From an uncultured Flavobacteriaceae bacterium (GTDB lineage: Bacteria > Bacteroidota > Bacteroidia > Flavobacteriales > Flavobacteriaceae), in NCBI GenBank assembly GCA_938020445.1, contig CALIIC010000060.1:1-64000 (forward strand): a DNA stretch of 64,000 nucleotides. The letters run 5' to 3'. A model generated the notes under the pieces. The model was not told where the DNA came from. It was given only the letters and a program-made list of their open reading frames with translations, and ran no database searches. The position numbers and the translations under genes are program-made. Positions 1 through 64,000 of this stretch are shown one piece after another (within the stretch, counting starts at the first letter, position 1; the number at the start of each line of letters is the position of its first letter).

Positions 1-1012
1 TATCATTTTTCAAGAATGGTTAACAGCAAGAGGTATCCAAAAAGTGACACCGTTGGAACAGTTGGCTTATGTAGCGGATCGTGGTATGGGAGCCTTAGAA
101 TACAAACCCGTAAAAGAGCTACCCAATACATCATCTATAAACATAGATGAAATCATTACCATCTTAGAAAAAGTATTGAAACTAAAAGAAGATACATCTG
201 GGGCGGCCCTTGATGAATTGTCTTTACTTAACGTTTTCAAAATAGGAACTTCAGCAGGTGGAGCTAGACCTAAAATCTTAATATCTGAACATAAAGAAAC
301 TGGTAAAATTATAGCCGGAGACAGAGAAACAAGCGAGGACTACAATCACTATCTAGTTAAGCTACATCTTGATGATAGCGATGACTACAATAAAGAAAAA
401 GTAGAATACGCCTATTATTTATTAGCGCAAGAAGCAGGTGTTGTAATGATGCATTCTAAACTTATAGAAAATAAGCACTTTGCAACACTTAGATATGATA
501 GAAACCACGGAGAAAAACAGCACGTACTAACAGTAACAGGTTTAACGGGTTGGGATTTTAAAAGTCAACCGAAAAACTCGTCCTATGAAAATGTATTTAA
601 GGTAGCGGTAGGATTGGAAGTACCACACAGGGACCTACAACAACTTTTTAAACGTATGGTGTTCAATGTTGTTTTTAAAAATGTAGACGACCATTTAAAA
701 AACCACAGTTTTGTCTATAACAAAGAAGAAGACAAATGGAATTTAGGACCCGCTTATGATCTAACCTATGCCCTCAATCCATTATTTACATTTAAAACCA
801 CCTCTAGAGCCTTGTCCATTAATGGAAAGCGTACCGATATTACTATAAAAGACTTACTAAAGATTGGGGAAGAATTTGTCATTAAAAATCCTAAAGGAAT
901 TATTGAGGATATACAGGCATTGATTCCAAAATGGATGGAAGTGGCCGGGGAATTAGAGATACCGGATACTATAATTAAGTCAATCCAAAAAGAAATAAAG
1001 AGAATAGAATAA
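1..1012 (+). CDS. hipA: HipA-type serine/threonine kinase toxin (5' truncated)
   Basis: C-terminal part of a HipA-family kinase, the toxin of a type II toxin-antitoxin pair that phosphorylates translation factors or tRNA synthetases in characterised members. The reading frame is open to base 1, so the true start and any hipB antitoxin lie outside the window; the GTG at 44 is internal, because the residues before it (ending ARGIQKV) continue a normal HipA sequence. Numbered from that GTG, the family landmarks are: PLEQLAYVADRGMGALEY at 3-20, a glycine-rich nucleotide loop GTSAGGARPK at 68-77, the catalytic loop NVDDHLKN at 213-220 and the metal-binding PAYDLT at 236-241. The catalytic residues look intact, so the kinase is probably functional if its N-terminus is. 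A 49-aa reading frame overlaps the stop codon. Confidence 0.88.
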   Translation, partial: IIFQEWLTARGIQKVTPLEQLAYVADRGMGALEYKPVKELPNTSSINIDEIITILEKVLKLKEDTSGAALDELSLLNVFKIGTSAGGARPKILISEHKETGKIIAGDRETSEDYNHYLVKLHLDDSDDYNKEKVEYAYYLLAQEAGVVMMHSKLIENKHFATLRYDRNHGEKQHVLTVTGLTGWDFKSQPKNSSYENVFKVAVGLEVPHRDLQQLFKRMVFNVVFKNVDDHLKNHSFVYNKEEDKWNLGPAYDLTYALNPLFTFKTTSRALSINGKRTDITIKDLLKIGEEFVIKNPKGIIEDIQALIPKWMEVAGELEIPDTIIKSIQKEIKRIE

Positions 1013-1161
1013 TGGCAGATAGCAGGCAGGCACATTTGAGATTTACTATTCGTGATTATTCCTTGCGTATTAAATCGTATGGCTTTGAAAAGTTATTTAA
1101 GATGCTACAGGAATCAGTAAAACCATGGATTGGACGAATACAACCACTGAAAAAAGGTTAA
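1012..1161 (+). CDS. Small ORF overlapping the hipA stop (49 aa, hypothetical)
   Basis: A 49-codon frame starting in a TAATG overlap with the hipA stop codon, an arrangement that allows translational coupling. The product starts MADSRQAHLRF, is basic and has no signal peptide or membrane segment. I do not recognise it. A second short frame (1125-1229) continues downstream in another phase with protein-like composition, so this may be the first half of a frameshifted older gene rather than a working small protein. The start overlap is the only positive support. Confidence 0.35.
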   Translation: MADSRQAHLRFTIRDYSLRIKSYGFEKLFKMLQESVKPWIGRIQPLKKG

Positions 1162-1229
1162 CGGAGTTTAAAAGAGATGAAAAACTAGAACTATTATTGT
1201 CAAACGATATTAACCTTAGCAAATACTGA
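1125..1229 (+). pseudogene. Possible frameshifted continuation of the preceding small ORF (34 codons)
   Basis: A short frame whose C-terminal residues (RLTEFKRDEKLELLLS) look like an amphipathic, lysine- and leucine-rich helix of a real protein. It overlaps the 49-aa frame in a different phase. Together the two could be a single degraded gene downstream of hipA. No family is recognised, and chance cannot be excluded at this length. Confidence 0.22.
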
Positions 1230-1355
1230 GAGATAATCATACCGTGAAACATCTTTCCCTATAAGCCTTACCACATTCTTTTCACCTTAATTCCTTTAAG
1301 AAGAACATTTTTCAAATAAAAATGAAATACCATTTAGCAAGTAAGGTAATCACCC

Positions 1356-1363
1356 TAAATTTG
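1356..1363 (+). promoter_or_regulatory. Promoter -7 box TAAATTTG
   Basis: Exact match to the Bacteroidota -7 consensus TAnnTTTG, 20 nt before the ATG of the lipoprotein gene at 1384. No clear -33 TTG is visible at the usual spacing. Confidence 0.5.
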
Positions 1364-1383
1364 GACGTACATAGATGCTATAA

Positions 1384-2013
1384 ATGAAAGACAAAGGATG
1401 TATTTTTTTTTGGTTATTGGTTGTTATACTAATCGGTTGCAAGAATATAGATAAGAATGTTTCCACAAAAGAGGTGAATACGCAATGGTTGGAAAATGAA
1501 TTCAAACTTTTAAAAACGGAAAAAGACAAGGAAAAATACTTAACCAATATGTTCGTTACAGACCAAGAATTAAGAACCTCTTCAAAAGGGAGTGAAATCT
1601 TGATGAACAATAATTTCAACGAAAAGTCCCCTGCCTATTTGGAGCACATTAATGAAATGAATAGTGTAGACTCGCTAAATTTTATACGAGTCGATAAATT
1701 TCTTGATGTATTCGGGTATCCTAAAACCAAATACGAAGATTATCGCGCAAATTATGCAATTAATGCCGTATGCCTACATCAGCCATATCAAAATCAAGTG
1801 GAGATTTTCCCTTTGCTTTATCAAGCCCACTTAGCAGAGCATTTATCAGGAGAAGATTTTTTCTTTTTCCTAAATAAAATGCACATAATCAAGTATCAGA
1901 CCAGTTTTACATCAGACAAAGTTTATGACAATGAAACAGATCAAGTACACGATTTGATCAAAAAACTTGACTTAGTTAAGCACATTGAAAAACTTAATTC
2001 TTCCGAGTTATAA
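1384..2013 (+). CDS. Hypothetical lipoprotein (209 aa)
   Basis: Exported lipoprotein of unknown function. The N-terminus has a short charged start, a hydrophobic stretch (FFWLLVVIL) and a lipobox ending IGC, so acylation at Cys19 is expected. The mature part is charged, with Lys/Glu-rich helices and no recognisable domain. The gene stands alone, with its own promoter box 20 nt upstream and a strong hairpin terminator about 165 nt downstream. It lies between hipA and tRNA-Ser in a stretch that looks accessory. I do not recognise the family. Confidence 0.7.
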   Translation: MKDKGCIFFWLLVVILIGCKNIDKNVSTKEVNTQWLENEFKLLKTEKDKEKYLTNMFVTDQELRTSSKGSEILMNNNFNEKSPAYLEHINEMNSVDSLNFIRVDKFLDVFGYPKTKYEDYRANYAINAVCLHQPYQNQVEIFPLLYQAHLAEHLSGEDFFFFLNKMHIIKYQTSFTSDKVYDNETDQVHDLIKKLDLVKHIEKLNSSEL

Positions 2014-2176
2014 TATTAATTTGTAAGCACTATGACGAAAACAATGAAAGTCATCAGGAAGTCATCGACTGATTGCTATACAAAGAGGCAGATGTAAGTT
2101 TTTTTTTCCTAGCCAATATATGGCAATTACACTTATCGCCATTGTATAAATTAAGAAGAACTATCCACCAAAAACA

Positions 2177-2211
2177 AAGCCCCGTCATCAGCACGATAAT
2201 GGGGCTTTTTT
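2177..2211 (+). terminator. Intrinsic terminator, probably bidirectional
   Basis: Stem AAGCCCC (2177-2183) pairs with GGGGCTT (2201-2207) and is followed by a T run. On the minus strand the same hairpin is followed by TTGTTTTT, so it could also end transcription coming from the tRNA side. Confidence 0.75.
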
Positions 2212-2227
2212 CGGAGGAAGAGGGATT
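2212..2227 (-). repeat. 16-nt copy of the tRNA-Ser 3' end (att-like or tRNA remnant)
   Basis: Bases 2212-2227 are identical to 2382-2397, the discriminator base, 3' acceptor strand and start of the T-stem of the intact tRNA-Ser. The copy sits 170 nt downstream of the tRNA 3' end in the same orientation and abuts its own hairpin terminator. This is what remains after site-specific integration at a tRNA 3' end followed by deletion, or after partial loss of a tandem tRNA copy. Confidence 0.5.
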
Positions 2228-2332
2228 ACACAACCCTACCACCTCCCCTCTTGACAATAAAGCACGAAATCGCTTGTGCGATTTTCAGGCTTTTGCTTTT
2301 CAAATTCTTACAAGAAAAGGCTCTTGACGCCT

Positions 2333-2372
2333 TTAAAAAACAAAAGCCCGATTTTCATAGAAAATCAAGCTT
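2333..2372 (-). terminator. Intrinsic terminator of tRNA-Ser
   Basis: On the minus strand, AAGCTTGATTTTC (2372-2360) pairs over 13 bp, with two G-U pairs, with GAAAATCGGGCTT (2356-2344) around a 3-nt loop. It is followed by TTGTTTTTT. It lies 10 nt past the tRNA 3' end. Confidence 0.8.
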
Positions 2373-2381
2373 CGCTCTAAG

Positions 2382-2466
2382 CGGAGGAAGAGGGATTCGA
2401 ACCCCCGGAGGTGTGACCCTCAACAGTTTTCAAGACTGCCGCATTCGACCACTCTGCCATTCCTCC
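2382..2466 (-). tRNA. tRNA-Ser(UGA)
   Basis: 85-nt tRNA on the minus strand. The acceptor stem GGAGGAA/TTCCTCC has discriminator G. The anticodon stem-loop is GCAGT-CTTGAAA-ACTGT with anticodon TGA, decoding UCA. There is a long variable arm (GAGGG/CCTC), as expected for serine, and a T-arm GGGGG-TTCGAAT-CCCTC. CCA is not encoded. A promoter box lies 44 nt upstream and a terminator directly downstream. Confidence 0.96.
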
Positions 2467-2509
2467 TAACGCGGTCTGCGCACTCTTAGCATTTCTGTCT
2501 AAGAAGATG

Positions 2510-2517
2510 CAAATATA
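2510..2517 (-). promoter_or_regulatory. Promoter -7 box of tRNA-Ser
   Basis: Minus-strand TATATTTG, an exact TAnnTTTG match, 44 nt upstream of the tRNA 5' end. Confidence 0.55.
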
Positions 2518-2625
2518 GAAAGGTTTTTCTATTCCCTAAAGTCTTTTGTTTATTTTTATTAGTGAAATACCTTTACCTTTTAAACTCAAAGCACCCAGAT
2601 CATTCGGCAGAAGCCAATAGTGGTG

Positions 2626-2633
2626 TATCTTTG
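2626..2633 (+). promoter_or_regulatory. Promoter -7 box that sets the start of the TPR gene
   Basis: TATCTTTG followed by CA, an exact TAnnTTTG match. Transcription starting a few bases downstream would exclude the upstream GTG at 2562 and leave the ATG at 2652 as the first usable start. Confidence 0.55.
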
Positions 2634-2651
2634 CAACATTATAAAACAGTC

Positions 2652-4346
2652 ATGCGGCGGCTCATACCACTATTCGTAGTATTCTTGTTTTCTTCCCAAG
2701 TATCAGGGCAGGCCACTTTTACTATCATTGATAGTTTGCAACAAGTACTCAAAACAACTCCTGAGCCTTCTGTAAAAAAAGTAGATGTTCTAAACAACTT
2801 GGGATATCGCTACTGGATTGTAGACTCCAACGAATCGGTGACCTATGGCACAATGGCACTCGAGCTTGCCAAAGAACTGAATTATCAGAAAGGAATGGCT
2901 TTTGCCAAGCGGGTACTAGGTGTTTCGTATTGGACTATTGGACAACCCAAACGTGCTTTGGAGAACCTTCAAGAGGGACAACAAATCTATAGCGCAATTA
3001 AGGACCCGGAAGGAGCTGCAAATTGCCTTATGAACAGTGGCATGGTATATGCCGATATAGGCGATTTGGACAAGGCTTTGATTATTTATGACGGGGCTAT
3101 TGAACAATTCACCAAATTAGGCCTTAAAAGAAGAATCGCTACCACCTTCACCAAAATAGGATCTGTTCTTATAGAACAAGGCATGTTGGGAAAAGCCAAA
3201 AGCTATTTGACCAACGCCCTTACGATTCATTCGGAGGATGATTACGTCTATGGTATCTCAGAAGCGCACAACCGCTTGGGAACATTATATTTACTGCAAT
3301 CTGAATTGGAACTCGGGGAATATCACATAAGAAAATCAATGGAGACCGGTTTTGAGATAAATGATGAAGATGGTCAAATCAGTAATTTAATTCAATTCGG
3401 AAAGCTACTGCGCCTGGAAGGTAAATATGGTGTGTCGGAAGCCCATTTAAAATCGGCTTTGAAAAAAGCAAAAGCCAAAAATCTAAAGAAATACGAACTT
3501 AAGACCTATAAAGAGTTAAAGCTACTTAAAAAACAAGAGGATAGCCTAGCACAGTCATTGTATTACTACGATGCCTATATAGCATTAAAGGATTCAATTT
3601 ACAATACAGATAAGACAAAGCAAATTGCGGCAATTGAGTTTGCCGCCGAACTTACCGACAAGGAAGAAGAAATTAAGTTATTGGAGGAACAGGAACGGAC
3701 CGATTCGATTATTAAGTGGAGCTTAGGCCTTGGAATCCTTTCCCTTAGTGCCATTGCTTTTCTTGTATTTAAAAACCAGCGGCAGCGTACAACCCGAAAG
3801 CAAGAATTCCTAAAAAGACAAAAAGAATTGTTGGCGTCGCAAGAGGAACTCGCCAAGACCGCACTTGAAAATGCCGAACTTAAAGAGAAAGAACTCACCC
3901 AGCAAATTCAATTCAAAAACAAAGAACTAACCTCCTATACACTCAACTTTGCTCAAAAGAACGAATTACTTCAAGAATTACACGATAAAATTGTATTAGC
4001 GCAGTTGGCAAGTCCGGCCGAACGACAAAAAATCCTGAAGGGATTGGAAAAAAGGTTGCGCCAAAATGTAAGTATTGATCGGGATTGGGAAGATTTTAAA
4101 CGGCATTTTGAAGAGGTACATACCGATTTCAACAAAAAATTGAAAGAAAGACATCCTGATTTAAGTGCCAATGATTTGAAGATTTGTTCCCTAACACGAC
4201 TCAATCTCAATGTAAAGGAAACTGCCAGCATGCTTGGTATTTCTCCTGAAAGTGCTAAAACCGCACGATACCGCCTGCGGAAAAAGTTGGGTATTCCCCC
4301 CGAACAGGAATTATTAAGCTATTTTCTGGAGCTCGAAATGCGATAA
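2652..4346 (+). CDS. TPR signalling protein with membrane helix and C-terminal HTH (564 aa)
   Basis: A Bacteroidota-type sensor/regulator. From the ATG at 2652 it has a signal peptide (MRRLIPLFVVFLF... cleaved near SGQ), tetratricopeptide-like helices over about residues 45-300, one membrane helix at about 354-375, a glutamate/lysine-rich coiled coil, and a LuxR-like helix-turn-helix at about 506-548 (core VKETASMLGISPESAK). This places a periplasmic TPR sensor and a cytoplasmic DNA-binding domain in one chain, without a histidine kinase. The frame is open back to a GTG at 2562, but that start would put the signal peptide 30 residues inside the protein and lies upstream of the promoter box. 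Proteins of this design are common in the phylum, but the target genes are unknown. The gene is monocistronic. Confidence 0.82.
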   Translation: MRRLIPLFVVFLFSSQVSGQATFTIIDSLQQVLKTTPEPSVKKVDVLNNLGYRYWIVDSNESVTYGTMALELAKELNYQKGMAFAKRVLGVSYWTIGQPKRALENLQEGQQIYSAIKDPEGAANCLMNSGMVYADIGDLDKALIIYDGAIEQFTKLGLKRRIATTFTKIGSVLIEQGMLGKAKSYLTNALTIHSEDDYVYGISEAHNRLGTLYLLQSELELGEYHIRKSMETGFEINDEDGQISNLIQFGKLLRLEGKYGVSEAHLKSALKKAKAKNLKKYELKTYKELKLLKKQEDSLAQSLYYYDAYIALKDSIYNTDKTKQIAAIEFAAELTDKEEEIKLLEEQERTDSIIKWSLGLGILSLSAIAFLVFKNQRQRTTRKQEFLKRQKELLASQEELAKTALENAELKEKELTQQIQFKNKELTSYTLNFAQKNELLQELHDKIVLAQLASPAERQKILKGLEKRLRQNVSIDRDWEDFKRHFEEVHTDFNKKLKERHPDLSANDLKICSLTRLNLNVKETASMLGISPESAKTARYRLRKKLGIPPEQELLSYFLELEMR

Positions 4347-4440
4347 TTCCTTGTTTTTTCATATTCCGGACGATTTTATTTATTAAAATCCAAAATCTTT
4401 AGAAGCTTAAATACCAGGTCTTTAAAAGCAGCTGTCTACC

Positions 4441-4595
4441 TCATGTACCCAAAGTTTTAGGAACTCTAAATTCGATGTCTACTTCGTATTCAATTAGTGT
4501 TCCCTTCAAGTCTACCCTATTTTCTTTCATCCACTTCATGGCCGAAATACATTTGTCCCAGACAATCACAAACAAGTGACTTGCAAAAAAAGACG
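4441..4595 (-). pseudogene. Remnant of an AraC-effector/GyrI-like domain gene
   Basis: A minus-strand frame of about 50 codons with no good start. It ends with residues such as SAMKWMKEN, GTLIEYEVD and EFRVPK, which resemble the last part of small-molecule-binding (GyrI-like/AraC effector) domains, where a helix with MxxWMKEN is followed by an EI/EFxVP strand. The region between helix and last strand is shorter than normal and the N-terminal half of the domain is missing. It is probably a decayed gene fragment in the 290-nt gap before the desaturase operon. Confidence 0.3.
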
Positions 4596-4636
4596 ATTAA
4601 ATAACAAACGAAAGTTCAACAAAAAAATACTTTAAG

Positions 4637-5413
4637 ATGAACAACATATTTGCAAACTTACCAGCACCATTAGACCTAGTCTTAGATCCTATTTCTTATA
4701 TCGTATTTGCTATGTATGGTGGTTTAATGCTTTGGGAAGCACTTTTACCGGCAAGAAAACTACCTAAAATGTCTTTTTGGAGATTAAGAGGGTTACTTGC
4801 CTTTGGTTTCTTTTTCTTCCTTTCTTCTTATTTACCTATGTTGTGGGACGGATACCTTGCTTCTTATCAGGTATTTGACCTTACTCAATTGGGAACTATT
4901 GGCGGAGCAATCGTTGGGATACTCATTTATGAATTCGGAGTATACCTGTGGCATCGCGCTATGCACAGCAATAATTTTTTATGGAAAGTATTCCATCAAA
5001 TGCATCACAGCGCAGAACGAATCGACAGTTACGGTGCTTTTTATTTTAGCCCCATGGATATGATCGGTTTCACTTTTCTGGGAAGCCTATGCCTTGTGGT
5101 CATTGCAGGATTCACCGCGGAAGCAACTACACTCATCATTCTGGGTACTACCTTTCTCTCTATTTTTCAGCACAGTAATATAAAGACTCCTGTATGGCTT
5201 GGGTATATAATACAGCGTCCCGAAGCACATGCCATTCATCATGCAAAGGGTATTCATCGATACAATTACTCAGACATATCTCTTTTTGACATCCTATTTG
5301 GAACCTTCAAAAACCCTAAAAGATACGTACATCACTCCGGGTTCTACTACGGTGCTTCAAAAAGAGTGTTAGACATGTTGTTGTTCCGAGACGTTACCCA
5401 AAAAAATAAGTAA
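4637..5413 (+). CDS. Sterol desaturase / fatty acid hydroxylase superfamily membrane protein (258 aa)
   Basis: Integral membrane di-iron oxygenase family that hydroxylates or desaturates lipid substrates. The histidine clusters that hold the iron pair are all present: HRAMH at 106-110, HQMHH at 120-124, QHSN at 178-181 and HAIHH at 198-202. Several hydrophobic segments flank them (about 20-35, 52-70, 85-105 and 143-175). The substrate cannot be told from sequence; carotenoids, sterol-like or acyl lipids are all possible. The gene starts a tight cluster: its stop codon overlaps the next ATG (TAATG), followed by another small ORF and a methyltransferase-like membrane protein. Confidence 0.88.
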   Translation: MNNIFANLPAPLDLVLDPISYIVFAMYGGLMLWEALLPARKLPKMSFWRLRGLLAFGFFFFLSSYLPMLWDGYLASYQVFDLTQLGTIGGAIVGILIYEFGVYLWHRAMHSNNFLWKVFHQMHHSAERIDSYGAFYFSPMDMIGFTFLGSLCLVVIAGFTAEATTLIILGTTFLSIFQHSNIKTPVWLGYIIQRPEAHAIHHAKGIHRYNYSDISLFDILFGTFKNPKRYVHHSGFYYGASKRVLDMLLFRDVTQKNK

Positions 5414-5526
5414 TGAAAATCAGCAGCAAAGGTATGACGGTCTTGTTAGTAATAGCCTGTATTAGCCTTCCGGTAGACCTTCATATACCAGCATGGGCCG
5501 TTATAAAATGGATTTCCCATACATGA
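5413..5526 (+). CDS. Small membrane protein (37 aa), coupled to the desaturase gene
   Basis: A 37-aa frame that begins inside the desaturase stop codon (TAATG) and ends in an ATGA overlap with the next frame. It starts MKISSKGMTVLLVIAC and is mostly hydrophobic, consistent with one membrane helix. I know no family for it. The two successive start/stop overlaps are the main evidence that it is translated. It may be a small partner of the hydroxylase. Confidence 0.5.
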   Translation: MKISSKGMTVLLVIACISLPVDLHIPAWAVIKWISHT

Positions 5527-5630
5527 AAAACAAAGTAAAAATAGAACGCATACGAATCGCCTTGGCGGGAATTTGCTTCTTTCCCATGCTTTATCTCTTA
5601 GGAAAAACCTTGATCGAATGGATATACTGA
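5523..5630 (+). CDS. Small membrane protein (35 aa), overlapping the previous micro-ORF
   Basis: A 35-aa frame starting in ATGA with the stop of the 37-aa frame. It has a basic N-terminus (MKNKVKIERIRI) followed by one hydrophobic segment (ALAGICFFPMLYLLG), a typical inside-positive single-span peptide. No homologue is recognised. The next gene begins 62 nt later, so all four genes could share a transcript. Confidence 0.5.
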   Translation: MKNKVKIERIRIALAGICFFPMLYLLGKTLIEWIY

Positions 5631-5692
5631 AAAGACTGTTCGCTGCTGCCTGCCTACCATTCTTAAACTAAATAAATCATCGGAAATCAGAT

Positions 5693-6496
5693 ATGAAACG
5701 GCTACTAAATTACGGCTATGCTTTGGTGAGTTATATATTCTTCCTTTTGGTTTATGGGTATTTCATACTATGGGAAAACAACACCATTGTACCTGTTAGA
5801 ATCGACCAAGGGACCTCTGACTCCCTCCCCGAAGCACTATTAACCAACATACTATTGATGGCTATATTTTTTGTACCCCATTCTATTATGGCGCGCAATT
5901 GGTTCAAAACCTGGTGGACAAAAATAATATCACCCATACTAGAACGTAGCACCTATGTTTTGATATCGAGCTTGCTAATGGCGAACTGGATCTATTTTTG
6001 GCGACCTATTCCTATTGTCATCTATGATTTGTCGGAATCCTGGATAGGGACTTTTCTAATGATATGTTCATTTTTTGGATTCTTTTTAGCCGTTTTCAGT
6101 ACTTTTTTAATCAATCATTTTGATTTATTCGGTCTAAAGCAAATAATACATGTTTTTAGACCAAAAAAAGAGACGCCCTACCGTTTTGTCACTCCATTGC
6201 TATATCAGATTGTACGGCATTCCCTGTATTTAGGATTTATAATCGCTTTCTGGAGCAATTCAGAATTTACAATCGGCCATCTGTTGTTTTCCTCTTTGGC
6301 CACTGTTTATACCCTTATAGGGATCGATTATGAGGAAAAAGATCTTAAACAAGAATTTGGAGAGACCTATAAAAAATATAGCCAGGCGATACCCAAACTA
6401 ATCCCATCAATCATGCGATCAAAAGCCTTTCTATTTGTGATAAGCTTTCTCATTCTAGGCCTTTTTTTAGCCTATCTCCTTGGACCTATCGGATAA
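5693..6496 (+). CDS. mddA: Methanethiol S-methyltransferase-like membrane protein (MddA/NnrU type, 267 aa)
   Basis: Multi-span membrane protein of the isoprenylcysteine methyltransferase/NnrU group. It most closely resembles MddA, which methylates methanethiol with S-adenosylmethionine to give dimethyl sulfide. The landmarks I recognise are HSIMARNWFKTWWTKI and ERSTYVLI in the N-terminal half, then YQIVRHSLYLGFIIAFW and a GIDYEEKDL...FGETYKKY segment near the C-terminus, where the RHxxYxG and late acidic/aromatic motifs form the SAM pocket in this superfamily. About five to six hydrophobic segments are visible. It follows a hydroxylase and two micro-ORFs. NnrU-like or other small-thiol methyltransferase activity cannot be excluded. 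Confidence 0.72.
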   Translation: MKRLLNYGYALVSYIFFLLVYGYFILWENNTIVPVRIDQGTSDSLPEALLTNILLMAIFFVPHSIMARNWFKTWWTKIISPILERSTYVLISSLLMANWIYFWRPIPIVIYDLSESWIGTFLMICSFFGFFLAVFSTFLINHFDLFGLKQIIHVFRPKKETPYRFVTPLLYQIVRHSLYLGFIIAFWSNSEFTIGHLLFSSLATVYTLIGIDYEEKDLKQEFGETYKKYSQAIPKLIPSIMRSKAFLFVISFLILGLFLAYLLGPIG

Positions 6497-6560
6497 GAGG
6501 AATCAGTATTTGAATCATTAATTCTAGTAAATAAATCTTTAACAATTAAATTTTAACATC

Positions 6561-7109
6561 ATGAAAATTATCAAGAACACCCTTTTTGCAACCATTGCTT
6601 TTTTATGTATCTCCTGCAACAACGACGATTACGGTGGGGATCCGGAAATCCCTGTCCAAACCAAGTTTAATGTATTGGGAGTGGGGCCCTCGGTTGCGAT
6701 TCCAAAAACCATTGTACATCCAGGGAACGGTGAAACTTTCGAAGTCTTCTGTTTTATTATGGATATGGTAGATGCTGACACCGGAGAAGTCCTTGGCACT
6801 TTGGAAGACTGTGAATTCAGCACCGAATTTTTCGATGATGGGTCTATTCTTTCGGGCGTGTTGACCACGTATAACTTTACTGGTCGGGGTTCCATAACAT
6901 CAGAAAACCAAGTACTACAGACTCCACTCACCGATGGCCTTTTCAGGACTAGTTTCACACCCACTGAAAACAATATTGTGGACAGTAGTTTTGAATTCGA
7001 AGGAGCCAAGGGGAAAGTATCTGTGAGCGGTGAAGTAGACCTTTCGAAGTTCGATCAAGACATCATCATCTTCAATTGCGGTTTCGCCATTGAATTGGAA
7101 TCATACTAA
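6561..7109 (+). CDS. Hypothetical lipoprotein (182 aa)
   Basis: The signal peptide ends in a lipobox (LCISC, Cys19), followed by an Asn/Asp-rich tether (NNDDYGGD), the usual look of a surface or periplasmic lipoprotein in this phylum. The mature domain seems all-beta with acidic loops and three cysteines. I recognise no family. The gene starts 64 nt after mddA with no terminator between, so it could belong to that transcript. A strong terminator follows 41 nt after its stop. Confidence 0.72.
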   Translation: MKIIKNTLFATIAFLCISCNNDDYGGDPEIPVQTKFNVLGVGPSVAIPKTIVHPGNGETFEVFCFIMDMVDADTGEVLGTLEDCEFSTEFFDDGSILSGVLTTYNFTGRGSITSENQVLQTPLTDGLFRTSFTPTENNIVDSSFEFEGAKGKVSVSGEVDLSKFDQDIIIFNCGFAIELESY

Positions 7110-7150
7110 AAAAGCTGTTTTCAGCAAGTTGAGTTTTTATGTTAGTCATG

Positions 7151-7186
7151 CGCCCGTTTATCCTTTATGATAAGCGGGCGTTTTTT
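7151..7186 (+). terminator. Intrinsic terminator after the lipoprotein gene
   Basis: CGCCCGTTTATC (7151-7162) pairs with GATAAGCGGGCG (7169-7180) over 12 bp with one G-U pair, followed by six T. Confidence 0.85.
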
Positions 7187-7211
7187 GTAAACTGTTTCTT
7201 ATCTTGCCTAC

Positions 7212-8219
7212 ATGACGCACCCCAAGGTGAGTATTCTCATTCCTTTTAAAAACACGGCCGCTTATCTAAAGGAGTGCTTGGAATCGATTATAGCGCAAAC
7301 CTACGCAAACTGGGAAGTACTGGCAATCGATGATCATTCTACGGACCAGAGCACTAAAATTGTAGCCGCTTTTGCCAAAAAAGATCCCCGTATCAAAGTA
7401 CATTCCAATCTGGGAGCAGGCATCATAGAGGCACTGCGAACTGCCTATGATCGTAGCATGGGGGATTTCGTTACCCGGATGGATTCGGATGACATCATGA
7501 CTCCAAACAAACTGGATGTAATGGTCAGTGCCCTTGAAAAATATGGGGAAGGACACTTGGCGGTGGGTATGGTCAAATATTTTTCGGATCGGGGCATTAG
7601 CGATGGGTATGACCGCTATGAAAAATGGCTGAACGGTCTTACCGTGCAAGGCACCAACTACAGTGAGATTTATAAAGAATGTGTTATCCCCTCCCCTGCC
7701 TGGATGGCGTATCGATCTGATTTTGATGCGTGTGGAGCTTTTATACCCGATCGGTATCCTGAAGATTATGACCTTGCTTTTCGTTTCTATGAAAATGGGG
7801 TGAAATGCATCGCCAATGATCAATTACTACATTACTGGCGCGATTATAATACCCGCACCTCCCGTACCAGTGAACATTACGCCCAAAATTATTTTTTAGA
7901 CATTAAACTTCATTACTTTTTAAAACTGGAACACGATAGCAATAGATCATTGACCGTTTGGGGGGCGGGCAATAAAGGCAAAGAAATTGCCAAAGGCCTA
8001 TTGAAACGGGGTATCCCGTTTTATTGGGTATGTGACAACCCGAATAAAATAGGAAAAGAAATCTATGGTCAGGAAATGCGTCATTTTGATTCGTTGAAAA
8101 CCCTGAAAGCGCCCCAAAGTATTATTACGGTAGCCAATGCCGATGCCCAACATATGATTCGGGCATATTTTAATACTATTGACCAAAAACCAATGCTCGA
8201 TTACTTCTTTTTTTGTTGA
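7212..8219 (+). CDS. Glycosyltransferase family 2 with C-terminal Rossmann-like domain (335 aa)
   Basis: GT-A fold sugar transferase using nucleotide-sugar donors. The N-terminal motif VSILIPFKNTAAYLKECL, DDHSTD near 41-46 and the metal-binding RMDSDD near 93-98 are typical GT2 features. After the catalytic domain (to about residue 235) there is a second domain beginning TVWGAGNKGKEIA, a dinucleotide/sugar-binding-like GxGxxG segment also seen in some other GT2 enzymes. No membrane helix is present. Acceptor and donor are unknown; cell-surface glycan synthesis is likely. The ATG lies about 25 nt after the preceding terminator. Confidence 0.85.
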   Translation: MTHPKVSILIPFKNTAAYLKECLESIIAQTYANWEVLAIDDHSTDQSTKIVAAFAKKDPRIKVHSNLGAGIIEALRTAYDRSMGDFVTRMDSDDIMTPNKLDVMVSALEKYGEGHLAVGMVKYFSDRGISDGYDRYEKWLNGLTVQGTNYSEIYKECVIPSPAWMAYRSDFDACGAFIPDRYPEDYDLAFRFYENGVKCIANDQLLHYWRDYNTRTSRTSEHYAQNYFLDIKLHYFLKLEHDSNRSLTVWGAGNKGKEIAKGLLKRGIPFYWVCDNPNKIGKEIYGQEMRHFDSLKTLKAPQSIITVANADAQHMIRAYFNTIDQKPMLDYFFFC

Positions 8220-8449
8220 ACACCCGAATTAAATCTACGGTAAAGGTACTATGCAAGCCCGCGAGACATTGAAAGGAAACGTAGCATTTGATTTCGACCT
8301 AAGCCCTCCTATTAGCCATGTCGGGCTGGTTTCCATACAATATCGCAGCAAAAGAGACCATTGGTCTTGATTATCCAGTTAAAAGCATAAGTTTTTCCTA
8401 ATATTAAAACTTTTGAGGTAGATCGCTAACGTATAAATCCTGAATTTCC

Positions 8450-8457
8450 TACATTTG
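8450..8457 (+). promoter_or_regulatory. Promoter -7 box TACATTTG
   Basis: Exact TAnnTTTG match, 17 nt before the ATG of the BatA-domain gene. Confidence 0.5.
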
Positions 8458-8474
8458 CTCAATCAAAATAGGAA

Positions 8475-10397
8475 ATGCAGTTTAAACATCCGGAATTCCT
8501 TTGGGCCTTACTTCTTCTCCTTATCCCTATTTTCATTCATCTTTTTCAATTACGGCGTTTTAAGAAAACCCCTTTTACAAACGTAAAGTTCCTTAAAAAG
8601 GTTGTTTCAGAATCGCGACGAAGCAATTCATTAAAAAAGTGGCTGCTATTGCTAACCCGAATGCTTTTGCTCGCGGGCTTGGTAATTGCCTTTGCACAGC
8701 CATTTTTTGCTAAGAAATCGGCCCTCAAGAAAAAGGAAACCCTCCTATATCTAGATGATTCCTTCAGTATGCAGGCAAAAAATGAAGGCAGTAGCCTACT
8801 TTCCAATGCCGTTCAAGATTTGCTAAAATCGGTACCCAAAGAAGGTTTTTTAACCCTATTTACAAATGAAAAGGTATTCCGTGCAACCTCTTTGAATGCC
8901 ATTCAAAATGAGCTGCTCGCCTTAGATCATAGCCGAGAACAACTTACGCTGGAAGAAATCAGGCTAAAAGCAACCACTATTTTCAGTAAAGACTTGGATA
9001 CAGAGAAAAATTTGATTCTAATTTCAGACTTTCAGACCTCATTAGGAACTGTTTCTTCTGATAGTTTAACGGGTGTTCGCACACATATGGTTCAATTACT
9101 ACCCGAAGAAATTCAAAATATTTCGATTGATTCATTGTTCATCGCTCCCGAAAGTACCTCAAACAAGGAGTTGACCGTGCTTCTATCGAGTATTTCAGAG
9201 GTTGAAAGCGTTCCAGTCTCTCTCTTTAACGGGGAACAATTGATTGCAAAAACGGCGGCGAATTTTGATGCAGCTAAAAAGGCCAAAGTGCGGTTTACCC
9301 TCCCTGAAAATGAATTGATAAAAGGAAGATTGGCGGTCACCGATAATGGTCTCACCTACGACAATGAGTTCTTTTTCAATATCGATCAAAAGAAAAAAAT
9401 CAAGGTATTGGCGGTGAACGAAACGAACGCCAATTTCTTAAAACGCATTTTTACGGAAGACGAGTTTTCCTTTAAAGAGCATACGCTGAAGAATTTAAAT
9501 TACAATGACCTATCCCAGCAAAATCTGGTATTGTTAAACGGCATCTCGGCCATTCCTACCGCACTGATCACCAACCTTCACTCCTTTACCCAAAATGGAG
9601 GTACCCTGGTGACCATCCCGGCAAATGACAGTGACCTTACTGCCTACAACGCTTTGTTGAACAGTTATTTTTCAACCAATTTTTCACAGAAGAATGTAGT
9701 AGAAAATAGCATTACCGATATCACATTTGACCACCCCTTATATAGGAATGTATTTGAAAAAAAGGTGGCAAACTTTCAGTATCCAAAAGTATCTGAATAC
9801 TACCGTCTCACAACCCGCGCCCCAAAACTGCTTTCTTTTCAAAACAAAGATCCATTTTTAGTAGGAAGTGGCAATGCCTATGTCTTTAGTGCTTCTATCA
9901 ATACAGAAAATTCCAACTTCGTAAACTCTCCCCTAATAGTTCCTACACTCTATAATATGGGACTCAATAGCCTTCAACTACCAAAATTATACAATGTTTT
10001 AGGAAAGGAAACAAAATTTGATGTTGCGACCTCTTTGCCAAAAGACCATATTTTAAAAGTCGCCAACGCCGCCTATGAATTTATTCCTAGACAGCAGTCT
10101 ATGACCAATAAGGTTACCATAAATTTTGACGACGGATTGACAAAAGCGGGTATTTACGAAATCAAGGACGATGCGAGTGTATTAAGCCATGTAAGTTTCA
10201 ATCATGATAGAAAAGAGAGTACACTCAACTACCTGAACTTGTCACAAGTGAAAGCGGGCTCAAAGGCGACCTCGATACCTAACTTGTTCAAAACCATGGA
10301 AAAAGATGACCGAATTACGCCACTTTGGAAATGGTTTGTTATTTTAGCCCTGCTGTTTTTAATGTTAGAAGTGCTTATTCAAAAATTCCTGCGATGA
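8475..10397 (+). CDS. BatA-domain membrane protein (640 aa)
   Basis: Begins with the BatA N-terminal module: a membrane helix at about 8-26 (ALLLLLIPIFIHLF), a basic stretch with FTNVKFLKKV, and a second helix near 58-78. The centre resembles a von Willebrand-type/amidotransferase-like domain (YLDDSFSMQ near 92-100, where VWA proteins carry DxSxS). A last membrane helix is at about 617-637. It is predicted to be anchored in the inner membrane with the large domain in the periplasm. The role is unknown; related Bat proteins are linked to oxidative-stress tolerance in Bacteroides. It is followed by the dihydroorotase-like gene. Confidence 0.8.
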   Translation: MQFKHPEFLWALLLLLIPIFIHLFQLRRFKKTPFTNVKFLKKVVSESRRSNSLKKWLLLLTRMLLLAGLVIAFAQPFFAKKSALKKKETLLYLDDSFSMQAKNEGSSLLSNAVQDLLKSVPKEGFLTLFTNEKVFRATSLNAIQNELLALDHSREQLTLEEIRLKATTIFSKDLDTEKNLILISDFQTSLGTVSSDSLTGVRTHMVQLLPEEIQNISIDSLFIAPESTSNKELTVLLSSISEVESVPVSLFNGEQLIAKTAANFDAAKKAKVRFTLPENELIKGRLAVTDNGLTYDNEFFFNIDQKKKIKVLAVNETNANFLKRIFTEDEFSFKEHTLKNLNYNDLSQQNLVLLNGISAIPTALITNLHSFTQNGGTLVTIPANDSDLTAYNALLNSYFSTNFSQKNVVENSITDITFDHPLYRNVFEKKVANFQYPKVSEYYRLTTRAPKLLSFQNKDPFLVGSGNAYVFSASINTENSNFVNSPLIVPTLYNMGLNSLQLPKLYNVLGKETKFDVATSLPKDHILKVANAAYEFIPRQQSMTNKVTINFDDGLTKAGIYEIKDDASVLSHVSFNHDRKESTLNYLNLSQVKAGSKATSIPNLFKTMEKDDRITPLWKWFVILALLFLMLEVLIQKFLR

Positions 10398-10415
10398 TTC
10401 GAAATATCGAACAGA

Positions 10416-10440
10416 ACAACTATATAGTTGTATTTTTTTT
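10416..10440 (+). promoter_or_regulatory. 16-bp perfect palindrome followed by a T run
   Basis: ACAACTATATAGTTGT at 10416-10431 is a perfect 16-bp palindrome followed by ATTTTTTTT. It lies between the BatA-domain gene and the dihydroorotase-like gene. It could be an operator or a weak terminator; with no unpaired loop it is a poor hairpin, so a dimeric-protein site is at least as likely. Confidence 0.35.
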
Positions 10441-10478
10441 GTCATTCAACCGTTTCAGCACTAGCTCTATTTAACCCT

Positions 10479-11732
10479 ATGAATGTACTCCTAAAATCCG
10501 CTACCATTCTTGATGCCGCCAACAAGGCCTTGCATTTAAAAAAGCGAGATATCTTTATTAAAAATGGTATTATTGATCAAATTGGGCAAAAAATAACTCC
10601 CAATGGAAAAGTCAAAACAATCAGCTTACCAAACCTTCATGTGTCCCTTGGATGGTTTGATAGTAGCGTGAGCTTTGGAGAACCGGGTTTTGAGGAACGG
10701 GAAACCATCGCGAACGGACTCACGGTAGCTGCCAAAAGTGGTTTCACGGATATTGTTCTCAACCCCACCACCAACCCCCTACCAGATAGCAGTTCAGATA
10801 TTGTTTTTCTTAAAAACGCGGCTAGGGAATACGCCACGAACCTATACCCGCTGGGCACTATGACTGTTAAAGGGGAAGGCGACCATTTAGCGGAGCTCTT
10901 TGATATGCAAAACGCGGGTGCTGTAGGTTTTTATGACTTTCAACAAGCAGTAGAGAATTCAAACCTCTTAAAAATAGCGCTACAGTACGCACAAAACTTT
11001 CAAGGCCTGATTTATTCCTTTCCTATGGATGGAAAAATTGCCGGAAAAGGAATTGTAAATGAAGGACCGGCAGCAACAAAACTAGGCTTAAAAGGTATTC
11101 CTGCCCTGGCCGAAGAACTTCAAATAGCGCGAGACCTTTCCATTTTGGCCTATACCGGTGGAAAATTGCATATCCCTACCATTTCTTCGGCAGCTTCGGT
11201 AAAACTCATTGCCGATGCCAAGAAAAAAGGCCTGGATGTAAGTTGTAGTGTTGCCATACACAACCTTTGCTTTACAGATGAAGTACTTGAGGAATTCGAT
11301 ACACATTTCAAGGTATTGCCGCCATTACGAGGCAAGAGTGATCAAAGAGCACTGATCAAGGGACTAAAAGACGGTGCCATAGATATGGTTACTACAGACC
11401 ATATGCCAATAGACATTGAACAAAAACGAGTTGAATTCGACAATGCGGTGCCAGGTAGTATTGGGCTTGAAAGTGCCTTTGGTATTTTAAACAGGCTTTT
11501 TGAAACCGAAAAAACCATCAGCTTGCTCACTGGCGGCCGCTCGCGTTACGGCATTGCGGAACCAAGTATACAAAAAGGAGCAATCGCCTGTCTAAGCCTC
11601 TTTGAGCCAGCAGTAAAAAGTGTCTTTGAAAAGTCGGACCTTCAAAGTACTTCAAAAAATAGTGCCTTTATCGGCCAACCAGCAATCGGTAAAGTATACG
11701 GATCTATTTCGGGCAATAAAATTGCATTATAA
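10479..11732 (+). CDS. Dihydroorotase homologue lacking metal ligands (417 aa)
   Basis: Amidohydrolase-superfamily protein of the dihydroorotase family (pyrimidine synthesis). The start at 10479 gives the usual MNVLLKSATILDA opening; the frame is open further upstream but only through unlikely sequence. Conserved features include GEPGFEERET near 67-76 and TTDHMPID late in the chain, which carries the catalytic-type Asp. However, the N-terminal HxH zinc motif reads HVS (53-55), and the mid-chain histidine motif reads LHIPT instead of containing a second His. These losses match the non-catalytic PyrC-like proteins that accompany aspartate transcarbamoylase in some bacteria. True DHOase activity is therefore doubtful. 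Confidence 0.75.
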   Translation: MNVLLKSATILDAANKALHLKKRDIFIKNGIIDQIGQKITPNGKVKTISLPNLHVSLGWFDSSVSFGEPGFEERETIANGLTVAAKSGFTDIVLNPTTNPLPDSSSDIVFLKNAAREYATNLYPLGTMTVKGEGDHLAELFDMQNAGAVGFYDFQQAVENSNLLKIALQYAQNFQGLIYSFPMDGKIAGKGIVNEGPAATKLGLKGIPALAEELQIARDLSILAYTGGKLHIPTISSAASVKLIADAKKKGLDVSCSVAIHNLCFTDEVLEEFDTHFKVLPPLRGKSDQRALIKGLKDGAIDMVTTDHMPIDIEQKRVEFDNAVPGSIGLESAFGILNRLFETEKTISLLTGGRSRYGIAEPSIQKGAIACLSLFEPAVKSVFEKSDLQSTSKNSAFIGQPAIGKVYGSISGNKIAL

Positions 11733-11769
11733 GTGTTTAAACTCTACATCAACCTTTAATTTTTTTATC

Positions 11770-12093
11770 ATGGAACAAAGTACTATCGACGAAGGAAAAA
11801 CAATGGCAATCATTAGCTATGTCACCTTAATTGGGACGCTAATAGCTTTTATTATGAATAATTCTAAAAATAATGAATTTGCCAAATTTCATATTGGCCA
11901 AGCGGTTAGAGCTTGGGTCACAGGATTTGTTATTGGAATAGCTGCAAGGATCCTTATTTCAATCACAGGAATAGGACTTCTAAGTTTCTTAGGATATGCT
12001 GGGCTTATTTTGGCTGTAATCGGTTTGATAAATGCTATCAATGGGAAAGTTGAAAAAATTCCTTTTGTTGGTAGTATTGGAGAATCAAAGTAA
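11770..12093 (+). CDS. DUF4870/Tic20-like membrane protein (107 aa)
   Basis: Small membrane protein with the opening DEGKTMAIISYVTLIGTLIAFIMN, then FAKFHIGQAVRAW and two more hydrophobic segments. This is the typical DUF4870-like layout in which a conserved FHxxQA motif sits between helices. Function unknown. The start at 11770 is chosen because the longer frame would overlap the dihydroorotase-like gene by more than 100 nt. A paralogue follows at 12190. Confidence 0.78.
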   Translation: MEQSTIDEGKTMAIISYVTLIGTLIAFIMNNSKNNEFAKFHIGQAVRAWVTGFVIGIAARILISITGIGLLSFLGYAGLILAVIGLINAINGKVEKIPFVGSIGESK

Positions 12094-12124
12094 CCCAATG
12101 GAAGTAAATTCTTTATTCAAAATA

Positions 12125-12158
12125 GAAAAGGGGCCTTGTTAGAGCCTCTTTTCTTTGT
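12125..12158 (+). terminator. Intrinsic terminator between the two DUF4870-like genes
   Basis: GAAAAGGGGC (12125-12134) pairs with GCCTCTTTTC (12144-12153) with one G-U pair; T-rich sequence follows. Confidence 0.7.
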
Positions 12159-12177
12159 CCAATATCCTAGTATCGGC

Positions 12178-12185
12178 TAACTTTG
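12178..12185 (+). promoter_or_regulatory. Promoter -7 box with almost no 5' leader
   Basis: TAACTTTG (exact TAnnTTTG) ends only 4 nt before the ATG at 12190. The transcript should start at or next to the start codon, so translation is probably leaderless. Confidence 0.55.
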
Positions 12186-12189
12186 GGCC

Positions 12190-12513
12190 ATGAATGAGAT
12201 CAAAGAAGGAAAAACGACCGCTATCGTCGCTTATTTTACCATCGTCGGCGCCTTAATAGCCATGAGCATGAACAGGGAACCTAAGAACGTATTTGCCCGT
12301 TTTCATACCAGACAAGCTTTCGGGTTACACCTGTTTTTCTTGGCATTCGCTATCTTCTTAAGCCAATGGTTCAATGCCTACGCCTGGTACGGCCTTTACA
12401 TCTGCTACATTGTGCTTTGGGGCTACGGCTTTGTTGGTGCTATATCTGAAAAGAAGAATTCGGTGCCAGTGTTGGGGCCTTTGTTTCAAAAATGGTTTAC
12501 TTTTATTCAATAA
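12190..12513 (+). CDS. DUF4870/Tic20-like membrane protein, paralogue (107 aa)
   Basis: Second copy of the same small membrane family: KEGKTTAIVAYFTIVGALIAMSMN aligns with the opening of the gene at 11770, and FARFHTRQAFGLH matches its FAKFHIGQAVRAW motif. Three hydrophobic segments are visible. It has its own promoter and terminator boundary, so it is not simply co-transcribed with its paralogue. The esterase gene follows after one base, so the two are probably translated together. Confidence 0.78.
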   Translation: MNEIKEGKTTAIVAYFTIVGALIAMSMNREPKNVFARFHTRQAFGLHLFFLAFAIFLSQWFNAYAWYGLYICYIVLWGYGFVGAISEKKNSVPVLGPLFQKWFTFIQ

Positions 12514-12514
12514 T

Positions 12515-13177
12515 ATGACCACAGCTCCCCTATCCTTAGAACATATTATCAAGCCATCCCCATTGACCGAGGGAAAGGCACCCGTCATTTTTCTCTTTCA
12601 TGGATATGGAAGCAACGAAGAAGACCTTTTTTCATTTGCTCCCGAACTACCTTCGGAATATACGATTATCTCCGTGCGAGCCCCCTACAGCTTGGAAGGC
12701 TTCGGCTATGCGTGGTATGCCATCAATTTTGATGCGCAACAAGGTAAATGGAGTGATAATGAACAGGCAAAAGAATCACGGGAGAAAATTGTTCGTTTTA
12801 TCGATGAGGCCTGTACGACCTACCATTTAAATTCAGAAGACATCTCGCTTTTGGGCTTTAGCCAAGGTACGATCCTAAGTTACGCCGTTGCACTCTCCTA
12901 TCCCCAAAAGATAAAACGGGTAATCGCGTTGAGTGGGTATATCAATACAGAAATTTTAGTGGAAGATTATCAGGAAAAAAACCATGAAGCGTTACACATT
13001 TACGCATCTCATGGTCAAGTAGATCAGGTAATTCCCCCCGAGTGGGCTCAGAAAATACCGGGTATCTTAGATAGTTTACGCATCACACATGTGTATGAAG
13101 AATTCCCAGTGGGTCATGGTGTGTCACCACAAAACTTTTACTCCCTTAAAAATTGGTTGGAAAAAGAAAGTTCGTAA
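12515..13177 (+). CDS. Alpha/beta hydrolase, phospholipase/carboxylesterase family (220 aa)
   Basis: Cytoplasmic serine esterase of the YpfH/carboxylesterase type. Visible features are the oxyanion HGYGSNE motif at 29-35, nucleophile elbow GFSQG at 114-118 (Ser116), Asp170 in HGQVDQVIP and His201 in VGHGVSP, which together form the catalytic triad. Length is normal for the family. The start at 12515 is one base after the preceding stop; the longer frame runs through that gene and is rejected. The stop lies 3 nt from that of the convergent gene at 13181. The substrate is unknown (short acyl esters or lysophospholipids). Confidence 0.87.
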   Translation: MTTAPLSLEHIIKPSPLTEGKAPVIFLFHGYGSNEEDLFSFAPELPSEYTIISVRAPYSLEGFGYAWYAINFDAQQGKWSDNEQAKESREKIVRFIDEACTTYHLNSEDISLLGFSQGTILSYAVALSYPQKIKRVIALSGYINTEILVEDYQEKNHEALHIYASHGQVDQVIPPEWAQKIPGILDSLRITHVYEEFPVGHGVSPQNFYSLKNWLEKESS

Positions 13178-13180
13178 ACC

Positions 13181-13675
13181 TTAGTTACTGCGCGTATACA
13201 ACAGGTGATCCATTAAAACAAAGTCTACACCCATATCATCTTTGAGTTCGTACTTGATCAACAATTCTCCCCAGTATTTTCCATCGGAAAAATCGGCGAT
13301 GATCCATTTATGGTTCAACAACTTAATTTTATTGATCTTAAAATCACTTTCCATCCCTTCATAGGGAATTAACGGATTATCCCCTTTACGCTCATTGGTT
13401 TCCAGCAGTTTATCCGCGATATACCGAGACGGATTCTCAATATCCAAATGCTCATAGTACGCCAATGCATCATCGTTGTTTTCCAAAGAGAAGTACTGCA
13501 TATCGAGCAAGGAAAGTTGCGCCTGTTGCACTGAATCTTTTAAAGAAACGATTTCCTTGTCCCGCTTTTGGATTTTTTCATCAAGCGTTTTGGCCATTTT
13601 ACCGCTGCTCACAAATAGGTATAGCCCGATTAAGGCCGTAAAGACGAACAAGTATAAAAATATTTTGTTTTTCAA
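13181..13675 (-). CDS. Membrane-anchored coiled-coil protein, hypothetical (164 aa)
   Basis: N-terminal membrane helix (IFLYLFVFTALIGLYLFV, about 4-21), then a short coiled coil (about 28-60) and a compact mixed C-terminal domain ending in a strand-rich WGELLIKYELKDD segment. It is likely anchored in the inner membrane with the C-terminus in the periplasm. Proteins of this size and layout are frequent in Flavobacteriaceae, but I know no function. It lies 53 nt downstream of the MBL hydrolase gene on the same strand and may share its transcript. Confidence 0.65.
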   Translation of the reverse strand: MKNKIFLYLFVFTALIGLYLFVSSGKMAKTLDEKIQKRDKEIVSLKDSVQQAQLSLLDMQYFSLENNDDALAYYEHLDIENPSRYIADKLLETNERKGDNPLIPYEGMESDFKINKIKLLNHKWIIADFSDGKYWGELLIKYELKDDMGVDFVLMDHLLYTRSN

Positions 13676-13728
13676 AAGAAGTTGTTTTTTAGTTAAACGA
13701 CGAATAACACATCGTAGTATTTAAAATA

Positions 13729-14505
13729 TTAGACTGTTACCACCAAGTTATCATAGGCCAAATGTACATTCTTCGGTAGTTTTTCCTCTACCTCGTCATG
13801 AAACCCCAAAAGATGGCTAATATGGGTAAAATATGCTTTGTCGGGAGCCACTTTTTCAACAAAAGCCAAGGCCTCTTCGAGATTAAAGTGAGAATGATGC
13901 GGTTCTTCCCGAAGGGCATTCACAACAAGAATTTTGGAACCTTTGATTTTCTCAATTTCCTCCTCCTCAATAGTCTTAACATCGGTTAAATAAGTAAAAT
14001 CCCCAATTCGAAAACCAAAAACTTGCAGCCGATTGTGTTGCACTTCTATAGGGGTCACCATTCGGTTTCCCAAGGAGAACGGAGTGTCCTTTGAAATGGA
14101 ATTGATAGCAACTGCCGGAGCTCCCGGATAGCGATTTTCATCTGCAAAAATATAATCAAAACGCCTTTTTAGTGCTGTAATAACGCGTTCATGGGCAAAA
14201 ATGGGAATGTCGCCCTGTCTAAAAAAAAACGGTCGTATGTCATCGATTCCAGCAGTATGATCGGAATGTTCATGGGTAAAAAGAATCCCATCCAATCGAG
14301 AAACCTTATGGGTAAGCATTTGTTGCCTAAAGTCGGGACCACAGTCAATTACGAAATTATAGTCATCCCAGGAAATCATCACCGAAACGCGCAACCTTTT
14401 ATCTTTTGGATTGGTACTCAAACATACGGGATGTTCACTTCCTATAATAGGTATTCCTTGGGAGGTACCGGTACCCAAAAAAGTAATTCTAACAACTGTC
14501 TCCAT
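13729..14505 (-). CDS. MBL-fold metal-dependent hydrolase, PhnP-like (258 aa)
   Basis: Metallo-beta-lactamase-fold hydrolase. The start METVVRITFLGTGTSQG is typical, and the metal motif THEHSDHTAG gives His78, His80, Asp82 and His83; further ligands are DCGPDF near 54-59 and HSHFNLEEA and THISH late in the chain. PhnP-like members act as phosphodiesterases; the substrate here is unknown. The ATG at 14505 is preferred over an upstream ATG at 14514 because the latter lies inside the promoter box. The start is close to the expected transcription start, so the message is nearly leaderless. Confidence 0.86.
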   Translation of the reverse strand: METVVRITFLGTGTSQGIPIIGSEHPVCLSTNPKDKRLRVSVMISWDDYNFVIDCGPDFRQQMLTHKVSRLDGILFTHEHSDHTAGIDDIRPFFFRQGDIPIFAHERVITALKRRFDYIFADENRYPGAPAVAINSISKDTPFSLGNRMVTPIEVQHNRLQVFGFRIGDFTYLTDVKTIEEEEIEKIKGSKILVVNALREEPHHSHFNLEEALAFVEKVAPDKAYFTHISHLLGFHDEVEEKLPKNVHLAYDNLVVTV

Positions 14506-14511
14506 TTGTAT

Positions 14512-14519
14512 CAAATTTA
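14512..14519 (-). promoter_or_regulatory. Promoter -7 box of the MBL hydrolase gene
   Basis: Minus-strand TAAATTTG, exact consensus, ending 6 nt before the chosen ATG at 14505. It decides the start choice and implies a very short leader. Confidence 0.5.
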
Positions 14520-14553
14520 TAACATAATTTGTTAAAAAATGCGTTGAACTTCT

Positions 14554-14561
14554 TAACTTTG
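14554..14561 (+). promoter_or_regulatory. Promoter -7 box TAACTTTG
   Basis: Exact TAnnTTTG match 20 nt before the ATG at 14582. Together with the box at 14512-14519 it forms a compact divergent promoter region. Confidence 0.5.
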
Positions 14562-14581
14562 ATCAACGCAAAAACCACCAA

Positions 14582-16048
14582 ATGGCCTCAGTTCGAAAAC
14601 GAGACACTGCATTCGAGAATATTCCATCTATTAAAGCTAAAACCCTTCGGATCAACCTAAATCCGGATATCTACGGAACTTTCGCAGAAATCGGAGCCGG
14701 ACAAGAAACGGCAAGGCATTTTTTTAGATCTGGAGGTGCTTCCGGAACTATTGCAAAGGCCATGAGTGCTTATGACAAGGACTTTAGTGATGCCATTTAT
14801 GGGGTTGAAGCCGATGGTAGGTATGTTACACAGGCCCGATTAAAGAGAATGCTGGCCCATGAAATGAATCTTATGGAAGAACGGATCAGTAGGGAAAAAC
14901 ACCCCGAACGTCTTTTTTTCTCCTATGCAAATACCGTTGCAACTATCGATTTTTCGAAACGATACAAAGGACACGGTTGGATCGGTATCCGTTTTCAACT
15001 AGAGCCGGGACAGAAAGAATTTGACGAAATCATTATTCATATTCGTTTTAAACAAAACGAAGCCCGCTTGCAACAAGAAACCTTAGGCGTTTTAGGGGTA
15101 AATCTTATTTACGGGGCATTCTACAAACACGATCAGCCTAGAAAAATATTGAAGTATTTGTACGACCATATTGATAAGGATACCATAGAAATCGATATGA
15201 TCAATTTCGCTGGCCCCAATTTTAAGGATGTCGACAACCGGTTGATGAGTTTACAGTTGATTCGCAATGGCATGACCGATGCGGTGATGTTCGGACCTGA
15301 TGGCAATAATTTATTACCAGCCGCCGAACTATACAAAAAGAATATCTTGGCATTGAGAGGAAGTTTTCGTCCTGTGACCAAGGTGAATACCGATATGTAC
15401 TTGAAATCCTATGACATTTTTGTCAGGGATCCATCGGTAGATCAAGAGAATACCATCATCATTTTTGAAATTACCCTAAGTAATTTAAAGGCCTCCGGTG
15501 AAATCGACGAGCAAGATTTTATGGACCGTGCAGAGCTGTTGTGTTCCTTGGGGCAAACAGTAATGATTTCCAAGTTTCAGGAATACTTCAAGGTAGTGGA
15601 GTATTTTAACAACTATACCAAAGCCAAGATAGGCCTCACTATGGGTGTCAATAACTTGGTCGATATTTTTGATGAAAAATACTATCGTCATTTGAGCGGA
15701 GGTATTTTGGAAGCCTTTGGTAAATTATTCTTTAAAGATTTACAAGTATACCTTTATCCCATGAAAAATGTGGAGACCGGGCAGATCATGACCAGTAATA
15801 ACGTAAAGGTGCATCCGCGTATGAAAGAGCTTTATAAGTTCTTTAAATACAACGGAAAGGTGATGGATATTATCGACTATGACCCAGAGATAATGCATAT
15901 TTTTTCTAGGGACGTACTCAAGAAAATCATCAACGAAGAAGGTGGTTGGGAAGATATGCTCCCTGAAGGAATTTCCGAGATGATCAAGGAAAAAAAGTTG
16001 TTTACCAAAAAACAACTTCCAGAGAATATAGAGAAATCCAAAAAATAA
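14582..16048 (+). CDS. Conserved protein of unknown function (488 aa)
   Basis: A large, apparently cytoplasmic protein without signal peptide or membrane helix. The opening (RINLNPDIYGTFAEIGAGQE, then ARHFFRSGGASGTIAKAMSAYDKDFSDAIYG) is a strikingly conserved signature that I recall in many Bacteroidota genomes under unrelated names such as nicotinate-nucleotide adenylyltransferase or TonB-dependent receptor. Neither fits: there is no HxGH nucleotidyltransferase motif, no plug and no export signal. The GAGQE and GGASGT segments resemble a nucleotide- or phosphate-binding loop, which is inference only. It is monocistronic, divergent from the MBL hydrolase, and ends in a strong shared terminator. 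Confidence 0.8.
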   Translation: MASVRKRDTAFENIPSIKAKTLRINLNPDIYGTFAEIGAGQETARHFFRSGGASGTIAKAMSAYDKDFSDAIYGVEADGRYVTQARLKRMLAHEMNLMEERISREKHPERLFFSYANTVATIDFSKRYKGHGWIGIRFQLEPGQKEFDEIIIHIRFKQNEARLQQETLGVLGVNLIYGAFYKHDQPRKILKYLYDHIDKDTIEIDMINFAGPNFKDVDNRLMSLQLIRNGMTDAVMFGPDGNNLLPAAELYKKNILALRGSFRPVTKVNTDMYLKSYDIFVRDPSVDQENTIIIFEITLSNLKASGEIDEQDFMDRAELLCSLGQTVMISKFQEYFKVVEYFNNYTKAKIGLTMGVNNLVDIFDEKYYRHLSGGILEAFGKLFFKDLQVYLYPMKNVETGQIMTSNNVKVHPRMKELYKFFKYNGKVMDIIDYDPEIMHIFSRDVLKKIINEEGGWEDMLPEGISEMIKEKKLFTKKQLPENIEKSKK

Positions 16049-16081
16049 AAGAACCGCTTCATCTACTAAAGCAGTTCTTTT
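16047..16081 (+). terminator. Bidirectional terminator between convergent genes
   Basis: AAAAGAACCGCTT (16047-16059) pairs with AAGCAGTTCTTTT (16069-16081) with one mismatch. A and T runs flank both sides, so it can end transcription from both the gene at 14582 and bcp. Confidence 0.75.
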
Positions 16082-16102
16082 AATGAAAGTCGTAAGTTAT
16101 TT

Positions 16103-16555
16103 TTAATCAAGCAATTGTGCCGCGTGGTCTTTTGTCTTCACCTTGTCTATCACCTTGGTAACAATACCGGCTTCGTCAATAACAAAACTTTTTCTATGGA
16201 TACCATCGTATTCTCTTCCCATAAATTTTTTCAATCCCCAAACACCGAATGTTTCAATTACGCTGCGGTCTACATCTGCTAGCAGTGGAAACGGAAAATC
16301 GTACTTTTTCTTAAAATTCGATTGTTTCTTTTCCGTATCGGCACTGACACCCAACAATTCGTAGCCCTGCGCTTGTAATTCAGCATAATTATCTCTTAAA
16401 TTACAAGCTTCAGCGGTACACCCTGGTGTGTTAGCAGCTGGATAAAAGAAAACTATTAATTTTTTCCCTTTATAATCTGCTAAACTAATCGCATTGCCGT
16501 CTTGGTCTTTTGATGAAAAATCGGGTACTTTGTCCCCTATTTTTAATGTATTCAT
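16103..16555 (-). CDS. bcp: Thioredoxin-dependent thiol peroxidase, Bcp/PrxQ type (150 aa)
   Basis: Peroxiredoxin that reduces hydrogen peroxide and organic hydroperoxides using thioredoxin. The family opening GDKVPDFSSKDQDG is followed by the active site TPGCTAEAC, with peroxidatic Cys46 and resolving Cys51 in the close spacing of the PrxQ subgroup. Length is normal. No signal peptide, so cytoplasmic. It is divergent from the endonuclease III gene, with 55 nt between the two starts. Confidence 0.94.
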   Translation of the reverse strand: MNTLKIGDKVPDFSSKDQDGNAISLADYKGKKLIVFFYPAANTPGCTAEACNLRDNYAELQAQGYELLGVSADTEKKQSNFKKKYDFPFPLLADVDRSVIETFGVWGLKKFMGREYDGIHRKSFVIDEAGIVTKVIDKVKTKDHAAQLLD

Positions 16556-16610
16556 ATAGTTTTAGTACTTTAATTTATGTTTATTAATTATCGAATAAAA
16601 TTAAACAAAA

Positions 16611-17270
16611 ATGACCAAAGCGGAAAGAGTTGCCTTTACAATTAGTACGTTGCAGGAACTCTACCCTGTAATTCCCGTTCCCTTAGACCATAAAGATCCT
16701 TATACATTGCTGATTGCCGTGTTACTTTCTGCGCAAAGTACCGATGTTCGGGTTAATAAAATCACTCCCCTTCTCTTTAAGGAAGCCGACAATCCGTACG
16801 ACATGATTAAATTATCGGTCGAAGAAATACGGGAAATTATAAGACCGGTGGGACTTTCCCCTATGAAGTCAAAGGGAATTTATGGTCTTTCAAAAATTCT
16901 GATAGAAAAATACGATGGGCACGTACCAAAAGATATTGCGCTTTTAGAGGAATTGCCCAGTGTAGGTCATAAGACTGCCAGCGTGGTTGTTTCCCAAGCA
17001 TTTGGAATTCCTGCTTTTCCGGTGGACACGCATATTCATCGTTTGATGTATCGCTGGGGATTTACAAACGGAAAAAACGTCGTTCAAACAGAAAAAGATG
17101 CAAAGCGACTATTTCCCAAAGCGATATGGAACGACTTACATCTGCAGATGATATGGTATGGAAGGGAATATTCTCCTGCTCGCGGATGGGATCTGGAAAA
17201 GGACATTATTACCAAAAAGATTGGCAGAAAAACAGTTCTAAATGATTATTACAAAACAAAAAAGCCCTGA
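16611..17270 (+). CDS. nth: Endonuclease III-family DNA glycosylase without an Fe-S motif (219 aa)
   Basis: Base-excision repair enzyme removing oxidised pyrimidines with AP-lyase activity. The helix-hairpin-helix LPSVGHKTA supplies the catalytic Lys121, and VDTHIHR supplies Asp139. The N-terminal part (LLSAQSTDVRVNKITP) is typical of the family. The C-terminus, where E. coli Nth binds a [4Fe-4S] cluster through four cysteines, has none: it reads YGREYSPARGWDLEKDII and continues without Cys. The protein therefore lacks the cluster. The stop codon sits inside a strong terminator hairpin. Confidence 0.9.
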   Translation: MTKAERVAFTISTLQELYPVIPVPLDHKDPYTLLIAVLLSAQSTDVRVNKITPLLFKEADNPYDMIKLSVEEIREIIRPVGLSPMKSKGIYGLSKILIEKYDGHVPKDIALLEELPSVGHKTASVVVSQAFGIPAFPVDTHIHRLMYRWGFTNGKNVVQTEKDAKRLFPKAIWNDLHLQMIWYGREYSPARGWDLEKDIITKKIGRKTVLNDYYKTKKP

Positions 17271-17292
17271 CGGTAACCGTCAGGGCTTTTTT
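17258..17292 (+). terminator. Strong bidirectional terminator overlapping the nth stop codon
   Basis: AAAAGCCCTGACGG (17260-17273) pairs perfectly with CCGTCAGGGCTTTT (17277-17290) around TAA, with A and T runs on either side. The nth stop TGA is within the first arm. It also closes the first sigma-factor cassette on the minus strand. Confidence 0.92.
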
Positions 17293-17307
17293 CGAATCTG
17301 TTCGTTC

Positions 17308-17451
17308 TTAATTCAAATTGTTCTCAAAACTAAGGTTACCACACTCAACGATGTGAAGCGATTTCGAAAAATCCAATAGGAACTTCACCGTTTCTGGGCA
17401 CGCCTTGGTTAATTTACAATCTTTTTGATTTTTAGCGTAGATTTTTTCCAT
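17308..17451 (-). CDS. 47-aa small protein paired with ECF sigma factor (copy 1)
   Basis: A 47-aa protein starting MEKIYAKNQKDCKLTKACPE and ending in SFENNLN. It lies 72 nt downstream of a sigma-factor gene on the same strand, just before the terminator at 17258-17292. A paralogue of identical length lies in the same place behind the neighbouring sigma gene (18466-18609). By direct comparison 30 of 47 residues match, including YA, CKL, PET, FLLD, SKSLH and the C-terminal NLN. There is no signal peptide or membrane helix. Conservation of length, reading frame and position shows that it is a real gene. The function is unknown; a regulator or accessory of the sigma factor is the obvious idea but is unproven. 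Confidence 0.8.
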   Translation of the reverse strand: MEKIYAKNQKDCKLTKACPETVKFLLDFSKSLHIVECGNLSFENNLN

Positions 17452-17471
17452 ATTGATAATCGTATAGTTAT

Positions 17472-17480
17472 ACTAAGATA
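17472..17480 (-). promoter_or_regulatory. Candidate promoter element TATCTTAGT before small protein copy 1
   Basis: Minus-strand TATCTTAGT, 20 nt before the 47-aa ORF. The same nonamer lies before copy 2 (18644-18652), whereas the rest of the two spacers is poorly conserved. TATCTTAG differs by one base from TAnnTTTG, so it may be an internal promoter. Confidence 0.35.
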
Positions 17481-17523
17481 ACGCCATCAATATGTAAATA
17501 TTGTTTTACCCTAAGCAAGTTCC

Positions 17524-18105
17524 CTAACTCGTAAGGACGATATTGTTTTTATCGATTATTTTTCGAAGGTTGATCAGGGCATAACGCATTCTTCCAAGCG
17601 CTGTGTTTATGCTTACTCCCGTGTTTTCTGAAATTTCTTTAAAGCTCATATCTTTATAAATCCGCATCAACAAAACTTCTCGTTGATCATCTGGCAATTC
17701 ATCTATCAATAAACGTAAATCAGTATCAATTTGGTCTTTTATGAGTTGTTTCTCAGCATTCAATTTATCATCTCCGATTACCGAAAAGATGTTGAAGTCC
17801 TCATTGCCTTCGAACATCGGCATTCTTTTATTTCTTCTAAAGTGATCTATGATCAAGTTGTGTGCAATTCGCATTACCCAAGGCAAAAACTTACCTTCTT
17901 CGCTATACGTTCCTTTTTTAAGGGTTTTGATTACCTTAATAAAAGTATCCTGGAAAATATCTTCGGTAACATCCCTATCCAATACTTTTGAATAGATAAA
18001 ACTAGATATACGTTGATTATGCCTGTTGATCAATATTTCTAGTGCCTTTTCGTCACCACTGATAAAGTTATTTACTAATACTGAGTCTTCAACTTGAAAT
18101 TCCAT
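17524..18105 (-). CDS. ECF-type RNA polymerase sigma factor (193 aa, copy 1)
   Basis: Sigma-70 family factor of the extracytoplasmic-function group. Region 2 (about 25-95) includes the -10 recognition and core-binding segment DIFQDTFIKVIKTL and FLPWVMRIAHNLIIDHFRR. Region 4 (about 135-185) holds the helix-turn-helix MSFKEISENTGVSINTALGRMRYALINLRK. There is no adjacent membrane anti-sigma gene. Instead a 47-aa protein follows 72 nt downstream. By eye about three quarters of residues are identical to the second copy at 18684-19265, least at the extreme N-terminus and in the linker between regions 2 and 4. The 5' leader carries a hairpin (gcttttcg/cggaaagc, 18132-18152). Confidence 0.92.
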   Translation of the reverse strand: MEFQVEDSVLVNNFISGDEKALEILINRHNQRISSFIYSKVLDRDVTEDIFQDTFIKVIKTLKKGTYSEEGKFLPWVMRIAHNLIIDHFRRNKRMPMFEGNEDFNIFSVIGDDKLNAEKQLIKDQIDTDLRLLIDELPDDQREVLLMRIYKDMSFKEISENTGVSINTALGRMRYALINLRKIIDKNNIVLTS

Positions 18106-18411
18106 ACGAACTAGGTTTTGGTTAAGTAGGTGCTTTTCGTTATTCGGAAAGCTTCTGTTAGTTTTTTGGTTTTTTCTTACTAATACTTGTCTTATTATGC
18201 GACAGTTGTTATTTGTAATTATGACCTAAAACTACCCAATAGCCCTTGTTTTGAAAAAACATTGTTGTAAAACCGCTTGTTTTTGATGTGAAACGGCATT
18301 TTCTCAAACCTGAATACAATTTATCCGTTAATCGGTCGTTCGCAGGCTTTTCAAAATCATCGATGAACTACATCTTTTTATCCCTGTAGGAAACAAATTT
18401 TGACATTCAAC
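18106..18411. other. Leader and promoter region of sigma-factor cassette 1
   Basis: 306 nt without a gene between the two cassettes. It contains an imperfect hairpin at 18132-18152 about 27 nt before the sigma start, and a one-mismatch -7 box (minus-strand TAGTTTTA, 18234-18227). No exact TAnnTTTG is visible. I see no ORF or repeat that would suggest a lost gene. Confidence 0.45.
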
Positions 18412-18445
18412 AACAAAAAACCCCCATGATTGCTCATGAGGGTTT
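18412..18445 (-). terminator. Intrinsic terminator of sigma-factor cassette 2
   Basis: On the minus strand AAACCCTCATGA (18445-18434) pairs with TCATGGGGGTTT (18429-18418) with one G-U pair and a 4-nt loop, followed by a T run. It lies 20 nt after the small-ORF stop. Confidence 0.85.
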
Positions 18446-18465
18446 CCTTTATTTTTTTAAAATAG

Positions 18466-18609
18466 TTAGTTCAAATTGCTCTGAAACACGATTCCGTCTT
18501 TTTCAACGAAGTGCAGCGATTTTGAGTAATCCAATAAAAATTGAATTGTTTCTGGTTTTGCTTTTACCAATTTGCACTTCTTTTTGTTCGTTGCGTAAAT
18601 GTTTTCCAT
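18466..18609 (-). CDS. 47-aa small protein paired with ECF sigma factor (copy 2)
   Basis: Paralogue of the protein at 17308-17451 with exactly the same length. It starts MENIYATNKKKCKLVKAKPE and ends FQSNLN. The two share FLLD(Y/F)SKSLH in the middle. The protein is basic at the N-terminus. It begins 74 nt after the stop of the sigma gene at 18684, against 72 nt in copy 1. Third-position differences between the copies are common while protein motifs are kept, which argues for selection on the protein. A terminator follows directly. Function unknown. Confidence 0.82.
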   Translation of the reverse strand: MENIYATNKKKCKLVKAKPETIQFLLDYSKSLHFVEKDGIVFQSNLN

Positions 18610-18643
18610 AGTACCTTAGTATTGTTTTCAAATAGAGAACGAC

Positions 18644-18652
18644 ACTAAGATA
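18644..18652 (-). promoter_or_regulatory. Candidate promoter element TATCTTAGT before small protein copy 2
   Basis: Same minus-strand nonamer as at 17472-17480, here 34 nt before the small ORF. One base away from the TAnnTTTG consensus. Confidence 0.35.
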
Positions 18653-18683
18653 GAATTAGTTGATCTGTTCGACCTGCTACCAA

Positions 18684-19265
18684 TTAATTCGTTAAAACAA
18701 TATTATTGCGTTCAATGATCTTTCTAAGGTTGATCAACGCATAACGCATTCTACCCAAAGCCGTGTTGATGCTAACACCTGTAATCTCCGATATTTCCTT
18801 AAAACTCATATCGCGATAGATACGCATGAGCAATACCTGCTTTTGATCCGCGGGCAATTCTTCTATTAAAAGATTCAAATCACAATCAATCTGTTCTTTG
18901 ATCATCTGCTTTTCTATATTCAGACGATCGTCACTTACAAAAGAGAAAATATTAAAACTATCACTCCCTTCGAACATTGGCATTCTGCTAGTCTTTCGAA
19001 AGTGATCTATAATAAGGTTATGCGCAATACGCATTACCCAAGGTAAAAATTTCCCTTCTTCACTATAAGTACCTCTTTTCAAAGTGCGTATGACCTTAAT
19101 AAAGGTATCCTGAAAAATATCTTCGGTGATGTTCCGGTCATTTACTTTAGAGTAAATAAACCCACTGATACGTGAGTTGTGTTTGTTAATGAGGATTTCA
19201 AGAGCGCGTTCGTCGCCGTTGATGTAGTTTTTGATAAGTAGGGAATCGTCTATAAGTACTTCCAT
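18684..19265 (-). CDS. ECF-type RNA polymerase sigma factor (193 aa, copy 2)
   Basis: Second sigma factor of the tandem pair, same length as copy 1. Region 2 carries DIFQDTFIKVIRTL and FLPWVMRIAHNLIIDHFRK; region 4 carries MSFKEISEITGVSINTALGRMRYALINLRK. The DNA-contacting helix of region 4 is essentially identical in the two proteins, so they probably recognise overlapping -35-type elements. Divergence is concentrated in residues 1-20 and the segment around MPMFEGSDSFNIFSFVSDD. It is transcribed from an exact -7 box about 122 nt upstream, with a leader hairpin between. No anti-sigma gene is adjacent. Confidence 0.93.
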   Translation of the reverse strand: MEVLIDDSLLIKNYINGDERALEILINKHNSRISGFIYSKVNDRNITEDIFQDTFIKVIRTLKRGTYSEEGKFLPWVMRIAHNLIIDHFRKTSRMPMFEGSDSFNIFSFVSDDRLNIEKQMIKEQIDCDLNLLIEELPADQKQVLLMRIYRDMSFKEISEITGVSINTALGRMRYALINLRKIIERNNIVLTN

Positions 19266-19292
19266 AACAATTACTTTTTTTTTGGTTACAAC

Positions 19293-19320
19293 TACAGGCC
19301 TTCTTGGGGTAGAAGGTCTC
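19293..19320 (-). promoter_or_regulatory. Leader hairpin of sigma factor copy 2
   Basis: On the minus strand CCTTCT-acccca-AGAAGG forms a 6-bp stem in the 5' leader, about 30-55 nt before the start codon. Copy 1 also has a leader hairpin at a similar distance but with unrelated sequence. Confidence 0.35.
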
Positions 19321-19387
19321 TAAGGTTATTCCGTGAATTCTAAAAAAGTAATTGTTGAACTATAGGCTTTTAACGTTTTGTTACCAC

Positions 19388-19395
19388 CAAATATA
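19388..19395 (-). promoter_or_regulatory. Promoter -7 box of sigma factor copy 2
   Basis: Minus-strand TATATTTG, exact consensus, implying a leader of roughly 115-120 nt before the ATG at 19265. Confidence 0.5.
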
Positions 19396-19490
19396 GAAAA
19401 AATTAACTGGAACATCCAAATTTGAGCCATAAGAAGCTAAAAATTTGATAGTGAACCCATGCGAACATAGTTAAAAATACGTGGGTATTG

Positions 19491-19498
19491 TATCTTTG
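19491..19498 (+). promoter_or_regulatory. Promoter -7 box of uvrA
   Basis: TATCTTTG followed by CA, exact TAnnTTTG match, 17 nt before the uvrA ATG. Confidence 0.55.
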
Positions 19499-19515
19499 CA
19501 CCCATATATATAAGC

Positions 19516-22296
19516 ATGCCTACACTAGCAGATATCAACCCCAAGGAAAATATAATCATCAAAGGTGCTAAACTGCACAATTTAAAGAACATAGACGTAG
19601 TAATTCCGCGAAATAAGCTAGTGGTAATTACCGGATTGTCGGGTTCGGGCAAATCTACTTTGGCCTTTGACACTTTGTATGCGGAAGGACAAAGAAGGTA
19701 TGTTGAAAGTCTTTCTTCGTATGCTCGGCAATTTTTGGGCAAACTTGACAAACCCAAAGTCGACTATATAAAAGGTATAGCACCTGCAATTGCCATTGAG
19801 CAAAAAGTAAATTCTACCAACCCCCGTTCTACGGTAGGTACCACAACAGAAATCTACGATTATCTGAAATTGTTATATGCCCGTATTGGGAAGACAATTT
19901 CTCCGGTATCGGGGAATGAGGTAAAAAAACATACCGTCACCGATGTCATAAACCATATAAAGACCTATGAAACGGGAACCAAATTATTGCTAATGGCGCC
20001 CGTGACCATAAGTGAGGAGCGCGATACCTTAAAATCTTTACAGTTACTATCGAAACAGGGCTATGCGCGAATTAAGCATCAAGGAAAAGTGATGCGTATC
20101 GATGCGGCTCCCAGTGATATCGGAAAGGAGTTTTTCCTTGTCATAGATCGAATTATCACCCAAAATGATGAAGATTTTTATAACCGCTTGGCGAATGCCG
20201 TAGACAGTGCTTTCTTCGAAGGGAAGGGAGAATGTATCATAGAATCTTTGGTAGATGAGGAACAAACCTTCTTTAGCAATAATTTTGAACTAGACGGTAT
20301 GCAGTTCCTTGAACCGAATGTGCATTTGTTCAGTTTTAACAACCCTTATGGTGCCTGTCCTAAATGTGAAGGGTATGGTGATGTCATTGGAATTGATCAA
20401 GACCTTGTAGTTCCTAATACAGCGCTATCGGTATATGAGAACGCTATTTTTCCTTGGCGCGGTGAAAGCATGGGCGCCTATCGAGATCAATTGGTGAACA
20501 GTGCCTATACCTTCGATTTTCCGATTCACAAGCCATGGTTTCAACTATCGGACGAACAAAAGGAATTGGTATGGCAGGGCAATGAACATTTTATGGGCTT
20601 GCATCAGTTCTTTGGAATGCTTGAAGAGAAAAGTTACAAAATACAGAATAGGGTAATGCTCTCTCGGTATCGCGGCAAGACCCGTTGTACGGTTTGCAAG
20701 GGCAAACGCCTACGCCCCGAAACGAATTATGTGAAGGTAGCCGGTAAATCGATTTCCGATTTGGTCGAACTCCCTATTACCCAACTCCTTGCCTTCTTTA
20801 AGGAACTAGAGTTGACAACACATGACACTACCATTGCCGCAAGGTTATTAAAAGAAATAAATACACGCCTTGGTTTTTTGAGCAAAGTCGGTTTGGGTTA
20901 TCTTATGCTGAACCGAAAATCGAATACCTTATCTGGAGGTGAAAGCCAACGCATCAACCTCGCGACCTCGCTAGGAAGCAGCCTGGTAGGGAGCATGTAT
21001 ATTTTAGATGAACCTAGTATTGGGTTGCATCCTAAAGACACTGAAAACCTAATCGAAGTTTTACTGTCTTTACGCGATTTAGGCAATACGGTCATTGTGG
21101 TAGAGCATGATGAAGACGTTATGAAAGCGGCAGACCAGGTAATTGACATAGGGCCGGAGGCCGGTACCCATGGCGGTGAAGTTGTTGCCAATGGTACTTT
21201 TAAAGAAATTCTTTCTGCCTCTTCGCTTACCGCGCATTACCTAAATGGTGCTGAAGCCATAGAAGTCCCTTCAAAACGCAGAACTCCAAGCGGTTTCGTT
21301 CAAATTAACGGAGCCCGGGAGAACAATCTTAAGAATATAGATGTTAGTTTCCCTTTGAACATACTAACAGTGATCACCGGGGTTTCAGGAAGTGGCAAAA
21401 GCACCTTGGTTAAAAAACTACTGTACCCTATCATATTAAAAGAAGTTGGAGGATACGGGCAAAAACCGGGGCAATATACCTCGGTAGAAGGCAAATACCA
21501 GTCGATCAAACATGTTGAATTTGTTGATCAAAACCCTATTGGAAGGTCTTCACGGTCAAATCCGGTCACCTATATAAAAGCCTACGATGATATACGAAGT
21601 CTCTTCGCAGCACAGAAATTAAGCAAGATACGGGCCTATCAACCGAAGCACTTTAGTTTTAATGTAGATGGGGGACGCTGTGAAAAATGCAAAGGGGAAG
21701 GAGAAATTACGGTAGAAATGCAATTTATGGCAGATGTGCATCTTGAATGCGATACCTGTGGAGGAAAGCGATTTAAAAAAGAAGTCTTGGAAGTGAAGTT
21801 TGAAGAGGCATCTATTGACGATATCTTAAACATGACCATTGATGATGCAATTGCTTTTTTCGAAAAACACAAGCAGACCAAAATAACCAATAAACTAAAA
21901 CCCCTACAGGATGTTGGACTAGGATATGTCACCTTGGGACAATCGTCCTCTACCCTATCGGGCGGTGAAGCACAACGAATTAAGTTGGCCTCTTTTCTAG
22001 TAAAAGGTACCACCAAAGACAAAGCACTGTTTATTTTTGATGAACCCACGACCGGACTCCATTTTCATGATATCAAGAAATTATTGAAGTCCTTTGATGC
22101 CTTGATCGGTCGAGGCCATTCGGTGATTGTCATAGAACACAATGTGGAACTCATCAAATGTGCCGATCATATTATTGACTTGGGACCTGAGGGTGGTGAA
22201 AATGGCGGACAGTTACTGGTGTTTGGTACTCCTGAGGAGATTATACAGCATAAAACCTCTCATACGGCACGCTATCTCATGGAAAAGTTGGCATAG
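19516..22296 (+). CDS. uvrA: Excinuclease ABC subunit A (926 aa)
   Basis: Damage-recognition ATPase of nucleotide excision repair; it loads UvrB onto lesions as a dimer. Two ABC modules are seen: Walker [10 protein letters not shown] at 40-48 and GVSGSGKST near 621, with signature motifs LSGGESQRI near 471 and LSGGEAQRI near 814. Zinc-binding CxxC pairs occur near 280 and 391 (CPKC, CTVC) and near 721 and 746 (CEKC, CDTC). Length is normal for the family. It is monocistronic and divergent from the sigma-factor cassettes. Confidence 0.98.
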
Positions 22297-22457
22297 TCTT
22301 CACTACTATTCTCGACATATCATTCAATATTATTTTCAAAAAATTCTAGGTTTTTCACTTTTTGATTTGTGTGTATTAAGATTTCCCTCATTCTTTTTTA
22401 CGATTTTTAAAAATTTAAATATTTGATAATCAGGTATTTAAATCATTAATTATTTTT

Positions 22458-22473
22458 TGGCACGCTGTTTGGT
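22458..22473 (+). promoter_or_regulatory. Sigma-54 (RpoN) promoter, near consensus
   Basis: TGGCACGCTGTTTGGT matches the sigma-54 consensus TGGCACGnnnnTTGCW at every defined position except the C of TTGC. The -24 GG and -12 elements have correct spacing. It lies 51 nt before the ATG at 22525. The 160 nt upstream, back to uvrA, are very AT-rich and could hold the activator-binding site. Confidence 0.7.
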
Positions 22474-22524
22474 ATATACTAATCGAGTGTAAATAATTAC
22501 CTCGAGAATTTAAAACCTTATATC

Positions 22525-23748
22525 ATGAAAAAATTAGTACTCCTTTTTTCGGCCCTTATAGTAGGTACCTCTGGTATCATGGCCTCCGGTACAAAAGAAG
22601 ATAAGGTTGCAGAACGCAATGCTTATAGATACAACGACTCTTTCATTTTTGTCGAGAATGGCATTACGTTTTCCGTATATCCTGATGGAGAGTTCGATTT
22701 TTATATCGACAATCAAGTAAGCGGTCGCAGAAATGGTGTGACTTTTAACTCAGGATACGATTACAGTCCGTTTGCGCAATACGATGATTATGGAGCTGTG
22801 ATCCAAGTAGAGAATGTGCCCATATTTTATGACTTTAACGGACGGGTAACACAAATTGGTGATGTTGACATCAACTACCGTCGTGGTAGAGTTCGAAGAG
22901 TTGGTGGAATGTACGTATACTACAACAACCGTGGTTTTTATGACTACCATACGGGGTATATCAATAGGTTCAACAGATTTTATGTATACCGACCGTTTCA
23001 TGCCTTTTTCGCCAGACCTGCAATTGGATTCTGTTTGGTATATAACAGACCTTATAGAAGGTTTTACAGCCCGGTTCGATATACGTATTACAACCCTTAT
23101 AGAAATAACTTTAGAAGAACGTACGCTAAAATTGGAAGAGAACATAGATACAACAACGTACGACGTGAAAGGGCCTCTGTTTACAGAAACGACAAAAGAG
23201 TTGCTGTTAGAGATAATGCTAGAAGATCTGATACTGGTAGAAGTAATAGAACGGTAGCTAGCAGAAGTAACAATACGGTACGAAACGGAAATGCTACAAG
23301 AAGAAACAGTTCAGTTTCTCGTAGCACCACAACAAGAACGAACAGTGCTGTACGATCTGGAAGGTCAAATGCGAGAGCAACTAATAGAAACGCTACCGCT
23401 CGCAACACACAAGTTAAAAACAGTACAGTGAGACGAAGCGCAACACGGTCTTCGAACGGAAACCGAACGACGACCAAAAGGTCAACGACAGTGCGGTCAC
23501 CAAGACAAAACACTGTAACGAAGCGATCGGTGACACGTACGCCAAAAAGTACAACGGTTACGCGAAGTACAACAAAGTACAAGGCACCAAAACGAACAGT
23601 GCAACGTTCAACACGAACTTCTACCCCAACAAAAAGTAGAAGTACGGTAACAAGAAATACAAGATCAGTCTCTAAAGCTCCGGCAAGAAGTAGCAGAACC
23701 AGTAAAAGTAGTGCTTCACGATCTTCAAGGAGTTCTAGAAGACAGTAA
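22525..23748 (+). CDS. Exported protein with very basic low-complexity tail (407 aa)
   Basis: The signal peptide (LVLLFSALIVGTSGIMASG) is followed by a Tyr/Phe/Asn/Arg-rich domain to about residue 195 with repeated beta-like pieces (FDFYIDNQVSGRRNGV, VYYNNRGFYDY). From about 200 to 407 the chain is almost wholly Arg, Ser, Thr, Asn and Lys, with short degenerate repeats such as TVRSPRQNT and RSTRTSTPTKSR. The tail contains essentially no hydrophobic core residues, so it should be disordered and strongly cationic. Databases sometimes label such proteins sperm nuclear basic protein, which is a composition artefact. It is the only gene behind the sigma-54 promoter and is closed by a strong terminator. 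Binding to acidic polysaccharide, LPS or extracellular DNA is a guess. Confidence 0.75.
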   Translation: MKKLVLLFSALIVGTSGIMASGTKEDKVAERNAYRYNDSFIFVENGITFSVYPDGEFDFYIDNQVSGRRNGVTFNSGYDYSPFAQYDDYGAVIQVENVPIFYDFNGRVTQIGDVDINYRRGRVRRVGGMYVYYNNRGFYDYHTGYINRFNRFYVYRPFHAFFARPAIGFCLVYNRPYRRFYSPVRYTYYNPYRNNFRRTYAKIGREHRYNNVRRERASVYRNDKRVAVRDNARRSDTGRSNRTVASRSNNTVRNGNATRRNSSVSRSTTTRTNSAVRSGRSNARATNRNATARNTQVKNSTVRRSATRSSNGNRTTTKRSTTVRSPRQNTVTKRSVTRTPKSTTVTRSTTKYKAPKRTVQRSTRTSTPTKSRSTVTRNTRSVSKAPARSSRTSKSSASRSSRSSRRQ

Positions 23749-23786
23749 AAATAAATAAAATAGTTTTTAGGTTGGTTAGTTGTTTA

Positions 23787-23823
23787 CCTCCGTAGTGGAT
23801 TCATCCGCTGCGGAGGTTTTTTT
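23787..23823 (+). terminator. Strong intrinsic terminator
   Basis: CCTCCGTAGTGGA (23787-23799) pairs with TCCGCTGCGGAGG (23804-23816) with two G-U pairs and a 4-nt loop, followed by seven T. Confidence 0.9.
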
Positions 23824-23854
23824 GGTTATGCCCCAATACGTCGGGAACCGACGC

Positions 23855-26155
23855 TCAGGAACGTTTTACCACGGTAACCTTGATAGACTTACTAATGGGA
23901 GTTTTGCTTTTATCGGCATATTGGTTGTAAGGTATCAAGACATTGGTCTCTGGAAAATAGGCCGCCAAATTTCCGCGGGGGATTTCGTAAGGTACGATCT
24001 TAAAATTATTAGCCGTTCTTTTAACACCGTCGTATTCACTACAGATATCAACCACTTCAAGCTTTTCCAATGAAAGTTGTTCCATATCGGTTTTATTCAT
24101 AAACAATACCCGTCGTTCATTGAAGACTCCCCGATACCGATCGTGTAGTCCATAGATGGTCGTATTAAACTGATCATGGGATCGAATGGTCATTAACATA
24201 AACTCATCTTCCCTTAGTTCATGATTGGGCAGGTGGTTGACCGTCAATTGTGCTTTTCCATTGGGAAGCATACTAAAGTCGCGCTCCCGCACATTATTCG
24301 GAAGGTAATAACCCACACCTTTTGAACGCGCAGCGGTGTCTTTAAAGCCTTTTATCACCGTATCGATACTTTCTCTTATTTTTTCGTAATCCTCCCCCAT
24401 CGCCTTCCAGTTTACGGAGTGTGTTCCCTTGAAAAACCGGTGCGCCAATTCGGCAATAATATCAGGTTCGCTCTTTATTTTATCAGAAATTGGTTTTAGC
24501 AAGCCACGAGATTGGCGTACCCTCCCCATACTGTCTTCCATCGTAAGGCGTCTCAATTTCCCTGCCTTTTGATCTTTTTCGGAGCGACCAAAGGTGGGTA
24601 AGATCAAGGCCGTTTTTCCGGTTACCAAATGTGTTCGATTCAATTTGGTGCTAATTTGAACGGTGAGCTTACACTTTTGTAGGGCTTCGGCGGTATATTC
24701 CGTATCAGAGGCTGCCATCAGAAAATTGCCTCCAAGACAAACAAATACCTTTGCTTTTTCTTCATACATGGCGCGCATGGCGCCAACGGTATCTACCCCT
24801 TCATCTTTTGGAGGAACAAATCCCAAATGTTTTTCGATCCGTTCATTCAATGCCGTATTTACAAAGTGCATGATGCCAACGCTGCGATCCCCTTGTACAT
24901 TGCTATGGCCGCGAACCGGACAGGTGCCCGCGTGGGGTTTTCCAATCGCCCCTTTCAATAACAACAGGTTCACAAATTCTCGTATATTCGCTACTCCGTT
25001 CTTATGCTGCGTGAGGCCCATCGCCCAGCAAACCACAATCTTTGTGCTACGGGTCAATAGTGCCACAGTAGCCGCTACTTTTTCCTCGGTCACGCCGCAT
25101 CTTTGCAGTAGATCGGCTTCCTCATATTTTTCCAGATCTTTAAGCAATTCGTCATATCCGCTGACATAGTTTTTTATAAACTCATGATCAAATACGGTTT
25201 TGTCAACCGCGTCTAAACGCACCAGTTTTTTAAGCAATAGCTTTACCAACGGAATGTCTTCATTGATGCGTACCGGCAAATGGATATCGGCTATCCCGGT
25301 ACCGGTACCCACGAATCCTTTTATTTTTTGCGGATTTTTAAAACTGACCAACCCTGTTTCTTCCAAGGGGTTTATGCTAATTACCTTGCCTCCGTTCTCC
25401 TTGCATTTCTCTAATGCTGACAACATTCGGGGATGGTTCGTTCCAGGGTTTTGTCCGGCCACAATAACGACTTCCGCCCCATACAGGTCCTCTAGTTTTA
25501 CAGAGCCCTTCCCTATTCCGAGGGTTTCTGAAAGTGCCACTCCGCTTGATTCATGGCACATATTCGAACAATCGGGCATATTATTAGTGCCAAATGCCCT
25601 CGCGAACATTCCATACAAATAAGCCGCTTCATTACTAGACCGGCCCGAAGTATAAAAAATAGCTTCATTCGGTGATGCAAGCCCCCTTAATTCTTCTGCA
25701 ATCAAATCATAGGCCTCTTTCCAAGAAATGGCCTCGTAGTGAACACTGCCCGCACGAAGCACCAACGGTTCAATAATACGCCCAAATTGATTTAATTGAT
25801 AGTCGGTCAAACCCGACAATGCCTCCACAGAATATTTTTGAAAAAATGCATGCCCTATCTTACTGGTAGTTGCCTCGTCTGCCAGAGCCTTCGCTCCGTT
25901 CTCGCAATACTCTGCAACTTTCGAAGGGTTTTCCGGATTTGGCCATGCGCAAGAAGGGCAATCAAAACCGTCTTCTTGGTTCATCTCCAAAAGGGCTCGC
26001 ATAGATCGTACAACACCCATTTCTTTAAAACTATGTCGCAACGCTTCCTTAACCCCTGTTAAACCGGCAGCCTGTTGTTGTGGTTCACTTAAGCTAATTT
26101 TAGTGAACTCTTCAGAACCTCGCACCGAAACATTTCTTTTAAAACCAGAATTCAT
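23855..26155 (-). CDS. FdhF/YdeP-family molybdopterin oxidoreductase (766 aa)
   Basis: Molybdenum-bis-MGD enzyme related to formate dehydrogenase alpha chains and E. coli YdeP. The N-terminal DGFDCPSCAWP has only a CxxC pair, as in YdeP-like proteins, rather than a full four-Cys Fe-S site. FYTSGRSSNEAAYLYGMFARAFGTNN and SNMCHESSG match the cofactor-binding core, VRGHSNVQGDRSVGI is another conserved patch, and the C-terminal part is a molybdopterin-dinucleotide-binding domain. No Tat signal, so cytoplasmic. YdeP is linked to acid resistance in E. coli; the substrate is unknown. The ATG at 26155 gives the usual MNSGFKRN opening; an in-frame ATG 33 nt upstream is less likely. Confidence 0.87.
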   Translation of the reverse strand: MNSGFKRNVSVRGSEEFTKISLSEPQQQAAGLTGVKEALRHSFKEMGVVRSMRALLEMNQEDGFDCPSCAWPNPENPSKVAEYCENGAKALADEATTSKIGHAFFQKYSVEALSGLTDYQLNQFGRIIEPLVLRAGSVHYEAISWKEAYDLIAEELRGLASPNEAIFYTSGRSSNEAAYLYGMFARAFGTNNMPDCSNMCHESSGVALSETLGIGKGSVKLEDLYGAEVVIVAGQNPGTNHPRMLSALEKCKENGGKVISINPLEETGLVSFKNPQKIKGFVGTGTGIADIHLPVRINEDIPLVKLLLKKLVRLDAVDKTVFDHEFIKNYVSGYDELLKDLEKYEEADLLQRCGVTEEKVAATVALLTRSTKIVVCWAMGLTQHKNGVANIREFVNLLLLKGAIGKPHAGTCPVRGHSNVQGDRSVGIMHFVNTALNERIEKHLGFVPPKDEGVDTVGAMRAMYEEKAKVFVCLGGNFLMAASDTEYTAEALQKCKLTVQISTKLNRTHLVTGKTALILPTFGRSEKDQKAGKLRRLTMEDSMGRVRQSRGLLKPISDKIKSEPDIIAELAHRFFKGTHSVNWKAMGEDYEKIRESIDTVIKGFKDTAARSKGVGYYLPNNVRERDFSMLPNGKAQLTVNHLPNHELREDEFMLMTIRSHDQFNTTIYGLHDRYRGVFNERRVLFMNKTDMEQLSLEKLEVVDICSEYDGVKRTANNFKIVPYEIPRGNLAAYFPETNVLIPYNQYADKSKTPISKSIKVTVVKRS

Positions 26156-26305
26156 GCATACAATTTTAGCGTTTCGTTGAAAGTACAATTTGCAGTTGAA
26201 TTAATCAATGCTTACAAGTGGAATACACCACATTTTCAATGACAGCAATACCGAGAATGAACTCAGATACCAATTTCCGCTACTTTCTTTTTTCCTTCAT
26301 TTAAA

Positions 26306-26346
26306 ACACTTCGGGGAAAGTTGAAGTGTATTTGTTTGAAACAAAC
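26306..26346. promoter_or_regulatory. Two adjacent inverted repeats in a divergent intergenic region
   Basis: ACACTTC/GAAGTGT (26306-26312 and 26323-26329) and GTTTG-AAA-CAAAC (26334-26346) lie side by side between the divergent oxidoreductase and nucleotidase genes. They are candidate operator sites; neither is followed by a T run on the plus strand, so a terminator is unlikely. Confidence 0.3.
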
Positions 26347-26427
26347 GCAAAGCTAGTTGTTCACCAGTAGCCAAGTTTAAATTTCGATTTTCACATAAAA
26401 GTTCGATCTTCGTCCAAAATATACTAC

Positions 26428-26949
26428 ATGACACTATTTATTGATATGGATGAGGTAATCGCCGATACCTATGGGGCTCATATTACCACCTACAATCGCG
26501 ATTTTGATGCTTCCTTAACACGAGAAGCTTGTATGGGAAAAGAAGTGTGGCAATGTGTACCTGAGGCTCACCAAAAAAGTATTCGTAACCATGCGAGGCA
26601 AGAAGGTTTCTTTAGGCACTTGCCCCCTATTGAAAATAGTCAAGAGGTACTAAAAGAATTGAGCAAGCAATATGATTTGTTCATTGCTTCGGCCGCCATG
26701 CAATTTCCCAACTCCCTTATAGAAAAATCAGACTGGTTAGATGAGTACTTTCCCTTTATTCATTGGAAAAATAGAATTTTATGTGGTGACAAACATATTT
26801 TGAAGGGAGATATCCTCATAGACGACCGAAGCTATAATCTTGATAGTTTTAATGGTCGCACACTCTTATTTACTTCACCTCATAATGTACATAGTGAAAG
26901 GCATGAACGTGTTGATCGTTGGGAAGACGTAGCCAAGAAATTACTTTAG
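26428..26949 (+). CDS. 5'(3')-deoxyribonucleotidase-like HAD phosphatase (173 aa)
   Basis: HAD-superfamily enzyme of the NT5C group, which dephosphorylates nucleoside monophosphates. The N-terminal DMDEVIADT supplies nucleophile Asp6 and acid Asp8. Later motifs are IASAAM (Ser of motif II), the lysine in the LKGDILIDDRSYNL region, and the metal-binding DD pair in that same segment. Length fits the family. The stop lies 4 nt from the convergent flippase gene. Confidence 0.85.
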   Translation: MTLFIDMDEVIADTYGAHITTYNRDFDASLTREACMGKEVWQCVPEAHQKSIRNHARQEGFFRHLPPIENSQEVLKELSKQYDLFIASAAMQFPNSLIEKSDWLDEYFPFIHWKNRILCGDKHILKGDILIDDRSYNLDSFNGRTLLFTSPHNVHSERHERVDRWEDVAKKLL

Positions 26950-26953
26950 TTTT

Positions 26954-28411
26954 CTAGGTACGCTTTAAAAGATTTTTTAAAAGGCTTGAAAGATCTTCTG
27001 AAACAGCAAAACGATACAAGACCCATACATACAAACCGCTCATCAATGCCGTCTTTAGTATGATATTTACGATTGGGTGAAACGGGAAGTGTACAAAGTA
27101 GAAAGTTCCTATGATAACACTTAATAAAGCAAGCACTTTTAATGTTGCAGCAGAGAATGGCAGCATTCCGTATTTTCGATATACGAAGATGAGTTTGATG
27201 AGGTTGTAACTAAAAAAGGCGAAAAAGCTCGCGATGGCCGCCCCATTCAACCCATAGGTAGGAATCAACCAAAGATTAAATACGATGGTCAATAAGGCCA
27301 ATCCTACGCCCATAAACAAAACAGCACGATAATAGTCGGAATTGAAAAGAATGGAGTTGATATTTCCCAAAACGGCATCAGTGACCTTTGCCATCCCTAT
27401 CCAGAATACGATCAAAAATCCACCGCGGTACGCATCCGGCAGAAGTGCATATATCTCGTTCAGATTGAGTAGTAATAAAACAAACAAAAATCCCGAGATC
27501 AGAAAAAGTGTCAATGAGCTTTTTTGATACAACTTTTTTAAACCTACCCTATCCTTATCGTTCAACAACTTAGCGGTTAAAGGATACATGATCTGGTTCA
27601 TTGCGCGCGAGGGCACCGCAACGGCGGCAGCCATAAAACCAGCTACGCTATAGTAGGCAACATTCTCTATTTTGATATATTGATTCAGCATTACTTTATC
27701 AACCTCTAACAGCACAATCGCAGTAGATCCGCCCAGTATGATCAACAGAGTGTAGGTGAGTATTTTACCCATTCCGGTAGGGAACGAAAAGGTGAATTTA
27801 GGCATCCGCAGGTGAAAGGCGTACAATTTCATGATAAGTGCTCGCAACAAATAAAAACCGACCAACGCCTCGATAAAAAAATCAATGGTGATCATATCAT
27901 AATACAGAAGTACCAATAGTATTGTTTGTCCTACTCGGCAAAAAATCTCTTTCATGAAATTGCCGAAAACAGATTTCATCTGCACCCTGGCCCATGCGTA
28001 GAATACTTCAAAATAAGCCATTGCCATCCCTACTAAGAAAATATGCCCTACATACCCATTTACCAAGGCGTTTTCCTTTGAAAGGAACGAACCAATGGCG
28101 TCATTGGCCAAATAGGAAACCAAGGCAATAGGCACAATAAGCAGCAGAGGCAAGAGCAGCATGGCCGTGAGAAAGCCGTCTTGTGTTTTACTTTCTTTAA
28201 AACTACTATAAAACTTAACCATGGTATTCGGAACACCGAACGCTAAAAGTGGCATTAAAATAGAAGCCGCCGATAAAATAAACTGAATGAGGCCATAATA
28301 CGCATCAGTCATGAAATTGGTGTACAAAAACAACAAGTTGACCGCCCCGATACCAAAACCGATGTAGGTAATGATGGTATTATTTAGTGATTGTTTAAGT
28401 ACAATTCCCAT
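26954..28411 (-). CDS. Polysaccharide flippase, Wzx/MATE-like (485 aa)
   Basis: Polytopic inner-membrane protein of the polysaccharide-biosynthesis transporter family, expected to flip lipid-linked oligosaccharides. About 12-14 hydrophobic segments cover the whole chain. Family-like stretches are FGVPNTMVKFYSSFKES in the second loop and VDKVMLNQYIKIENVAYYSVA in the middle. Its ATG overlaps the stop of the upstream glycosyltransferase (TAATG). It is the last gene of a four-gene envelope-glycan operon. Confidence 0.87.
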   Translation of the reverse strand: MGIVLKQSLNNTIITYIGFGIGAVNLLFLYTNFMTDAYYGLIQFILSAASILMPLLAFGVPNTMVKFYSSFKESKTQDGFLTAMLLLPLLLIVPIALVSYLANDAIGSFLSKENALVNGYVGHIFLVGMAMAYFEVFYAWARVQMKSVFGNFMKEIFCRVGQTILLVLLYYDMITIDFFIEALVGFYLLRALIMKLYAFHLRMPKFTFSFPTGMGKILTYTLLIILGGSTAIVLLEVDKVMLNQYIKIENVAYYSVAGFMAAAVAVPSRAMNQIMYPLTAKLLNDKDRVGLKKLYQKSSLTLFLISGFLFVLLLLNLNEIYALLPDAYRGGFLIVFWIGMAKVTDAVLGNINSILFNSDYYRAVLFMGVGLALLTIVFNLWLIPTYGLNGAAIASFFAFFSYNLIKLIFVYRKYGMLPFSAATLKVLALLSVIIGTFYFVHFPFHPIVNIILKTALMSGLYVWVLYRFAVSEDLSSLLKNLLKRT

Positions 28412-29682
28412 TAGAGCTCCTTAGCTAGTTGTTCGGTAAGCGCTTTGCGGCTATATTTTTCGATATTTTTAGAAGCTAAGTGCAATGTCGATTCCCGATA
28501 CTTTTCGAACCAATTCTTAATCAAATCTTTTAGTTCACTCAAATTTTCATAATTGAATACCGCTCCGCTATTGGTTTCTAAAATAAGTTGGCCTGCTTCC
28601 CATTCCTTCGGGCCTACTCCCAATATAGGGCGCCGTGCCGCCATATACTCGAATAACTTACCTGGAATGATACCCTTGGTTTCTTCCGAATCTATCTCTA
28701 TCAAAAGCAGTAGTTGCGCTTGTTGCTGCTTGCGCATGGCCTCTTTATGTGATACGTATCCCTTTAAATTAATATAAGGTCCCAATTCATAACGGTACAG
28801 ACTATCCATCACTTCTTGACTCACAACTCCAATAAAATCTAGTTGCAAAGCTGTGCGGAAAAGCTCATTTTCGGAAGCAAGGTCAGACAATGCCTTCCAA
28901 AGGTTTTTAGGGTTTCTACCCGCCAGTAATGAACCAATATGTGCTATTGTAAAACGTTGATCAAGATTGGCACCTCCTTGGTAGTTTGAATCATACCCAT
29001 TGGTAATGACACTAATGGGTTTTTCGGTAATAGCGGCGAACTCTTTCTTGGTAGTTTGGCTGGTCACCAACAAACAATCGGCCTTATTGAGTACCAAATG
29101 TTCTAAGAATTTATGCTTTTTACGTGAGGCTTTGGTAAGTCTTAATTTTTTATGATAACCGATAGACGTCCATGGATCCCGAAAATCCGCAATCCATTTT
29201 ACAGTATGCTTTTGTTTTAATTGCTCCCCTATTAGATGAACACTATGCGGTGGCCCGGTTGTAATAACCGTATTGATTTGTTCTTCTTTCAAGAGTGCGG
29301 ATAGGTATTTTACCGATGGCTTCACCCAATACTTACGGGCATCGGGAATAAAGAAGTTACCTCGTATCCACAGCATGCCCTTCTCTAAAAGCGATGGGTC
29401 TTTGGTCTGTATGATTCCAGAACTAATGCGTTTCGTCTTTTTTGAAGAAACCAGACTGGCAAGGCGGTACGGTTCAAAAATGGGGTGCCTGTGTATAACC
29501 ACATCCTTAGGAATCTCTGTAACCAATGTGGCATCCTCGATGGGGTAATGTGGGTTTTCAGGTATATAGACAATGGGCTCAATATCGAAATGAGGTAAAT
29601 ACTTTACAAATTTCAACCATCGTTGTACACCAGGCCCACCCGATGGGGGCCAGTAATACGCAATGATGAGCACCTTTTTCAT
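28411..29682 (-). CDS. Glycosyltransferase, GT4-like (423 aa)
   Basis: GT-B fold glycosyltransferase. The N-terminus KVLIIAYYWPPSGGPGVQRW is the classic first strand and glycine loop of this group. Then come a TTGPPHSVHLIGEQL motif, WIADFRDPW, and in the C-terminal half GKLFEYMAARRPILGVG, which matches the donor-sugar-binding region where an ExxxxG motif is usual. No membrane helix. The ATG at 29682 overlaps the TGA of the upstream YfhO gene (TGATG), which decides the start over an in-frame ATG 39 nt upstream. Confidence 0.88.
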   Translation of the reverse strand: MKKVLIIAYYWPPSGGPGVQRWLKFVKYLPHFDIEPIVYIPENPHYPIEDATLVTEIPKDVVIHRHPIFEPYRLASLVSSKKTKRISSGIIQTKDPSLLEKGMLWIRGNFFIPDARKYWVKPSVKYLSALLKEEQINTVITTGPPHSVHLIGEQLKQKHTVKWIADFRDPWTSIGYHKKLRLTKASRKKHKFLEHLVLNKADCLLVTSQTTKKEFAAITEKPISVITNGYDSNYQGGANLDQRFTIAHIGSLLAGRNPKNLWKALSDLASENELFRTALQLDFIGVVSQEVMDSLYRYELGPYINLKGYVSHKEAMRKQQQAQLLLLIEIDSEETKGIIPGKLFEYMAARRPILGVGPKEWEAGQLILETNSGAVFNYENLSELKDLIKNWFEKYRESTLHLASKNIEKYSRKALTEQLAKEL

Positions 29683-32126
29683 CAGGCTATGGTTTTTTCC
29701 TCTTTCTTTCTTGATCGCCAAAAAGTAAAACCAATACCACCCAATACGACCAAGCCCAGTACGATAGAGCTGGCCAAAGTAATCTTACTACCCGTTTTTA
29801 CCACCATGGGTTCGAACTTAAATTCTATGGTATGATTTCCCTCGGGCACCTTCAGCCCTCTAAGCACATAGTTCACTTTAAAATGGTCTTTCAGCTTGCC
29901 GTCGATATAGGCATTCCAACCATTGGCATAATACATTTCTGAAAAAACCGCTACCCCGGCATTGGGGTTTGTTGTAGTGTAGGTAAGGTGATTGGGTTTG
30001 TAATCCGTCAAAGAAATGGTCGTAAGACTGTCTGTTTGAAAATTAGTCCTGTTGATCCCTCTTACTTTTGCAGTATTTACCACCGCCATCTTTTTCGTAT
30101 CAAGTGTTTCCAAGGCTTTTATTTCATCATCGGCACTTTGTACTTCTAGTAGGTTTTCTACAAACCAACCATTACCATTTGCATCGGGATTCAATGCCGG
30201 GAAGCTACGCCCTTCCTCATCTTGCTGAATCACATATTTTACATTCAGCATATTCAAAACACCAATATTTCCCTTAAAAATATAAAAATAGAATAGGTCC
30301 TGCATTCCAGCAGGTTTTGCGGCGTGGTATCCGGTAATTGACTGGTGAAAAAAGGAAGTACCCGCAGAATCCCACCCCTCACTTGGGTTAAACACCCGAT
30401 AGACCGTTTCATCCTGTAAAATTTGCTTGTTTACAGGAGTTTCTTGAAACGGCTGTGTCATTTTTCTTTTGCCCACAAAACTGGCATTGTTTACATACCG
30501 TTGGTTCACTCCCACCAAATCAAGCACGATCAAGACACCCAAACCAATAACAACAATATTTTGCTTGAGCTTCTCCTGTATGTAAAACCATAGAACACCT
30601 GCGGTCAAAGTCACATAAATCAATGATCGAAAAAGGTCTGCATTGTAAATTGCCTTGCGGTCCAGCACAATCAACGAATACAACTCATTGCCATAATTCT
30701 CCATGAACATTCGGTCCCTAGGCCCCTCAAACGAGAACATTCCCTTGAACAACAGTAATGCCACGCCCAATCCAGCTACGCCAAAGAATGCCACTTTTAA
30801 AGCAAATAGCTTTTCTTTCTTTTCTATGGAAGGTTCAAAGAGTTTCGACAGGGCCAGTATCCCTAAAATTGGGGCACATAATTCTAAAATAACTTGTATT
30901 GATGAGACCGCCCGAAACTTGTCGTATAACGGAAAGTAGTCGATCATCAGATCGGTCAACAATCCAAAGTTCTTTCCCCAAGATAACGACAGTGACATGA
31001 GCACCCCTCCTAACAACCACCATTTGGCTTTTCCCTTCACTAAAATAAGCCCTAAGATGAATAGAAAAAATACAATGGCACCAATGTATGCGGGTCCAGA
31101 AGTACCCGGTTGGTCTCCCCAGTAGGTTGGTACTTGTTTTGAAAATTCCAAGGCTCGGGTGCGTGGCAAGCCTTGATCGATCAAAAAGTCATAGGATTTG
31201 GAATCCTCCCCCAAATCTTCGAAGGTAGCTCCCCCAAAAAGACGCGGTACAAAAAGGTTCAAAGACTCGGCCACTCCATAACTCCATTGGGTTATATACG
31301 CCCGATCCAGACCTCCAGTATTTTCTTTTGGGTTGCCTTCGGGGTCGATCGTAAGTTCAGACGGGCCTCGCGTACTCCAATCGGCATATTCCTTTGTAGC
31401 CATTAGGCCCGTTGCATTCGCTGCAATTCCTAAAGCAACGGCCAATAACAGGATGCCAACCGATATACCAAAATGCTTTAATTTTTTCTTAAGAATGGCA
31501 TCGATCAAATAGGCGACGCCCAAAATCAGCACCAATAACATGAAGTAATAGGTCATTTGGTAATGATTCGCGCGAATCTCCAAAGCCATTGCCAATGCCG
31601 TTAGAACAAACCCCCACAGGTATTTTTTTCGGAATGCCAATACAATCCCCCCAAGCAACATAGGCAGATAACCAATGGCATGCGCTTTTGCATTGTGTCC
31701 TGCACCAAAAATGATGATGAGATAGGTTGAGAATCCGAACGCCAAAGCGCCCAAAACGGCAAGGCGGTAATCGACCTTCATACAGCAAAGCAAAATATAA
31801 AAGCCAATAAAATAAAGAAAAAGATAGTCGGCAGGTCTTGGAAGAAAGCGAATTAATTTGTCTAACTTCTTTACATAGTCGTGCGGATAATAGGCCCCGA
31901 GTTGATAGGTCGGCATTCCACCGAATGCACTGTTGGTCCAATAGGGTTCTTCTTCATATTGCTTCCTAAAATCGTTCTGTTCTTTCGCCATGCCCGTGTA
32001 TTGGGCAATATCTGATTGGTAGAGTACTTTCCCGGAAAGGACAGGGCTGAAATAGGCCAGCGCGGCGATGATAAAAAAGACAGTAACGAAAAAATGTATA
32101 AAGAACGCTTTTAGGCCAGTTTTCAT
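29682..32126 (-). CDS. YfhO-family membrane protein (814 aa)
   Basis: Large multi-span membrane protein of the YfhO family. In Gram-positive bacteria YfhO is needed for glycosylation of lipoteichoic acid; in Bacteroidota it is common in envelope-glycan operons. The N-terminal helix (FIHFFVTVFFIIAALAYFSPVL) is followed by the periplasmic segment QSDIAQYTGMAKEQND and NSAFGGMPTYQLG, typical for the family, then about ten helices and a C-terminal beta-rich periplasmic domain ending in a last helix. It overlaps the next gene by one base, indicating coupled translation. Confidence 0.9.
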   Translation of the reverse strand: MKTGLKAFFIHFFVTVFFIIAALAYFSPVLSGKVLYQSDIAQYTGMAKEQNDFRKQYEEEPYWTNSAFGGMPTYQLGAYYPHDYVKKLDKLIRFLPRPADYLFLYFIGFYILLCCMKVDYRLAVLGALAFGFSTYLIIIFGAGHNAKAHAIGYLPMLLGGIVLAFRKKYLWGFVLTALAMALEIRANHYQMTYYFMLLVLILGVAYLIDAILKKKLKHFGISVGILLLAVALGIAANATGLMATKEYADWSTRGPSELTIDPEGNPKENTGGLDRAYITQWSYGVAESLNLFVPRLFGGATFEDLGEDSKSYDFLIDQGLPRTRALEFSKQVPTYWGDQPGTSGPAYIGAIVFFLFILGLILVKGKAKWWLLGGVLMSLSLSWGKNFGLLTDLMIDYFPLYDKFRAVSSIQVILELCAPILGILALSKLFEPSIEKKEKLFALKVAFFGVAGLGVALLLFKGMFSFEGPRDRMFMENYGNELYSLIVLDRKAIYNADLFRSLIYVTLTAGVLWFYIQEKLKQNIVVIGLGVLIVLDLVGVNQRYVNNASFVGKRKMTQPFQETPVNKQILQDETVYRVFNPSEGWDSAGTSFFHQSITGYHAAKPAGMQDLFYFYIFKGNIGVLNMLNVKYVIQQDEEGRSFPALNPDANGNGWFVENLLEVQSADDEIKALETLDTKKMAVVNTAKVRGINRTNFQTDSLTTISLTDYKPNHLTYTTTNPNAGVAVFSEMYYANGWNAYIDGKLKDHFKVNYVLRGLKVPEGNHTIEFKFEPMVVKTGSKITLASSIVLGLVVLGGIGFTFWRSRKKEEKTIA

Positions 32127-32168
32127 GGGGCGGTGTAGTGATTGGTTATGCTATTAGGGCAAAAATAC

Positions 32169-32432
32169 TCAATCAATTTCCTCGAAGTCAATATATTCCC
32201 CAACTTTTTGAGATGATTCGTTTCTCTTGTTCTCTTTTTTGTTGACTATAACATTATCGTTCTCCTGCGATTGTTGTTGGTTAAAATCGCCAAAGTCCCC
32301 AAAACGCTCGCGAAAACGCTCCTCGGTCTTTTTTGCCGCGTACCCCAGAATGCGAGGAGCGAACATTTTTAACACAAACTTGAACAGGTAATATCCCAGT
32401 AAAATAAAAAGTACTGCCTTTAAAAAACCCAT
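32169..32432 (-). CDS. DUF4834 family protein (87 aa)
   Basis: Short protein with one N-terminal membrane helix (LKAVLFILLGYYLFKFVLKM) and a charged, probably disordered tail that ends in the conserved VGEYIDFEEID motif typical of DUF4834. Function unknown. It is the first gene of the operon with YfhO, GT4 and flippase, 42 nt before YfhO. Confidence 0.85.
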   Translation of the reverse strand: MGFLKAVLFILLGYYLFKFVLKMFAPRILGYAAKKTEERFRERFGDFGDFNQQQSQENDNVIVNKKENKRNESSQKVGEYIDFEEID

Positions 32433-32453
32433 AATATTTACGCTTTAATATAT

Positions 32454-32461
32454 CAAAAGTA
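32454..32461 (-). promoter_or_regulatory. Promoter -7 box of the DUF4834-YfhO-GT-flippase operon
   Basis: Minus-strand TACTTTTG, exact consensus, 21 nt before the DUF4834 start. Confidence 0.5.
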
Positions 32462-32591
32462 CAATTCTAACGTTTTAATCATAAGGCAAAAGTCTTAAAA
32501 ATATAATAAAACAAGGGAAACAAGGACTATTAGAGTGATTCAAAAACATTCCCGACTACCATTCAACGTAGCTATACAATACCAAAAAAGA

Positions 32592-33677
32592 ATGAAGTAC
32601 CTATCTTTTCTATTTCTTTTTAGCCTCTATTTCTGCGGCTATGCTCAGTACACAGACGTTATCAATTCCAATAGGCCCGGGCTATCTGTAAGTGCATATG
32701 CCGTAGGCAAAAATGTCATACAGCTCGAAACAGGCCTGCTCTTTGAGCAACGTGATCATTCGCTGTTAAATACACAAAGTAATATTTGGGGATTAGATGC
32801 TTCGTTGCGGTACGGACTGTTATTTGAACAACTAGAACTTAATTGGGAAGGTACGTTTCAAAACCAGAACATTACCTTTAGCGACCTTGGTTTTAGCGAA
32901 AATCGCACCGATTTTTCTCGAAATCGATTGGGGCTCAAGTTTTTAATATACGATCGGTTCAAGAATCCCGAGCGCAACAAACCAAACCTATATAGTTGGA
33001 AGGCCAACTACGGCTTTAAATTCAAAAATTTAATCCCATCTGTTTCGGTTTATGGTGGGGCCACCTTTAATTTGGGTGATAATCCCTTTTATGTGGGAGA
33101 TCCGGCTATTTCCTATCGTGGTATGGTAGCTACGCAAAGTAGGCTTACCCCTCGATTTGTGTTGATATCCAATATCGCCTATGACCGTATCGGAACCGAT
33201 TTTCCAGAATTGAGTTATTTGGTTTCGCTCTCGCATGCCTTTCGCAATCCGAAATGGAGCATATTCGTAGAGAACCAGGGCATTAAGAGCGACCGTTATT
33301 CTGATGTATTAGTACGTGGCGGTATTGCGCATTTGTTTCATGACAATTTTCAGGCAGATATAAATATGGGGGCAAGTTTTAAAAATACGCCTTCGCGAAT
33401 TTTTATCACCACCGGGCTGTCATATCGCATGGACTTCCATAAAGACAAGCCTATTTCAATAGAAGATCAGAAAGCAGGAGAAAATGGCGGTCCGATCAAG
33501 AAGAATGCCATGAAGAAAAAGAAAAAGGAAGAAAAGAAAAAAACCAAGGACGGCAGCGGTGCAGAAGATATTGACCTAGGACCATCAAAGAAGCAACTTC
33601 GAAAGCTCAAAAAGGAAGAACGAAGAAAGAAAAAGAAGAAAGGCAAAGAGAAAGATAGCGGAGCCATCGATTTTTAA
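32592..33677 (+). CDS. Outer-membrane beta-barrel protein with lysine-rich tail (361 aa)
   Basis: The signal peptide (MKYLSFLFLFSLYFCGYAQ) starts at 32592; the longer frame adds an unlikely hydrophilic leader. The body resembles the transporter/MetA-like outer-membrane family: SNRPGLSVSAYAVGKNVIQLETGLLFEQ, then alternating hydrophobic strands to about residue 300. The last roughly 55 residues are extremely charged (KKKKKEEKKK, RKLKKEERRKKKKK), with an acidic break IDLGPSKKQ. Such a tail on a barrel protein should face the periplasm. It is divergent from the DUF4834 operon. Function unknown. Confidence 0.75.
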   Translation: MKYLSFLFLFSLYFCGYAQYTDVINSNRPGLSVSAYAVGKNVIQLETGLLFEQRDHSLLNTQSNIWGLDASLRYGLLFEQLELNWEGTFQNQNITFSDLGFSENRTDFSRNRLGLKFLIYDRFKNPERNKPNLYSWKANYGFKFKNLIPSVSVYGGATFNLGDNPFYVGDPAISYRGMVATQSRLTPRFVLISNIAYDRIGTDFPELSYLVSLSHAFRNPKWSIFVENQGIKSDRYSDVLVRGGIAHLFHDNFQADINMGASFKNTPSRIFITTGLSYRMDFHKDKPISIEDQKAGENGGPIKKNAMKKKKKEEKKKTKDGSGAEDIDLGPSKKQLRKLKKEERRKKKKKGKEKDSGAIDF

Positions 33678-33749
33678 GTGGTTCTCATTTATATACTAAA
33701 ATTCTAACAAAATTAGCAGTGCATATTTCTTGCTCTTGTCAATAATCCC

Positions 33750-33757
33750 TAATATTG
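33750..33757 (+). promoter_or_regulatory. Promoter -7 box TAATATTG (one mismatch)
   Basis: One base from TAnnTTTG, 19 nt before the GNAT-fold gene at 33777. Confidence 0.35.
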
Positions 33758-33776
33758 ACCATACTAAAATAATGTA

Positions 33777-34898
33777 ATGGTCACCCTAAAAGAAGCTGTA
33801 ACCAAAGCCGACTTAAAAGCATTTGTAAAGTTTCCATTTTCACTTTACAAAGACTCGCCTTATTGGGTACCTCCAATTATCTCAGACGAACTACAGTCGT
33901 TCGATAAAGCCGAAAACCCGGCCTTTAACAATGCAGACGCCTGGTTTTTTATCGCATACAAAGACAACCGCCCCGTGGGGCGGATCGTTGCGATTATAAA
34001 TTGGGTAGAAGTAAACGAGCAAAAGGTGCGAAAAATGCGTTTTGGTTGGTTCGATTTTATTGATGACCATGCCGTTTCGGAAGCCCTGCTTCAAAGAGTA
34101 ATGAAAATCGGCCTTGAAAATAAGCTCGATTTTACCGAGGGACCAGTAGGTTTTTCCAACTTAGATAAGGTTGGGGTTCTTACTGAGGGTTTTGAACATA
34201 TAGGCAGTATGATTACCTGGTACAACCATGCCTATTACGTGAATCATTATGAACGCCTTGGATTTAAAAAGGAAAAGGGATATGTGGAAAACAAATTCCC
34301 TGCCCGCAATGCCGATCCTGCCCTCTTTACCAAACTAAATGATTTAATAAAAAGGCGTTATAAGCTACGGGAAATCAATTTTTCCCAAACAAAGGAGGTA
34401 CTGCCCATGGCAGATAAAATGTTCGACCTTTTTAATGAGACCTACGCCAAGCTATCATCTTTTGTTCCAATTTCAGATATTCAGAAAGCCTATTTCAAGA
34501 AGAAGTACATTAGTTTTATCAACCCGGAATATATTAAGTTCATTGTAGATTCGGAAGACAAACTTATTGCTTTTGCCATTGTAATGCCCTCTTTTTCCAA
34601 AGCTTTGCAAAAGGCCAATGGAAAGCTTTTTCCGTTTGGGTTCTATCACTTACTGAAGGCTAAAAAAAGCAATAAGGATGTTTACTTCTATCTAATTGGG
34701 GTGCACCCCGAATACCAAAACAAAGCGGTAACCGCCATTATTTTCAACGAATACTACAAGACTTTTTCGGCAAAAGGTATTGATATGTGTTATCGTACTC
34801 CTGAGCTCGAAGACAATGTGGCCATCCGCCAAATGTGGAAGCATTTTGACCCTGTTATTTATAAAAGAAGAGCTACCTACAGGAAGGAGCTTTATTAA
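33777..34898 (+). CDS. GNAT-fold acyltransferase, YghO-like (373 aa)
   Basis: Acyl-CoA N-acyltransferase-fold protein of the long YghO-type group. FVKFPFSLYKDSPYWVPPI near the N-terminus, VGRIVAIINW, FGWFDFIDD, EGPVGFSNLDKVGVL and ERLGFKKEKGYV are the family landmarks; a second GNAT half follows with YLIGVHPEYQNKAVTAIIF. Related GNAT-fold proteins act as N-acyltransferases (bacterial ceramide synthases) in sphingolipid pathways. It is convergent with an alpha-oxoamine synthase gene whose expected product is an acylatable amino-ketone, so a role as sulfonolipid N-acyltransferase is plausible. That role is inference from family and neighbourhood. Confidence 0.78.
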   Translation: MVTLKEAVTKADLKAFVKFPFSLYKDSPYWVPPIISDELQSFDKAENPAFNNADAWFFIAYKDNRPVGRIVAIINWVEVNEQKVRKMRFGWFDFIDDHAVSEALLQRVMKIGLENKLDFTEGPVGFSNLDKVGVLTEGFEHIGSMITWYNHAYYVNHYERLGFKKEKGYVENKFPARNADPALFTKLNDLIKRRYKLREINFSQTKEVLPMADKMFDLFNETYAKLSSFVPISDIQKAYFKKKYISFINPEYIKFIVDSEDKLIAFAIVMPSFSKALQKANGKLFPFGFYHLLKAKKSNKDVYFYLIGVHPEYQNKAVTAIIFNEYYKTFSAKGIDMCYRTPELEDNVAIRQMWKHFDPVIYKRRATYRKELY

Positions 34899-34969
34899 GT
34901 TCAATAAAAAAAACCAAAACTCAAGCGGACCTAAATTTTGGCTTTTTCTTAAAGGGTATCATTCGGAAA

Positions 34970-36229
34970 TTACTCTCCCATAGCGGCCGCAACGGCCGCA
35001 GAAAGTCTTTTGTACGTACCATTCTGCAAGCGCGCTCGAATGGCAGAAAAGGCCTCCAATGTTTCGTGAATATCGTCCATAGTATGCGTGGCCGTTGGAA
35101 TCATCCTTAGTAAGATCAATCCTTTCGGTATTACCGGATAAACCACTATAGAACAGAATATACCATAATTTTCACGCAGGTCTTTCACCAAGGCCATCGC
35201 CTCCGGAATACTCCCGTTTAGATAAACAGGTGTTACACAACTAGTAGTTGTTCCAATATCAAAACCGCGGTCTTTTAAACCATTCTGAAGGGCATTGACA
35301 TTTTCCCACAACTTGGCTTTCAATTCAGGTTGTGTGCGTAACATATCCAACCGCTTCAAAGCTCCTTTGACATAAATCATGGGGAGTGACTTTGCAAACA
35401 TTTGCGACCGAAGGTTGTATTTTAAGTAATCGATAATCTCTTTATCGGCCGCCAAAAATGCACCGATACTCGCCATTGATTTTGCGAATGTCGCGAAATA
35501 CACATCAATATCCTCCTGAATGCCTTGCTCTTCTCCCGCACCCGCACCAGTCTTGCCCAACGTTCCAAAACCATGGGCGTCATCTACCAACAAACGGAAA
35601 TTGTATTTCTTTTTAAGGGCGATTATTTCTTTGAGTTTTCCTTGCTCGCCGCGCATGCCAAAAACACCTTCAGAAATCACTAAAATTCCTCCACCGGTAG
35701 TTTCGGCCATTTTTGTAGCACGCTCCAAGTTCTTTTCCAAGCTTTCAATATCATTGTGCTTAAACGTAAAACGTTTCCCCATATGAAGGCGAACGCCATC
35801 AATAATACAGGCATGTGAATCCACATCGTAAACGATAATATCATCTTTGGAAACAAGCGCATCAATGGCAGACATAATACCTTGGTACCCAAAATTCAAC
35901 AGGTAGGCAGACTCTTTGCTGACAAAGGCCGCCAGCTCTTGCTCGAGCTGTTCATGAAACTTGGTGTGGCCACTCATCATACGTGCACCCATTGGGTATG
36001 CGGCACCATACTCGGCAGCTGCTTCACTATCTATTTTTTTTATCTCTGGCAAATTGGCCATTCCAAGGTAGTCGTTGATACTCCAAGTAATGACTTCCTT
36101 TCCCTGAAACTGCATTCTGTTAGAAATAGGACCCTCTAATTGAGGAAAAACAAAATACCCTTCTGCTTGTGAGGCCCATTTTCCCAATGGTCCCTTATTC
36201 TCAATAATTCTATCGAAAAGATCTCTCAT
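34970..36229 (-). CDS. Alpha-oxoamine synthase; candidate cysteate acyltransferase (capnine synthase) (419 aa)
   Basis: PLP-dependent enzyme of the serine palmitoyltransferase / KBL / AONS family, which condenses an amino acid with an acyl thioester with loss of CO2. Visible active-site parts are WSINDYLG near 49-56, DSHACIIDG with His139, the PLP-contacting DDAHGFG at 216-222 and FATFAKSMASIGAF with Schiff-base Lys250. In Flavobacterium johnsoniae a member of this family (Fjoh_2419) makes capnine, the sulfonolipid base, from cysteate. Here a cysteine-synthase-like gene lies directly upstream, which could supply cysteate. Serine palmitoyltransferase or KBL activity is the alternative; no biotin or threonine-degradation genes are adjacent. 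Confidence 0.82.
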   Translation of the reverse strand: MRDLFDRIIENKGPLGKWASQAEGYFVFPQLEGPISNRMQFQGKEVITWSINDYLGMANLPEIKKIDSEAAAEYGAAYPMGARMMSGHTKFHEQLEQELAAFVSKESAYLLNFGYQGIMSAIDALVSKDDIIVYDVDSHACIIDGVRLHMGKRFTFKHNDIESLEKNLERATKMAETTGGGILVISEGVFGMRGEQGKLKEIIALKKKYNFRLLVDDAHGFGTLGKTGAGAGEEQGIQEDIDVYFATFAKSMASIGAFLAADKEIIDYLKYNLRSQMFAKSLPMIYVKGALKRLDMLRTQPELKAKLWENVNALQNGLKDRGFDIGTTTSCVTPVYLNGSIPEAMALVKDLRENYGIFCSIVVYPVIPKGLILLRMIPTATHTMDDIHETLEAFSAIRARLQNGTYKRLSAAVAAAMGE

Positions 36230-36248
36230 TTGGCGCTTTTAATTTGTG

Positions 36249-36256
36249 CAAAAATA
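36249..36256 (-). promoter_or_regulatory. Promoter -7 box of the alpha-oxoamine synthase gene
   Basis: Minus-strand TATTTTTG, exact consensus, about 20 nt before the ATG at 36229. With the terminator at 36321-36355 it makes this gene a separate transcription unit. Confidence 0.5.
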
Positions 36257-36320
36257 GCTAATTTTTGGGTAGCTACACTAGTGATTATCCTTAGTTTTTA
36301 AACAGTTTTATTTACACAAT

Positions 36321-36355
36321 AAAAAAGCAATGGTTTGTATAACCATTGCTTTTTT
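36321..36355 (-). terminator. Strong intrinsic terminator after the cysteine-synthase-like gene
   Basis: AAAAAAGCAATGGTT (36321-36335) pairs perfectly with AACCATTGCTTTTTT (36341-36355) around TGTAT. Confidence 0.9.
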
Positions 36356-36376
36356 ACTGTGTTTTCAATGTGATTT

Positions 36377-37417
36377 TTATCGAACCACCTGTATTTTAGG
36401 CGTTTCTTCAACGGTGTCATTTGCAAGAAAACCCTGTGCTTCCATCCATTCGTCGCTATAGATCTTGCTCATATACCGAGAGCCATGATCTGGAAAAATA
36501 ACAACCACTTTGCTTTTTTCGTCAAATCTGTTTAGGGCATTCAGTTGTTTCACTGCCTGCATCACCGCACCGCAGGTATATCCTGCAAAAATACCCTCCG
36601 TTTTTGATATTTCCCGCGCCGTATGGGCACTGTCTTCATCGGTTACTTTAATAAATTCATCGATTACCTCGAAGTTGGTAGCGGAAGGAATTAGATTTTT
36701 ACCGAGCCCTTCGATTCGATAGGGATAAATTTCGTCCGAATCAAATTCTCCCGTCTCGTGGTATTTCTTGAGCACACTTCCAAAAGCATCCACTCCAATC
36801 ACCTTTATCTCGGGGTTTTGCTCTTTCAAATAGTTAGCAGTGCCTGAAATAGTACCTCCTGTACCACTACATGCTATTAAGTGGGTAATGGCACCATTCG
36901 TATTATTCCAAATTTCCGGGCCTGTAGATCTATAGTGCGCCTCCGTATTCAAATCATTGAAATATTGATTGATGTAAATACTCCCCTTGGTCTCTTCATG
37001 GAGGCGTTTCGCTACTTGATAATACGATCTAGGGTCATCCGCGCTCACATGGGCAGGGCAAACATATACTTTTGCTCCCATCGCACGCAGCATATCTATT
37101 TTATCCGGGCTCGATTTTGAACTAACAGCCAAGATACATTCATACCCTTTGATAATACTCACCATGGCAATGCTAAAACCGGTATTTCCAGAAGTAGTCT
37201 CTATAATGGTATCACCGGGAGATAGAATTCCCTTTTGCTCAGCAGCTTCTATAATGTGAAGTGCAATGCGATCTTTGGAGGAGTGGCCTGGATTCAAGGC
37301 TTCTATTTTTGCATAGAAATCTCCTTTAAATCCGTCAACAATTTTATTTAACCGTACCAAGGGCGTATCGCCTATCAGTGCTAGTATGTTGTTGTGCGCC
37401 TGTATTTTATTTTGCAT
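36377..37417 (-). CDS. Cysteine synthase / cystathionine beta-synthase family PLP enzyme; candidate cysteate synthase (346 aa)
   Basis: Fold-type II PLP enzyme performing beta-replacement. [16 protein letters not shown] with Schiff-base Lys48, phosphate-cradle TSGNTG at 75-80 and GTGGTISG are all present, and the C-terminus has [17 protein letters not shown]. The lysine motif is HSSKDR rather than the GGSVKDR usual in housekeeping cysteine synthases, suggesting a different substrate range. With the neighbouring alpha-oxoamine synthase it may provide cysteate for sulfonolipids; ordinary cysteine synthesis remains possible. It has its own promoter and terminator. Confidence 0.82.
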
Positions 37418-37461
37418 GTAGGTTGTTTTCGTTAACTTTTAAATCAACAAAATTTACTGCG

Positions 37462-37469
37462 CAAAATTA
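37462..37469 (-). promoter_or_regulatory. Promoter -7 box of the cysteine-synthase-like gene
   Basis: Minus-strand TAATTTTG, exact consensus, 44 nt before the ATG at 37417. It lies in the short gap after the prolyl oligopeptidase stop. Confidence 0.45.
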
Positions 37470-37483
37470 CTATTTTTTTTGGA

Positions 37484-39541
37484 CTAGTGCGTTTTTCCTT
37501 CCAAATCAAGCAGAAAAGCGTACTCTTTTGCTACCTCCTTAAGGGACTCAAAACGGCCCGAAGCCCCACCATGACCAGCTTCCATATTAATATCAAGAAG
37601 TAATAAATTATTATTAGTCTTTAGTTCCCGTAACTTGGCAACCCATTTCGCGGGCTCAAAGTACTGTACCTGTGAATCGTGCAAGCCCGTTGTTATCAAC
37701 ATGTTTGGATACGCTTGGGCCTTGACATTATCATAGGGCGAATAGGATTTCATATACTCGTAGTACTCCTTTTCGTTGGGATTACCCCATTCATCGTACT
37801 CTCCAGTAGTAAGTGGTATCGAATCATCCAACATGGTCGTAACGACATCAACAAAGGGTACCTGCGCTACAATACCGTTGTAAAGTCCTGGCGCCATATT
37901 GATAACGGCCCCCATCAACAACCCACCTGCAGACCCGCCCATTGCATACAAATGCTTCTCAGAGGTATACGCTTCGGCAATTAAAAACTTAGAGCAGTCA
38001 ACAAAGTCGGTAAAGGTATTTTTCTTCTTGTATAATTTCCCTTGTTCATACCAAGGTCTTCCCAAGTACTGCCCCCCACGAATATGGGCAATTGCATATA
38101 CAAACCCACGATCCAAAAGACTAAGTCTTACCGTTGAGAAGTAAGGGTCTATTGTGGCACCATAGGATCCATACGCATATTGTAAAATAGGGGTGTCGGA
38201 GCTTATCACGGTTTCTTTATTATAGACTAGGGACATGGGAATTTTAACCCCATCGCGCGCCGTTGCCCAAACCCGTTTCTCGATATAGTTTCGTTTATCA
38301 AATTTGCCGCCCAATACCTCTTGTTCTTTTTTGATTTCTTTCTCTCGGGTATTCATATTGAAATCAATCGTAGAACTTGGGGTCGTCATCGAATTGTATC
38401 CATACCTCAAAATGTCCGTATCGAAATCTGGATTGGCACCCACGTATGCCGTATATGTTTCGCTATCAAAAGGAAGATAATAGCTACCTGTACCGTCCCA
38501 ACGCACTATTTTAAGCTTGTTAAGGCCGTTCTGCCGTTCCGAAAGCACATAGAACTCTTTGAATATATCAAGGTCCTCAAGGAGTACATCCTCACGATGC
38601 GGAATAAATGAAGACCAATGCGCTGAGCTGGTATGACCTTCCTTCGTTTTCATAAGTTTAAAATTCGTTGCGCCGTCTTTGTTTGTAAGAATGTAAAAAT
38701 GGGAGTCGTAATGAGCAATCGAATATTCAAGGCCTCTTTCACGAGCGGAAAACATCTCAAATTGGCCGTTTGGATTATCTGCTGACAATACTTGGTACTC
38801 GGAGGTCAACGTACTATACGAACCGATGATAATAAATTTTTTAGATTTCGTTTTATATACATAGGTACCGAAGGTCTCATCTTCTTCATGAAATACGAGC
38901 ACATCCTCGCTTTCCAAAGTACCTAGGGTATGCTTATATACCCTATCAGCACGCAGTGTTACCGGATCCTTTTTTGTGTAGAAAAGGGTTTTATTATCAT
39001 TGCCCCAAACAGCACCCCCTGTTGTGTTTTCAATTGTATCATCATAAATCTTCCCCGTTTTAAGGTTTTTCACCTTCACGGTATACTGTCTTCTCGAAAC
39101 GGTATCCACTCCGAAGGCAGCCAATTCGTTGTTTGGGCTTACCGAAAGACCGCCTAAATTGAAGAAATCATGGCCTTTTGCCATTTCATTGCCATTAAAC
39201 ATTATTTCCTCAGGCGCATCTAGACTATCCTTTTTACGAGCGTAAATGGGATACTGTTGCCCTGTTTCGAAGCGGGTAATATACCAATACCCATTATTTT
39301 TATAAGGTACCGAGGAGTCATCTTCCTTTATACGCCCCTTCATTTCTTCGAACAAAACCTCTTGAAAGTTCTTGGTATGTTCAGAAAGTGTAGCATAATA
39401 GGCATTTTCTTCTTCCAAATGCGCAATTACCGCAGCATCTTCACGATCGTTCATCCAATAATAATCATCAATGCGGATATCACCATGTTTTTCCAATTTC
39501 TTAGGTTCTTTCTTGGCTATCGGCGCTTTCAAATGGGTCAT
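37484..39541 (-). CDS. ptrB: Prolyl oligopeptidase family serine protease, protease II-like (685 aa)
   Basis: S9A peptidase cleaving short peptides. The N-terminal KHGDIRIDDYYWMNDRED opening is typical of oligopeptidase B, followed by a beta-propeller to about residue 420 and the alpha/beta-hydrolase domain. The nucleophile lies in GGSAGGLLMGA, the Asp in TGLHDSQVQYFEP and the His in EAGHGGASGR. No signal peptide, so cytoplasmic. Length is normal. It is divergent from ybaB. Confidence 0.92.
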   Translation of the reverse strand: MTHLKAPIAKKEPKKLEKHGDIRIDDYYWMNDREDAAVIAHLEEENAYYATLSEHTKNFQEVLFEEMKGRIKEDDSSVPYKNNGYWYITRFETGQQYPIYARKKDSLDAPEEIMFNGNEMAKGHDFFNLGGLSVSPNNELAAFGVDTVSRRQYTVKVKNLKTGKIYDDTIENTTGGAVWGNDNKTLFYTKKDPVTLRADRVYKHTLGTLESEDVLVFHEEDETFGTYVYKTKSKKFIIIGSYSTLTSEYQVLSADNPNGQFEMFSARERGLEYSIAHYDSHFYILTNKDGATNFKLMKTKEGHTSSAHWSSFIPHREDVLLEDLDIFKEFYVLSERQNGLNKLKIVRWDGTGSYYLPFDSETYTAYVGANPDFDTDILRYGYNSMTTPSSTIDFNMNTREKEIKKEQEVLGGKFDKRNYIEKRVWATARDGVKIPMSLVYNKETVISSDTPILQYAYGSYGATIDPYFSTVRLSLLDRGFVYAIAHIRGGQYLGRPWYEQGKLYKKKNTFTDFVDCSKFLIAEAYTSEKHLYAMGGSAGGLLMGAVINMAPGLYNGIVAQVPFVDVVTTMLDDSIPLTTGEYDEWGNPNEKEYYEYMKSYSPYDNVKAQAYPNMLITTGLHDSQVQYFEPAKWVAKLRELKTNNNLLLLDINMEAGHGGASGRFESLKEVAKEYAFLLDLEGKTH

Positions 39542-39567
39542 TGTACTGGGTTATTTACAGAAAAGGG

Positions 39568-39575
39568 CAAAAGTA
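39568..39575 (-). promoter_or_regulatory. Promoter -7 box of the oligopeptidase gene
   Basis: Minus-strand TACTTTTG, exact consensus, 26 nt before the ATG at 39541. Confidence 0.5.
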
Positions 39576-39619
39576 AGGCATCCGCTACTAACTGGGATGG
39601 TTTTTACATGAGTATTATA

Positions 39620-39653
39620 AAAATGTCCGGTTCCGAACATTTTACTAATTTTG
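39620..39653 (+). promoter_or_regulatory. Inverted repeat abutting the ybaB promoter box
   Basis: AAAATGTCCGG (39620-39630) and CCGAACATTTT (39633-39643) form a 24-bp inverted repeat with one mismatch. The -7 box TAATTTTG (39646-39653) follows 2 nt later, so the repeat covers the -15 to -35 region of the ybaB promoter. It looks like a repressor or activator site. Confidence 0.5.
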
Positions 39654-39679
39654 GAACTTAAAATTAAAAAATAGATACT

Positions 39680-40006
39680 ATGTTCGGAGATATGATGGGA
39701 ATGATGGGCAAGCTCAAAGAAACCCAGGCAAAGGTAGAAGCTACCAAAAAACGTTTGGATTTGGTTAGCCTTCAAGAAAAATCGGCAGACGGCCTACTAT
39801 CCGTAACGATCACCGCCAATCGTATTTTAAAGGAGATAGCGATTCAGGACGAATTACTGGCCGACAAAGAGCAATTGGAAGATTACCTTGTACTAACCAT
39901 CAACAAGGCCATAGCGCAAGCAACTCACGTAAATGAAACGGAGTTAGCCGCAGTTGCCAAAGAGGGAATGCCCAATATACCTGGAATGGATTCGTTATTT
40001 AAATAA
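39680..40006 (+). CDS. YbaB/EbfC family nucleoid-associated protein (108 aa)
   Basis: Small DNA-binding protein of the YbaB/EbfC family, which forms a dimer and binds DNA through helical arms. The opening [20 protein letters not shown] and the central [21 protein letters not shown] match the family, as does the C-terminal GMPNIPGM tail. In many bacteria the gene is next to dnaX/recR, but here it is alone and divergent from the oligopeptidase gene, with an inverted-repeat operator candidate at its promoter. Confidence 0.9.
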
Positions 40007-40171
40007 ACAGCAACGCAGGTTTGCCGCAAAACAGCATCAAAATGGCAAGCTTTTTGGTATAGATGTGAGGGTATCGGTAAACAAACACCATTTGCGATGA
40101 TGGTACCACTTTGACACTATCATCTTTTTGAATTTCAAGAAGTGTCCTAATCAGAAAAAAACAAGCGGCCC

Positions 40172-40624
40172 ATGAGAAAATGGTTTATCATTTTAGTACT
40201 GCCCCTCTATTTAATGGCACAGACCACCGAGCAGGAAGATGGTGTGGTATGGCTAACGGATTACGAAACTGCCCTAGCAGATGCGAAGGAAAATAAAACC
40301 AATGTATTGCTCTATTTTACGGGCAGCGATTGGTGCGCTCCTTGTAAAATGTTGAAGAAAGATCTCTTTGCAACCGCAGATTTCAAAAGTATTTCGGAGA
40401 ATTATGCCATTTTATATATTGATATTCCTAGAAATATGGATTTACTATCTCCTGTTCAGGCAGCGCACAATAAGAAAGTATTGGCGAAACATAACAAGAA
40501 GGGAGTTTTTCCCTTGTTCGTTATCTTAAACCCCAAAGGCAAAGCACTTGACAAGTACTCGGGTTATAGCATGACCGGTGATGTTCAATACCATATGGCC
40601 CTTTTCAACAAATACAAAGATTAG
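40172..40624 (+). CDS. Exported thioredoxin-like protein (150 aa)
   Basis: The signal peptide (MRKWFIILVLPLYLMAQ) is followed by a thioredoxin fold with SDWCAPCKML, catalytic Cys55 and Cys58, and a cis-Pro region FPLFVILNPKG. This is the periplasmic thioredoxin_7/DUF255-like type frequent in Bacteroidota, probably reducing disulfides outside the cytoplasm. It is monocistronic, and a hairpin follows 18 nt after the stop. Confidence 0.87.
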   Translation: MRKWFIILVLPLYLMAQTTEQEDGVVWLTDYETALADAKENKTNVLLYFTGSDWCAPCKMLKKDLFATADFKSISENYAILYIDIPRNMDLLSPVQAAHNKKVLAKHNKKGVFPLFVILNPKGKALDKYSGYSMTGDVQYHMALFNKYKD

Positions 40625-40641
40625 TAAAAATGCTAAAATTT

Positions 40642-40680
40642 AAAAGGCCCTTCATTTACTGAAAGGCCCTTTGATTTTAG
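40642..40680 (+). terminator. Imperfect intrinsic terminator between convergent genes
   Basis: AAAGG...CCTTT outer arms with an inner CCTTC/GAAAGG pairing, flanked by T-rich sequence on the plus side and A-rich on the other. It serves the thioredoxin-like gene and probably the OmpA gene on the opposite strand. Confidence 0.55.
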
Positions 40681-40697
40681 GATGGTATTGATGGTAA

Positions 40698-41798
40698 TTA
40701 GTTGTTGATCAGTCTGAACTCGGTTCTTCTGTTTGCCGCATGTTCCCTTTCGGTACAAGACACCCCTTCTCTACACCTGTTTTTTACTTTTGTTTCTCCA
40801 TACCCGTTGGCAACCAACAAACTAGAGTTAATCCCTTTGCTGATCAAGTAATCGGCAACTGCTTTGGCTCTTCTTTCTGAAAGATCTTGGTTTGAAGCAG
40901 CTTTTCCACGAACATCGGTATGAGATGCAATTTCTAATTTAACACCTGGATTTTGAGCTAAAACTGGCATTAATCGAGAATCGATAATACTACGCGCTTG
41001 GGAAGTTAAAGTAGCGCTGCCCAAATTCCAATTGATCGGAAGCGCCTGGTATTCCACCAAAGAACACTCAACCTCTTTCCAGGTTGTAAGCCCCCCTTTT
41101 TCTTTTAAAACTTCTTTTGTGACCGTCTTAGTAACAGCGGGTACGGTTTCCTCTATTGTATAGGCGTCCTTATCCAATACTGTCTTTGTAATTTCTTTAT
41201 ATTGCGCGGGGATAATTTCTTCCTCGACACGGGCCGCTTCTAAAAGTACCTGCTTAGTATACGAGGCACTTTTTGAACCTATAGGTGTTTTACTAGTACT
41301 AGCATCACCTGCCAGCGTAGTGGTTTCAATAGTGGTGAACTCGGCAGGGTAGCCTTTGTAACACCAATACCTGCAATCATCGGGGTTCCCAGAAGCACAA
41401 TCGGGGGCGACAGCACCTAATTCCCACTGTGCGTAGGCGGGTTTAATTTCGACGGTTTCAGAACTGGAACCAAAAGATGCCGGTGTAATGGAAAGTGTGT
41501 TTCCACCTTCTTTTGAAACATAGGTGACCGTTTCCGTCCCCCATTTTTCAGGAATCACTCTCAGTTTTTTACCTTCGGCCTTTACCATAACTCGTTCGGT
41601 GATGGTCTTAAAAGTTGCAGGTACTTTTTTCAAAACCTTGTAAGCTGGTTTTACTGTGAGGGTCACTGTCTCATTCACATAAACATCTGGGGTTGTACAA
41701 CGTACATAGCACTTTCCAGGCTCGGGGTTCGCTGGTAAATCTTGCGCATAGCTCATTGATGCCACAAATAGGGCACACAGGAATAATACTCTTTTCAT
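40698..41798 (-). CDS. OmpA-family outer-membrane protein with N-terminal repeats (366 aa)
   Basis: The signal peptide (VLFLCALFVASMSYAQ) precedes the mature part, which has a cysteine pair and several copies of a degenerate motif of the form PAxYKxITxxV (PATFKTITERV, PAEFTTIETTT, PAQYKEITKTV, PAVTKTVTKEV) over about 55-240. The C-terminal OmpA peptidoglycan-binding domain begins near 255: NWNLGSATLTSQARSIID, ASHTDVRGKAASNQDLSERRAKAV and a closing NRRTEFRL. It anchors the outer membrane to the cell wall. The repeats are the unusual part. Confidence 0.87.
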   Translation of the reverse strand: MKRVLFLCALFVASMSYAQDLPANPEPGKCYVRCTTPDVYVNETVTLTVKPAYKVLKKVPATFKTITERVMVKAEGKKLRVIPEKWGTETVTYVSKEGGNTLSITPASFGSSSETVEIKPAYAQWELGAVAPDCASGNPDDCRYWCYKGYPAEFTTIETTTLAGDASTSKTPIGSKSASYTKQVLLEAARVEEEIIPAQYKEITKTVLDKDAYTIEETVPAVTKTVTKEVLKEKGGLTTWKEVECSLVEYQALPINWNLGSATLTSQARSIIDSRLMPVLAQNPGVKLEIASHTDVRGKAASNQDLSERRAKAVADYLISKGINSSLLVANGYGETKVKNRCREGVSCTEREHAANRRTEFRLINN

Positions 41799-41998
41799 AA
41801 TAATGGTAGTGTTTAGAAATTAATAGTTATAGTTAATGTGTACCGAAGATACCAAATATTAAGATTATTAACATAATTTTAGCAATTTAATTTCACTATT
41901 TGAAGGGCAATCATTAATAAATGAAATACAGTTGCCCCTGCGCTTAAGAAGATTTCTAAAACTTCTTGATAAGGGTCTTTTAATAATCAGAAAGTGAA

Positions 41999-42006
41999 TA
42001 TCTTTA
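41999..42006 (+). promoter_or_regulatory. Promoter -7 box TATCTTTA (one mismatch)
   Basis: One base from TAnnTTTG, 19 nt before the YegP-like gene at 42026. Confidence 0.4.
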
Positions 42007-42025
42007 AGAACCAAAGAAATAGCGT

Positions 42026-42334
42026 ATGATAGAAGTAGTAAAAGAAACGGACAACACCTATCGCTTTCTGTTAAAAAGTGCAAATGGCCAGGCTGTTTTT
42101 AGCAGTGTTCCATTTGCCAATGAGGAAGAAATTACCAGTGTCATTTCAGAATTACAGCCTTTAATTCGTAAAGCGGGGGTCTTTGAGCGCAAAACAGATT
42201 ACGAAGGCAAGTTTTTGTTCAACCTAAAAAATTCAAATGGTGCCGCTATAGGCAATAGTCGTTTATTTGATTCTGAGGCCGGGATGGAAAATGGTATTAA
42301 AAATTTAAAAAAACAGATTACTGAACTCTCCTAA
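42026..42334 (+). CDS. YegP-family protein with two DUF1508 repeats (102 aa)
   Basis: Two tandem copies of the roughly 50-residue DUF1508 (YegP) motif: TYRFLLKSANGQAVFSS with PFANEEEI, then KFLFNLKNSNGAAIGNS with LFDSEAGMENGI. The family is small and cytoplasmic and its function is unknown. It is convergent with the threonine aldolase gene at a 9-nt distance. Confidence 0.85.
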   Translation: MIEVVKETDNTYRFLLKSANGQAVFSSVPFANEEEITSVISELQPLIRKAGVFERKTDYEGKFLFNLKNSNGAAIGNSRLFDSEAGMENGIKNLKKQITELS

Positions 42335-42343
42335 CGCAATCAA

Positions 42344-43372
42344 CTAGAGCGTTTGTAAAATTTTTAAGAAGGCCTCATGCTGGGTATCGGTATAATTTAG
42401 ATGCGTTACTATTCGCAATTTCCCCTGCCCCATACCAATGAGATGAATCTGTTTCTGGGCCAATTTTTCAACGAATGAGGAAGCGGCCATTTTCAACTCG
42501 TCTATTTCAAAAATAATAATATTTGTCTCTATGGGTTCTACTTTTTTGATAAAGGGCAATTGCTCTAAAACGCTCCCTATTTCGGCCGCTTTTTGATGGT
42601 CTTGTGCCAATCTCTCTAACTGATGGTCGAGTGCATATGTGCCTGCTGCGGCCAAAAAACCCGCTTGGCGCATACCACCTCCCAACACTTTTCGCACCCG
42701 CAGGGCCTCACCGACCAAAGTGCTGCTCCCTAACAATACAGAACCGACCGGACAACCCAAACCCTTACTTAGGCACACGCTTATGGTATCGAACAAAGCT
42801 CCATATTGTTGAGGAGATTCTCCTTTTTTTACCATGGCGTTCCACAACCGAGCACCATCAAGATGATAGGCTAAATCGTGCTTTTCGCAAACGGTTTTAA
42901 TTTTTTTCAATTCCTCGAAATCCCAACAGGCCCCTCCTCCCTTGTTCGTTGTATTCTCAATGCAGACCAAAGCAGTCTTAGGACTGTGGTAAAAATCTGG
43001 TGGATTGATGGCCGCTTCTACTTGTTCCGCAGTCATCATCCCTCTATGACCATCTATCAATTTACAAGAAACACCGCTATTAAAACTAACCCCACCACCT
43101 TCATAGTTATATACGTGCGCATATTTGTCGCAAATTAACTGTTGACCGGGTTGTGTATGCAAATTAATAGCGGCCTGATTGGTCATCGTACCTGTTGGGA
43201 AATAAAGTGCGGCCTCCATTCCGAACATTTTTGCCAGCTTATCTTCAAGTGCATTGATCGATGGGTCCGCTTTAAACACATCATCACCTACTTCAGCAGT
43301 CATCATTGCATCTAGCATTCCTGGGGTCGGTTTGGTAACCGTATCGCTAATTAAGTTGATTTCTATGCTCAT
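42344..43372 (-). CDS. ltaE: Low-specificity threonine aldolase (342 aa)
   Basis: PLP enzyme that splits threonine or allo-threonine into glycine and acetaldehyde. INLISDTVTKPTPGMLDAM is the standard opening, YFPTGTMTNQAAI binds the cofactor phosphate, HLDGARLWNA near 170-179 holds the PLP-contacting Asp and Arg, and SVCLSKGLGCPVGS carries Schiff-base Lys203. Length is normal for the family. Neighbours give no pathway hint. Confidence 0.92.
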   Translation of the reverse strand: MSIEINLISDTVTKPTPGMLDAMMTAEVGDDVFKADPSINALEDKLAKMFGMEAALYFPTGTMTNQAAINLHTQPGQQLICDKYAHVYNYEGGGVSFNSGVSCKLIDGHRGMMTAEQVEAAINPPDFYHSPKTALVCIENTTNKGGGACWDFEELKKIKTVCEKHDLAYHLDGARLWNAMVKKGESPQQYGALFDTISVCLSKGLGCPVGSVLLGSSTLVGEALRVRKVLGGGMRQAGFLAAAGTYALDHQLERLAQDHQKAAEIGSVLEQLPFIKKVEPIETNIIIFEIDELKMAASSFVEKLAQKQIHLIGMGQGKLRIVTHLNYTDTQHEAFLKILQTL

Positions 43373-43465
43373 TCAGGAACTCTTTATAGGGGTTATTTCA
43401 TTAAAATAGAATTGTCAGGAAATTGTAAAACTATCAGGACCTCCAAATTAAATAATCTATGTTTC

Positions 43466-45868
43466 TTAGTGAAAGCAATCCATCCCGATTGGCGAACCAT
43501 CTGGAATTTTAGGGCTTTCCAATACTTTAAACTGTTCGGGGTGCTTGTAGAAACTGTTGATTCTGCGAACCATTTCCTTTTTAGTACTGTTGCTCCCGGA
43601 GGTCATCATATCTATACTTAGTTTGTTCAGTTTTTCATTCGCGATCGCATTCACCTGTGGGTGCACCACTTTATGGGAAGCCAAATTCATAAGGTGGAAC
43701 AATACCCTAAAATTGATGTTTTGTTGAACTTCATTGAGGTATGGATCTTTATAATCCTTTTTCAAGGTTGCATTGATCAATTCATCCAATACTTCACCCA
43801 AACCAAGGTTCTTGGGGTAAAGGGCTTTCTGTTGAATTAATCTAGAAGCCCTCTCAGGGTGCAATAACAATGTCAAGGTCATATCGGCAGCCGTTTCAGG
43901 AGCGGAAAGCGCATCGAACGACACACCTGTTTTACCCTTGATCGATTCTCGGGTACGTCCGTAGCCAAATGCTCTTGGGGGAAACAAAGCTACTTTATCC
44001 TTGGGAATCGAAATGACCGATGCATCCAAGGTTTTTAGAATTGTAGCCAAGGCCTCTTCCTGCGTTTTTTTGTCGATGGTCGCTACAATAGTCTGCCCGT
44101 CACCTTTTACCGCATAGTTGTATTCCATTCCCCCAACAATTTTGGCAACACCTTCGGTTTGATAGCGATGAAAAAAGTACAACGGTACAAACACGTCCTC
44201 TAAAACAGTATTTGGCTCCCCAGTTCGGATATTATCAATCGAAAAGTTATCAATCGCAGTTTTCCGAACATTTAACATCGCCTCCAATTCTTGGCTAATA
44301 TTCTTTCCATTATCCCACAGATGCGCCAGCACATGGGCGCCTCCTTGAGGCCTGGCATCTTGATCCGTAATATAGCGTAATCCGCGTTTTTGCGCTTCCG
44401 ATAAAATGGCGTTTAGTCCTTCTTTCTCGGTAGTTCCTTTCGGGAAATTTGCATAAGAGTAGGCGACCGATACCTTATCCCATTCTCCTATACCTGTTGC
44501 ATAGGCATTGGAAAAGTCAATAGTTCCGTTGGCAACCGAAAACTGTGGGTGCGGATAATCCATTACAGAAGCTCTATCGTTGGTACTGGCAGCATAATTA
44601 TGTGCAAAACCAAGGGTGTGCCCTATTTCATGGGCAGATAACTGGCGTATGCGCGCCAATGCCAATGCAAGCATCGGGGCATTATTATCATTGCTTTCTG
44701 CAAAAGGCTTGTTCATCAAAGCTTGTGCAATTAAGAAATCTTGCCGAATGCGAAGGCTTCCCAGACTTACATGCCCTTTTATGATTTCCCCTGTGCGCGG
44801 GTCGGTAATACTGCTGCCATAGCTCCAACCCCTGGTAGACCGGTGTACCCATTGTATGACATTGTATCGGGCATCTAACGGATCGGCATCGTCGGGCAAG
44901 ATCTTTAACTGAAAAGCATCTTTGTAACCAATGGCCTCAAAAGCCTGGTTCCACCATTTTCCACCATCCAACAATGCTGACCGCACGGGCTCCGGAGTAC
45001 CATTGTCCAAATAATAGATAATGGGTTCAACGGCTTCGCTTACGGCGGCATTCGGATCTTTTTTCTCAAGTCGATGCCTTGTAATAAAGCGTTTTAATAT
45101 AGGGGCTTCCACCGGGGTGGCATAATCGTAATACATAAAAGGATACGACCCACTTCGCGGATCGAACTCCCTTTTTTGGTACCCATCATCGGGTAATTCT
45201 ATGAATGAATGGTGTTGGGCAACGGTCACCAGGCCTGAATTTGGCGCTACGGAACGAATATGAGAACCTTTGGCCTCCCCCTTAAATGTCAAAGTAATAT
45301 CGAACTCTATGTTCTTTGGAAATGCCTTGGTACGCTCTAAGGCCATGGCACTTTTCTCCTTGTCCAAAGAATAGCTTCCCTGTTGTGTTCGCTTTAGGCG
45401 CTGGGCTACTCCATGGGTATCTTGCATAAAGAAGTCGGAGATATCGATTATAAACTTGCCTCCCTTTTCTTCTTCAATCTTAAATGCGCCCAAAACGGAT
45501 TTTGCAAATGCCTGCTCCACCGATTTTTTCTCCAACGCATTATCGGTCAGTGCGCGGTACCGAAGGTTCGGCTGCACCAATAATAATTTGTTCCCGGCGC
45601 GTTGAAAGTACACCACCTGCTCGTTACCTAGTTGACCCCGATCAAGACCAATGTCATTGCTTCCAATACCGCTACTCAATGAAGAAACGTACAAAAATTC
45701 CTTTTCAAGTGCCGCTACTTCCAGATACACCTTATCGGTCTTGGCATCATAAAAGAAATCAAAAAACCCATTGAATTTTTTAAAATCTTTCTTTTTATCG
45801 GAAAACTGTCCAAATAGGTTTGTAAACGTAAAAAGCAACAAAAGAATGCAAAGGGAATGTCGTTTCAT
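43466..45868 (-). CDS. Exported zinc metalloprotease, DUF5117/DUF4953 type (800 aa)
   Basis: The signal peptide (HSLCILLLLFTFTNLFGQ) is followed by a DUF5117-like domain (GFFDFFYDAKTDKVYLEV, FLYVSSLSSGIGSNDIGLDRGQ) and a gluzincin/metzincin-like catalytic domain with HEIGHTLGFAH at 413-423. That motif provides three His ligands and the catalytic Glu of the HExxHxxGxxH class. The C-terminal DUF4953-type region follows. It acts in the periplasm or outside the cell; the substrate is unknown. It is a common, usually monocistronic Bacteroidota protein. Confidence 0.9.
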   Translation of the reverse strand: MKRHSLCILLLLFTFTNLFGQFSDKKKDFKKFNGFFDFFYDAKTDKVYLEVAALEKEFLYVSSLSSGIGSNDIGLDRGQLGNEQVVYFQRAGNKLLLVQPNLRYRALTDNALEKKSVEQAFAKSVLGAFKIEEEKGGKFIIDISDFFMQDTHGVAQRLKRTQQGSYSLDKEKSAMALERTKAFPKNIEFDITLTFKGEAKGSHIRSVAPNSGLVTVAQHHSFIELPDDGYQKREFDPRSGSYPFMYYDYATPVEAPILKRFITRHRLEKKDPNAAVSEAVEPIIYYLDNGTPEPVRSALLDGGKWWNQAFEAIGYKDAFQLKILPDDADPLDARYNVIQWVHRSTRGWSYGSSITDPRTGEIIKGHVSLGSLRIRQDFLIAQALMNKPFAESNDNNAPMLALALARIRQLSAHEIGHTLGFAHNYAASTNDRASVMDYPHPQFSVANGTIDFSNAYATGIGEWDKVSVAYSYANFPKGTTEKEGLNAILSEAQKRGLRYITDQDARPQGGAHVLAHLWDNGKNISQELEAMLNVRKTAIDNFSIDNIRTGEPNTVLEDVFVPLYFFHRYQTEGVAKIVGGMEYNYAVKGDGQTIVATIDKKTQEEALATILKTLDASVISIPKDKVALFPPRAFGYGRTRESIKGKTGVSFDALSAPETAADMTLTLLLHPERASRLIQQKALYPKNLGLGEVLDELINATLKKDYKDPYLNEVQQNINFRVLFHLMNLASHKVVHPQVNAIANEKLNKLSIDMMTSGSNSTKKEMVRRINSFYKHPEQFKVLESPKIPDGSPIGMDCFH

Positions 45869-45918
45869 TTTCTAATAGTTTAAATGATTCCTAAGAGGCT
45901 AAATTTATACAAAATTGA

Positions 45919-45948
45919 TTGCACAACCATAGTTAAGTCCTATTTTTG
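45919..45948 (+). promoter_or_regulatory. Promoter of prfB (-33 TTG and -7 TATTTTTG)
   Basis: TTG at 45919-45921, a 19-nt spacer and TATTTTTG at 45941-45948 fit the full Bacteroidota consensus. The start codon is at 45966. Confidence 0.6.
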
Positions 45949-45965
45949 CGGACAAATAAAATTCA

Positions 45966-47064
45966 ATGATTACAACAGATCATTACAAAGGTCTTTTAGA
46001 TCGCCTTGGTGCGTTAAGGAGGTATCTTTGACATCGATGCGAAACTTATCGAGATAGAAAACGAGCAAGAGAAAACACTTGCTCCCGATTTTTGGGATAA
46101 TCCTCAGGAAGCCCAGGCACAAATGCGATTCATTCAGTCCAAGAAAAAATGGGTCGATGACTACGGAGCCGCGGAAACGCTCATTGCCGATTTAGAGGTA
46201 TTGCTAGAATTTCACCAGGAAGGCGAGGTATCGGAGGAAGAAGTGCAGCTGCATTATGAGAAGACCCTGGCCTTGATTGAGCAGATGGAATTCAAGAACA
46301 TGCTGTCTGAAGAAGGTGATGAACTCACAGCCGTGTTGCAGATAACGGCCGGTGCCGGCGGTACCGAAAGTTGCGATTGGGCTTCGATGTTGATGCGCAT
46401 GTACATGATGTGGAGTGAAAAAAATGGTTTCAAAATCAAAGAACTCAATTACCAAGAAGGGGATGTGGCGGGCATTAAAACCGTTACCCTTGAAATAGAT
46501 GGGGAATACGCTTTCGGGTGGTTGAAAGGTGAAAATGGCGTGCATCGATTGGTGCGAATATCACCCTTTGATAGCAATGCCAAACGGCATACCTCCTTTG
46601 CTTCTATTTATGTGTACCCGCTGGTAGATGATAGTATTGAAATTGAGGTAAACCCCGCAGATATTGAAATTACAACAGCCCGCTCGAGCGGTGCAGGTGG
46701 GCAAAATGTAAATAAGGTAGAAACAAAGGTACAGTTGGTGCACAAACCTAGTGGTATTCAGATTTCTTGTTCCGATTCTCGTTCCCAGCACGATAATAGG
46801 GCCACTGCCCTAAAAATGTTAAAATCGCAGTTGTACGAAATTGAATTGCGTAAAAAGATGGAAGCACGCCAAGCCATTGAATCTTCAAAGATGAAAATCG
46901 AATGGGGATCACAAATACGTAACTATGTCATGCATCCGTACAAATTGGTCAAAGATGTACGAACAGCAGAGGAAACAGGAAATGTAGATGCGGTTATGGA
47001 TGGTGATATTGATCGATTTTTGAAAGCTTATCTTATGATGATGGGCCAAAAAGAAGAGGATTGA
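45966..47064 (+). CDS. prfB: Peptide chain release factor 2 with programmed +1 frameshift (365 aa)
   Basis: Release factor for UGA and UAA codons. Translation starts at 45966, and codon 22 is an in-frame TGA (46029-46031). The context AGG AGG TAT CTT TGA C is the classic autoregulatory site: a Shine-Dalgarno-like AGGAGG just before a slippery CTT next to the stop. Shifting by +1 gives [15 protein letters not shown] and an open frame to 47064. The [13 protein letters not shown] segment carries the stop-recognising SPF motif, and [13 protein letters not shown] carries the catalytic GGQ near residue 245. Low RF2 favours the shift, so the protein regulates its own level. Confidence 0.96.
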
Positions 47065-47206
47065 AATGGGCTTAAGGTTTACATAAAAAATAAATTCAAA
47101 CGCAATTGTCACATACAAATTCAAAAAGTTGCCAGACGAAAGACTGTTGCGCTGAACCATGAATGACTTAAGATATCGAGGGTACTGAAATTAATTCAAA
47201 CGCAAA

Positions 47207-47234
47207 TACCGAATACTGAATACTGAATACTGAA
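47207..47234 (+). repeat. Heptanucleotide tandem repeat (four units)
   Basis: Four units of 7 bp: TACCGAA once, then TACTGAA three times, ending 13 nt before the ArsC-like start codon. A 13-nt direct repeat, aattcaaacgcaa, also occurs at 47093-47105 and 47193-47205, exactly 100 nt apart. Confidence 0.8.
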
Positions 47235-47247
47235 AAAAACGCAACGT

Positions 47248-47592
47248 ATGATTAAAATATATCACAATCCACGCTGTCAGAAATCTCGAGAAGGTCTGGG
47301 TTATCTTGAGCAGTCGGGAAAAGAACACGAGGTCATCAAATACCTTGATAATGTGCCGACCAAAGATGAATTGCGACATATCATTGATTGCCTTGGTATT
47401 AAACCTGAGAATTTAGTGCGTAAAAATGAAGCAATTTGGAAAGAGAAGTTTAGAGGACGCCTACTCTCAGACGAGGAAGTACTTGATGCAATGATCGAAA
47501 ATCCCAAACTAATAGAACGCCCTATTGTAGTAAATGGCAACAAGGCCGTTATTGGAAGGCCTATGGATAAAATTGAAGCAGTATTGCGTTAA
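47248..47592 (+). CDS. arsC: ArsC-family (glutaredoxin-like arsenate reductase) protein (114 aa)
   Basis: Thioredoxin-fold protein of the ArsC family: IYHNPRCQKSREGL with active-site Cys10, then KYLDNVPTKDEL, VRKNEAIWKE and the closing ERPIVVNGNKAVIGRP, where the Arg needed for arsenate reduction is present. No arsenite exporter or ArsR regulator is nearby, so arsenic resistance is not supported by context; a Spx/YffB-like role is possible. A 7-bp tandem repeat lies directly upstream. Confidence 0.85.
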   Translation: MIKIYHNPRCQKSREGLGYLEQSGKEHEVIKYLDNVPTKDELRHIIDCLGIKPENLVRKNEAIWKEKFRGRLLSDEEVLDAMIENPKLIERPIVVNGNKAVIGRPMDKIEAVLR

Positions 47593-47659
47593 TGGAATCC
47601 AAACACCCCAATTGCGTCCCACCTTATCGGAAAGCGCTAGAAATCAGTTGAATAATCCC

Positions 47660-47726
47660 TATATTTGCCACTACAGATTTTTAACATGTTTTTAACCAAA
47701 AGGAGTTAAACCCTAGGCTAATTTTG
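47660..47726 (+). promoter_or_regulatory. Two -7 boxes upstream of the GY-rich exported protein
   Basis: TATATTTG at 47660-47667 and TAATTTTG at 47719-47726, both exact TAnnTTTG matches. The nearer one is 20 nt before the start at 47746, so it is the better candidate; the other would give an 80-nt leader. Confidence 0.45.
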
Positions 47727-47745
47727 ACATCGAACACTATATAAC

Positions 47746-48243
47746 ATGAAATTTAATAAAGGACTTTGGATTGCATTATTTACGGTTTTACTTTTTGGCA
47801 CCGAATTGCATGCCCAATTTGGCAATAGCGGAGGATATGGCTATGGCAGAGGAGGCTATGGACGTCGGGGAGGACTTGTACCGCACACCAAGGCGGAACC
47901 GGAACCACCCAAACCAAAAACGGCAGACGAAATTGTTGATGAAGAGATGCCAAATATTGCCGAGGCATTGGAACTCAATGATTTTGAAGTAGCCGTATTA
48001 AGTTCGATTTTGAAAAAATACGTGCAAGAACGTATTGAAATGCAGATATTGAAGTTGAGCCCTGATAAGATGCGAGAAGGTTATCAAAAGATAACCGAGC
48101 GACAGGACGCAGAATTGAAAGCCGGGTTGCCACTTGACAAATACGAAGCTTTTGTAGAAATGCAAAGCAAAGGAGTACAGGAGACAAAGCGGTTGAAGAA
48201 AAAAGAAAAACGAAAGAAAAAAAAGAAGAAAAACAAAGACTAG
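47746..48243 (+). CDS. Exported Gly/Tyr/Arg-rich protein with polylysine tail (165 aa)
   Basis: The signal peptide (LWIALFTVLLFGTELHAQ) is followed by a Gly/Tyr/Arg-rich stretch (GGYGYGRGGYGRRGG, about 28-42), a Pro/Lys linker, a helical core (about 60-145, LELNDFEVAVLSSILKKYVQERI) and a C-terminal run KKKEKRKKKKKKNKD. I know no family name. It ends one base before the TonB-receptor gene, so the two are co-translated and the product is probably an accessory of that outer-membrane protein. Confidence 0.72.
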   Translation: MKFNKGLWIALFTVLLFGTELHAQFGNSGGYGYGRGGYGRRGGLVPHTKAEPEPPKPKTADEIVDEEMPNIAEALELNDFEVAVLSSILKKYVQERIEMQILKLSPDKMREGYQKITERQDAELKAGLPLDKYEAFVEMQSKGVQETKRLKKKEKRKKKKKKNKD

Positions 48244-48244
48244 T

Positions 48245-50758
48245 ATGGGGAAAAAAATCTTGATTGCCTTTTTATTTTTAGCAACACTTACTACAACAGC
48301 ACAAAGGCCATCAGGGCAACGACCAAACCCCATTAAAGTTACGGGAACCGTATTGGATCAGGATACGGGAGACCCTTTAGAGTATGCTACACTTGTACTA
48401 CAAAGCGTACGAAACCCACAAAGAATAACCGGTGGTATTACCGATGCAACAGGTGCTTTCGAAGTGGAGACCCTTCCCGGAAAATACAATGTTCGAATAG
48501 AATATATTTCTTACAAAACCTACGAACTACCGGAGCAAGTTTTTAGAGCGGCAACTGATTTGGGAACCATTAAACTACAGCTCGATGTAGCCCAATTGGA
48601 TGCTGTCGAAGTAGTAGGCGAAAAAACCACTGTAGAGCTTCGGTTAGATAAAAAAGTGTACAATGTAGGCCAGGACCTAACGGTCAAAGGAGGTTCGGTA
48701 ACCGATGTACTCGACAACGTACCCTCGGTTACCGTGGATGTTGAAGGGAATATCAGCCTGCGAGGCAATGAAAGTGTTCGGATTCTGATCAATGGGAAAC
48801 CTTCGGCTTTATCGGGCTTAAGCCCAGATGCACTGCAACAACTTCCTGCGGAAGCCATTGAAAAGGTAGAAGTAATCACCAATCCTTCGGCCCGCTATGA
48901 CGCAGAAGGTACTGCGGGTATCTTGAATATTATTTTGAAGCAGAGCAAGACCAGTGGTCTAAATGGTTCGGTAAACGTTTTTGCCGGTACGCCAGATAAT
49001 TTTGGAGGGGCACTGAGCCTAAATCTACGTCGAGAAAAGTTCAATATTTTTACAAATACCTCCTATCGCTATCGCAATGCTCCGGGCAATGCTTTCTTTG
49101 AACAAGAGAACTTTAACCCAAATGGTACTACGGCAAGTTTTCAAGATGAGGTGAGAGCCTATCAACGTCAAAATGCCGGGATCAATACCAACATAGGCTT
49201 TGAATTCTTTATTGATTCTACGAGTAGTATTACCAATTCTTTCGTGTATCGAAAGTCTTCTGGTGATGATACGGTCGATATAGACTTTTCCAATTTTGAT
49301 GCGAATGGTACCCCAACAATTCAGAGAAATAGGTTTACAAATGAAGGTGAGGAAGATGAAAACGTACAATATTCGGTCAACTATCAGAAAAAATTCAATG
49401 ATGATGGACACGAACTTACGGTCGACTACCAATATTCAAGCGGAAATGAACTAGAGAACTCACTTATTAATGAAGTTGTTTTAAACGATAATCAGGCCCT
49501 GCCCACCGAACAGACCGTTAATAATGAAAAACAAAAAAATCAACTATTACAGTTTGATTATGTATTGCCTTTTGGTGAAGAAAATGCCTCGCAATTTGAG
49601 TTTGGATACCGAGGAACCTTTAATAATTTTAATACTGATTTTGACTTTGGTGTTGTTCAAAATGGCATTTTAAACAGCGACCCCAATTTCAGTAATGAAC
49701 TCGACTATAAAGAATATGTAAATGCTGCATATTCGCAACTTGGAAGTAAATTCGACAAATTCAGTATTCTGGGAGGGCTTCGTATGGAGGCCTCCGATAT
49801 TGGTATCGAACTGGTAAATACCAATGAAGTAAGTACAAAAAAATATGTTGATTGGTTCCCCTCGCTCTTTCTCGGGTATGAATTTTCGGAAACAGAACAA
49901 CTTACCTTGAGTTACAGCAGACGTTTGCGAAGACCTAGATCAAGATTTATAAATCCTTTTCCATCTCGCTCCAGTAACACCAATCTATTTCAGGGAAACC
50001 CCGACCTAGACCCTACTTATACCAATGCTTTTGATATTGGTTATCTAAAGCGCTGGGACAAAATAAGTGTTACCACCTCGGCCTACTACAATCGTTCAAC
50101 AGGGGTGTTTCAATTCATCACCCAAGAGCGGGGAGATTTTGTTGAGATCGACAATCCAGATGACCCGTTAAACCCTGTAATTGTTCCGGTGCAGGTGCGT
50201 ACGCCCATTAATTTGGCAACGGATAGCCGCTACGGAATGGAATTTACTTCGACCTACACACCAAAAAGAAATTGGAGACTTACTTGGAACTTAAATCTTT
50301 TTCAACGCCAACTGAGAGGTGATTACACGTATGTGGATTTTCAAAATAATACGATCAGCCAGAATTTTGACGCGGACAATTTCACTTGGTTTACCCGATT
50401 TAGCGGTAAGTTGCCACTTCCTGGCAAAATAGATTTTCAGACCAATGTATTTTACAGAGGTCCTACCGAAAATGCGCAAAGCAAATCGAAAGGAATTCTA
50501 AGTACTAATTTGGCCTTTAGCAAAGACGTAGTTAAGGATAAAGCCACAGTATCCTTAAATGTAAGTGATTTATTCAACAGCCGTAAACGACGTAGTGAGA
50601 CAAGAACAGACAATGTATTCACCTACAGCGAGTTTCAATGGAGGCAGCGACAAATAACCCTCTCATTTCTCTATCGTTTCAATCAAAAACAAAACCAGCG
50701 GACTAGAAACGGGCAAAGAGGTGGCGATGGCGCCGGAGATTTCGAGTTTGAAGGATAA
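48245..50758 (+). CDS. TonB-dependent receptor-type outer-membrane protein (837 aa)
   Basis: The signal peptide (ILIAFLFLATLTTTAQ) is followed by a carboxypeptidase-regulatory-like domain (VTGTVLDQDTGDPLEYATLVLQ, to about 105), a plug domain (about 120-235: DVLDNVPSVTVDVEGNISLRG, INGKPSALSGLSPDALQQLPA, ARYDAEGTAGILNI) and a beta-barrel to the C-terminus. This is the small-plug outer-membrane beta-barrel family of Bacteroidota rather than SusC. The substrate is unknown. It is the second gene of a two-gene unit with the GY-rich protein and is closed by a strong terminator. Confidence 0.87.
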   Translation: MGKKILIAFLFLATLTTTAQRPSGQRPNPIKVTGTVLDQDTGDPLEYATLVLQSVRNPQRITGGITDATGAFEVETLPGKYNVRIEYISYKTYELPEQVFRAATDLGTIKLQLDVAQLDAVEVVGEKTTVELRLDKKVYNVGQDLTVKGGSVTDVLDNVPSVTVDVEGNISLRGNESVRILINGKPSALSGLSPDALQQLPAEAIEKVEVITNPSARYDAEGTAGILNIILKQSKTSGLNGSVNVFAGTPDNFGGALSLNLRREKFNIFTNTSYRYRNAPGNAFFEQENFNPNGTTASFQDEVRAYQRQNAGINTNIGFEFFIDSTSSITNSFVYRKSSGDDTVDIDFSNFDANGTPTIQRNRFTNEGEEDENVQYSVNYQKKFNDDGHELTVDYQYSSGNELENSLINEVVLNDNQALPTEQTVNNEKQKNQLLQFDYVLPFGEENASQFEFGYRGTFNNFNTDFDFGVVQNGILNSDPNFSNELDYKEYVNAAYSQLGSKFDKFSILGGLRMEASDIGIELVNTNEVSTKKYVDWFPSLFLGYEFSETEQLTLSYSRRLRRPRSRFINPFPSRSSNTNLFQGNPDLDPTYTNAFDIGYLKRWDKISVTTSAYYNRSTGVFQFITQERGDFVEIDNPDDPLNPVIVPVQVRTPINLATDSRYGMEFTSTYTPKRNWRLTWNLNLFQRQLRGDYTYVDFQNNTISQNFDADNFTWFTRFSGKLPLPGKIDFQTNVFYRGPTENAQSKSKGILSTNLAFSKDVVKDKATVSLNVSDLFNSRKRRSETRTDNVFTYSEFQWRQRQITLSFLYRFNQKQNQRTRNGQRGGDGAGDFEFEG

Positions 50759-50783
50759 TAGGATAAGGGAAACAAACGTGCAT

Positions 50784-50812
50784 AAAAAAGGAGCCAAATG
50801 GCTCCTTTTTCT
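50784..50812 (+). terminator. Bidirectional intrinsic terminator
   Basis: AAAAAGGAGCC (50785-50795) pairs with GGCTCCTTTTT (50800-50810) around AAAT. It ends both the TonB-receptor gene and the small minus-strand gene that abuts it. Confidence 0.88.
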
Positions 50813-50986
50813 TTATTCGTTGCGTTTGGCGAGTTTCGCCTTTCGTTTCTCTTTATACAATTCGATCAAATTACCGAACAACCAATAGGGGACAACAAAG
50901 GTTAATAAGAAAATCATTAACCAAAAGCCTATTGTAAGGATGGTAAGAAAAGCTAAAAATCCTAAATATTGATCGAAATCGAACAT
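50813..50986 (-). CDS. Small conserved membrane protein (57 aa)
   Basis: 57-aa protein with one long hydrophobic segment (about 7-39, including FLAFLTILTIGFWLMIFLLTF and VVPYWLFGNL) and a basic C-terminal tail (LYKEKRKAKLAKRNE). I recall very similar short proteins in other Flavobacteriaceae, all unnamed. The reading frame begins 3' of a free-standing upstream region and stops right at the shared terminator, as a real gene would. Function unknown. Confidence 0.65.
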   Translation of the reverse strand: MFDFDQYLGFLAFLTILTIGFWLMIFLLTFVVPYWLFGNLIELYKEKRKAKLAKRNE

Positions 50987-51107
50987 GGTTACTTATTTTG
51001 TTATACAAAGATAGTTTGAAAAAGACCAATCTTACAAATCAAATGCAAAAAAAATAAGTTCAGCCGCATTGAATCTGGCTCAAGATGGAAAATAACACCC
51101 AAACCCC

Positions 51108-51115
51108 TACCTTTG
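51108..51115 (+). promoter_or_regulatory. Promoter -7 box of fumC
   Basis: TACCTTTG, exact TAnnTTTG match, 22 nt before the fumC ATG at 51138. Confidence 0.5.
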
Positions 51116-51137
51116 TGCTCCTTATAAACAATTGATC

Positions 51138-52535
51138 ATGAGCTTTAGAATAGAAAAAGACACCATGGGTACTGTAAATGTTCCCGAAGATAAGTACTGG
51201 GGCGCCCAGACCGAACGTTCAAGAAACAACTTTAAGATAGGGCCTGCGGCCACTATGCCTTTAGATGTAGTATATGGTTTTGCCTACCTTAAAAAAGCAG
51301 CGGCCTATACCAATTGTGAGTTGGGAGTGTTATCCGTTGAAAAAAGAGACCTGATCGCCCAAGTATGCGATGAAATCCTAGCGGGGAAATTAGATGACCA
51401 ATTTCCTTTGGTTATCTGGCAAACTGGTTCAGGTACACAAAGCAACATGAACGTAAATGAAGTAATTGCCAATCGGGCACATGAAATTGCTGGTAAAAAA
51501 ATCGGAGAGGGCGAAAAAACGATTCAACCGAACGATGATGTGAACAAATCACAATCTTCGAACGATACCTTTCCTACCGGCATGCACATTGCAGCTTATA
51601 AAAAAGTAATGGAAAATACCATTCCGGGCGTAACCAAACTTCGTAACACCCTTGACAAAAAGGCAAAAGATTTCGCTGCCGTGGTAAAGATTGGCCGTAC
51701 CCATTTAATGGATGCCACTCCCCTAACCCTTGGGCAGGAATTTTCGGGCTATGTTTCGCAGTTAGACCATGGCCTCAAAGCACTAAAAAATACATTGGAG
51801 CACCTTTCTGAACTAGCTTTGGGCGGCACCGCTGTGGGCACCGGACTTAATACCCCCGCAGGATACGATGTGCTGGTTGCAAAATACATCGCCGAGTTTA
51901 CTGGACTCCCCTTTAAAACCGCCGAGAACAAATTTGAAGCCCTTGCCGCCCACGATGCAATTGTGGAGAGCCATGGAAGCTTAAAACAATTGGCAGTGTC
52001 TCTTAATAAGATAGCGAATGATATACGCATGATGGCCTCAGGGCCACGTTCCGGTATTGGAGAAATCAGTATCCCTGCCAATGAACCTGGAAGTTCTATC
52101 ATGCCGGGCAAAGTGAACCCGACCCAATGTGAGGCCCTTACCATGGTTTGCGCTCAAGTAATGGGAAATGATGTCGCAGTTTCTATTGGTGGCACGCAAG
52201 GTCATTATGAACTCAATGTATTTAAACCGATGATGGCCGCAAATATTTTACAATCCGCCGAACTACTTGGTGATGCCTGTGTTAGTTTCGAGGAAAATTG
52301 TGCAGCAGGTATTGAACCAAATCGTGACGTGATCAAACAGTTGTTAAATAATTCGTTGATGTTGGTGACCGCCTTGAATACTAAAATTGGATACTACAAG
52401 GCTGCGGAAATTGCGAATACTGCTCATGAAAATGGAACAACCTTACGAGAGGCGGCCATCGACCTTGGGCATGTAACCGCCGAAGACTATGATGCCTGGG
52501 TAAAACCTGAAAATATGGTAGGTTCGCTTAAGTAG
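51138..52535 (+). CDS. fumC: Class II fumarate hydratase (465 aa)
   Basis: Iron-free fumarase of the citrate cycle (fumarate to malate). [25 protein letters not shown] is the family opening, [18 protein letters not shown] and [17 protein letters not shown] form the substrate-binding motifs, [10 protein letters not shown] carries the catalytic-region His, and [11 protein letters not shown] is the superfamily signature with the flexible-loop Ser. The ATG at 51138 is used; a TTG two codons upstream is unlikely. Monocistronic with a strong terminator. Confidence 0.97.
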
Positions 52536-52557
52536 TGCTAAACAACCGACTTCTTTA

Positions 52558-52592
52558 AACAATTGCGCCCGGTCATCCGGGCGCAGTTGTTT
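52558..52592 (+). terminator. Intrinsic terminator of fumC
   Basis: AACAATTGCGCCCGG (52558-52572) pairs with CCGGGCGCAGTTGTT (52577-52591) with one G-U pair and loop TCAT. Confidence 0.85.
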
Positions 52593-52631
52593 CGTCTTTT
52601 AACCTATGTTCAAGGGAATATAAATTAGGCG

Positions 52632-52667
52632 CAAAAAAAGGGGCAAGCTTTTCAGCTTGCCCCCTTC
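52632..52667 (-). terminator. Intrinsic terminator of the coiled-coil protein gene
   Basis: On the minus strand GGGGCAAGC-TGAAAA-GCTTGCCCC is followed by seven T. Confidence 0.9.
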
Positions 52668-52688
52668 TTATTAATGGATAGTGTTTTC

Positions 52689-53576
52689 TTACTTCAAAGT
52701 AAACTGAACGTTTCCTAATAGGCTCAAACGATCATTGTAAATATTGACCATGTAATTTCCTTTTTGGAAATCTCCTGAAGGTTTGTTGATATAGTCACAA
52801 ACATCCAACGCCTTGTTCTCAAAATAGAAGTTGGTACCCTTACTGTATGTTACAGAAGCTCCCGAATCATTGGTTTTAGAATAGCTCTCTCCTAGCACAT
52901 TTCCTTGTGGATCCAAAACTTCCAAATAAAACTCTCTATCACCTGCTTCTGCAATTACGTTGTTTCCAACGGTGAAGCATATTTTTAGTTTGTCGGTTCT
53001 ACCAGCTCTAGAAGTAGAAACCAATTTACCGCTATTTCTTTCTTTAACCGCGTCTACAGTGAAGGTGGTAATGTTCATTGCAGCACCTTTTTCAACAACA
53101 TCGGCCAACTGAGTGTTCTGTACAACTAACGAATCGTTGAAAACAGTTTGTTTTTCCAACTCTACATACGTACTATCTCTTTGCATCGCGATCAATGTAT
53201 TCGATTGTTTTAAAGAATCTACTTGCTTGATCAACTGCTCTCTTTCAGCTTTCAAAACGCTTACTTGTCTTCTGTAGCGCGAAAGAGAAGAGATATCGGC
53301 CTTCATTGTTTTAACAGAATCTATATATTTTGCAATATTGTCTCTTGCAGAAACCAATTCTTCATTGGTAACATTGCTTTCCAAAATAGCTTTGTCATAT
53401 TCCGATTTTAAGCTATTTAAGTCTTCCACTACCAATTGCTTTTCCTGGGTAAGAGCCGTGGTAGTCTTCTTTTTATCTTGGTAAAGACTTACTGTATAGA
53501 TAATAGTACCTAACAATACTACTCCTAACAAGCCAGCCAAAACCTTTAATCCATTGTTATTTTTTGTTTCAGTCAT
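52689..53576 (-). CDS. Membrane-anchored coiled-coil protein with C-terminal beta domain (295 aa)
   Basis: N-terminal membrane helix (LKVLAGLLGVVLLGTIIYTVSLY, about 10-32), long coiled coil (about 35-155) and a C-terminal beta-sandwich-like domain (about 170-295: LKICFTVGNNVIAEAGDREFYLEVLDPQGN and GNYMVNIYNDRLSLLGNVQFTLK). It is presumably attached to the inner membrane with the rest in the periplasm. I recall homologues labelled chromosome partitioning protein ParA, which is wrong since no Walker motif is present. Function unknown. Monocistronic. Confidence 0.78.
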   Translation of the reverse strand: MTETKNNNGLKVLAGLLGVVLLGTIIYTVSLYQDKKKTTTALTQEKQLVVEDLNSLKSEYDKAILESNVTNEELVSARDNIAKYIDSVKTMKADISSLSRYRRQVSVLKAEREQLIKQVDSLKQSNTLIAMQRDSTYVELEKQTVFNDSLVVQNTQLADVVEKGAAMNITTFTVDAVKERNSGKLVSTSRAGRTDKLKICFTVGNNVIAEAGDREFYLEVLDPQGNVLGESYSKTNDSGASVTYSKGTNFYFENKALDVCDYINKPSGDFQKGNYMVNIYNDRLSLLGNVQFTLK

Positions 53577-53742
53577 AACGTAAAAATTAATTACTTTTTT
53601 TTTAGAATGTGTTTGTTTGTATCGTTCTATATACGGTATGGTTTTCTTTTTAGATTTTTTTGTTTAAAATTTTAGACGAACTACCTGTTTAAATCCGCGG
53701 TTATTTTACCTTTATAGGTAATTTTAGAAGAATTGAAAATCA

Positions 53743-54204
53743 ATGCCGCTACGAATTATACCCTTTGAACCTCGATTGGCAAAGCGTTTTAAAGACTTAA
53801 ACGTCGCATGGCTGGAACGCTACTTTTATGTAGAAGCCAAAGACGAAATTTTGTTGAAAAATTGCGAAAATTCCATCATCGGAATTGGTGGTTTTATCTT
53901 TTTTGCAGAATATAAGCAGGTAATTGCGGGCTGTTTTTCTTTAATTCCTTCAAAAGAAAAACAGTTTGAACTAGGAAAAATGGCCGTTGACCCTGCATAT
54001 CAAGGATTAAAAATTGGACAGCAACTACTAGAATTTGCCATCGAATTTGGAAAAGAAAAGCAATGGGAAAAAATCATACTTTATTCCAGCACCAAACTGC
54101 CGACAGCGTTGCATGTGTATCGCAAATATGGCTTTAAAGAAGTCCCGTTGGAAAAAAATCTTCCTTATGAACGAAGCGATATTAAGATGGAATTGGTGTT
54201 GTAA
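53743..54204 (+). CDS. GNAT family N-acetyltransferase (153 aa)
   Basis: Acetyl-CoA-dependent acetyltransferase fold. Motif A is seen as KMAVDPAYQGLKIGQQLLEFA (about 78-98), with the QGLKIG loop that binds the CoA pyrophosphate, followed by the LHVYRKYGFKEV motif B. Cytoplasmic. The substrate cannot be predicted. It lies 51 nt before an MBL-fold lipoprotein gene and may be co-transcribed with it. Confidence 0.87.
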   Translation: MPLRIIPFEPRLAKRFKDLNVAWLERYFYVEAKDEILLKNCENSIIGIGGFIFFAEYKQVIAGCFSLIPSKEKQFELGKMAVDPAYQGLKIGQQLLEFAIEFGKEKQWEKIILYSSTKLPTALHVYRKYGFKEVPLEKNLPYERSDIKMELVL

Positions 54205-54255
54205 CAACTTTTCAAACTTGTTAAGACCCTATCTAAAACCCCTAACTCTTATAGC

Positions 54256-55041
54256 ATGAAAAAACTATCTTTCATTGTACTTGTTTTTTTGCTTTGCCTA
54301 AATTGTAAAGAAGAAAAAACAAAAAATACTGAGCTCGTAATTGGCAACCCTTCTCGGGCAGTTCCCGTTACTGACACTATTAAAATAATTCCGATTGAAC
54401 ATGCCACAACTGTCTTGGAATGGGGTGCTATTACCATCTATATAGACCCTGTAGGAGGTGCTGCCGCATTTGAGGCACAGCGACAGCCAGATTTGATCCT
54501 GATTACCGATATACACGGGGATCATTTTAGTTTGGAGACCTTGCAGGGCCTTCGTACCGAAAAAGCCAAAATCATCGTTCCCCAGGCAGTTGCGGATAAG
54601 ATTCCATCAGAATTTACACCGCAGTTAGATGTATTGTATAACGGGGAACATAAAGAACGTTTTGGCATTACCATTGAAGCAGTACCAATGTACAACCTTC
54701 GTGATGAAGCAAAAAAATTTCATCCCAAAGGACGGGGTAACGGCTATGTTCTAACCATAGATAATCAACGAATTTATTTTTCTGGTGATACGGAGGATAT
54801 ACCCGAGATGAGAAGTCTAAAGGATATCGATAAAGCCTTCATCTGTATGAACCTACCTTATACGATGACAGAGGAGCGCGCAGCAGACGCCGTTTTGGAA
54901 TTTCAACCGGCCCAGGTATACCCATACCACTACAGAGGGCGGCCAGATGTAAGTGATGTTCAAAAATTCAAGGAATTGGTACGGGCCAAAAACACGGATA
55001 TTGATGTAATACAGCTAGATTGGTATCCTTCCGAAGATTAG
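54256..55041 (+). CDS. MBL-fold hydrolase lipoprotein, UlaG-like (261 aa)
   Basis: The lipoprotein signal (FIVLVFLLCLNC, Cys17 as lipid attachment) is followed by a metallo-beta-lactamase fold: ILITDIHGDHFS carries the metal motif (His, Asp and His, with Gly where most families have another His-x-His step), then GNGYVLTIDNQRIYFSGDTED and the late VYPYHYRG. It resembles L-ascorbate-6-phosphate lactonase-like hydrolases. It acts in the periplasm or at the cell surface, attached to a membrane. Substrate unknown. Confidence 0.86.
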   Translation: MKKLSFIVLVFLLCLNCKEEKTKNTELVIGNPSRAVPVTDTIKIIPIEHATTVLEWGAITIYIDPVGGAAAFEAQRQPDLILITDIHGDHFSLETLQGLRTEKAKIIVPQAVADKIPSEFTPQLDVLYNGEHKERFGITIEAVPMYNLRDEAKKFHPKGRGNGYVLTIDNQRIYFSGDTEDIPEMRSLKDIDKAFICMNLPYTMTEERAADAVLEFQPAQVYPYHYRGRPDVSDVQKFKELVRAKNTDIDVIQLDWYPSED

Positions 55042-55084
55042 TAAAAGAGTCTTTTCTTTCTGTAATGTAAATGACCGTTTCAAC

Positions 55085-55116
55085 AAAAAAACTCCCATTG
55101 TTACATGGGAGTTTTT
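55085..55116 (+). terminator. Bidirectional terminator between convergent genes
   Basis: AAAAAACTCCCAT pairs with ATGGGAGTTTTTT; A and T runs on both sides. It serves the MBL lipoprotein gene and ettA. Confidence 0.9.
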
Positions 55117-55138
55117 TCATCGACCAGCCAATAGATTG

Positions 55139-56830
55139 CTAGCGAATCAGCTTTTTGTACTTGATGCGTTTGGGCATCAAATCACCGCCTAGGCGTTTCT
55201 TTTTATTCTCTTCATAATCAGAGAAAGAACCTTCAAAGAAATACACTTGTGAATCCCCTTCAAAGGCCAGAATATGCGTACAGATACGATCTAAGAACCA
55301 ACGGTCGTGCGAAATAACAACAGCACAGCCTGCAAAGTTTTCAAGCCCCTCTTCAAGTGCCCTTAGCGTATTTACGTCCAAATCATTGGTAGGCTCATCC
55401 AACAACAATACATTGCCTTCTTCTTTTAAGGTCATTGCCAAATGCAAACGGTTGCGCTCTCCTCCGGAGAGCATATTTACTTTTTTGTTCTGTTCGCTAC
55501 CTGAAAAATTAAAACGACTTAGGTATGCTCTTGAGTTGACCTGGCGCCCTCCCATCATCACCAATTCTTGCTCATCACTGAAATTCTGCCAAATGGTCTT
55601 ATCGGGGTCTATATTCGAGTGACTTTGGTCTACATAGGCAATTTTTGCGGTTTCCCCGACTTCAAATGAACCGCCATCTGCCTGTTCTTCACCCATGACC
55701 ATCCTAAAAATAGTGGTTTTACCGGCCCCATTTGGCCCGATGACCCCTACAATACCTGCCTGGGGAAGTTTAAAGTTCAAATCTTCGTATAACAACTTAT
55801 CTCCATATGCCTTGCTAACACCTTTTGCTTCTATCACATTGGTACCCAAACGTGGTCCGTTAGGAATATAAATCTCTAACTTTTCATCGAGCTGTTTTTG
55901 ATCTTGACTCATTAACTTGTCATAGTTCTTCAAACGGGCCTTTTGCTTTGTTTGACGGCCCTTGGCACCCTGTCGTACCCATTCAAGTTCTCGTTCAAGG
56001 GTTTTTTGACGTTTGGAAGCGCTTTTGCTTTCTTGGGCCAAGCGCTTTGCCTTTTGATCCAACCAACTCGAATAATTTCCTTTCCAAGGAATTCCTTCTC
56101 CCCTATCCAGTTCCAAAATCCAGCCTGCGACATTGTCCAAGAAATAACGGTCGTGCGTTACTGCAATTACAGTGCCTTTATACCCTGCTAGGTGATGTTC
56201 CAACCAGTGAACCGACTCTGCATCCAAGTGGTTGGTAGGCTCATCCAATAATAAAATCTCGGGTTCTTGTAACAGCAGTCTACAAAGTGCGACCCTTCTG
56301 CGCTCCCCTCCAGACAATACTGCAATCTTTTTATCGGCCTCCGGAGTTCGCAATGCGTCCATGGCAATTTCAAGTTTGGTATCTAACTCCCAAGCATTTG
56401 AGGCGTCGATTTTATCCTGAAGCACTGCCTGCTTATCCATCAACTTTTGCATCTTATCGGCATCCTCATATACCTCGGGAAGACCAAACATATCATTGAT
56501 CTTGTTGTATTCGTCTAGAACAGCAACGGTTTCCGCCACTCCTTCCTTTACGATTTCCAGCACGGTTTTTTCCTCATCGAGTTGCGGTTCTTGTTCTAAG
56601 TATCCTACATTATAGCCAGGTGAGAAAACGACATCTCCCTGAAAATTTTTATCGACTCCCGCTATAATCTTCAAAAGAGTTGATTTTCCGGAGCCGTTAA
56701 GACCAAGGATTCCTATTTTAGCCCCATAAAAGAAACTGAGGTAAATATTCTTGAGTACGGGCGTATTTGCGTTCTTATAGGTCTTCGTGACCCCTGACAT
56801 TGAAAAAATGACTTTTTTATCGTCGGACAT
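55139..56830 (-). CDS. ettA: Energy-dependent translational throttle protein EttA (563 aa)
   Basis: ABC-F ATPase that binds the ribosomal E site and gates elongation according to ADP/ATP ratio. Two ABC domains: GLNGSGKST in the first and GPNGAGKTT in the second, with signatures LSGGERRRVALC and LSGGERNRLHLA and Walker B segments LLLDEPTNHLD and LLLDEPTNDLD. The linker between the modules is the P-site tRNA-interaction motif region. MSGVTKTYKNANTPVLKNI is a characteristic EttA start. Length is normal. Cytoplasmic. Confidence 0.94.
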   Translation of the reverse strand: MSDDKKVIFSMSGVTKTYKNANTPVLKNIYLSFFYGAKIGILGLNGSGKSTLLKIIAGVDKNFQGDVVFSPGYNVGYLEQEPQLDEEKTVLEIVKEGVAETVAVLDEYNKINDMFGLPEVYEDADKMQKLMDKQAVLQDKIDASNAWELDTKLEIAMDALRTPEADKKIAVLSGGERRRVALCRLLLQEPEILLLDEPTNHLDAESVHWLEHHLAGYKGTVIAVTHDRYFLDNVAGWILELDRGEGIPWKGNYSSWLDQKAKRLAQESKSASKRQKTLERELEWVRQGAKGRQTKQKARLKNYDKLMSQDQKQLDEKLEIYIPNGPRLGTNVIEAKGVSKAYGDKLLYEDLNFKLPQAGIVGVIGPNGAGKTTIFRMVMGEEQADGGSFEVGETAKIAYVDQSHSNIDPDKTIWQNFSDEQELVMMGGRQVNSRAYLSRFNFSGSEQNKKVNMLSGGERNRLHLAMTLKEEGNVLLLDEPTNDLDVNTLRALEEGLENFAGCAVVISHDRWFLDRICTHILAFEGDSQVYFFEGSFSDYEENKKKRLGGDLMPKRIKYKKLIR

Positions 56831-56864
56831 TTGATGTGCTTATTTTACTTTACTACTATTCTAA

Positions 56865-57047
56865 TTAAACTCGGCCTTTAAGGGCATTGAAGACCCATGC
56901 GATGGCAAAAAAACCAATTCCTACCGAGGCAAACCCCCAACCGGCCACATCATCATATCGAAATGCTCCTAAAGCAATCAATGCACAGCCGACAACTATC
57001 ATAATAAATGTGGCCCATGCTAACACAGTATTTTTGTTCATTCCCAT
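56865..57047 (-). CDS. CAL67264-type small membrane protein (60 aa)
   Basis: Short two-helix membrane protein: NTVLAWATFIMIVVGCALIALGAF, then RYDDVAGWGFASVGIGFFAIAWVFNALKG. The FRYDDVAGWGFA turn is the hallmark of the CAL67264 family found in Flavobacteriaceae. Function unknown. It lies 34 nt upstream of ettA on the same strand and could be co-transcribed with it. Confidence 0.82.
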   Translation of the reverse strand: MGMNKNTVLAWATFIMIVVGCALIALGAFRYDDVAGWGFASVGIGFFAIAWVFNALKGRV

Positions 57048-57129
57048 TTTTTGTTGGTTTTGTTAGTTCTGGTGGTAAGGGCAAATATCGACATTTTTAG
57101 AGGAAATGTAGCCCCCTTTGCACCAAACT

Positions 57130-58113
57130 TTAGCGTTCAAAAGGGAAAATAATGCCTGTCTGTCGACGAATCTCGTCCATCAACGAAATTAAATCAATAC
57201 TGTTCTTATGACTCCATAAGTCGCTTTGAAGCTTCCCTTTTTGCAAACAGGAATGTACCTCTTCGATTTCATGGGAATATCCTTGCCCCGTGGTGGGCAA
57301 ATCATGTTTCTCTTCCGTGTCATCGATCACCAAAGAGAAGCCCTGTGTCTCGTGCCATCTAGGGTCTATAAAGATAGCTCCCTTACTGCCCTGGATCTCT
57401 GCTCTCATTTCCGAATTGGATACAAGACCGCTGTATAGTACTGCTTGTGCAGTATCATACTCAAAAATCATGGAGGTTTGCACCTCTACCCCTGTTTTAT
57501 AAAAATTGGAGGCCGCCTTTATTTTCTTGGGCAGCCCTAGGATAAGATAGGTCAAAAAAATGGGATAGATCCCTATATCCAATAACGAACCTCCTGCCAA
57601 ATTGGGGTTTAACAAACGTCCGTCTTCTGCCTTGTCCAAAGCATAAAAAGCGAAATCGGCATGTATATATCCTACTTCGCCAATTTTCCCCTCTGTAATC
57701 CACTCCTTGATTTTCCGTATGGAAGGGTTGAAACGGCTCCAAAGCGCCTCCATGAGAAACACCTGGTTTTCTTGGGCGGCGTCAATAATCGCTTGTACTT
57801 CGGGCAGACTGGTCCCCAATGGTTTTTCGCACAGCACATGTTTCCCGCACTCCAAGGCTTTGATAGCCCATTCCTTATGTCCAATATGGGGTGTGGCGAT
57901 ATACACTACATCAATCGTATCAGACAGAAGCATGGCTTCATAGGAATCGTATACATGTTGTGCCCCATAGATTTCGGCAAAGGAACTTGCCCTATCCATA
58001 TTTCGAGACGCAACCGCGGTCAGTTCTCCTCCTTCAACCAGTTTTAAATCATTTGCAAAGCTATGTGCTATCTTTCCAGGGCCTAAAATTCCCCATCTTG
58101 TTTTTTGTCTCAT
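57130..58113 (-). CDS. Gfo/Idh/MocA-family oxidoreductase (327 aa)
   Basis: NAD(P)-dependent dehydrogenase acting on sugars or related cyclic alcohols. RWGILGPGKIAHSF carries the Rossmann GxGxxA-type loop; HVLCEKPLG has the conserved EKP lysine, and LLDIGIYPIFL the DxGxYP motif of the catalytic region. Length is standard. The ATG at 58113 is chosen because it puts the Rossmann strand at residue 5; an in-frame start 30 nt upstream is possible. It is divergent from the carboxylase gene. Confidence 0.9.
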   Translation of the reverse strand: MRQKTRWGILGPGKIAHSFANDLKLVEGGELTAVASRNMDRASSFAEIYGAQHVYDSYEAMLLSDTIDVVYIATPHIGHKEWAIKALECGKHVLCEKPLGTSLPEVQAIIDAAQENQVFLMEALWSRFNPSIRKIKEWITEGKIGEVGYIHADFAFYALDKAEDGRLLNPNLAGGSLLDIGIYPIFLTYLILGLPKKIKAASNFYKTGVEVQTSMIFEYDTAQAVLYSGLVSNSEMRAEIQGSKGAIFIDPRWHETQGFSLVIDDTEEKHDLPTTGQGYSHEIEEVHSCLQKGKLQSDLWSHKNSIDLISLMDEIRRQTGIIFPFER

Positions 58114-58153
58114 ACAGTACCGAAATTTCCCAAATGTAATCAATTTTACTGCT

Positions 58154-58161
58154 TATCTTTA
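58154..58161 (+). promoter_or_regulatory. Promoter -7 box TATCTTTA (one mismatch)
   Basis: One base from TAnnTTTG, 24 nt before the ATG at 58186. It lies inside the longer open frame and supports the downstream start. Confidence 0.45.
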
Positions 58162-58185
58162 CCTCCGAAAACGAAACATTACAAG

Positions 58186-59814
58186 ATGGATATCAAGTTC
58201 AACAAAAATGAAGATCACAACAAGATGTTACGCTCAGACTTGCGAAAACGCCTGGCAAAAGTAAAGCTAGGAGGCGGCGAGTCGCGTTTGGATAAACAGC
58301 GTGCCCAGGGCAAGATGACCGCCCGAGAGCGAATTGACTATTTGTTGGATACTGATACGAAAGCCATTGAGATTGCAGCATTTGCCGGTGAAGGAATGTA
58401 TGAGGAACACGGAGGATGCCCTTCCGGAGGGGTGGTTATAAAAATAGGATATGTAAAAGGAAAGCAGTGCATCGTTGTTGCCAATGACGCAACCGTAAAA
58501 GCGGGCGCATGGTTCCCGATTACCGGCAAGAAGAATCTAAGGGCGCAAGAAATCGCCATCGAAAATCGTTTGCCTATCATTTATCTTGTAGATAGCGCAG
58601 GGGTATACCTTCCCATGCAAGATGAGATTTTCCCGGACAAAGAGCACTTTGGTCGAATTTTTCGAAATAATGCTATCATGAGCAGCATGGGAATTACGCA
58701 GATAGCTGCGGTAATGGGAAGTTGTGTGGCCGGTGGGGCTTATTTGCCCATCATGAGCGATGAAGCACTGATCGTTGACAAAACTGGAAGTATTTTCTTG
58801 GCCGGTAGTTACTTGGTCAAGGCAGCGATAGGCGAACAGATCGATAATGAAACGCTTGGTGGGGCTACGACACACTGCGAGATTAGTGGGGTTACCGATT
58901 ATAAAGCCAAAGATGACCAGCACGCCTTGGATACTATCAAAAACCTGATCGATAAGATAGGGGATTTCGATAAAGCGGGGTATAACAAAATCAAATCGCA
59001 AAAACCAAAAGAGAATCCTGAAGATTTATATGGACTATTACCAGCATCTCGGGCAGACCAATATGACATGGTCGAAATCATCAAACGTTTGGTCGACAAT
59101 TCTGAGTTTGAGCAGTACAAGGAAGGCTATGGAAAAACCATTTTAACCGGGTATGCGCGTATTGATGGTTGGGCCGTAGGAATAGTTGCCAACCAGCGAA
59201 AGGTCGTTAAGACCGCCAAGGGTGAAATGCAGTTCGGAGGTGTTATTTATTCGGATTCCGCTGACAAGGCCACTCGTTTTATTGCCAATTGCAATCAGAA
59301 GAAAATACCCTTGGTATTCTTACAAGATGTTACCGGCTTTATGGTCGGCAGTAAAAGTGAGCACGGTGGAATTATAAAAGACGGTGCGAAAATGGTGAAC
59401 GCCGTGAGCAACTCGGTCGTACCAAAATTCACCATCGTAATTGGCAACAGTTATGGTGCGGGAAATTATGCGATGTGCGGGAAAGCCTATGACCCAAGAC
59501 TCATTGTGGCATGGCCAAGTGCCGAGCTAGCGGTAATGAGTGGAAATTCTGCGGCCAAGGTTTTGTTACAAATTGAAAAATCTTCCTTGAAGAAAAAAGG
59601 GGAAACCATTACAGAAAAGAAAGAAAAGGAACTCTTTGATCAAATAAAAAAACGATACGACTCACAAATATCTCCTTACTACGCAGCCTCCCGAATTTGG
59701 ACGGATGCCGTCATAGACCCTATTGATACCAGAACATGGATTTCTATGGGAATCGAGGCCGCCAACCATTCGCCTATTGAAAAAGATTTTAAATTAGGCA
59801 TATTGCAAGTCTAA
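58186..59814 (+). CDS. Acyl-CoA carboxylase, carboxyltransferase beta subunit (542 aa)
   Basis: Biotin-dependent carboxyltransferase of the methylcrotonyl/propionyl-CoA carboxylase type. The N-terminal half (RLDKQRAQGKMTARERIDYLLD, GGCPSGGVVIKIG, GSCVAGGAYLPIMSDEALIVD) and C-terminal half (FLQDVTGFMVGSKSEHGGIIKDGAKM, GNSYGAGNYAMCGKAYDPRLIVAWPSAELAVM) match the crotonase-like double fold. Length and the C-terminal RIWTDAVIDPIDTR suggest the methylcrotonyl-CoA (leucine degradation) subtype. The biotin carboxylase subunit is not in the window. The start at 58186 follows the promoter box. Confidence 0.9.
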   Translation: MDIKFNKNEDHNKMLRSDLRKRLAKVKLGGGESRLDKQRAQGKMTARERIDYLLDTDTKAIEIAAFAGEGMYEEHGGCPSGGVVIKIGYVKGKQCIVVANDATVKAGAWFPITGKKNLRAQEIAIENRLPIIYLVDSAGVYLPMQDEIFPDKEHFGRIFRNNAIMSSMGITQIAAVMGSCVAGGAYLPIMSDEALIVDKTGSIFLAGSYLVKAAIGEQIDNETLGGATTHCEISGVTDYKAKDDQHALDTIKNLIDKIGDFDKAGYNKIKSQKPKENPEDLYGLLPASRADQYDMVEIIKRLVDNSEFEQYKEGYGKTILTGYARIDGWAVGIVANQRKVVKTAKGEMQFGGVIYSDSADKATRFIANCNQKKIPLVFLQDVTGFMVGSKSEHGGIIKDGAKMVNAVSNSVVPKFTIVIGNSYGAGNYAMCGKAYDPRLIVAWPSAELAVMSGNSAAKVLLQIEKSSLKKKGETITEKKEKELFDQIKKRYDSQISPYYAASRIWTDAVIDPIDTRTWISMGIEAANHSPIEKDFKLGILQV

Positions 59815-59831
59815 TTGTTTCTGATGCGTTC

Positions 59832-62450
59832 CTACCTAGTTGCGGTCATAGGATTGCCGGTGAGCTTGAAAAGTTCTTGATTCACATTTTTGAGACTTAA
59901 GCGGTATACCCGTATGGTGCTGCGCTCTGCAGGAGTACCATAATTGAAAAAAATTGTGGCTTTCAAATAAACGGGACCTAATGTTGCGCCTCCCTTATAA
60001 TTAATATTTACGCTCCAATCGCCCTTCATGTAATCGTCAATAAAATACTCCTTACTGTATACCTGTTCCGCATTGTTCTTTCTTTCCTCCGCATCTAAAC
60101 TACGCCAATTGAAGTAACGGTTTCTTGGATTTACAAACTGCAACTCAAAGTCTGCACTGGGATCGTTCCAATCCAATACAATTCGAGTACCCGTGGGTGC
60201 CTCTGGATCTGTTTCCAAAGGCGCTTCCGATTCGGTCACCAATTGCTTCCCATGTTGTTTCACCAAGTTGTTGAACTCGGTTCGAATGATTGCATGCGGG
60301 CCTTGTTCGCTGGCTTCGAGAAACTGTTGGTTGAGCAAATAATTATACCTGGAATATAGGTTTAACGCCTTCGCATATGAGCCTAGTTGCACATAATTCC
60401 TCGCAAGATCTAAGTAAGATTGTGCGTGATTGGGACGTAATCGAAAGATTTTTTTATAAATCAATTGTGCCCGCTGAAGTTCCCCTGCCTTTTCATAAGC
60501 ATACGCCAAGCCAATAAGCGCGGGCGTATCATCTCCAAAAACGGCCGATCGTTCCATTATTGCCGTATCCATTTCTGTCTCCTCACTCCAATTTTCTTTG
60601 AAATAGTTATAAGAATCCGTGTAAAAAAACGCGGAACCCGAAAATTGGTCCTCATACTTTTCATAAACCTCTACGGCTTCCTCATAAGTCTTTGAAATAT
60701 TCAGTTCTTGAAGATAATTAGGCCAATTTCGTTGCACTTGAGACTGACTAATGGCATCGTCTTTATAAAAGTTATTTTTAACCTGCAGGGCATCTACGTT
60801 TTTTTCACCTTTTTTGGGGGAAACATTAAAGGTTTTTGTATTTATAACGAGCATACCTCCCGACGCAATAGATCCGTATCGTGAGGTTGCGGCCAACCCG
60901 GGTAATAAAGCCATTCTTTTTACATTATCCATGTTCAACTGAAAAGGAACTTCTTCGTGTACGACCCCATCTATTTCATAGATAATCGGAACTGGATTCA
61001 AAATAGACCCTACTCCTCTCATAAATAATACAGCGCCCGTATCATTCGGATTCCTCCTTGACAGGGGGTCATCCTTACTTGATATGCGAACCCCAGGAAA
61101 TTTACCTCTTACGGCTTGTAGAATATTGATCGCGCTAGCACTAAATTCACCCTCATCTAAAATATAAAGGTCTATTCCTGAGGTTTCTTTATCAAAGATG
61201 CCGAAAGCAGTCTTGATCAGATCAGGATTCGTATTGTACTCGGCAAACATTTCTGTTTGTGTTTTTTTGAGTTTTTTGCGCTCGGTGACCGTAACATTCT
61301 CGAGTTCGTTCACTTTTACCCGCATGGATACATTGATTCCGAAAGTAGTCTCTAATACGGTTCGTGAAACGGTTTCCATATCTAGAAAACCAAAGGTAAG
61401 CACATCTCCCATCTCGGCCTTGATTTGATAGCGACCGTTTTCATCTGTTTTGGCCGTGATGTTTTTCCCTTCTACCTTAACATCTGCATTGGGCAGCGGT
61501 CTGCCATTGTTAAAAACAATACCACTCACTTCCTCTGGCAAATCACTTCGAACCGTCCTACTTGAAAACTCGGCATCCTCGGTACCTGCAATCAAATCAT
61601 CTTTGGCAAAAATAGTCGTGTTCACATAAAAAATCAAGGCGTCATTTCGGAAACGTTTCCATTCTCCTTGACTTGCATAACGTCTATAAGACGTACCGGG
61701 ATCATCAGAAGCGGCCAATGTTAGATTCACCCTTTTACCATATACATCAAGGAGTTCCAGACCGATGCTAAAATCATCGGTAACATATAGCTCATAGGGT
61801 GTTAAATCGAATATGACCTTTCCTTTCTTTTTCTTTAAGGTGAAAATCATGTTTTTAGTGGTAAGTTTTTCTGCTGGGAATTCGGTATCGCCTTTGTAAA
61901 CATTTACACGCAGCAACAAACTATCGGCCGCATTGGCAAGTACGTGAAAAGAAAACTCGTTGAGCTGCCGGGGTCTTCGATTGACCTTGATTTTGGTAAC
62001 CATCTCGGCGCCCAGGGAGGTAATACCACGCCAATATCCTACTTTATTGGTCTTGCCAAAGTAGTAGCCTACCTTTCGTTGTCTTATTTCTTCCGAACCC
62101 GCCGAGAGGACCACTTCTTCCAAGGCAAAAACATCGGGTTCCATTAAGACAACCGCTTTTTTTCTTGGGGAGAAGTTGATATCGCCAATTGCTTTTCGAA
62201 TCGTTTTATAACCTACAGATGAAATTTGAAGTGTATCCGTAAGGGCAATCGTATTCCGATCAATAGCAATAAAGAATCTTCCATCTTCATCGGTCACCGT
62301 CCCTACCTCCTTCTTAATCACTCCGATATTTACATAGGACAAGGGTTGTTTTGTCTTTGCATCTTTTACAAACCCTTTGTACTGCAATTGGGCCACAATT
62401 GAACTGGTGATAAAAAAACAAAACAACAAGGAGTATAGGTTAGTCTTCAT
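59832..62450 (-). CDS. Barrel-less TonB-plug protein with TPRs and DUF2135-like domain (872 aa)
   Basis: Signal peptide (MKTNLYSLLFCFFITSSIVAQ); carboxypeptidase-regulatory-like domain (about 22-105, FVKDAKTKQPLSYVNIGV); beta-rich region (about 115-310); second regulatory-like domain (about 325-400, VSGIVFNNGRPLPNADVKVEG); TonB-receptor-type plug (about 440-560, INILQAVRGKFPGVRIS, PVPIIYEIDGVV, RYGSIASGGMLVINTK); TPR helices (about 640-740); and a C-terminal domain (about 770-860, TRIVLDWNDPSADFELQFVNP) that looks like DUF2135/YfaP. No outer-membrane barrel follows the plug, so it cannot be a transporter by itself. A tandem paralogue lies 95 nt upstream on the same strand. The start at 62450 gives the signal peptide. 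Confidence 0.8.
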   Translation of the reverse strand: MKTNLYSLLFCFFITSSIVAQLQYKGFVKDAKTKQPLSYVNIGVIKKEVGTVTDEDGRFFIAIDRNTIALTDTLQISSVGYKTIRKAIGDINFSPRKKAVVLMEPDVFALEEVVLSAGSEEIRQRKVGYYFGKTNKVGYWRGITSLGAEMVTKIKVNRRPRQLNEFSFHVLANAADSLLLRVNVYKGDTEFPAEKLTTKNMIFTLKKKKGKVIFDLTPYELYVTDDFSIGLELLDVYGKRVNLTLAASDDPGTSYRRYASQGEWKRFRNDALIFYVNTTIFAKDDLIAGTEDAEFSSRTVRSDLPEEVSGIVFNNGRPLPNADVKVEGKNITAKTDENGRYQIKAEMGDVLTFGFLDMETVSRTVLETTFGINVSMRVKVNELENVTVTERKKLKKTQTEMFAEYNTNPDLIKTAFGIFDKETSGIDLYILDEGEFSASAINILQAVRGKFPGVRISSKDDPLSRRNPNDTGAVLFMRGVGSILNPVPIIYEIDGVVHEEVPFQLNMDNVKRMALLPGLAATSRYGSIASGGMLVINTKTFNVSPKKGEKNVDALQVKNNFYKDDAISQSQVQRNWPNYLQELNISKTYEEAVEVYEKYEDQFSGSAFFYTDSYNYFKENWSEETEMDTAIMERSAVFGDDTPALIGLAYAYEKAGELQRAQLIYKKIFRLRPNHAQSYLDLARNYVQLGSYAKALNLYSRYNYLLNQQFLEASEQGPHAIIRTEFNNLVKQHGKQLVTESEAPLETDPEAPTGTRIVLDWNDPSADFELQFVNPRNRYFNWRSLDAEERKNNAEQVYSKEYFIDDYMKGDWSVNINYKGGATLGPVYLKATIFFNYGTPAERSTIRVYRLSLKNVNQELFKLTGNPMTATR

Positions 62451-62545
62451 AGTTGGTCGGTACTTTTTTCTTTTTAAAAGATAAGAAAAAAACGGCATTG
62501 GTGTCAACCCGCTACGAATCTAATGTCTATTAGTATCGGAAAAGT

Positions 62546-64000
62546 TTAGAAAGCCGGATTCATCACCGAGAACAGCTCTGTATTTAAGTTCAACTGGGAA
62601 AGTTTAAATACTTTTAACTGCTTTCGCTGGGATGGCGTTCCATAATCATAGTAAACAGTTGCTTTTAGATAGGTGGGTTCGTAGCTTTTATTCCCAAAAT
62701 ATTTGATATTCATTTGCCATTTCCCAGGTAAACTTTTATCGATCAAAAATTGGGCACAGCTATAGCCTTTCATTTTTTCGTCGGTAATACGGTCACTTTC
62801 TTCTTCATAGGTATGTTTCCATAAGGAGTACTGATTCTCAGGATTTACAAACTGAATATCGAACTCCGCTTCACTGTTGTTCCATTCGAACACTACCCTA
62901 ATTCCATTGTATTCACCATTTTCCGAACTACCACTCTCCATAGAAAGTTCTTCGGTTCTTAAGGTGAGTAAGTTGTTCGATTCTGCCTCGATAATAGCGT
63001 CGATTCCTTCAAAATCTCCCGTAACCGTGTCAAGGGCCCGCGACTTTTGATATCGGGCATACAGTCCGAGCGCCTTCTTATAATTGCCGTTTTCGGTGTA
63101 GCTATTGGCCAAATCCCGGTACGATTGCCCGTAACTGGGGCGTTTTTTGAAAACCTCCACATAGAGCGCCATTGCCGCCTTTAAATCCCCTAACTCCTCA
63201 AAAGTATAGGCCAGGGCCTTTAATGCATTCGGGTTGCTGCCGTGTTTTGCCTTCATTTCTTCCAAAACAGTGGCATCCATCCCAGAGTCTTTCCATTTCG
63301 TTCTAAAGAAGTTAAATGCCTCTAAATAGTAGTAAGGAGAGCTACCACGAATCGCTTTTTGTTTGTCGAAAATCGCCGTTGCTTCGGCTACGGAGGTAGC
63401 TGCCCTCAATTCAAGAACATACTTGGGTGCTTCTCTTTTGAACTTTGAAACGGTGCTGTTTTTGTTATAAACATTGTCTCTTCTACGAGCTTGGTCATAG
63501 ACTTTATTGCTCCCTTTTTCCCGTTTAACAATTTTAGCACCCTTGGTATTGATAATAATCACTCCTCCCCCGGCAATATTGCCATAACGGGTTACCGCAG
63601 CCAATCCGGGAAGTACGGCAACACGATCAATATTATCAATGATTAGAAAATCCGGTGCAGATTCGAATATAGTACCGTCTACTTCATAAATTGCCGGTCT
63701 TGGGTTATTGGCAGACCCACCGCCACGAATTAGGATTCCCTTTCCGGATAGGCCTCCTGTCTGTCCGCCCGTGCCAAAGTCAACGATCCGCGTACCTGGA
63801 AGCTTCGCCTGTAAAGCAGTTACAATATCGATCGCTGAAGGGTTTAACTCCGAGCCGTCAATTGAATTTACCGCATAACCTGCATTTTCAGTATCTATAT
63901 ACCCAAAAGAGGTGCGTATGATCGTCTTTTTCTTCCCATAATCAAGTAACATTTGTTCTTGATTCTCTCGCTTTTTTTGCTCTACCACAACCTCATCTAA
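62546..64000 (-). CDS. Paralogue of the plug/TPR/DUF2135-like protein (5' truncated by the window)
   Basis: The frame runs open past the right edge (LDEVVVEQKKRENQE, the usual lead-in to a plug domain), so the N-terminal part is missing. It has the same order as its neighbour: plug (IDIVTALQAKLPGTRIVDFG, RGGGSANNPRPAIYEVDGTI, RYGNIAGGGVIIINTKG), helical TPRs (KALAYTFEELGDLKAAMALY, YRDLANSYTENGNYKKALGLY), then the beta-rich end (IRVVFEWNNSEAEFDIQFVNP, YLKATVYYDYGTPSQRKQ). Clearly a diverged tandem duplicate of the protein at 59832. No barrel. Confidence 0.8.
   Translation of the reverse strand, partial: LDEVVVEQKKRENQEQMLLDYGKKKTIIRTSFGYIDTENAGYAVNSIDGSELNPSAIDIVTALQAKLPGTRIVDFGTGGQTGGLSGKGILIRGGGSANNPRPAIYEVDGTIFESAPDFLIIDNIDRVAVLPGLAAVTRYGNIAGGGVIIINTKGAKIVKREKGSNKVYDQARRRDNVYNKNSTVSKFKREAPKYVLELRAATSVAEATAIFDKQKAIRGSSPYYYLEAFNFFRTKWKDSGMDATVLEEMKAKHGSNPNALKALAYTFEELGDLKAAMALYVEVFKKRPSYGQSYRDLANSYTENGNYKKALGLYARYQKSRALDTVTGDFEGIDAIIEAESNNLLTLRTEELSMESGSSENGEYNGIRVVFEWNNSEAEFDIQFVNPENQYSLWKHTYEEESDRITDEKMKGYSCAQFLIDKSLPGKWQMNIKYFGNKSYEPTYLKATVYYDYGTPSQRKQLKVFKLSQLNLNTELFSVMNPAF

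Follow-up and report, generated by a model that had tools for sequence, protein, structure and literature searches.

Class I anti-sigma domains (RseA, RskA, ChrR, RsiW and the zf-HC2-like families) are encoded directly behind ECF sigma factors, and parts of PMC7406223 set out the roles of their helices in solved complexes. The same parts report a class I anti-sigma factor near 6% of Bacteroidetes ECF sigma factors versus 32% over all phyla, and compare the last helix of the class II factor CnrY with helix 4 of class I domains. In passages of PMC8103513, ECFs with no apparent nearby regulator are presented as an open question, and soluble anti-sigma factors as having arisen by truncation. SigP of Porphyromonas gingivalis (PGN_0274; PorX/PorY) is, like the sigma factor described here, a Bacteroidota ECF, and PMC10951265 reports one SigP homologue in F. 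johnsoniae. A passage of PMC7712824 names the genes downstream of four of the six P. gingivalis ECFs as possible anti-sigma factors, SigP excepted, and a portion of PMC7323717 reports a phylum-wide SigP tree.

We analysed two minus-strand cassettes in the window (the whole stretch of DNA examined, 64,000 nucleotides from an uncultured Flavobacteriaceae bacterium), whose features are these:

17524..18105, minus strand: ECF sigma factor copy A, nth-proximal, 193 aa (Pfam; 151/193 residues identical to copy B)
18684..19265, minus strand: ECF sigma factor copy B, uvrA-proximal, 193 aa (Pfam Sigma70_r2 and Sigma70_r4_2 above cut-off)
17308..17451, minus strand: partner peptide A, 47 aa (ORF; AlphaFold model)
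18466..18609, minus strand: partner peptide B, 47 aa (ORF; 30/47 residues identical to peptide A; family-wide homologues)
17258..17292, no strand assigned: terminator separating peptide A from the convergent nth-like gene (16-pair stem, T runs on both strands)
18418..18445, minus strand: terminator-like hairpin following peptide B (stem of 12 pairs, GCAA loop, run of T; direct sequence reading)
19257..19397, minus strand: conserved leader RNA of sigma B, GCCTATAG, then ATTACTTTT...AAAAGTAAT up to the start codon, the interval extending 9 nt into the gene
19388..19395, minus strand: TATATTTG, a Bacteroidota primary sigma box (TAnnTTTG), upstream of the sigma B leader (sequence)

The order of sigma gene, 47-codon ORF and terminator, present twice, was as an earlier sequence-only reading had described it, with 72 nt between the sigma stop and the ORF start in cassette A and 74 nt in cassette B. 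Terminator A is a GC-rich hairpin found by the hairpin scan. The stem of terminator B, whose 12 pairs include one G-U and which is followed by T, was read directly from the sequence and is absent from the hairpin-scan list. On one side the cassettes are flanked by nth (endonuclease III)-like and bcp-like genes and on the other by a uvrA-like gene, these names having been assigned by reading translations, without a database search. The sigma factors are 78% identical. The likeness of the two peptides was confirmed, the best of 20,000 residue shuffles giving 13 matches, as was the divergence of the spacers (62% identity versus 59% for a shuffled spacer).

Both sigma copies have the ECF composition of regions 2 and 4 only in about 190 aa, with Pfam Sigma70_r2, Sigma70_r4_2 and Sigma70_r4 above cut-off. 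A match at E <= 1e-25 was present in 223 of 247 class Bacteroidia genomes, one per genome throughout except in the window's own genome and in G396, which have two each. Judged by best hits, the window sigma appears to be a class-wide orthologue in Bacteroidia with one clear best match per genome.

The small genes had been claimed to be real, and this proved correct. Homologues stand behind the same sigma factor across Flavobacteriaceae and much of Bacteroidia; within the family, 134 of 149 genomes contain one at E <= 1. Between copies A and B the ORF is under purifying selection (pS 0.82 versus pN 0.23). When we looked for homologues placed elsewhere and for disrupted frames, homologues lay mostly behind a sigma gene and internal stops were rare among the matches listed. 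A homologous frame follows sigma in 80/80 named loci, and the 69 loci chosen by peptide showed coupling in 80/80 sigma copies. With loci chosen by sigma alone, the peptide was found behind 27/29 of the best non-own sigma loci (28/30 including our own), using a peptide profile iterated on those loci too. At 40 further sigma loci a recognisable partner was missing in 18. Fifteen family genomes gave no single-sequence peptide match; sigma is present in 11 of these, and in 9/11 a diverged peptide was seen behind it by eye. The peptide is thus encoded next to its cognate sigma, as class I anti-sigma domains are. Pfam and NCBIfam contained no match to the 47-aa peptide. A phylum search gave two candidate members outside class Bacteroidia; each is embedded in a long frame (337 and 614 aa), and they were taken as chance.

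The 47-aa family opens with a short M.K.Y start, continues into a proline-capped helix with the pattern P..TI..LL.YSK.L, and closes with a conserved end that is usually LN. AlphaFold modelled peptide A with a helix at residues 19-33 (pLDDT 88 over residues 21-30) followed by a short hairpin, and a weak helix at 2-6. In other lineages the same position is occupied by proteins of 69-81 aa (once 173 aa) that resemble the class I anti-sigma domain. Nine such proteins from sigma loci recognised one another in leave-one-out profiles (E 7e-11 to 8e-19), and the 25 best non-training places of their joint profile, among 492 ORFs, were all sense ORFs downstream of sigma. Alignment of the 47-aa profile with the nine by hhalign covered only the helix (E 1.8e-4, probability 48%); once two bridging forms of 89 aa and a further form were included, E was 1.4e-7, a partly circular value. 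Three of 12 long forms matched NCBIfam NF052375 'anti-sigma factor' (E 4.4e-4, 4.7e-4 and 7.6e-4) at 19.5-20.3 bits against a cut-off of 100, and among the 12 no curated anti-sigma model was reached above cut-off. Weaker matches to a putative anti-sigmaE model (E 0.016, 0.049) and to zf-HC2 (E 0.022) are near chance, because other long forms match unrelated models at E 0.04-0.15 in the same scans. The PDB held no credible sequence relative of the peptide or of the long forms.

The long homologues share with class I domains their size, by reading their helix pattern, and a conserved proline before the last helix; they alone show the full class I pattern, as judged from sequence. Unlike class I domains, the 47-aa form shows a single confidently predicted helix in place of a three-helix bundle and a fourth helix, it has a conserved end of its own, and neither a zinc motif nor a membrane segment was seen in it by eye. 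P..TI..LL.YSK.L appears to match the last, sigma2-binding helix of the class I domain, with the first three missing. Because the longer homologues at the same position resemble that domain, a reduced anti-sigma is the most economical reading, and the peptide is unlikely to have arisen independently of it. A dedicated sigma partner kept through duplication, and undescribed in the libraries searched, was rightly recognised in the sequence-only reading; the probable descent from an anti-sigma was missed there. Its statement that no membrane anti-sigma is adjacent is confirmed, and applies only to an anti-sigma with a membrane segment. The peptide also recalls the class II factors CnrY and NepR, being very short with one helix proposed for sigma2. 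CnrY differs in having a further helix for sigma4, where the peptide has a single confidently predicted one besides the weak helix at 2-6, and the PDB search gave no sequence relative of the peptide.

We consider it reasonably likely that each cassette carries genes for an ECF sigma factor and for a soluble regulator dedicated to it, a minimal one derived from a class I anti-sigma domain and predicted to bind that sigma, with leader control included. This reading builds on the observed coding, conservation, sigma coupling, sequence continuity with anti-sigma-like proteins and leader-stem covariation. The ancestor would have had a three-helix bundle and then a fourth helix binding sigma2; in Flavobacteriaceae helices 1-3 would have been lost, leaving the short start, the proline-capped helix and the conserved end. 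Peptide and sigma would be made from one transcript, the peptide helix would bind its own sigma, presumably at region 2, and the bound peptide may lower or time sigma activity, a regulatory effect that we infer, as the sequence-only reading did. A second level may lie in the mRNA, where the 3' arm of the sigma B leader stem stops immediately upstream of the start codon, so that the stem could limit translation. An AlphaFold co-fold of sigma and peptide reached pTM 0.49, with the helix less confident than when modelled alone, and a Foldseek search with the co-fold returned mainly sigma factors among the matches listed, uninformative for the peptide. Sigma-peptide covariation was 2.60 versus 2.53 (sd 0.045) in clade-preserving shuffles and, with a maximum of 2.60 in 60 shuffles, not above them. 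A point against the reading is that an anti-sigma minus its first three helices might have lost inhibition.

The peptide could instead bind sigma and help it, the leftover helix having turned co-activator or stabiliser, much as Crl helps sigma S. We regard this as unlikely: descent from inhibitors favours inhibition, and we know of no anti-sigma domain turned activator. What speaks for such a helper is the peptide end, whose C-terminal N is invariant in 67 aligned rows and which is missing from 11/13 anti-sigma-like long forms. The loss of helices 1-3 also takes away part of the usual inhibitory interface, as described in parts of PMC7406223.

At class level, the peptide lies 74-440 nt downstream of sigma on the same strand in 43/62 genomes with both positions listed, and away from sigma in 19/62. 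This separation, like the nth-like gene adjoining 4/7 inspected sigma-less peptide loci, would suit a peptide that is an output, a small effector merely transcribed along with sigma. Its sequence continuity with anti-sigma-like proteins makes that improbable, as does its loss together with sigma: among four family genomes with no detected sigma, three also lack a credible peptide, while in G067 a peptide is present at the end of a contig.

In a sister clade (80 named loci), the ORF tail keeps its synonymous codons far more strictly than the sigma gene does (0.78 identical versus 0.49 expected, and 0.55 in the sigma gene), and self-folding of the ORF is somewhat stronger than in synonymous shuffles (mean z -1.6, n 26). 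Both would be expected if a 3'-terminal RNA element of the sigma mRNA were the conserved entity, with the ORF just its carrier. We give this very little credence, since the window's own clade has no synonymous constraint (0.42 versus 0.42, 31 copies), it is the protein that is conserved between copies A and B, and the hairpin proposed inside the sister-clade ORF showed no covariation, and RNAalifold detected none there. An overlapping ORF was rejected as the source of the synonymous constraint, as the other frames are open in at most one sequence. Base-pairing between the ORF tail and the sigma leader was also rejected, being weak (mean z -0.8, n 26). That the ORFs are chance frames, as their being shorter than usual gene-calling length might suggest, is already refuted by their conservation and purifying selection.

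The sigma mRNA leader contains a conserved hairpin whose end lies 4-9 nt upstream of the start codon. In sigma B it includes an exact 15-nt inverted repeat (19266-19280 / 19342-19356). Its outer pair 3 is formed in 60/83 leaders by five pair types, compared with 35.0 by chance (sd 4.2, maximum 48; 1000 shuffles). Leader model R1 scores the sigma B leader at 63.7 bits, that row being in the training set, and finds the leader at untrained sigma loci as well. No Rfam family reached gathering score at 20 leader loci or at the leader place in the window; of 28 sub-threshold matches at E <= 10 between 17200 and 19600, one touches the leader (mir-8, 17.9 bits, E 2.2). The leader is thus a candidate cis-regulator unmatched by any Rfam model, and may be among the 64 structured 5' regions tabulated in a part of PMC9723704, which also gives the TAnnTTTG consensus. 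The hairpin had been overlooked in the sequence-only reading. Sigma autoregulation was considered and set aside: by word counts, the enriched upstream words are the housekeeping box and the leader, with no sign of a sigma-specific promoter.

One conserved Bacteroidia sigma thus has a partner gene too short for usual gene-calling; titles and abstract starts among the listed matches in open-licence PMC literature gave no account of peptide or leader. The long and bridging forms suggest a route by which an anti-sigma domain can be reduced to a single helix, and the peptide would provide a compact natural module for binding sigma. More speculatively, and with considerable doubt, a class-wide Bacteroidia sigma, possibly of SigP type and running type IX secretion, might be held doubly, by a leader hiding the start codon and by a one-helix anti-sigma. 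Such a two-level hold, if true, would help explain why few ECF sigma factors of the phylum seem to have an anti-sigma.

The window's own genome, an 82% complete draft, showed just the two peptide copies; a weak profile match at C4:5260-5343 (E 0.0017) was rejected as a third, being antisense to another gene. In the window the leader hairpin is clearly kept by copy B only, and in a tree sigma B clusters with first-transcribed copies from four other genomes (support 99/96).

Recomputation bore out the ORF lengths, the spacings and the 30/47 identity between the two peptides reported by the sequence-only reading. The cassettes are arranged as follows:

Between the uvrA-like and nth-like genes, minus strand: two cassettes, in the order sigma B, peptide B, terminator, then sigma A, peptide A, terminator.

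Sigma A and sigma B are ordinary ECF sigmas by Pfam, and neither peptide matched a Pfam or NCBIfam family. Comparison of copy A with copy B gave pS 0.82 and pN 0.23 for the peptide gene, and pS 0.86 and pN 0.15 for the sigma gene, i.e., near-saturation at synonymous sites with replacement sites well short of it.

A single-peptide query found a match at E ≤ 1 in 134/149 Flavobacteriaceae genomes (own genome counted), some of the weakest of which sit in long frames and are due to chance. A 45-50-aa homologue (length from the last usable Met) stood behind 80/80 sigma copies across 69 loci; since these loci were drawn from peptide matches (29 returned by the search and 40 hand-picked, one per genome, long-frame matches skipped), this count documents linkage but cannot serve as an unbiased rate. 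Scanning named GTDB genomes confirmed at least 564 stretches, and in all 80 loci kept the sigma gene lay directly upstream of the peptide, most commonly at a gap of 57 nt. Profile A1, built from 67 peptide rows, matched 84/148 Flavobacteriales genomes at E ≤ 0.01 and 121/247 Bacteroidia genomes at E ≤ 0.1, the weakest of the latter including chance matches. In a phylum draw, 25/198 genomes matched; the two outside the class were both in long frames, leaving nothing credible beyond Bacteroidia.

The association was also seen starting from sigma. Sigma A matched 223/247 class genomes at E ≤ 1e-25, exactly once in each except the own genome and one other (G396), and the sigma type of the window appears to be one orthologue across the class. 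Among the 30 best sigma loci, taken with the peptide disregarded, 28 had a same-strand homologue 50-275 nt behind sigma, a count made with an iterated profile that had already taken in those loci. Excluding the own locus, the figure was 27/29, with 6 of the 29 from the same family; two loci (L132 and L145) had no recognisable peptide behind sigma. A separate sample comprised 75 peptide matches at E ≤ 0.01 in class genomes outside the order, counting each genome once and leaving out a row whose E was exactly 0.01. Where a sigma position was listed (62 rows), the peptide was adjacent in 43 and non-adjacent in 19; for the other 13 it was not among the matches listed. Seven of those 13 loci were read: sigma was upstream in six, and the seventh (L114), a short contig piece, showed none. 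Homologues with no adjoining sigma gene occurred at L107, L108, L109, L112, L114, L115 and L120, and at four of these seven loci (L108, L112, L115 and L120) the peptide adjoins an nth-like gene, also the window's neighbour.

The 15 family genomes lacking a single-sequence peptide match were checked again. Sigma was present in 11, and by reading a diverged peptide stood behind nine of these, the helix being kept and the C-terminal LN end often missing; among the nine, a stop interrupts the frame of L282, and L283 is less clear. By reading, the remaining two (L284 and L285) had no peptide behind sigma. No credible peptide was found in three of the four genomes without a detected sigma. The fourth (G067) has a clear ~45-aa homologue flanked by an nth-like gene on one side and, ~40 nt off, by the end of the contig on the other, so sigma may be missing from the assembly only.

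Forty sigma loci were hand-picked from class genomes having no adjacent A1 match. At least 19 carried a related small ORF behind sigma: nine resembled a full anti-sigma domain, eight were found via a profile of those nine and two via the peptide profile. Three further partners were likely by eye, and 18/40 showed no recognisable one. The nine anti-sigma-like forms measure 69-81 aa except for one of 173 aa, which has an apparent membrane segment by reading; this last (L235) overlaps the sigma stop and is possibly the ancestral membrane-bound form. In leave-one-out profile searches the nine found one another (E 7e-11 to 8e-19). When their joint profile was searched against 492 ORFs (38-180 aa) from 70 sigma loci, the best 25 non-training places were all sigma-downstream sense ORFs, grading from full anti-sigma-like to short forms. 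Profile-profile comparison of the 47-aa family with the nine aligned only the last helix (E 1.8e-4, probability 48%). Two 89-aa proteins adjoining an nth-like gene (L112 and L120), detected with the peptide profile, combine a long N-terminal part with the YSK...LN end and bridge the long forms and the 47-aa family. NCBIfam NF052375 was matched by 3/12 long forms scanned, far under the cut-off, and zf-HC2 weakly by one (E 0.022); apart from these, the scans hit unrelated models (E 0.02-0.15). PMC7406223 describes solved complexes in which sigma2 is overlain by the fourth helix of a class I anti-sigma domain or, for CnrY, by its last helix. Taken together, the profile links, the bridging proteins, the weak model matches and this helix position lead us to read the 47-aa peptide as what remains of an anti-sigma domain. 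We hypothesize that it would act like a soluble anti-sigma. Unlike class I anti-sigmas it has no bundle, and it matched no curated model; we therefore do not place it in class I and call it a reduced, derived anti-sigma variant. Alone, the peptide is predicted to form a helix at 19-33, then a hairpin. Its co-fold with sigma A gave a pTM of 0.49, and pairwise sigma-peptide covariation was not significant (220 pairs, effective number 94).

Upstream of sigma genes, a housekeeping box TATATTTG and the series GCCTATAG ... TTACTTTT ... AAAGTAA were enriched, and a leader was recognised:

19257-19397, minus strand: leader RNA, conserved class-wide, whose covarying stem reaches nearly to the sigma start codon.
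18097-18236, minus strand: weak leader echo at the sigma A start (leader model 16.4 bits, E 2.6).

In a thinned set of 99 leaders from single or first sigma copies, 83 had both stem arms, with 4-9 nt between the end of the second arm and the ATG; among second-copy leaders (set not thinned) 3/16 had both. Covariation was tested on the same 83 leaders, against shuffles that ignore kinship. Pairs 1 and 2 exceeded all 1000 shuffles, and outward pair 3, with five pair types represented, formed in 60/83 leaders where the shuffles gave 35.0 and at most 48. The excess was small for pairs 4 and 6 (25 vs 20.2 and 34 vs 29.5) and absent for pairs 5 and 7. A model of 61 leaders, whose training set included that of copy B, was searched against 65 untrained loci and matched in 28 of them at E ≤ 1, 29 times in all; in 27 of the 28 a match falls at the sigma start. 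Off-start matches were found in L149 (E 0.32) and, as a second, antisense match, in L275. L132 and L145 match the model (E 2.7e-6 and 0.4) despite having no recognisable peptide. Rfam gave no gathering-score match for the leader in the window and sigma loci scanned; the sole gathering-level match in the window was a tRNA (2382-2466, minus strand).

Since the leader is clear in copy B and faint in copy A, leader control of translation probably differs between the copies, and this difference would be a likely reason that both were kept. In a 42-sequence sigma tree, copy B grouped with the sigma genes transcribed first in four other genomes (support 99/96, although the bootstrap had not fully converged), which makes it probable that the tandem pair is older than several genera; tandem pairs may or may not share a single origin.

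In the mechanism we propose, the housekeeping promoter, seen as a motif, would drive transcription, and the leader stem, supported as a structure, would limit sigma B translation. The peptide, shown to be coding, would putatively be co-produced with sigma, and its YSK helix (P..TI..LL.YSK.L), judging from descent, would bind sigma region 2 and lower or delay its activity. Oxidative or DNA damage as the releasing signal is only a guess from the neighbouring repair-type genes.

In the window's own clade, synonymous-codon constraint is absent from the peptide ORF. In a sister clade (L154-L233), synonymous codons were 0.78 identical over the last 31 codons of this ORF vs 0.49 expected, and synonymous identity in the adjacent sigma gene was 0.55; these near-fixed codons point to a nucleotide-level element within the peptide ORF of that clade.
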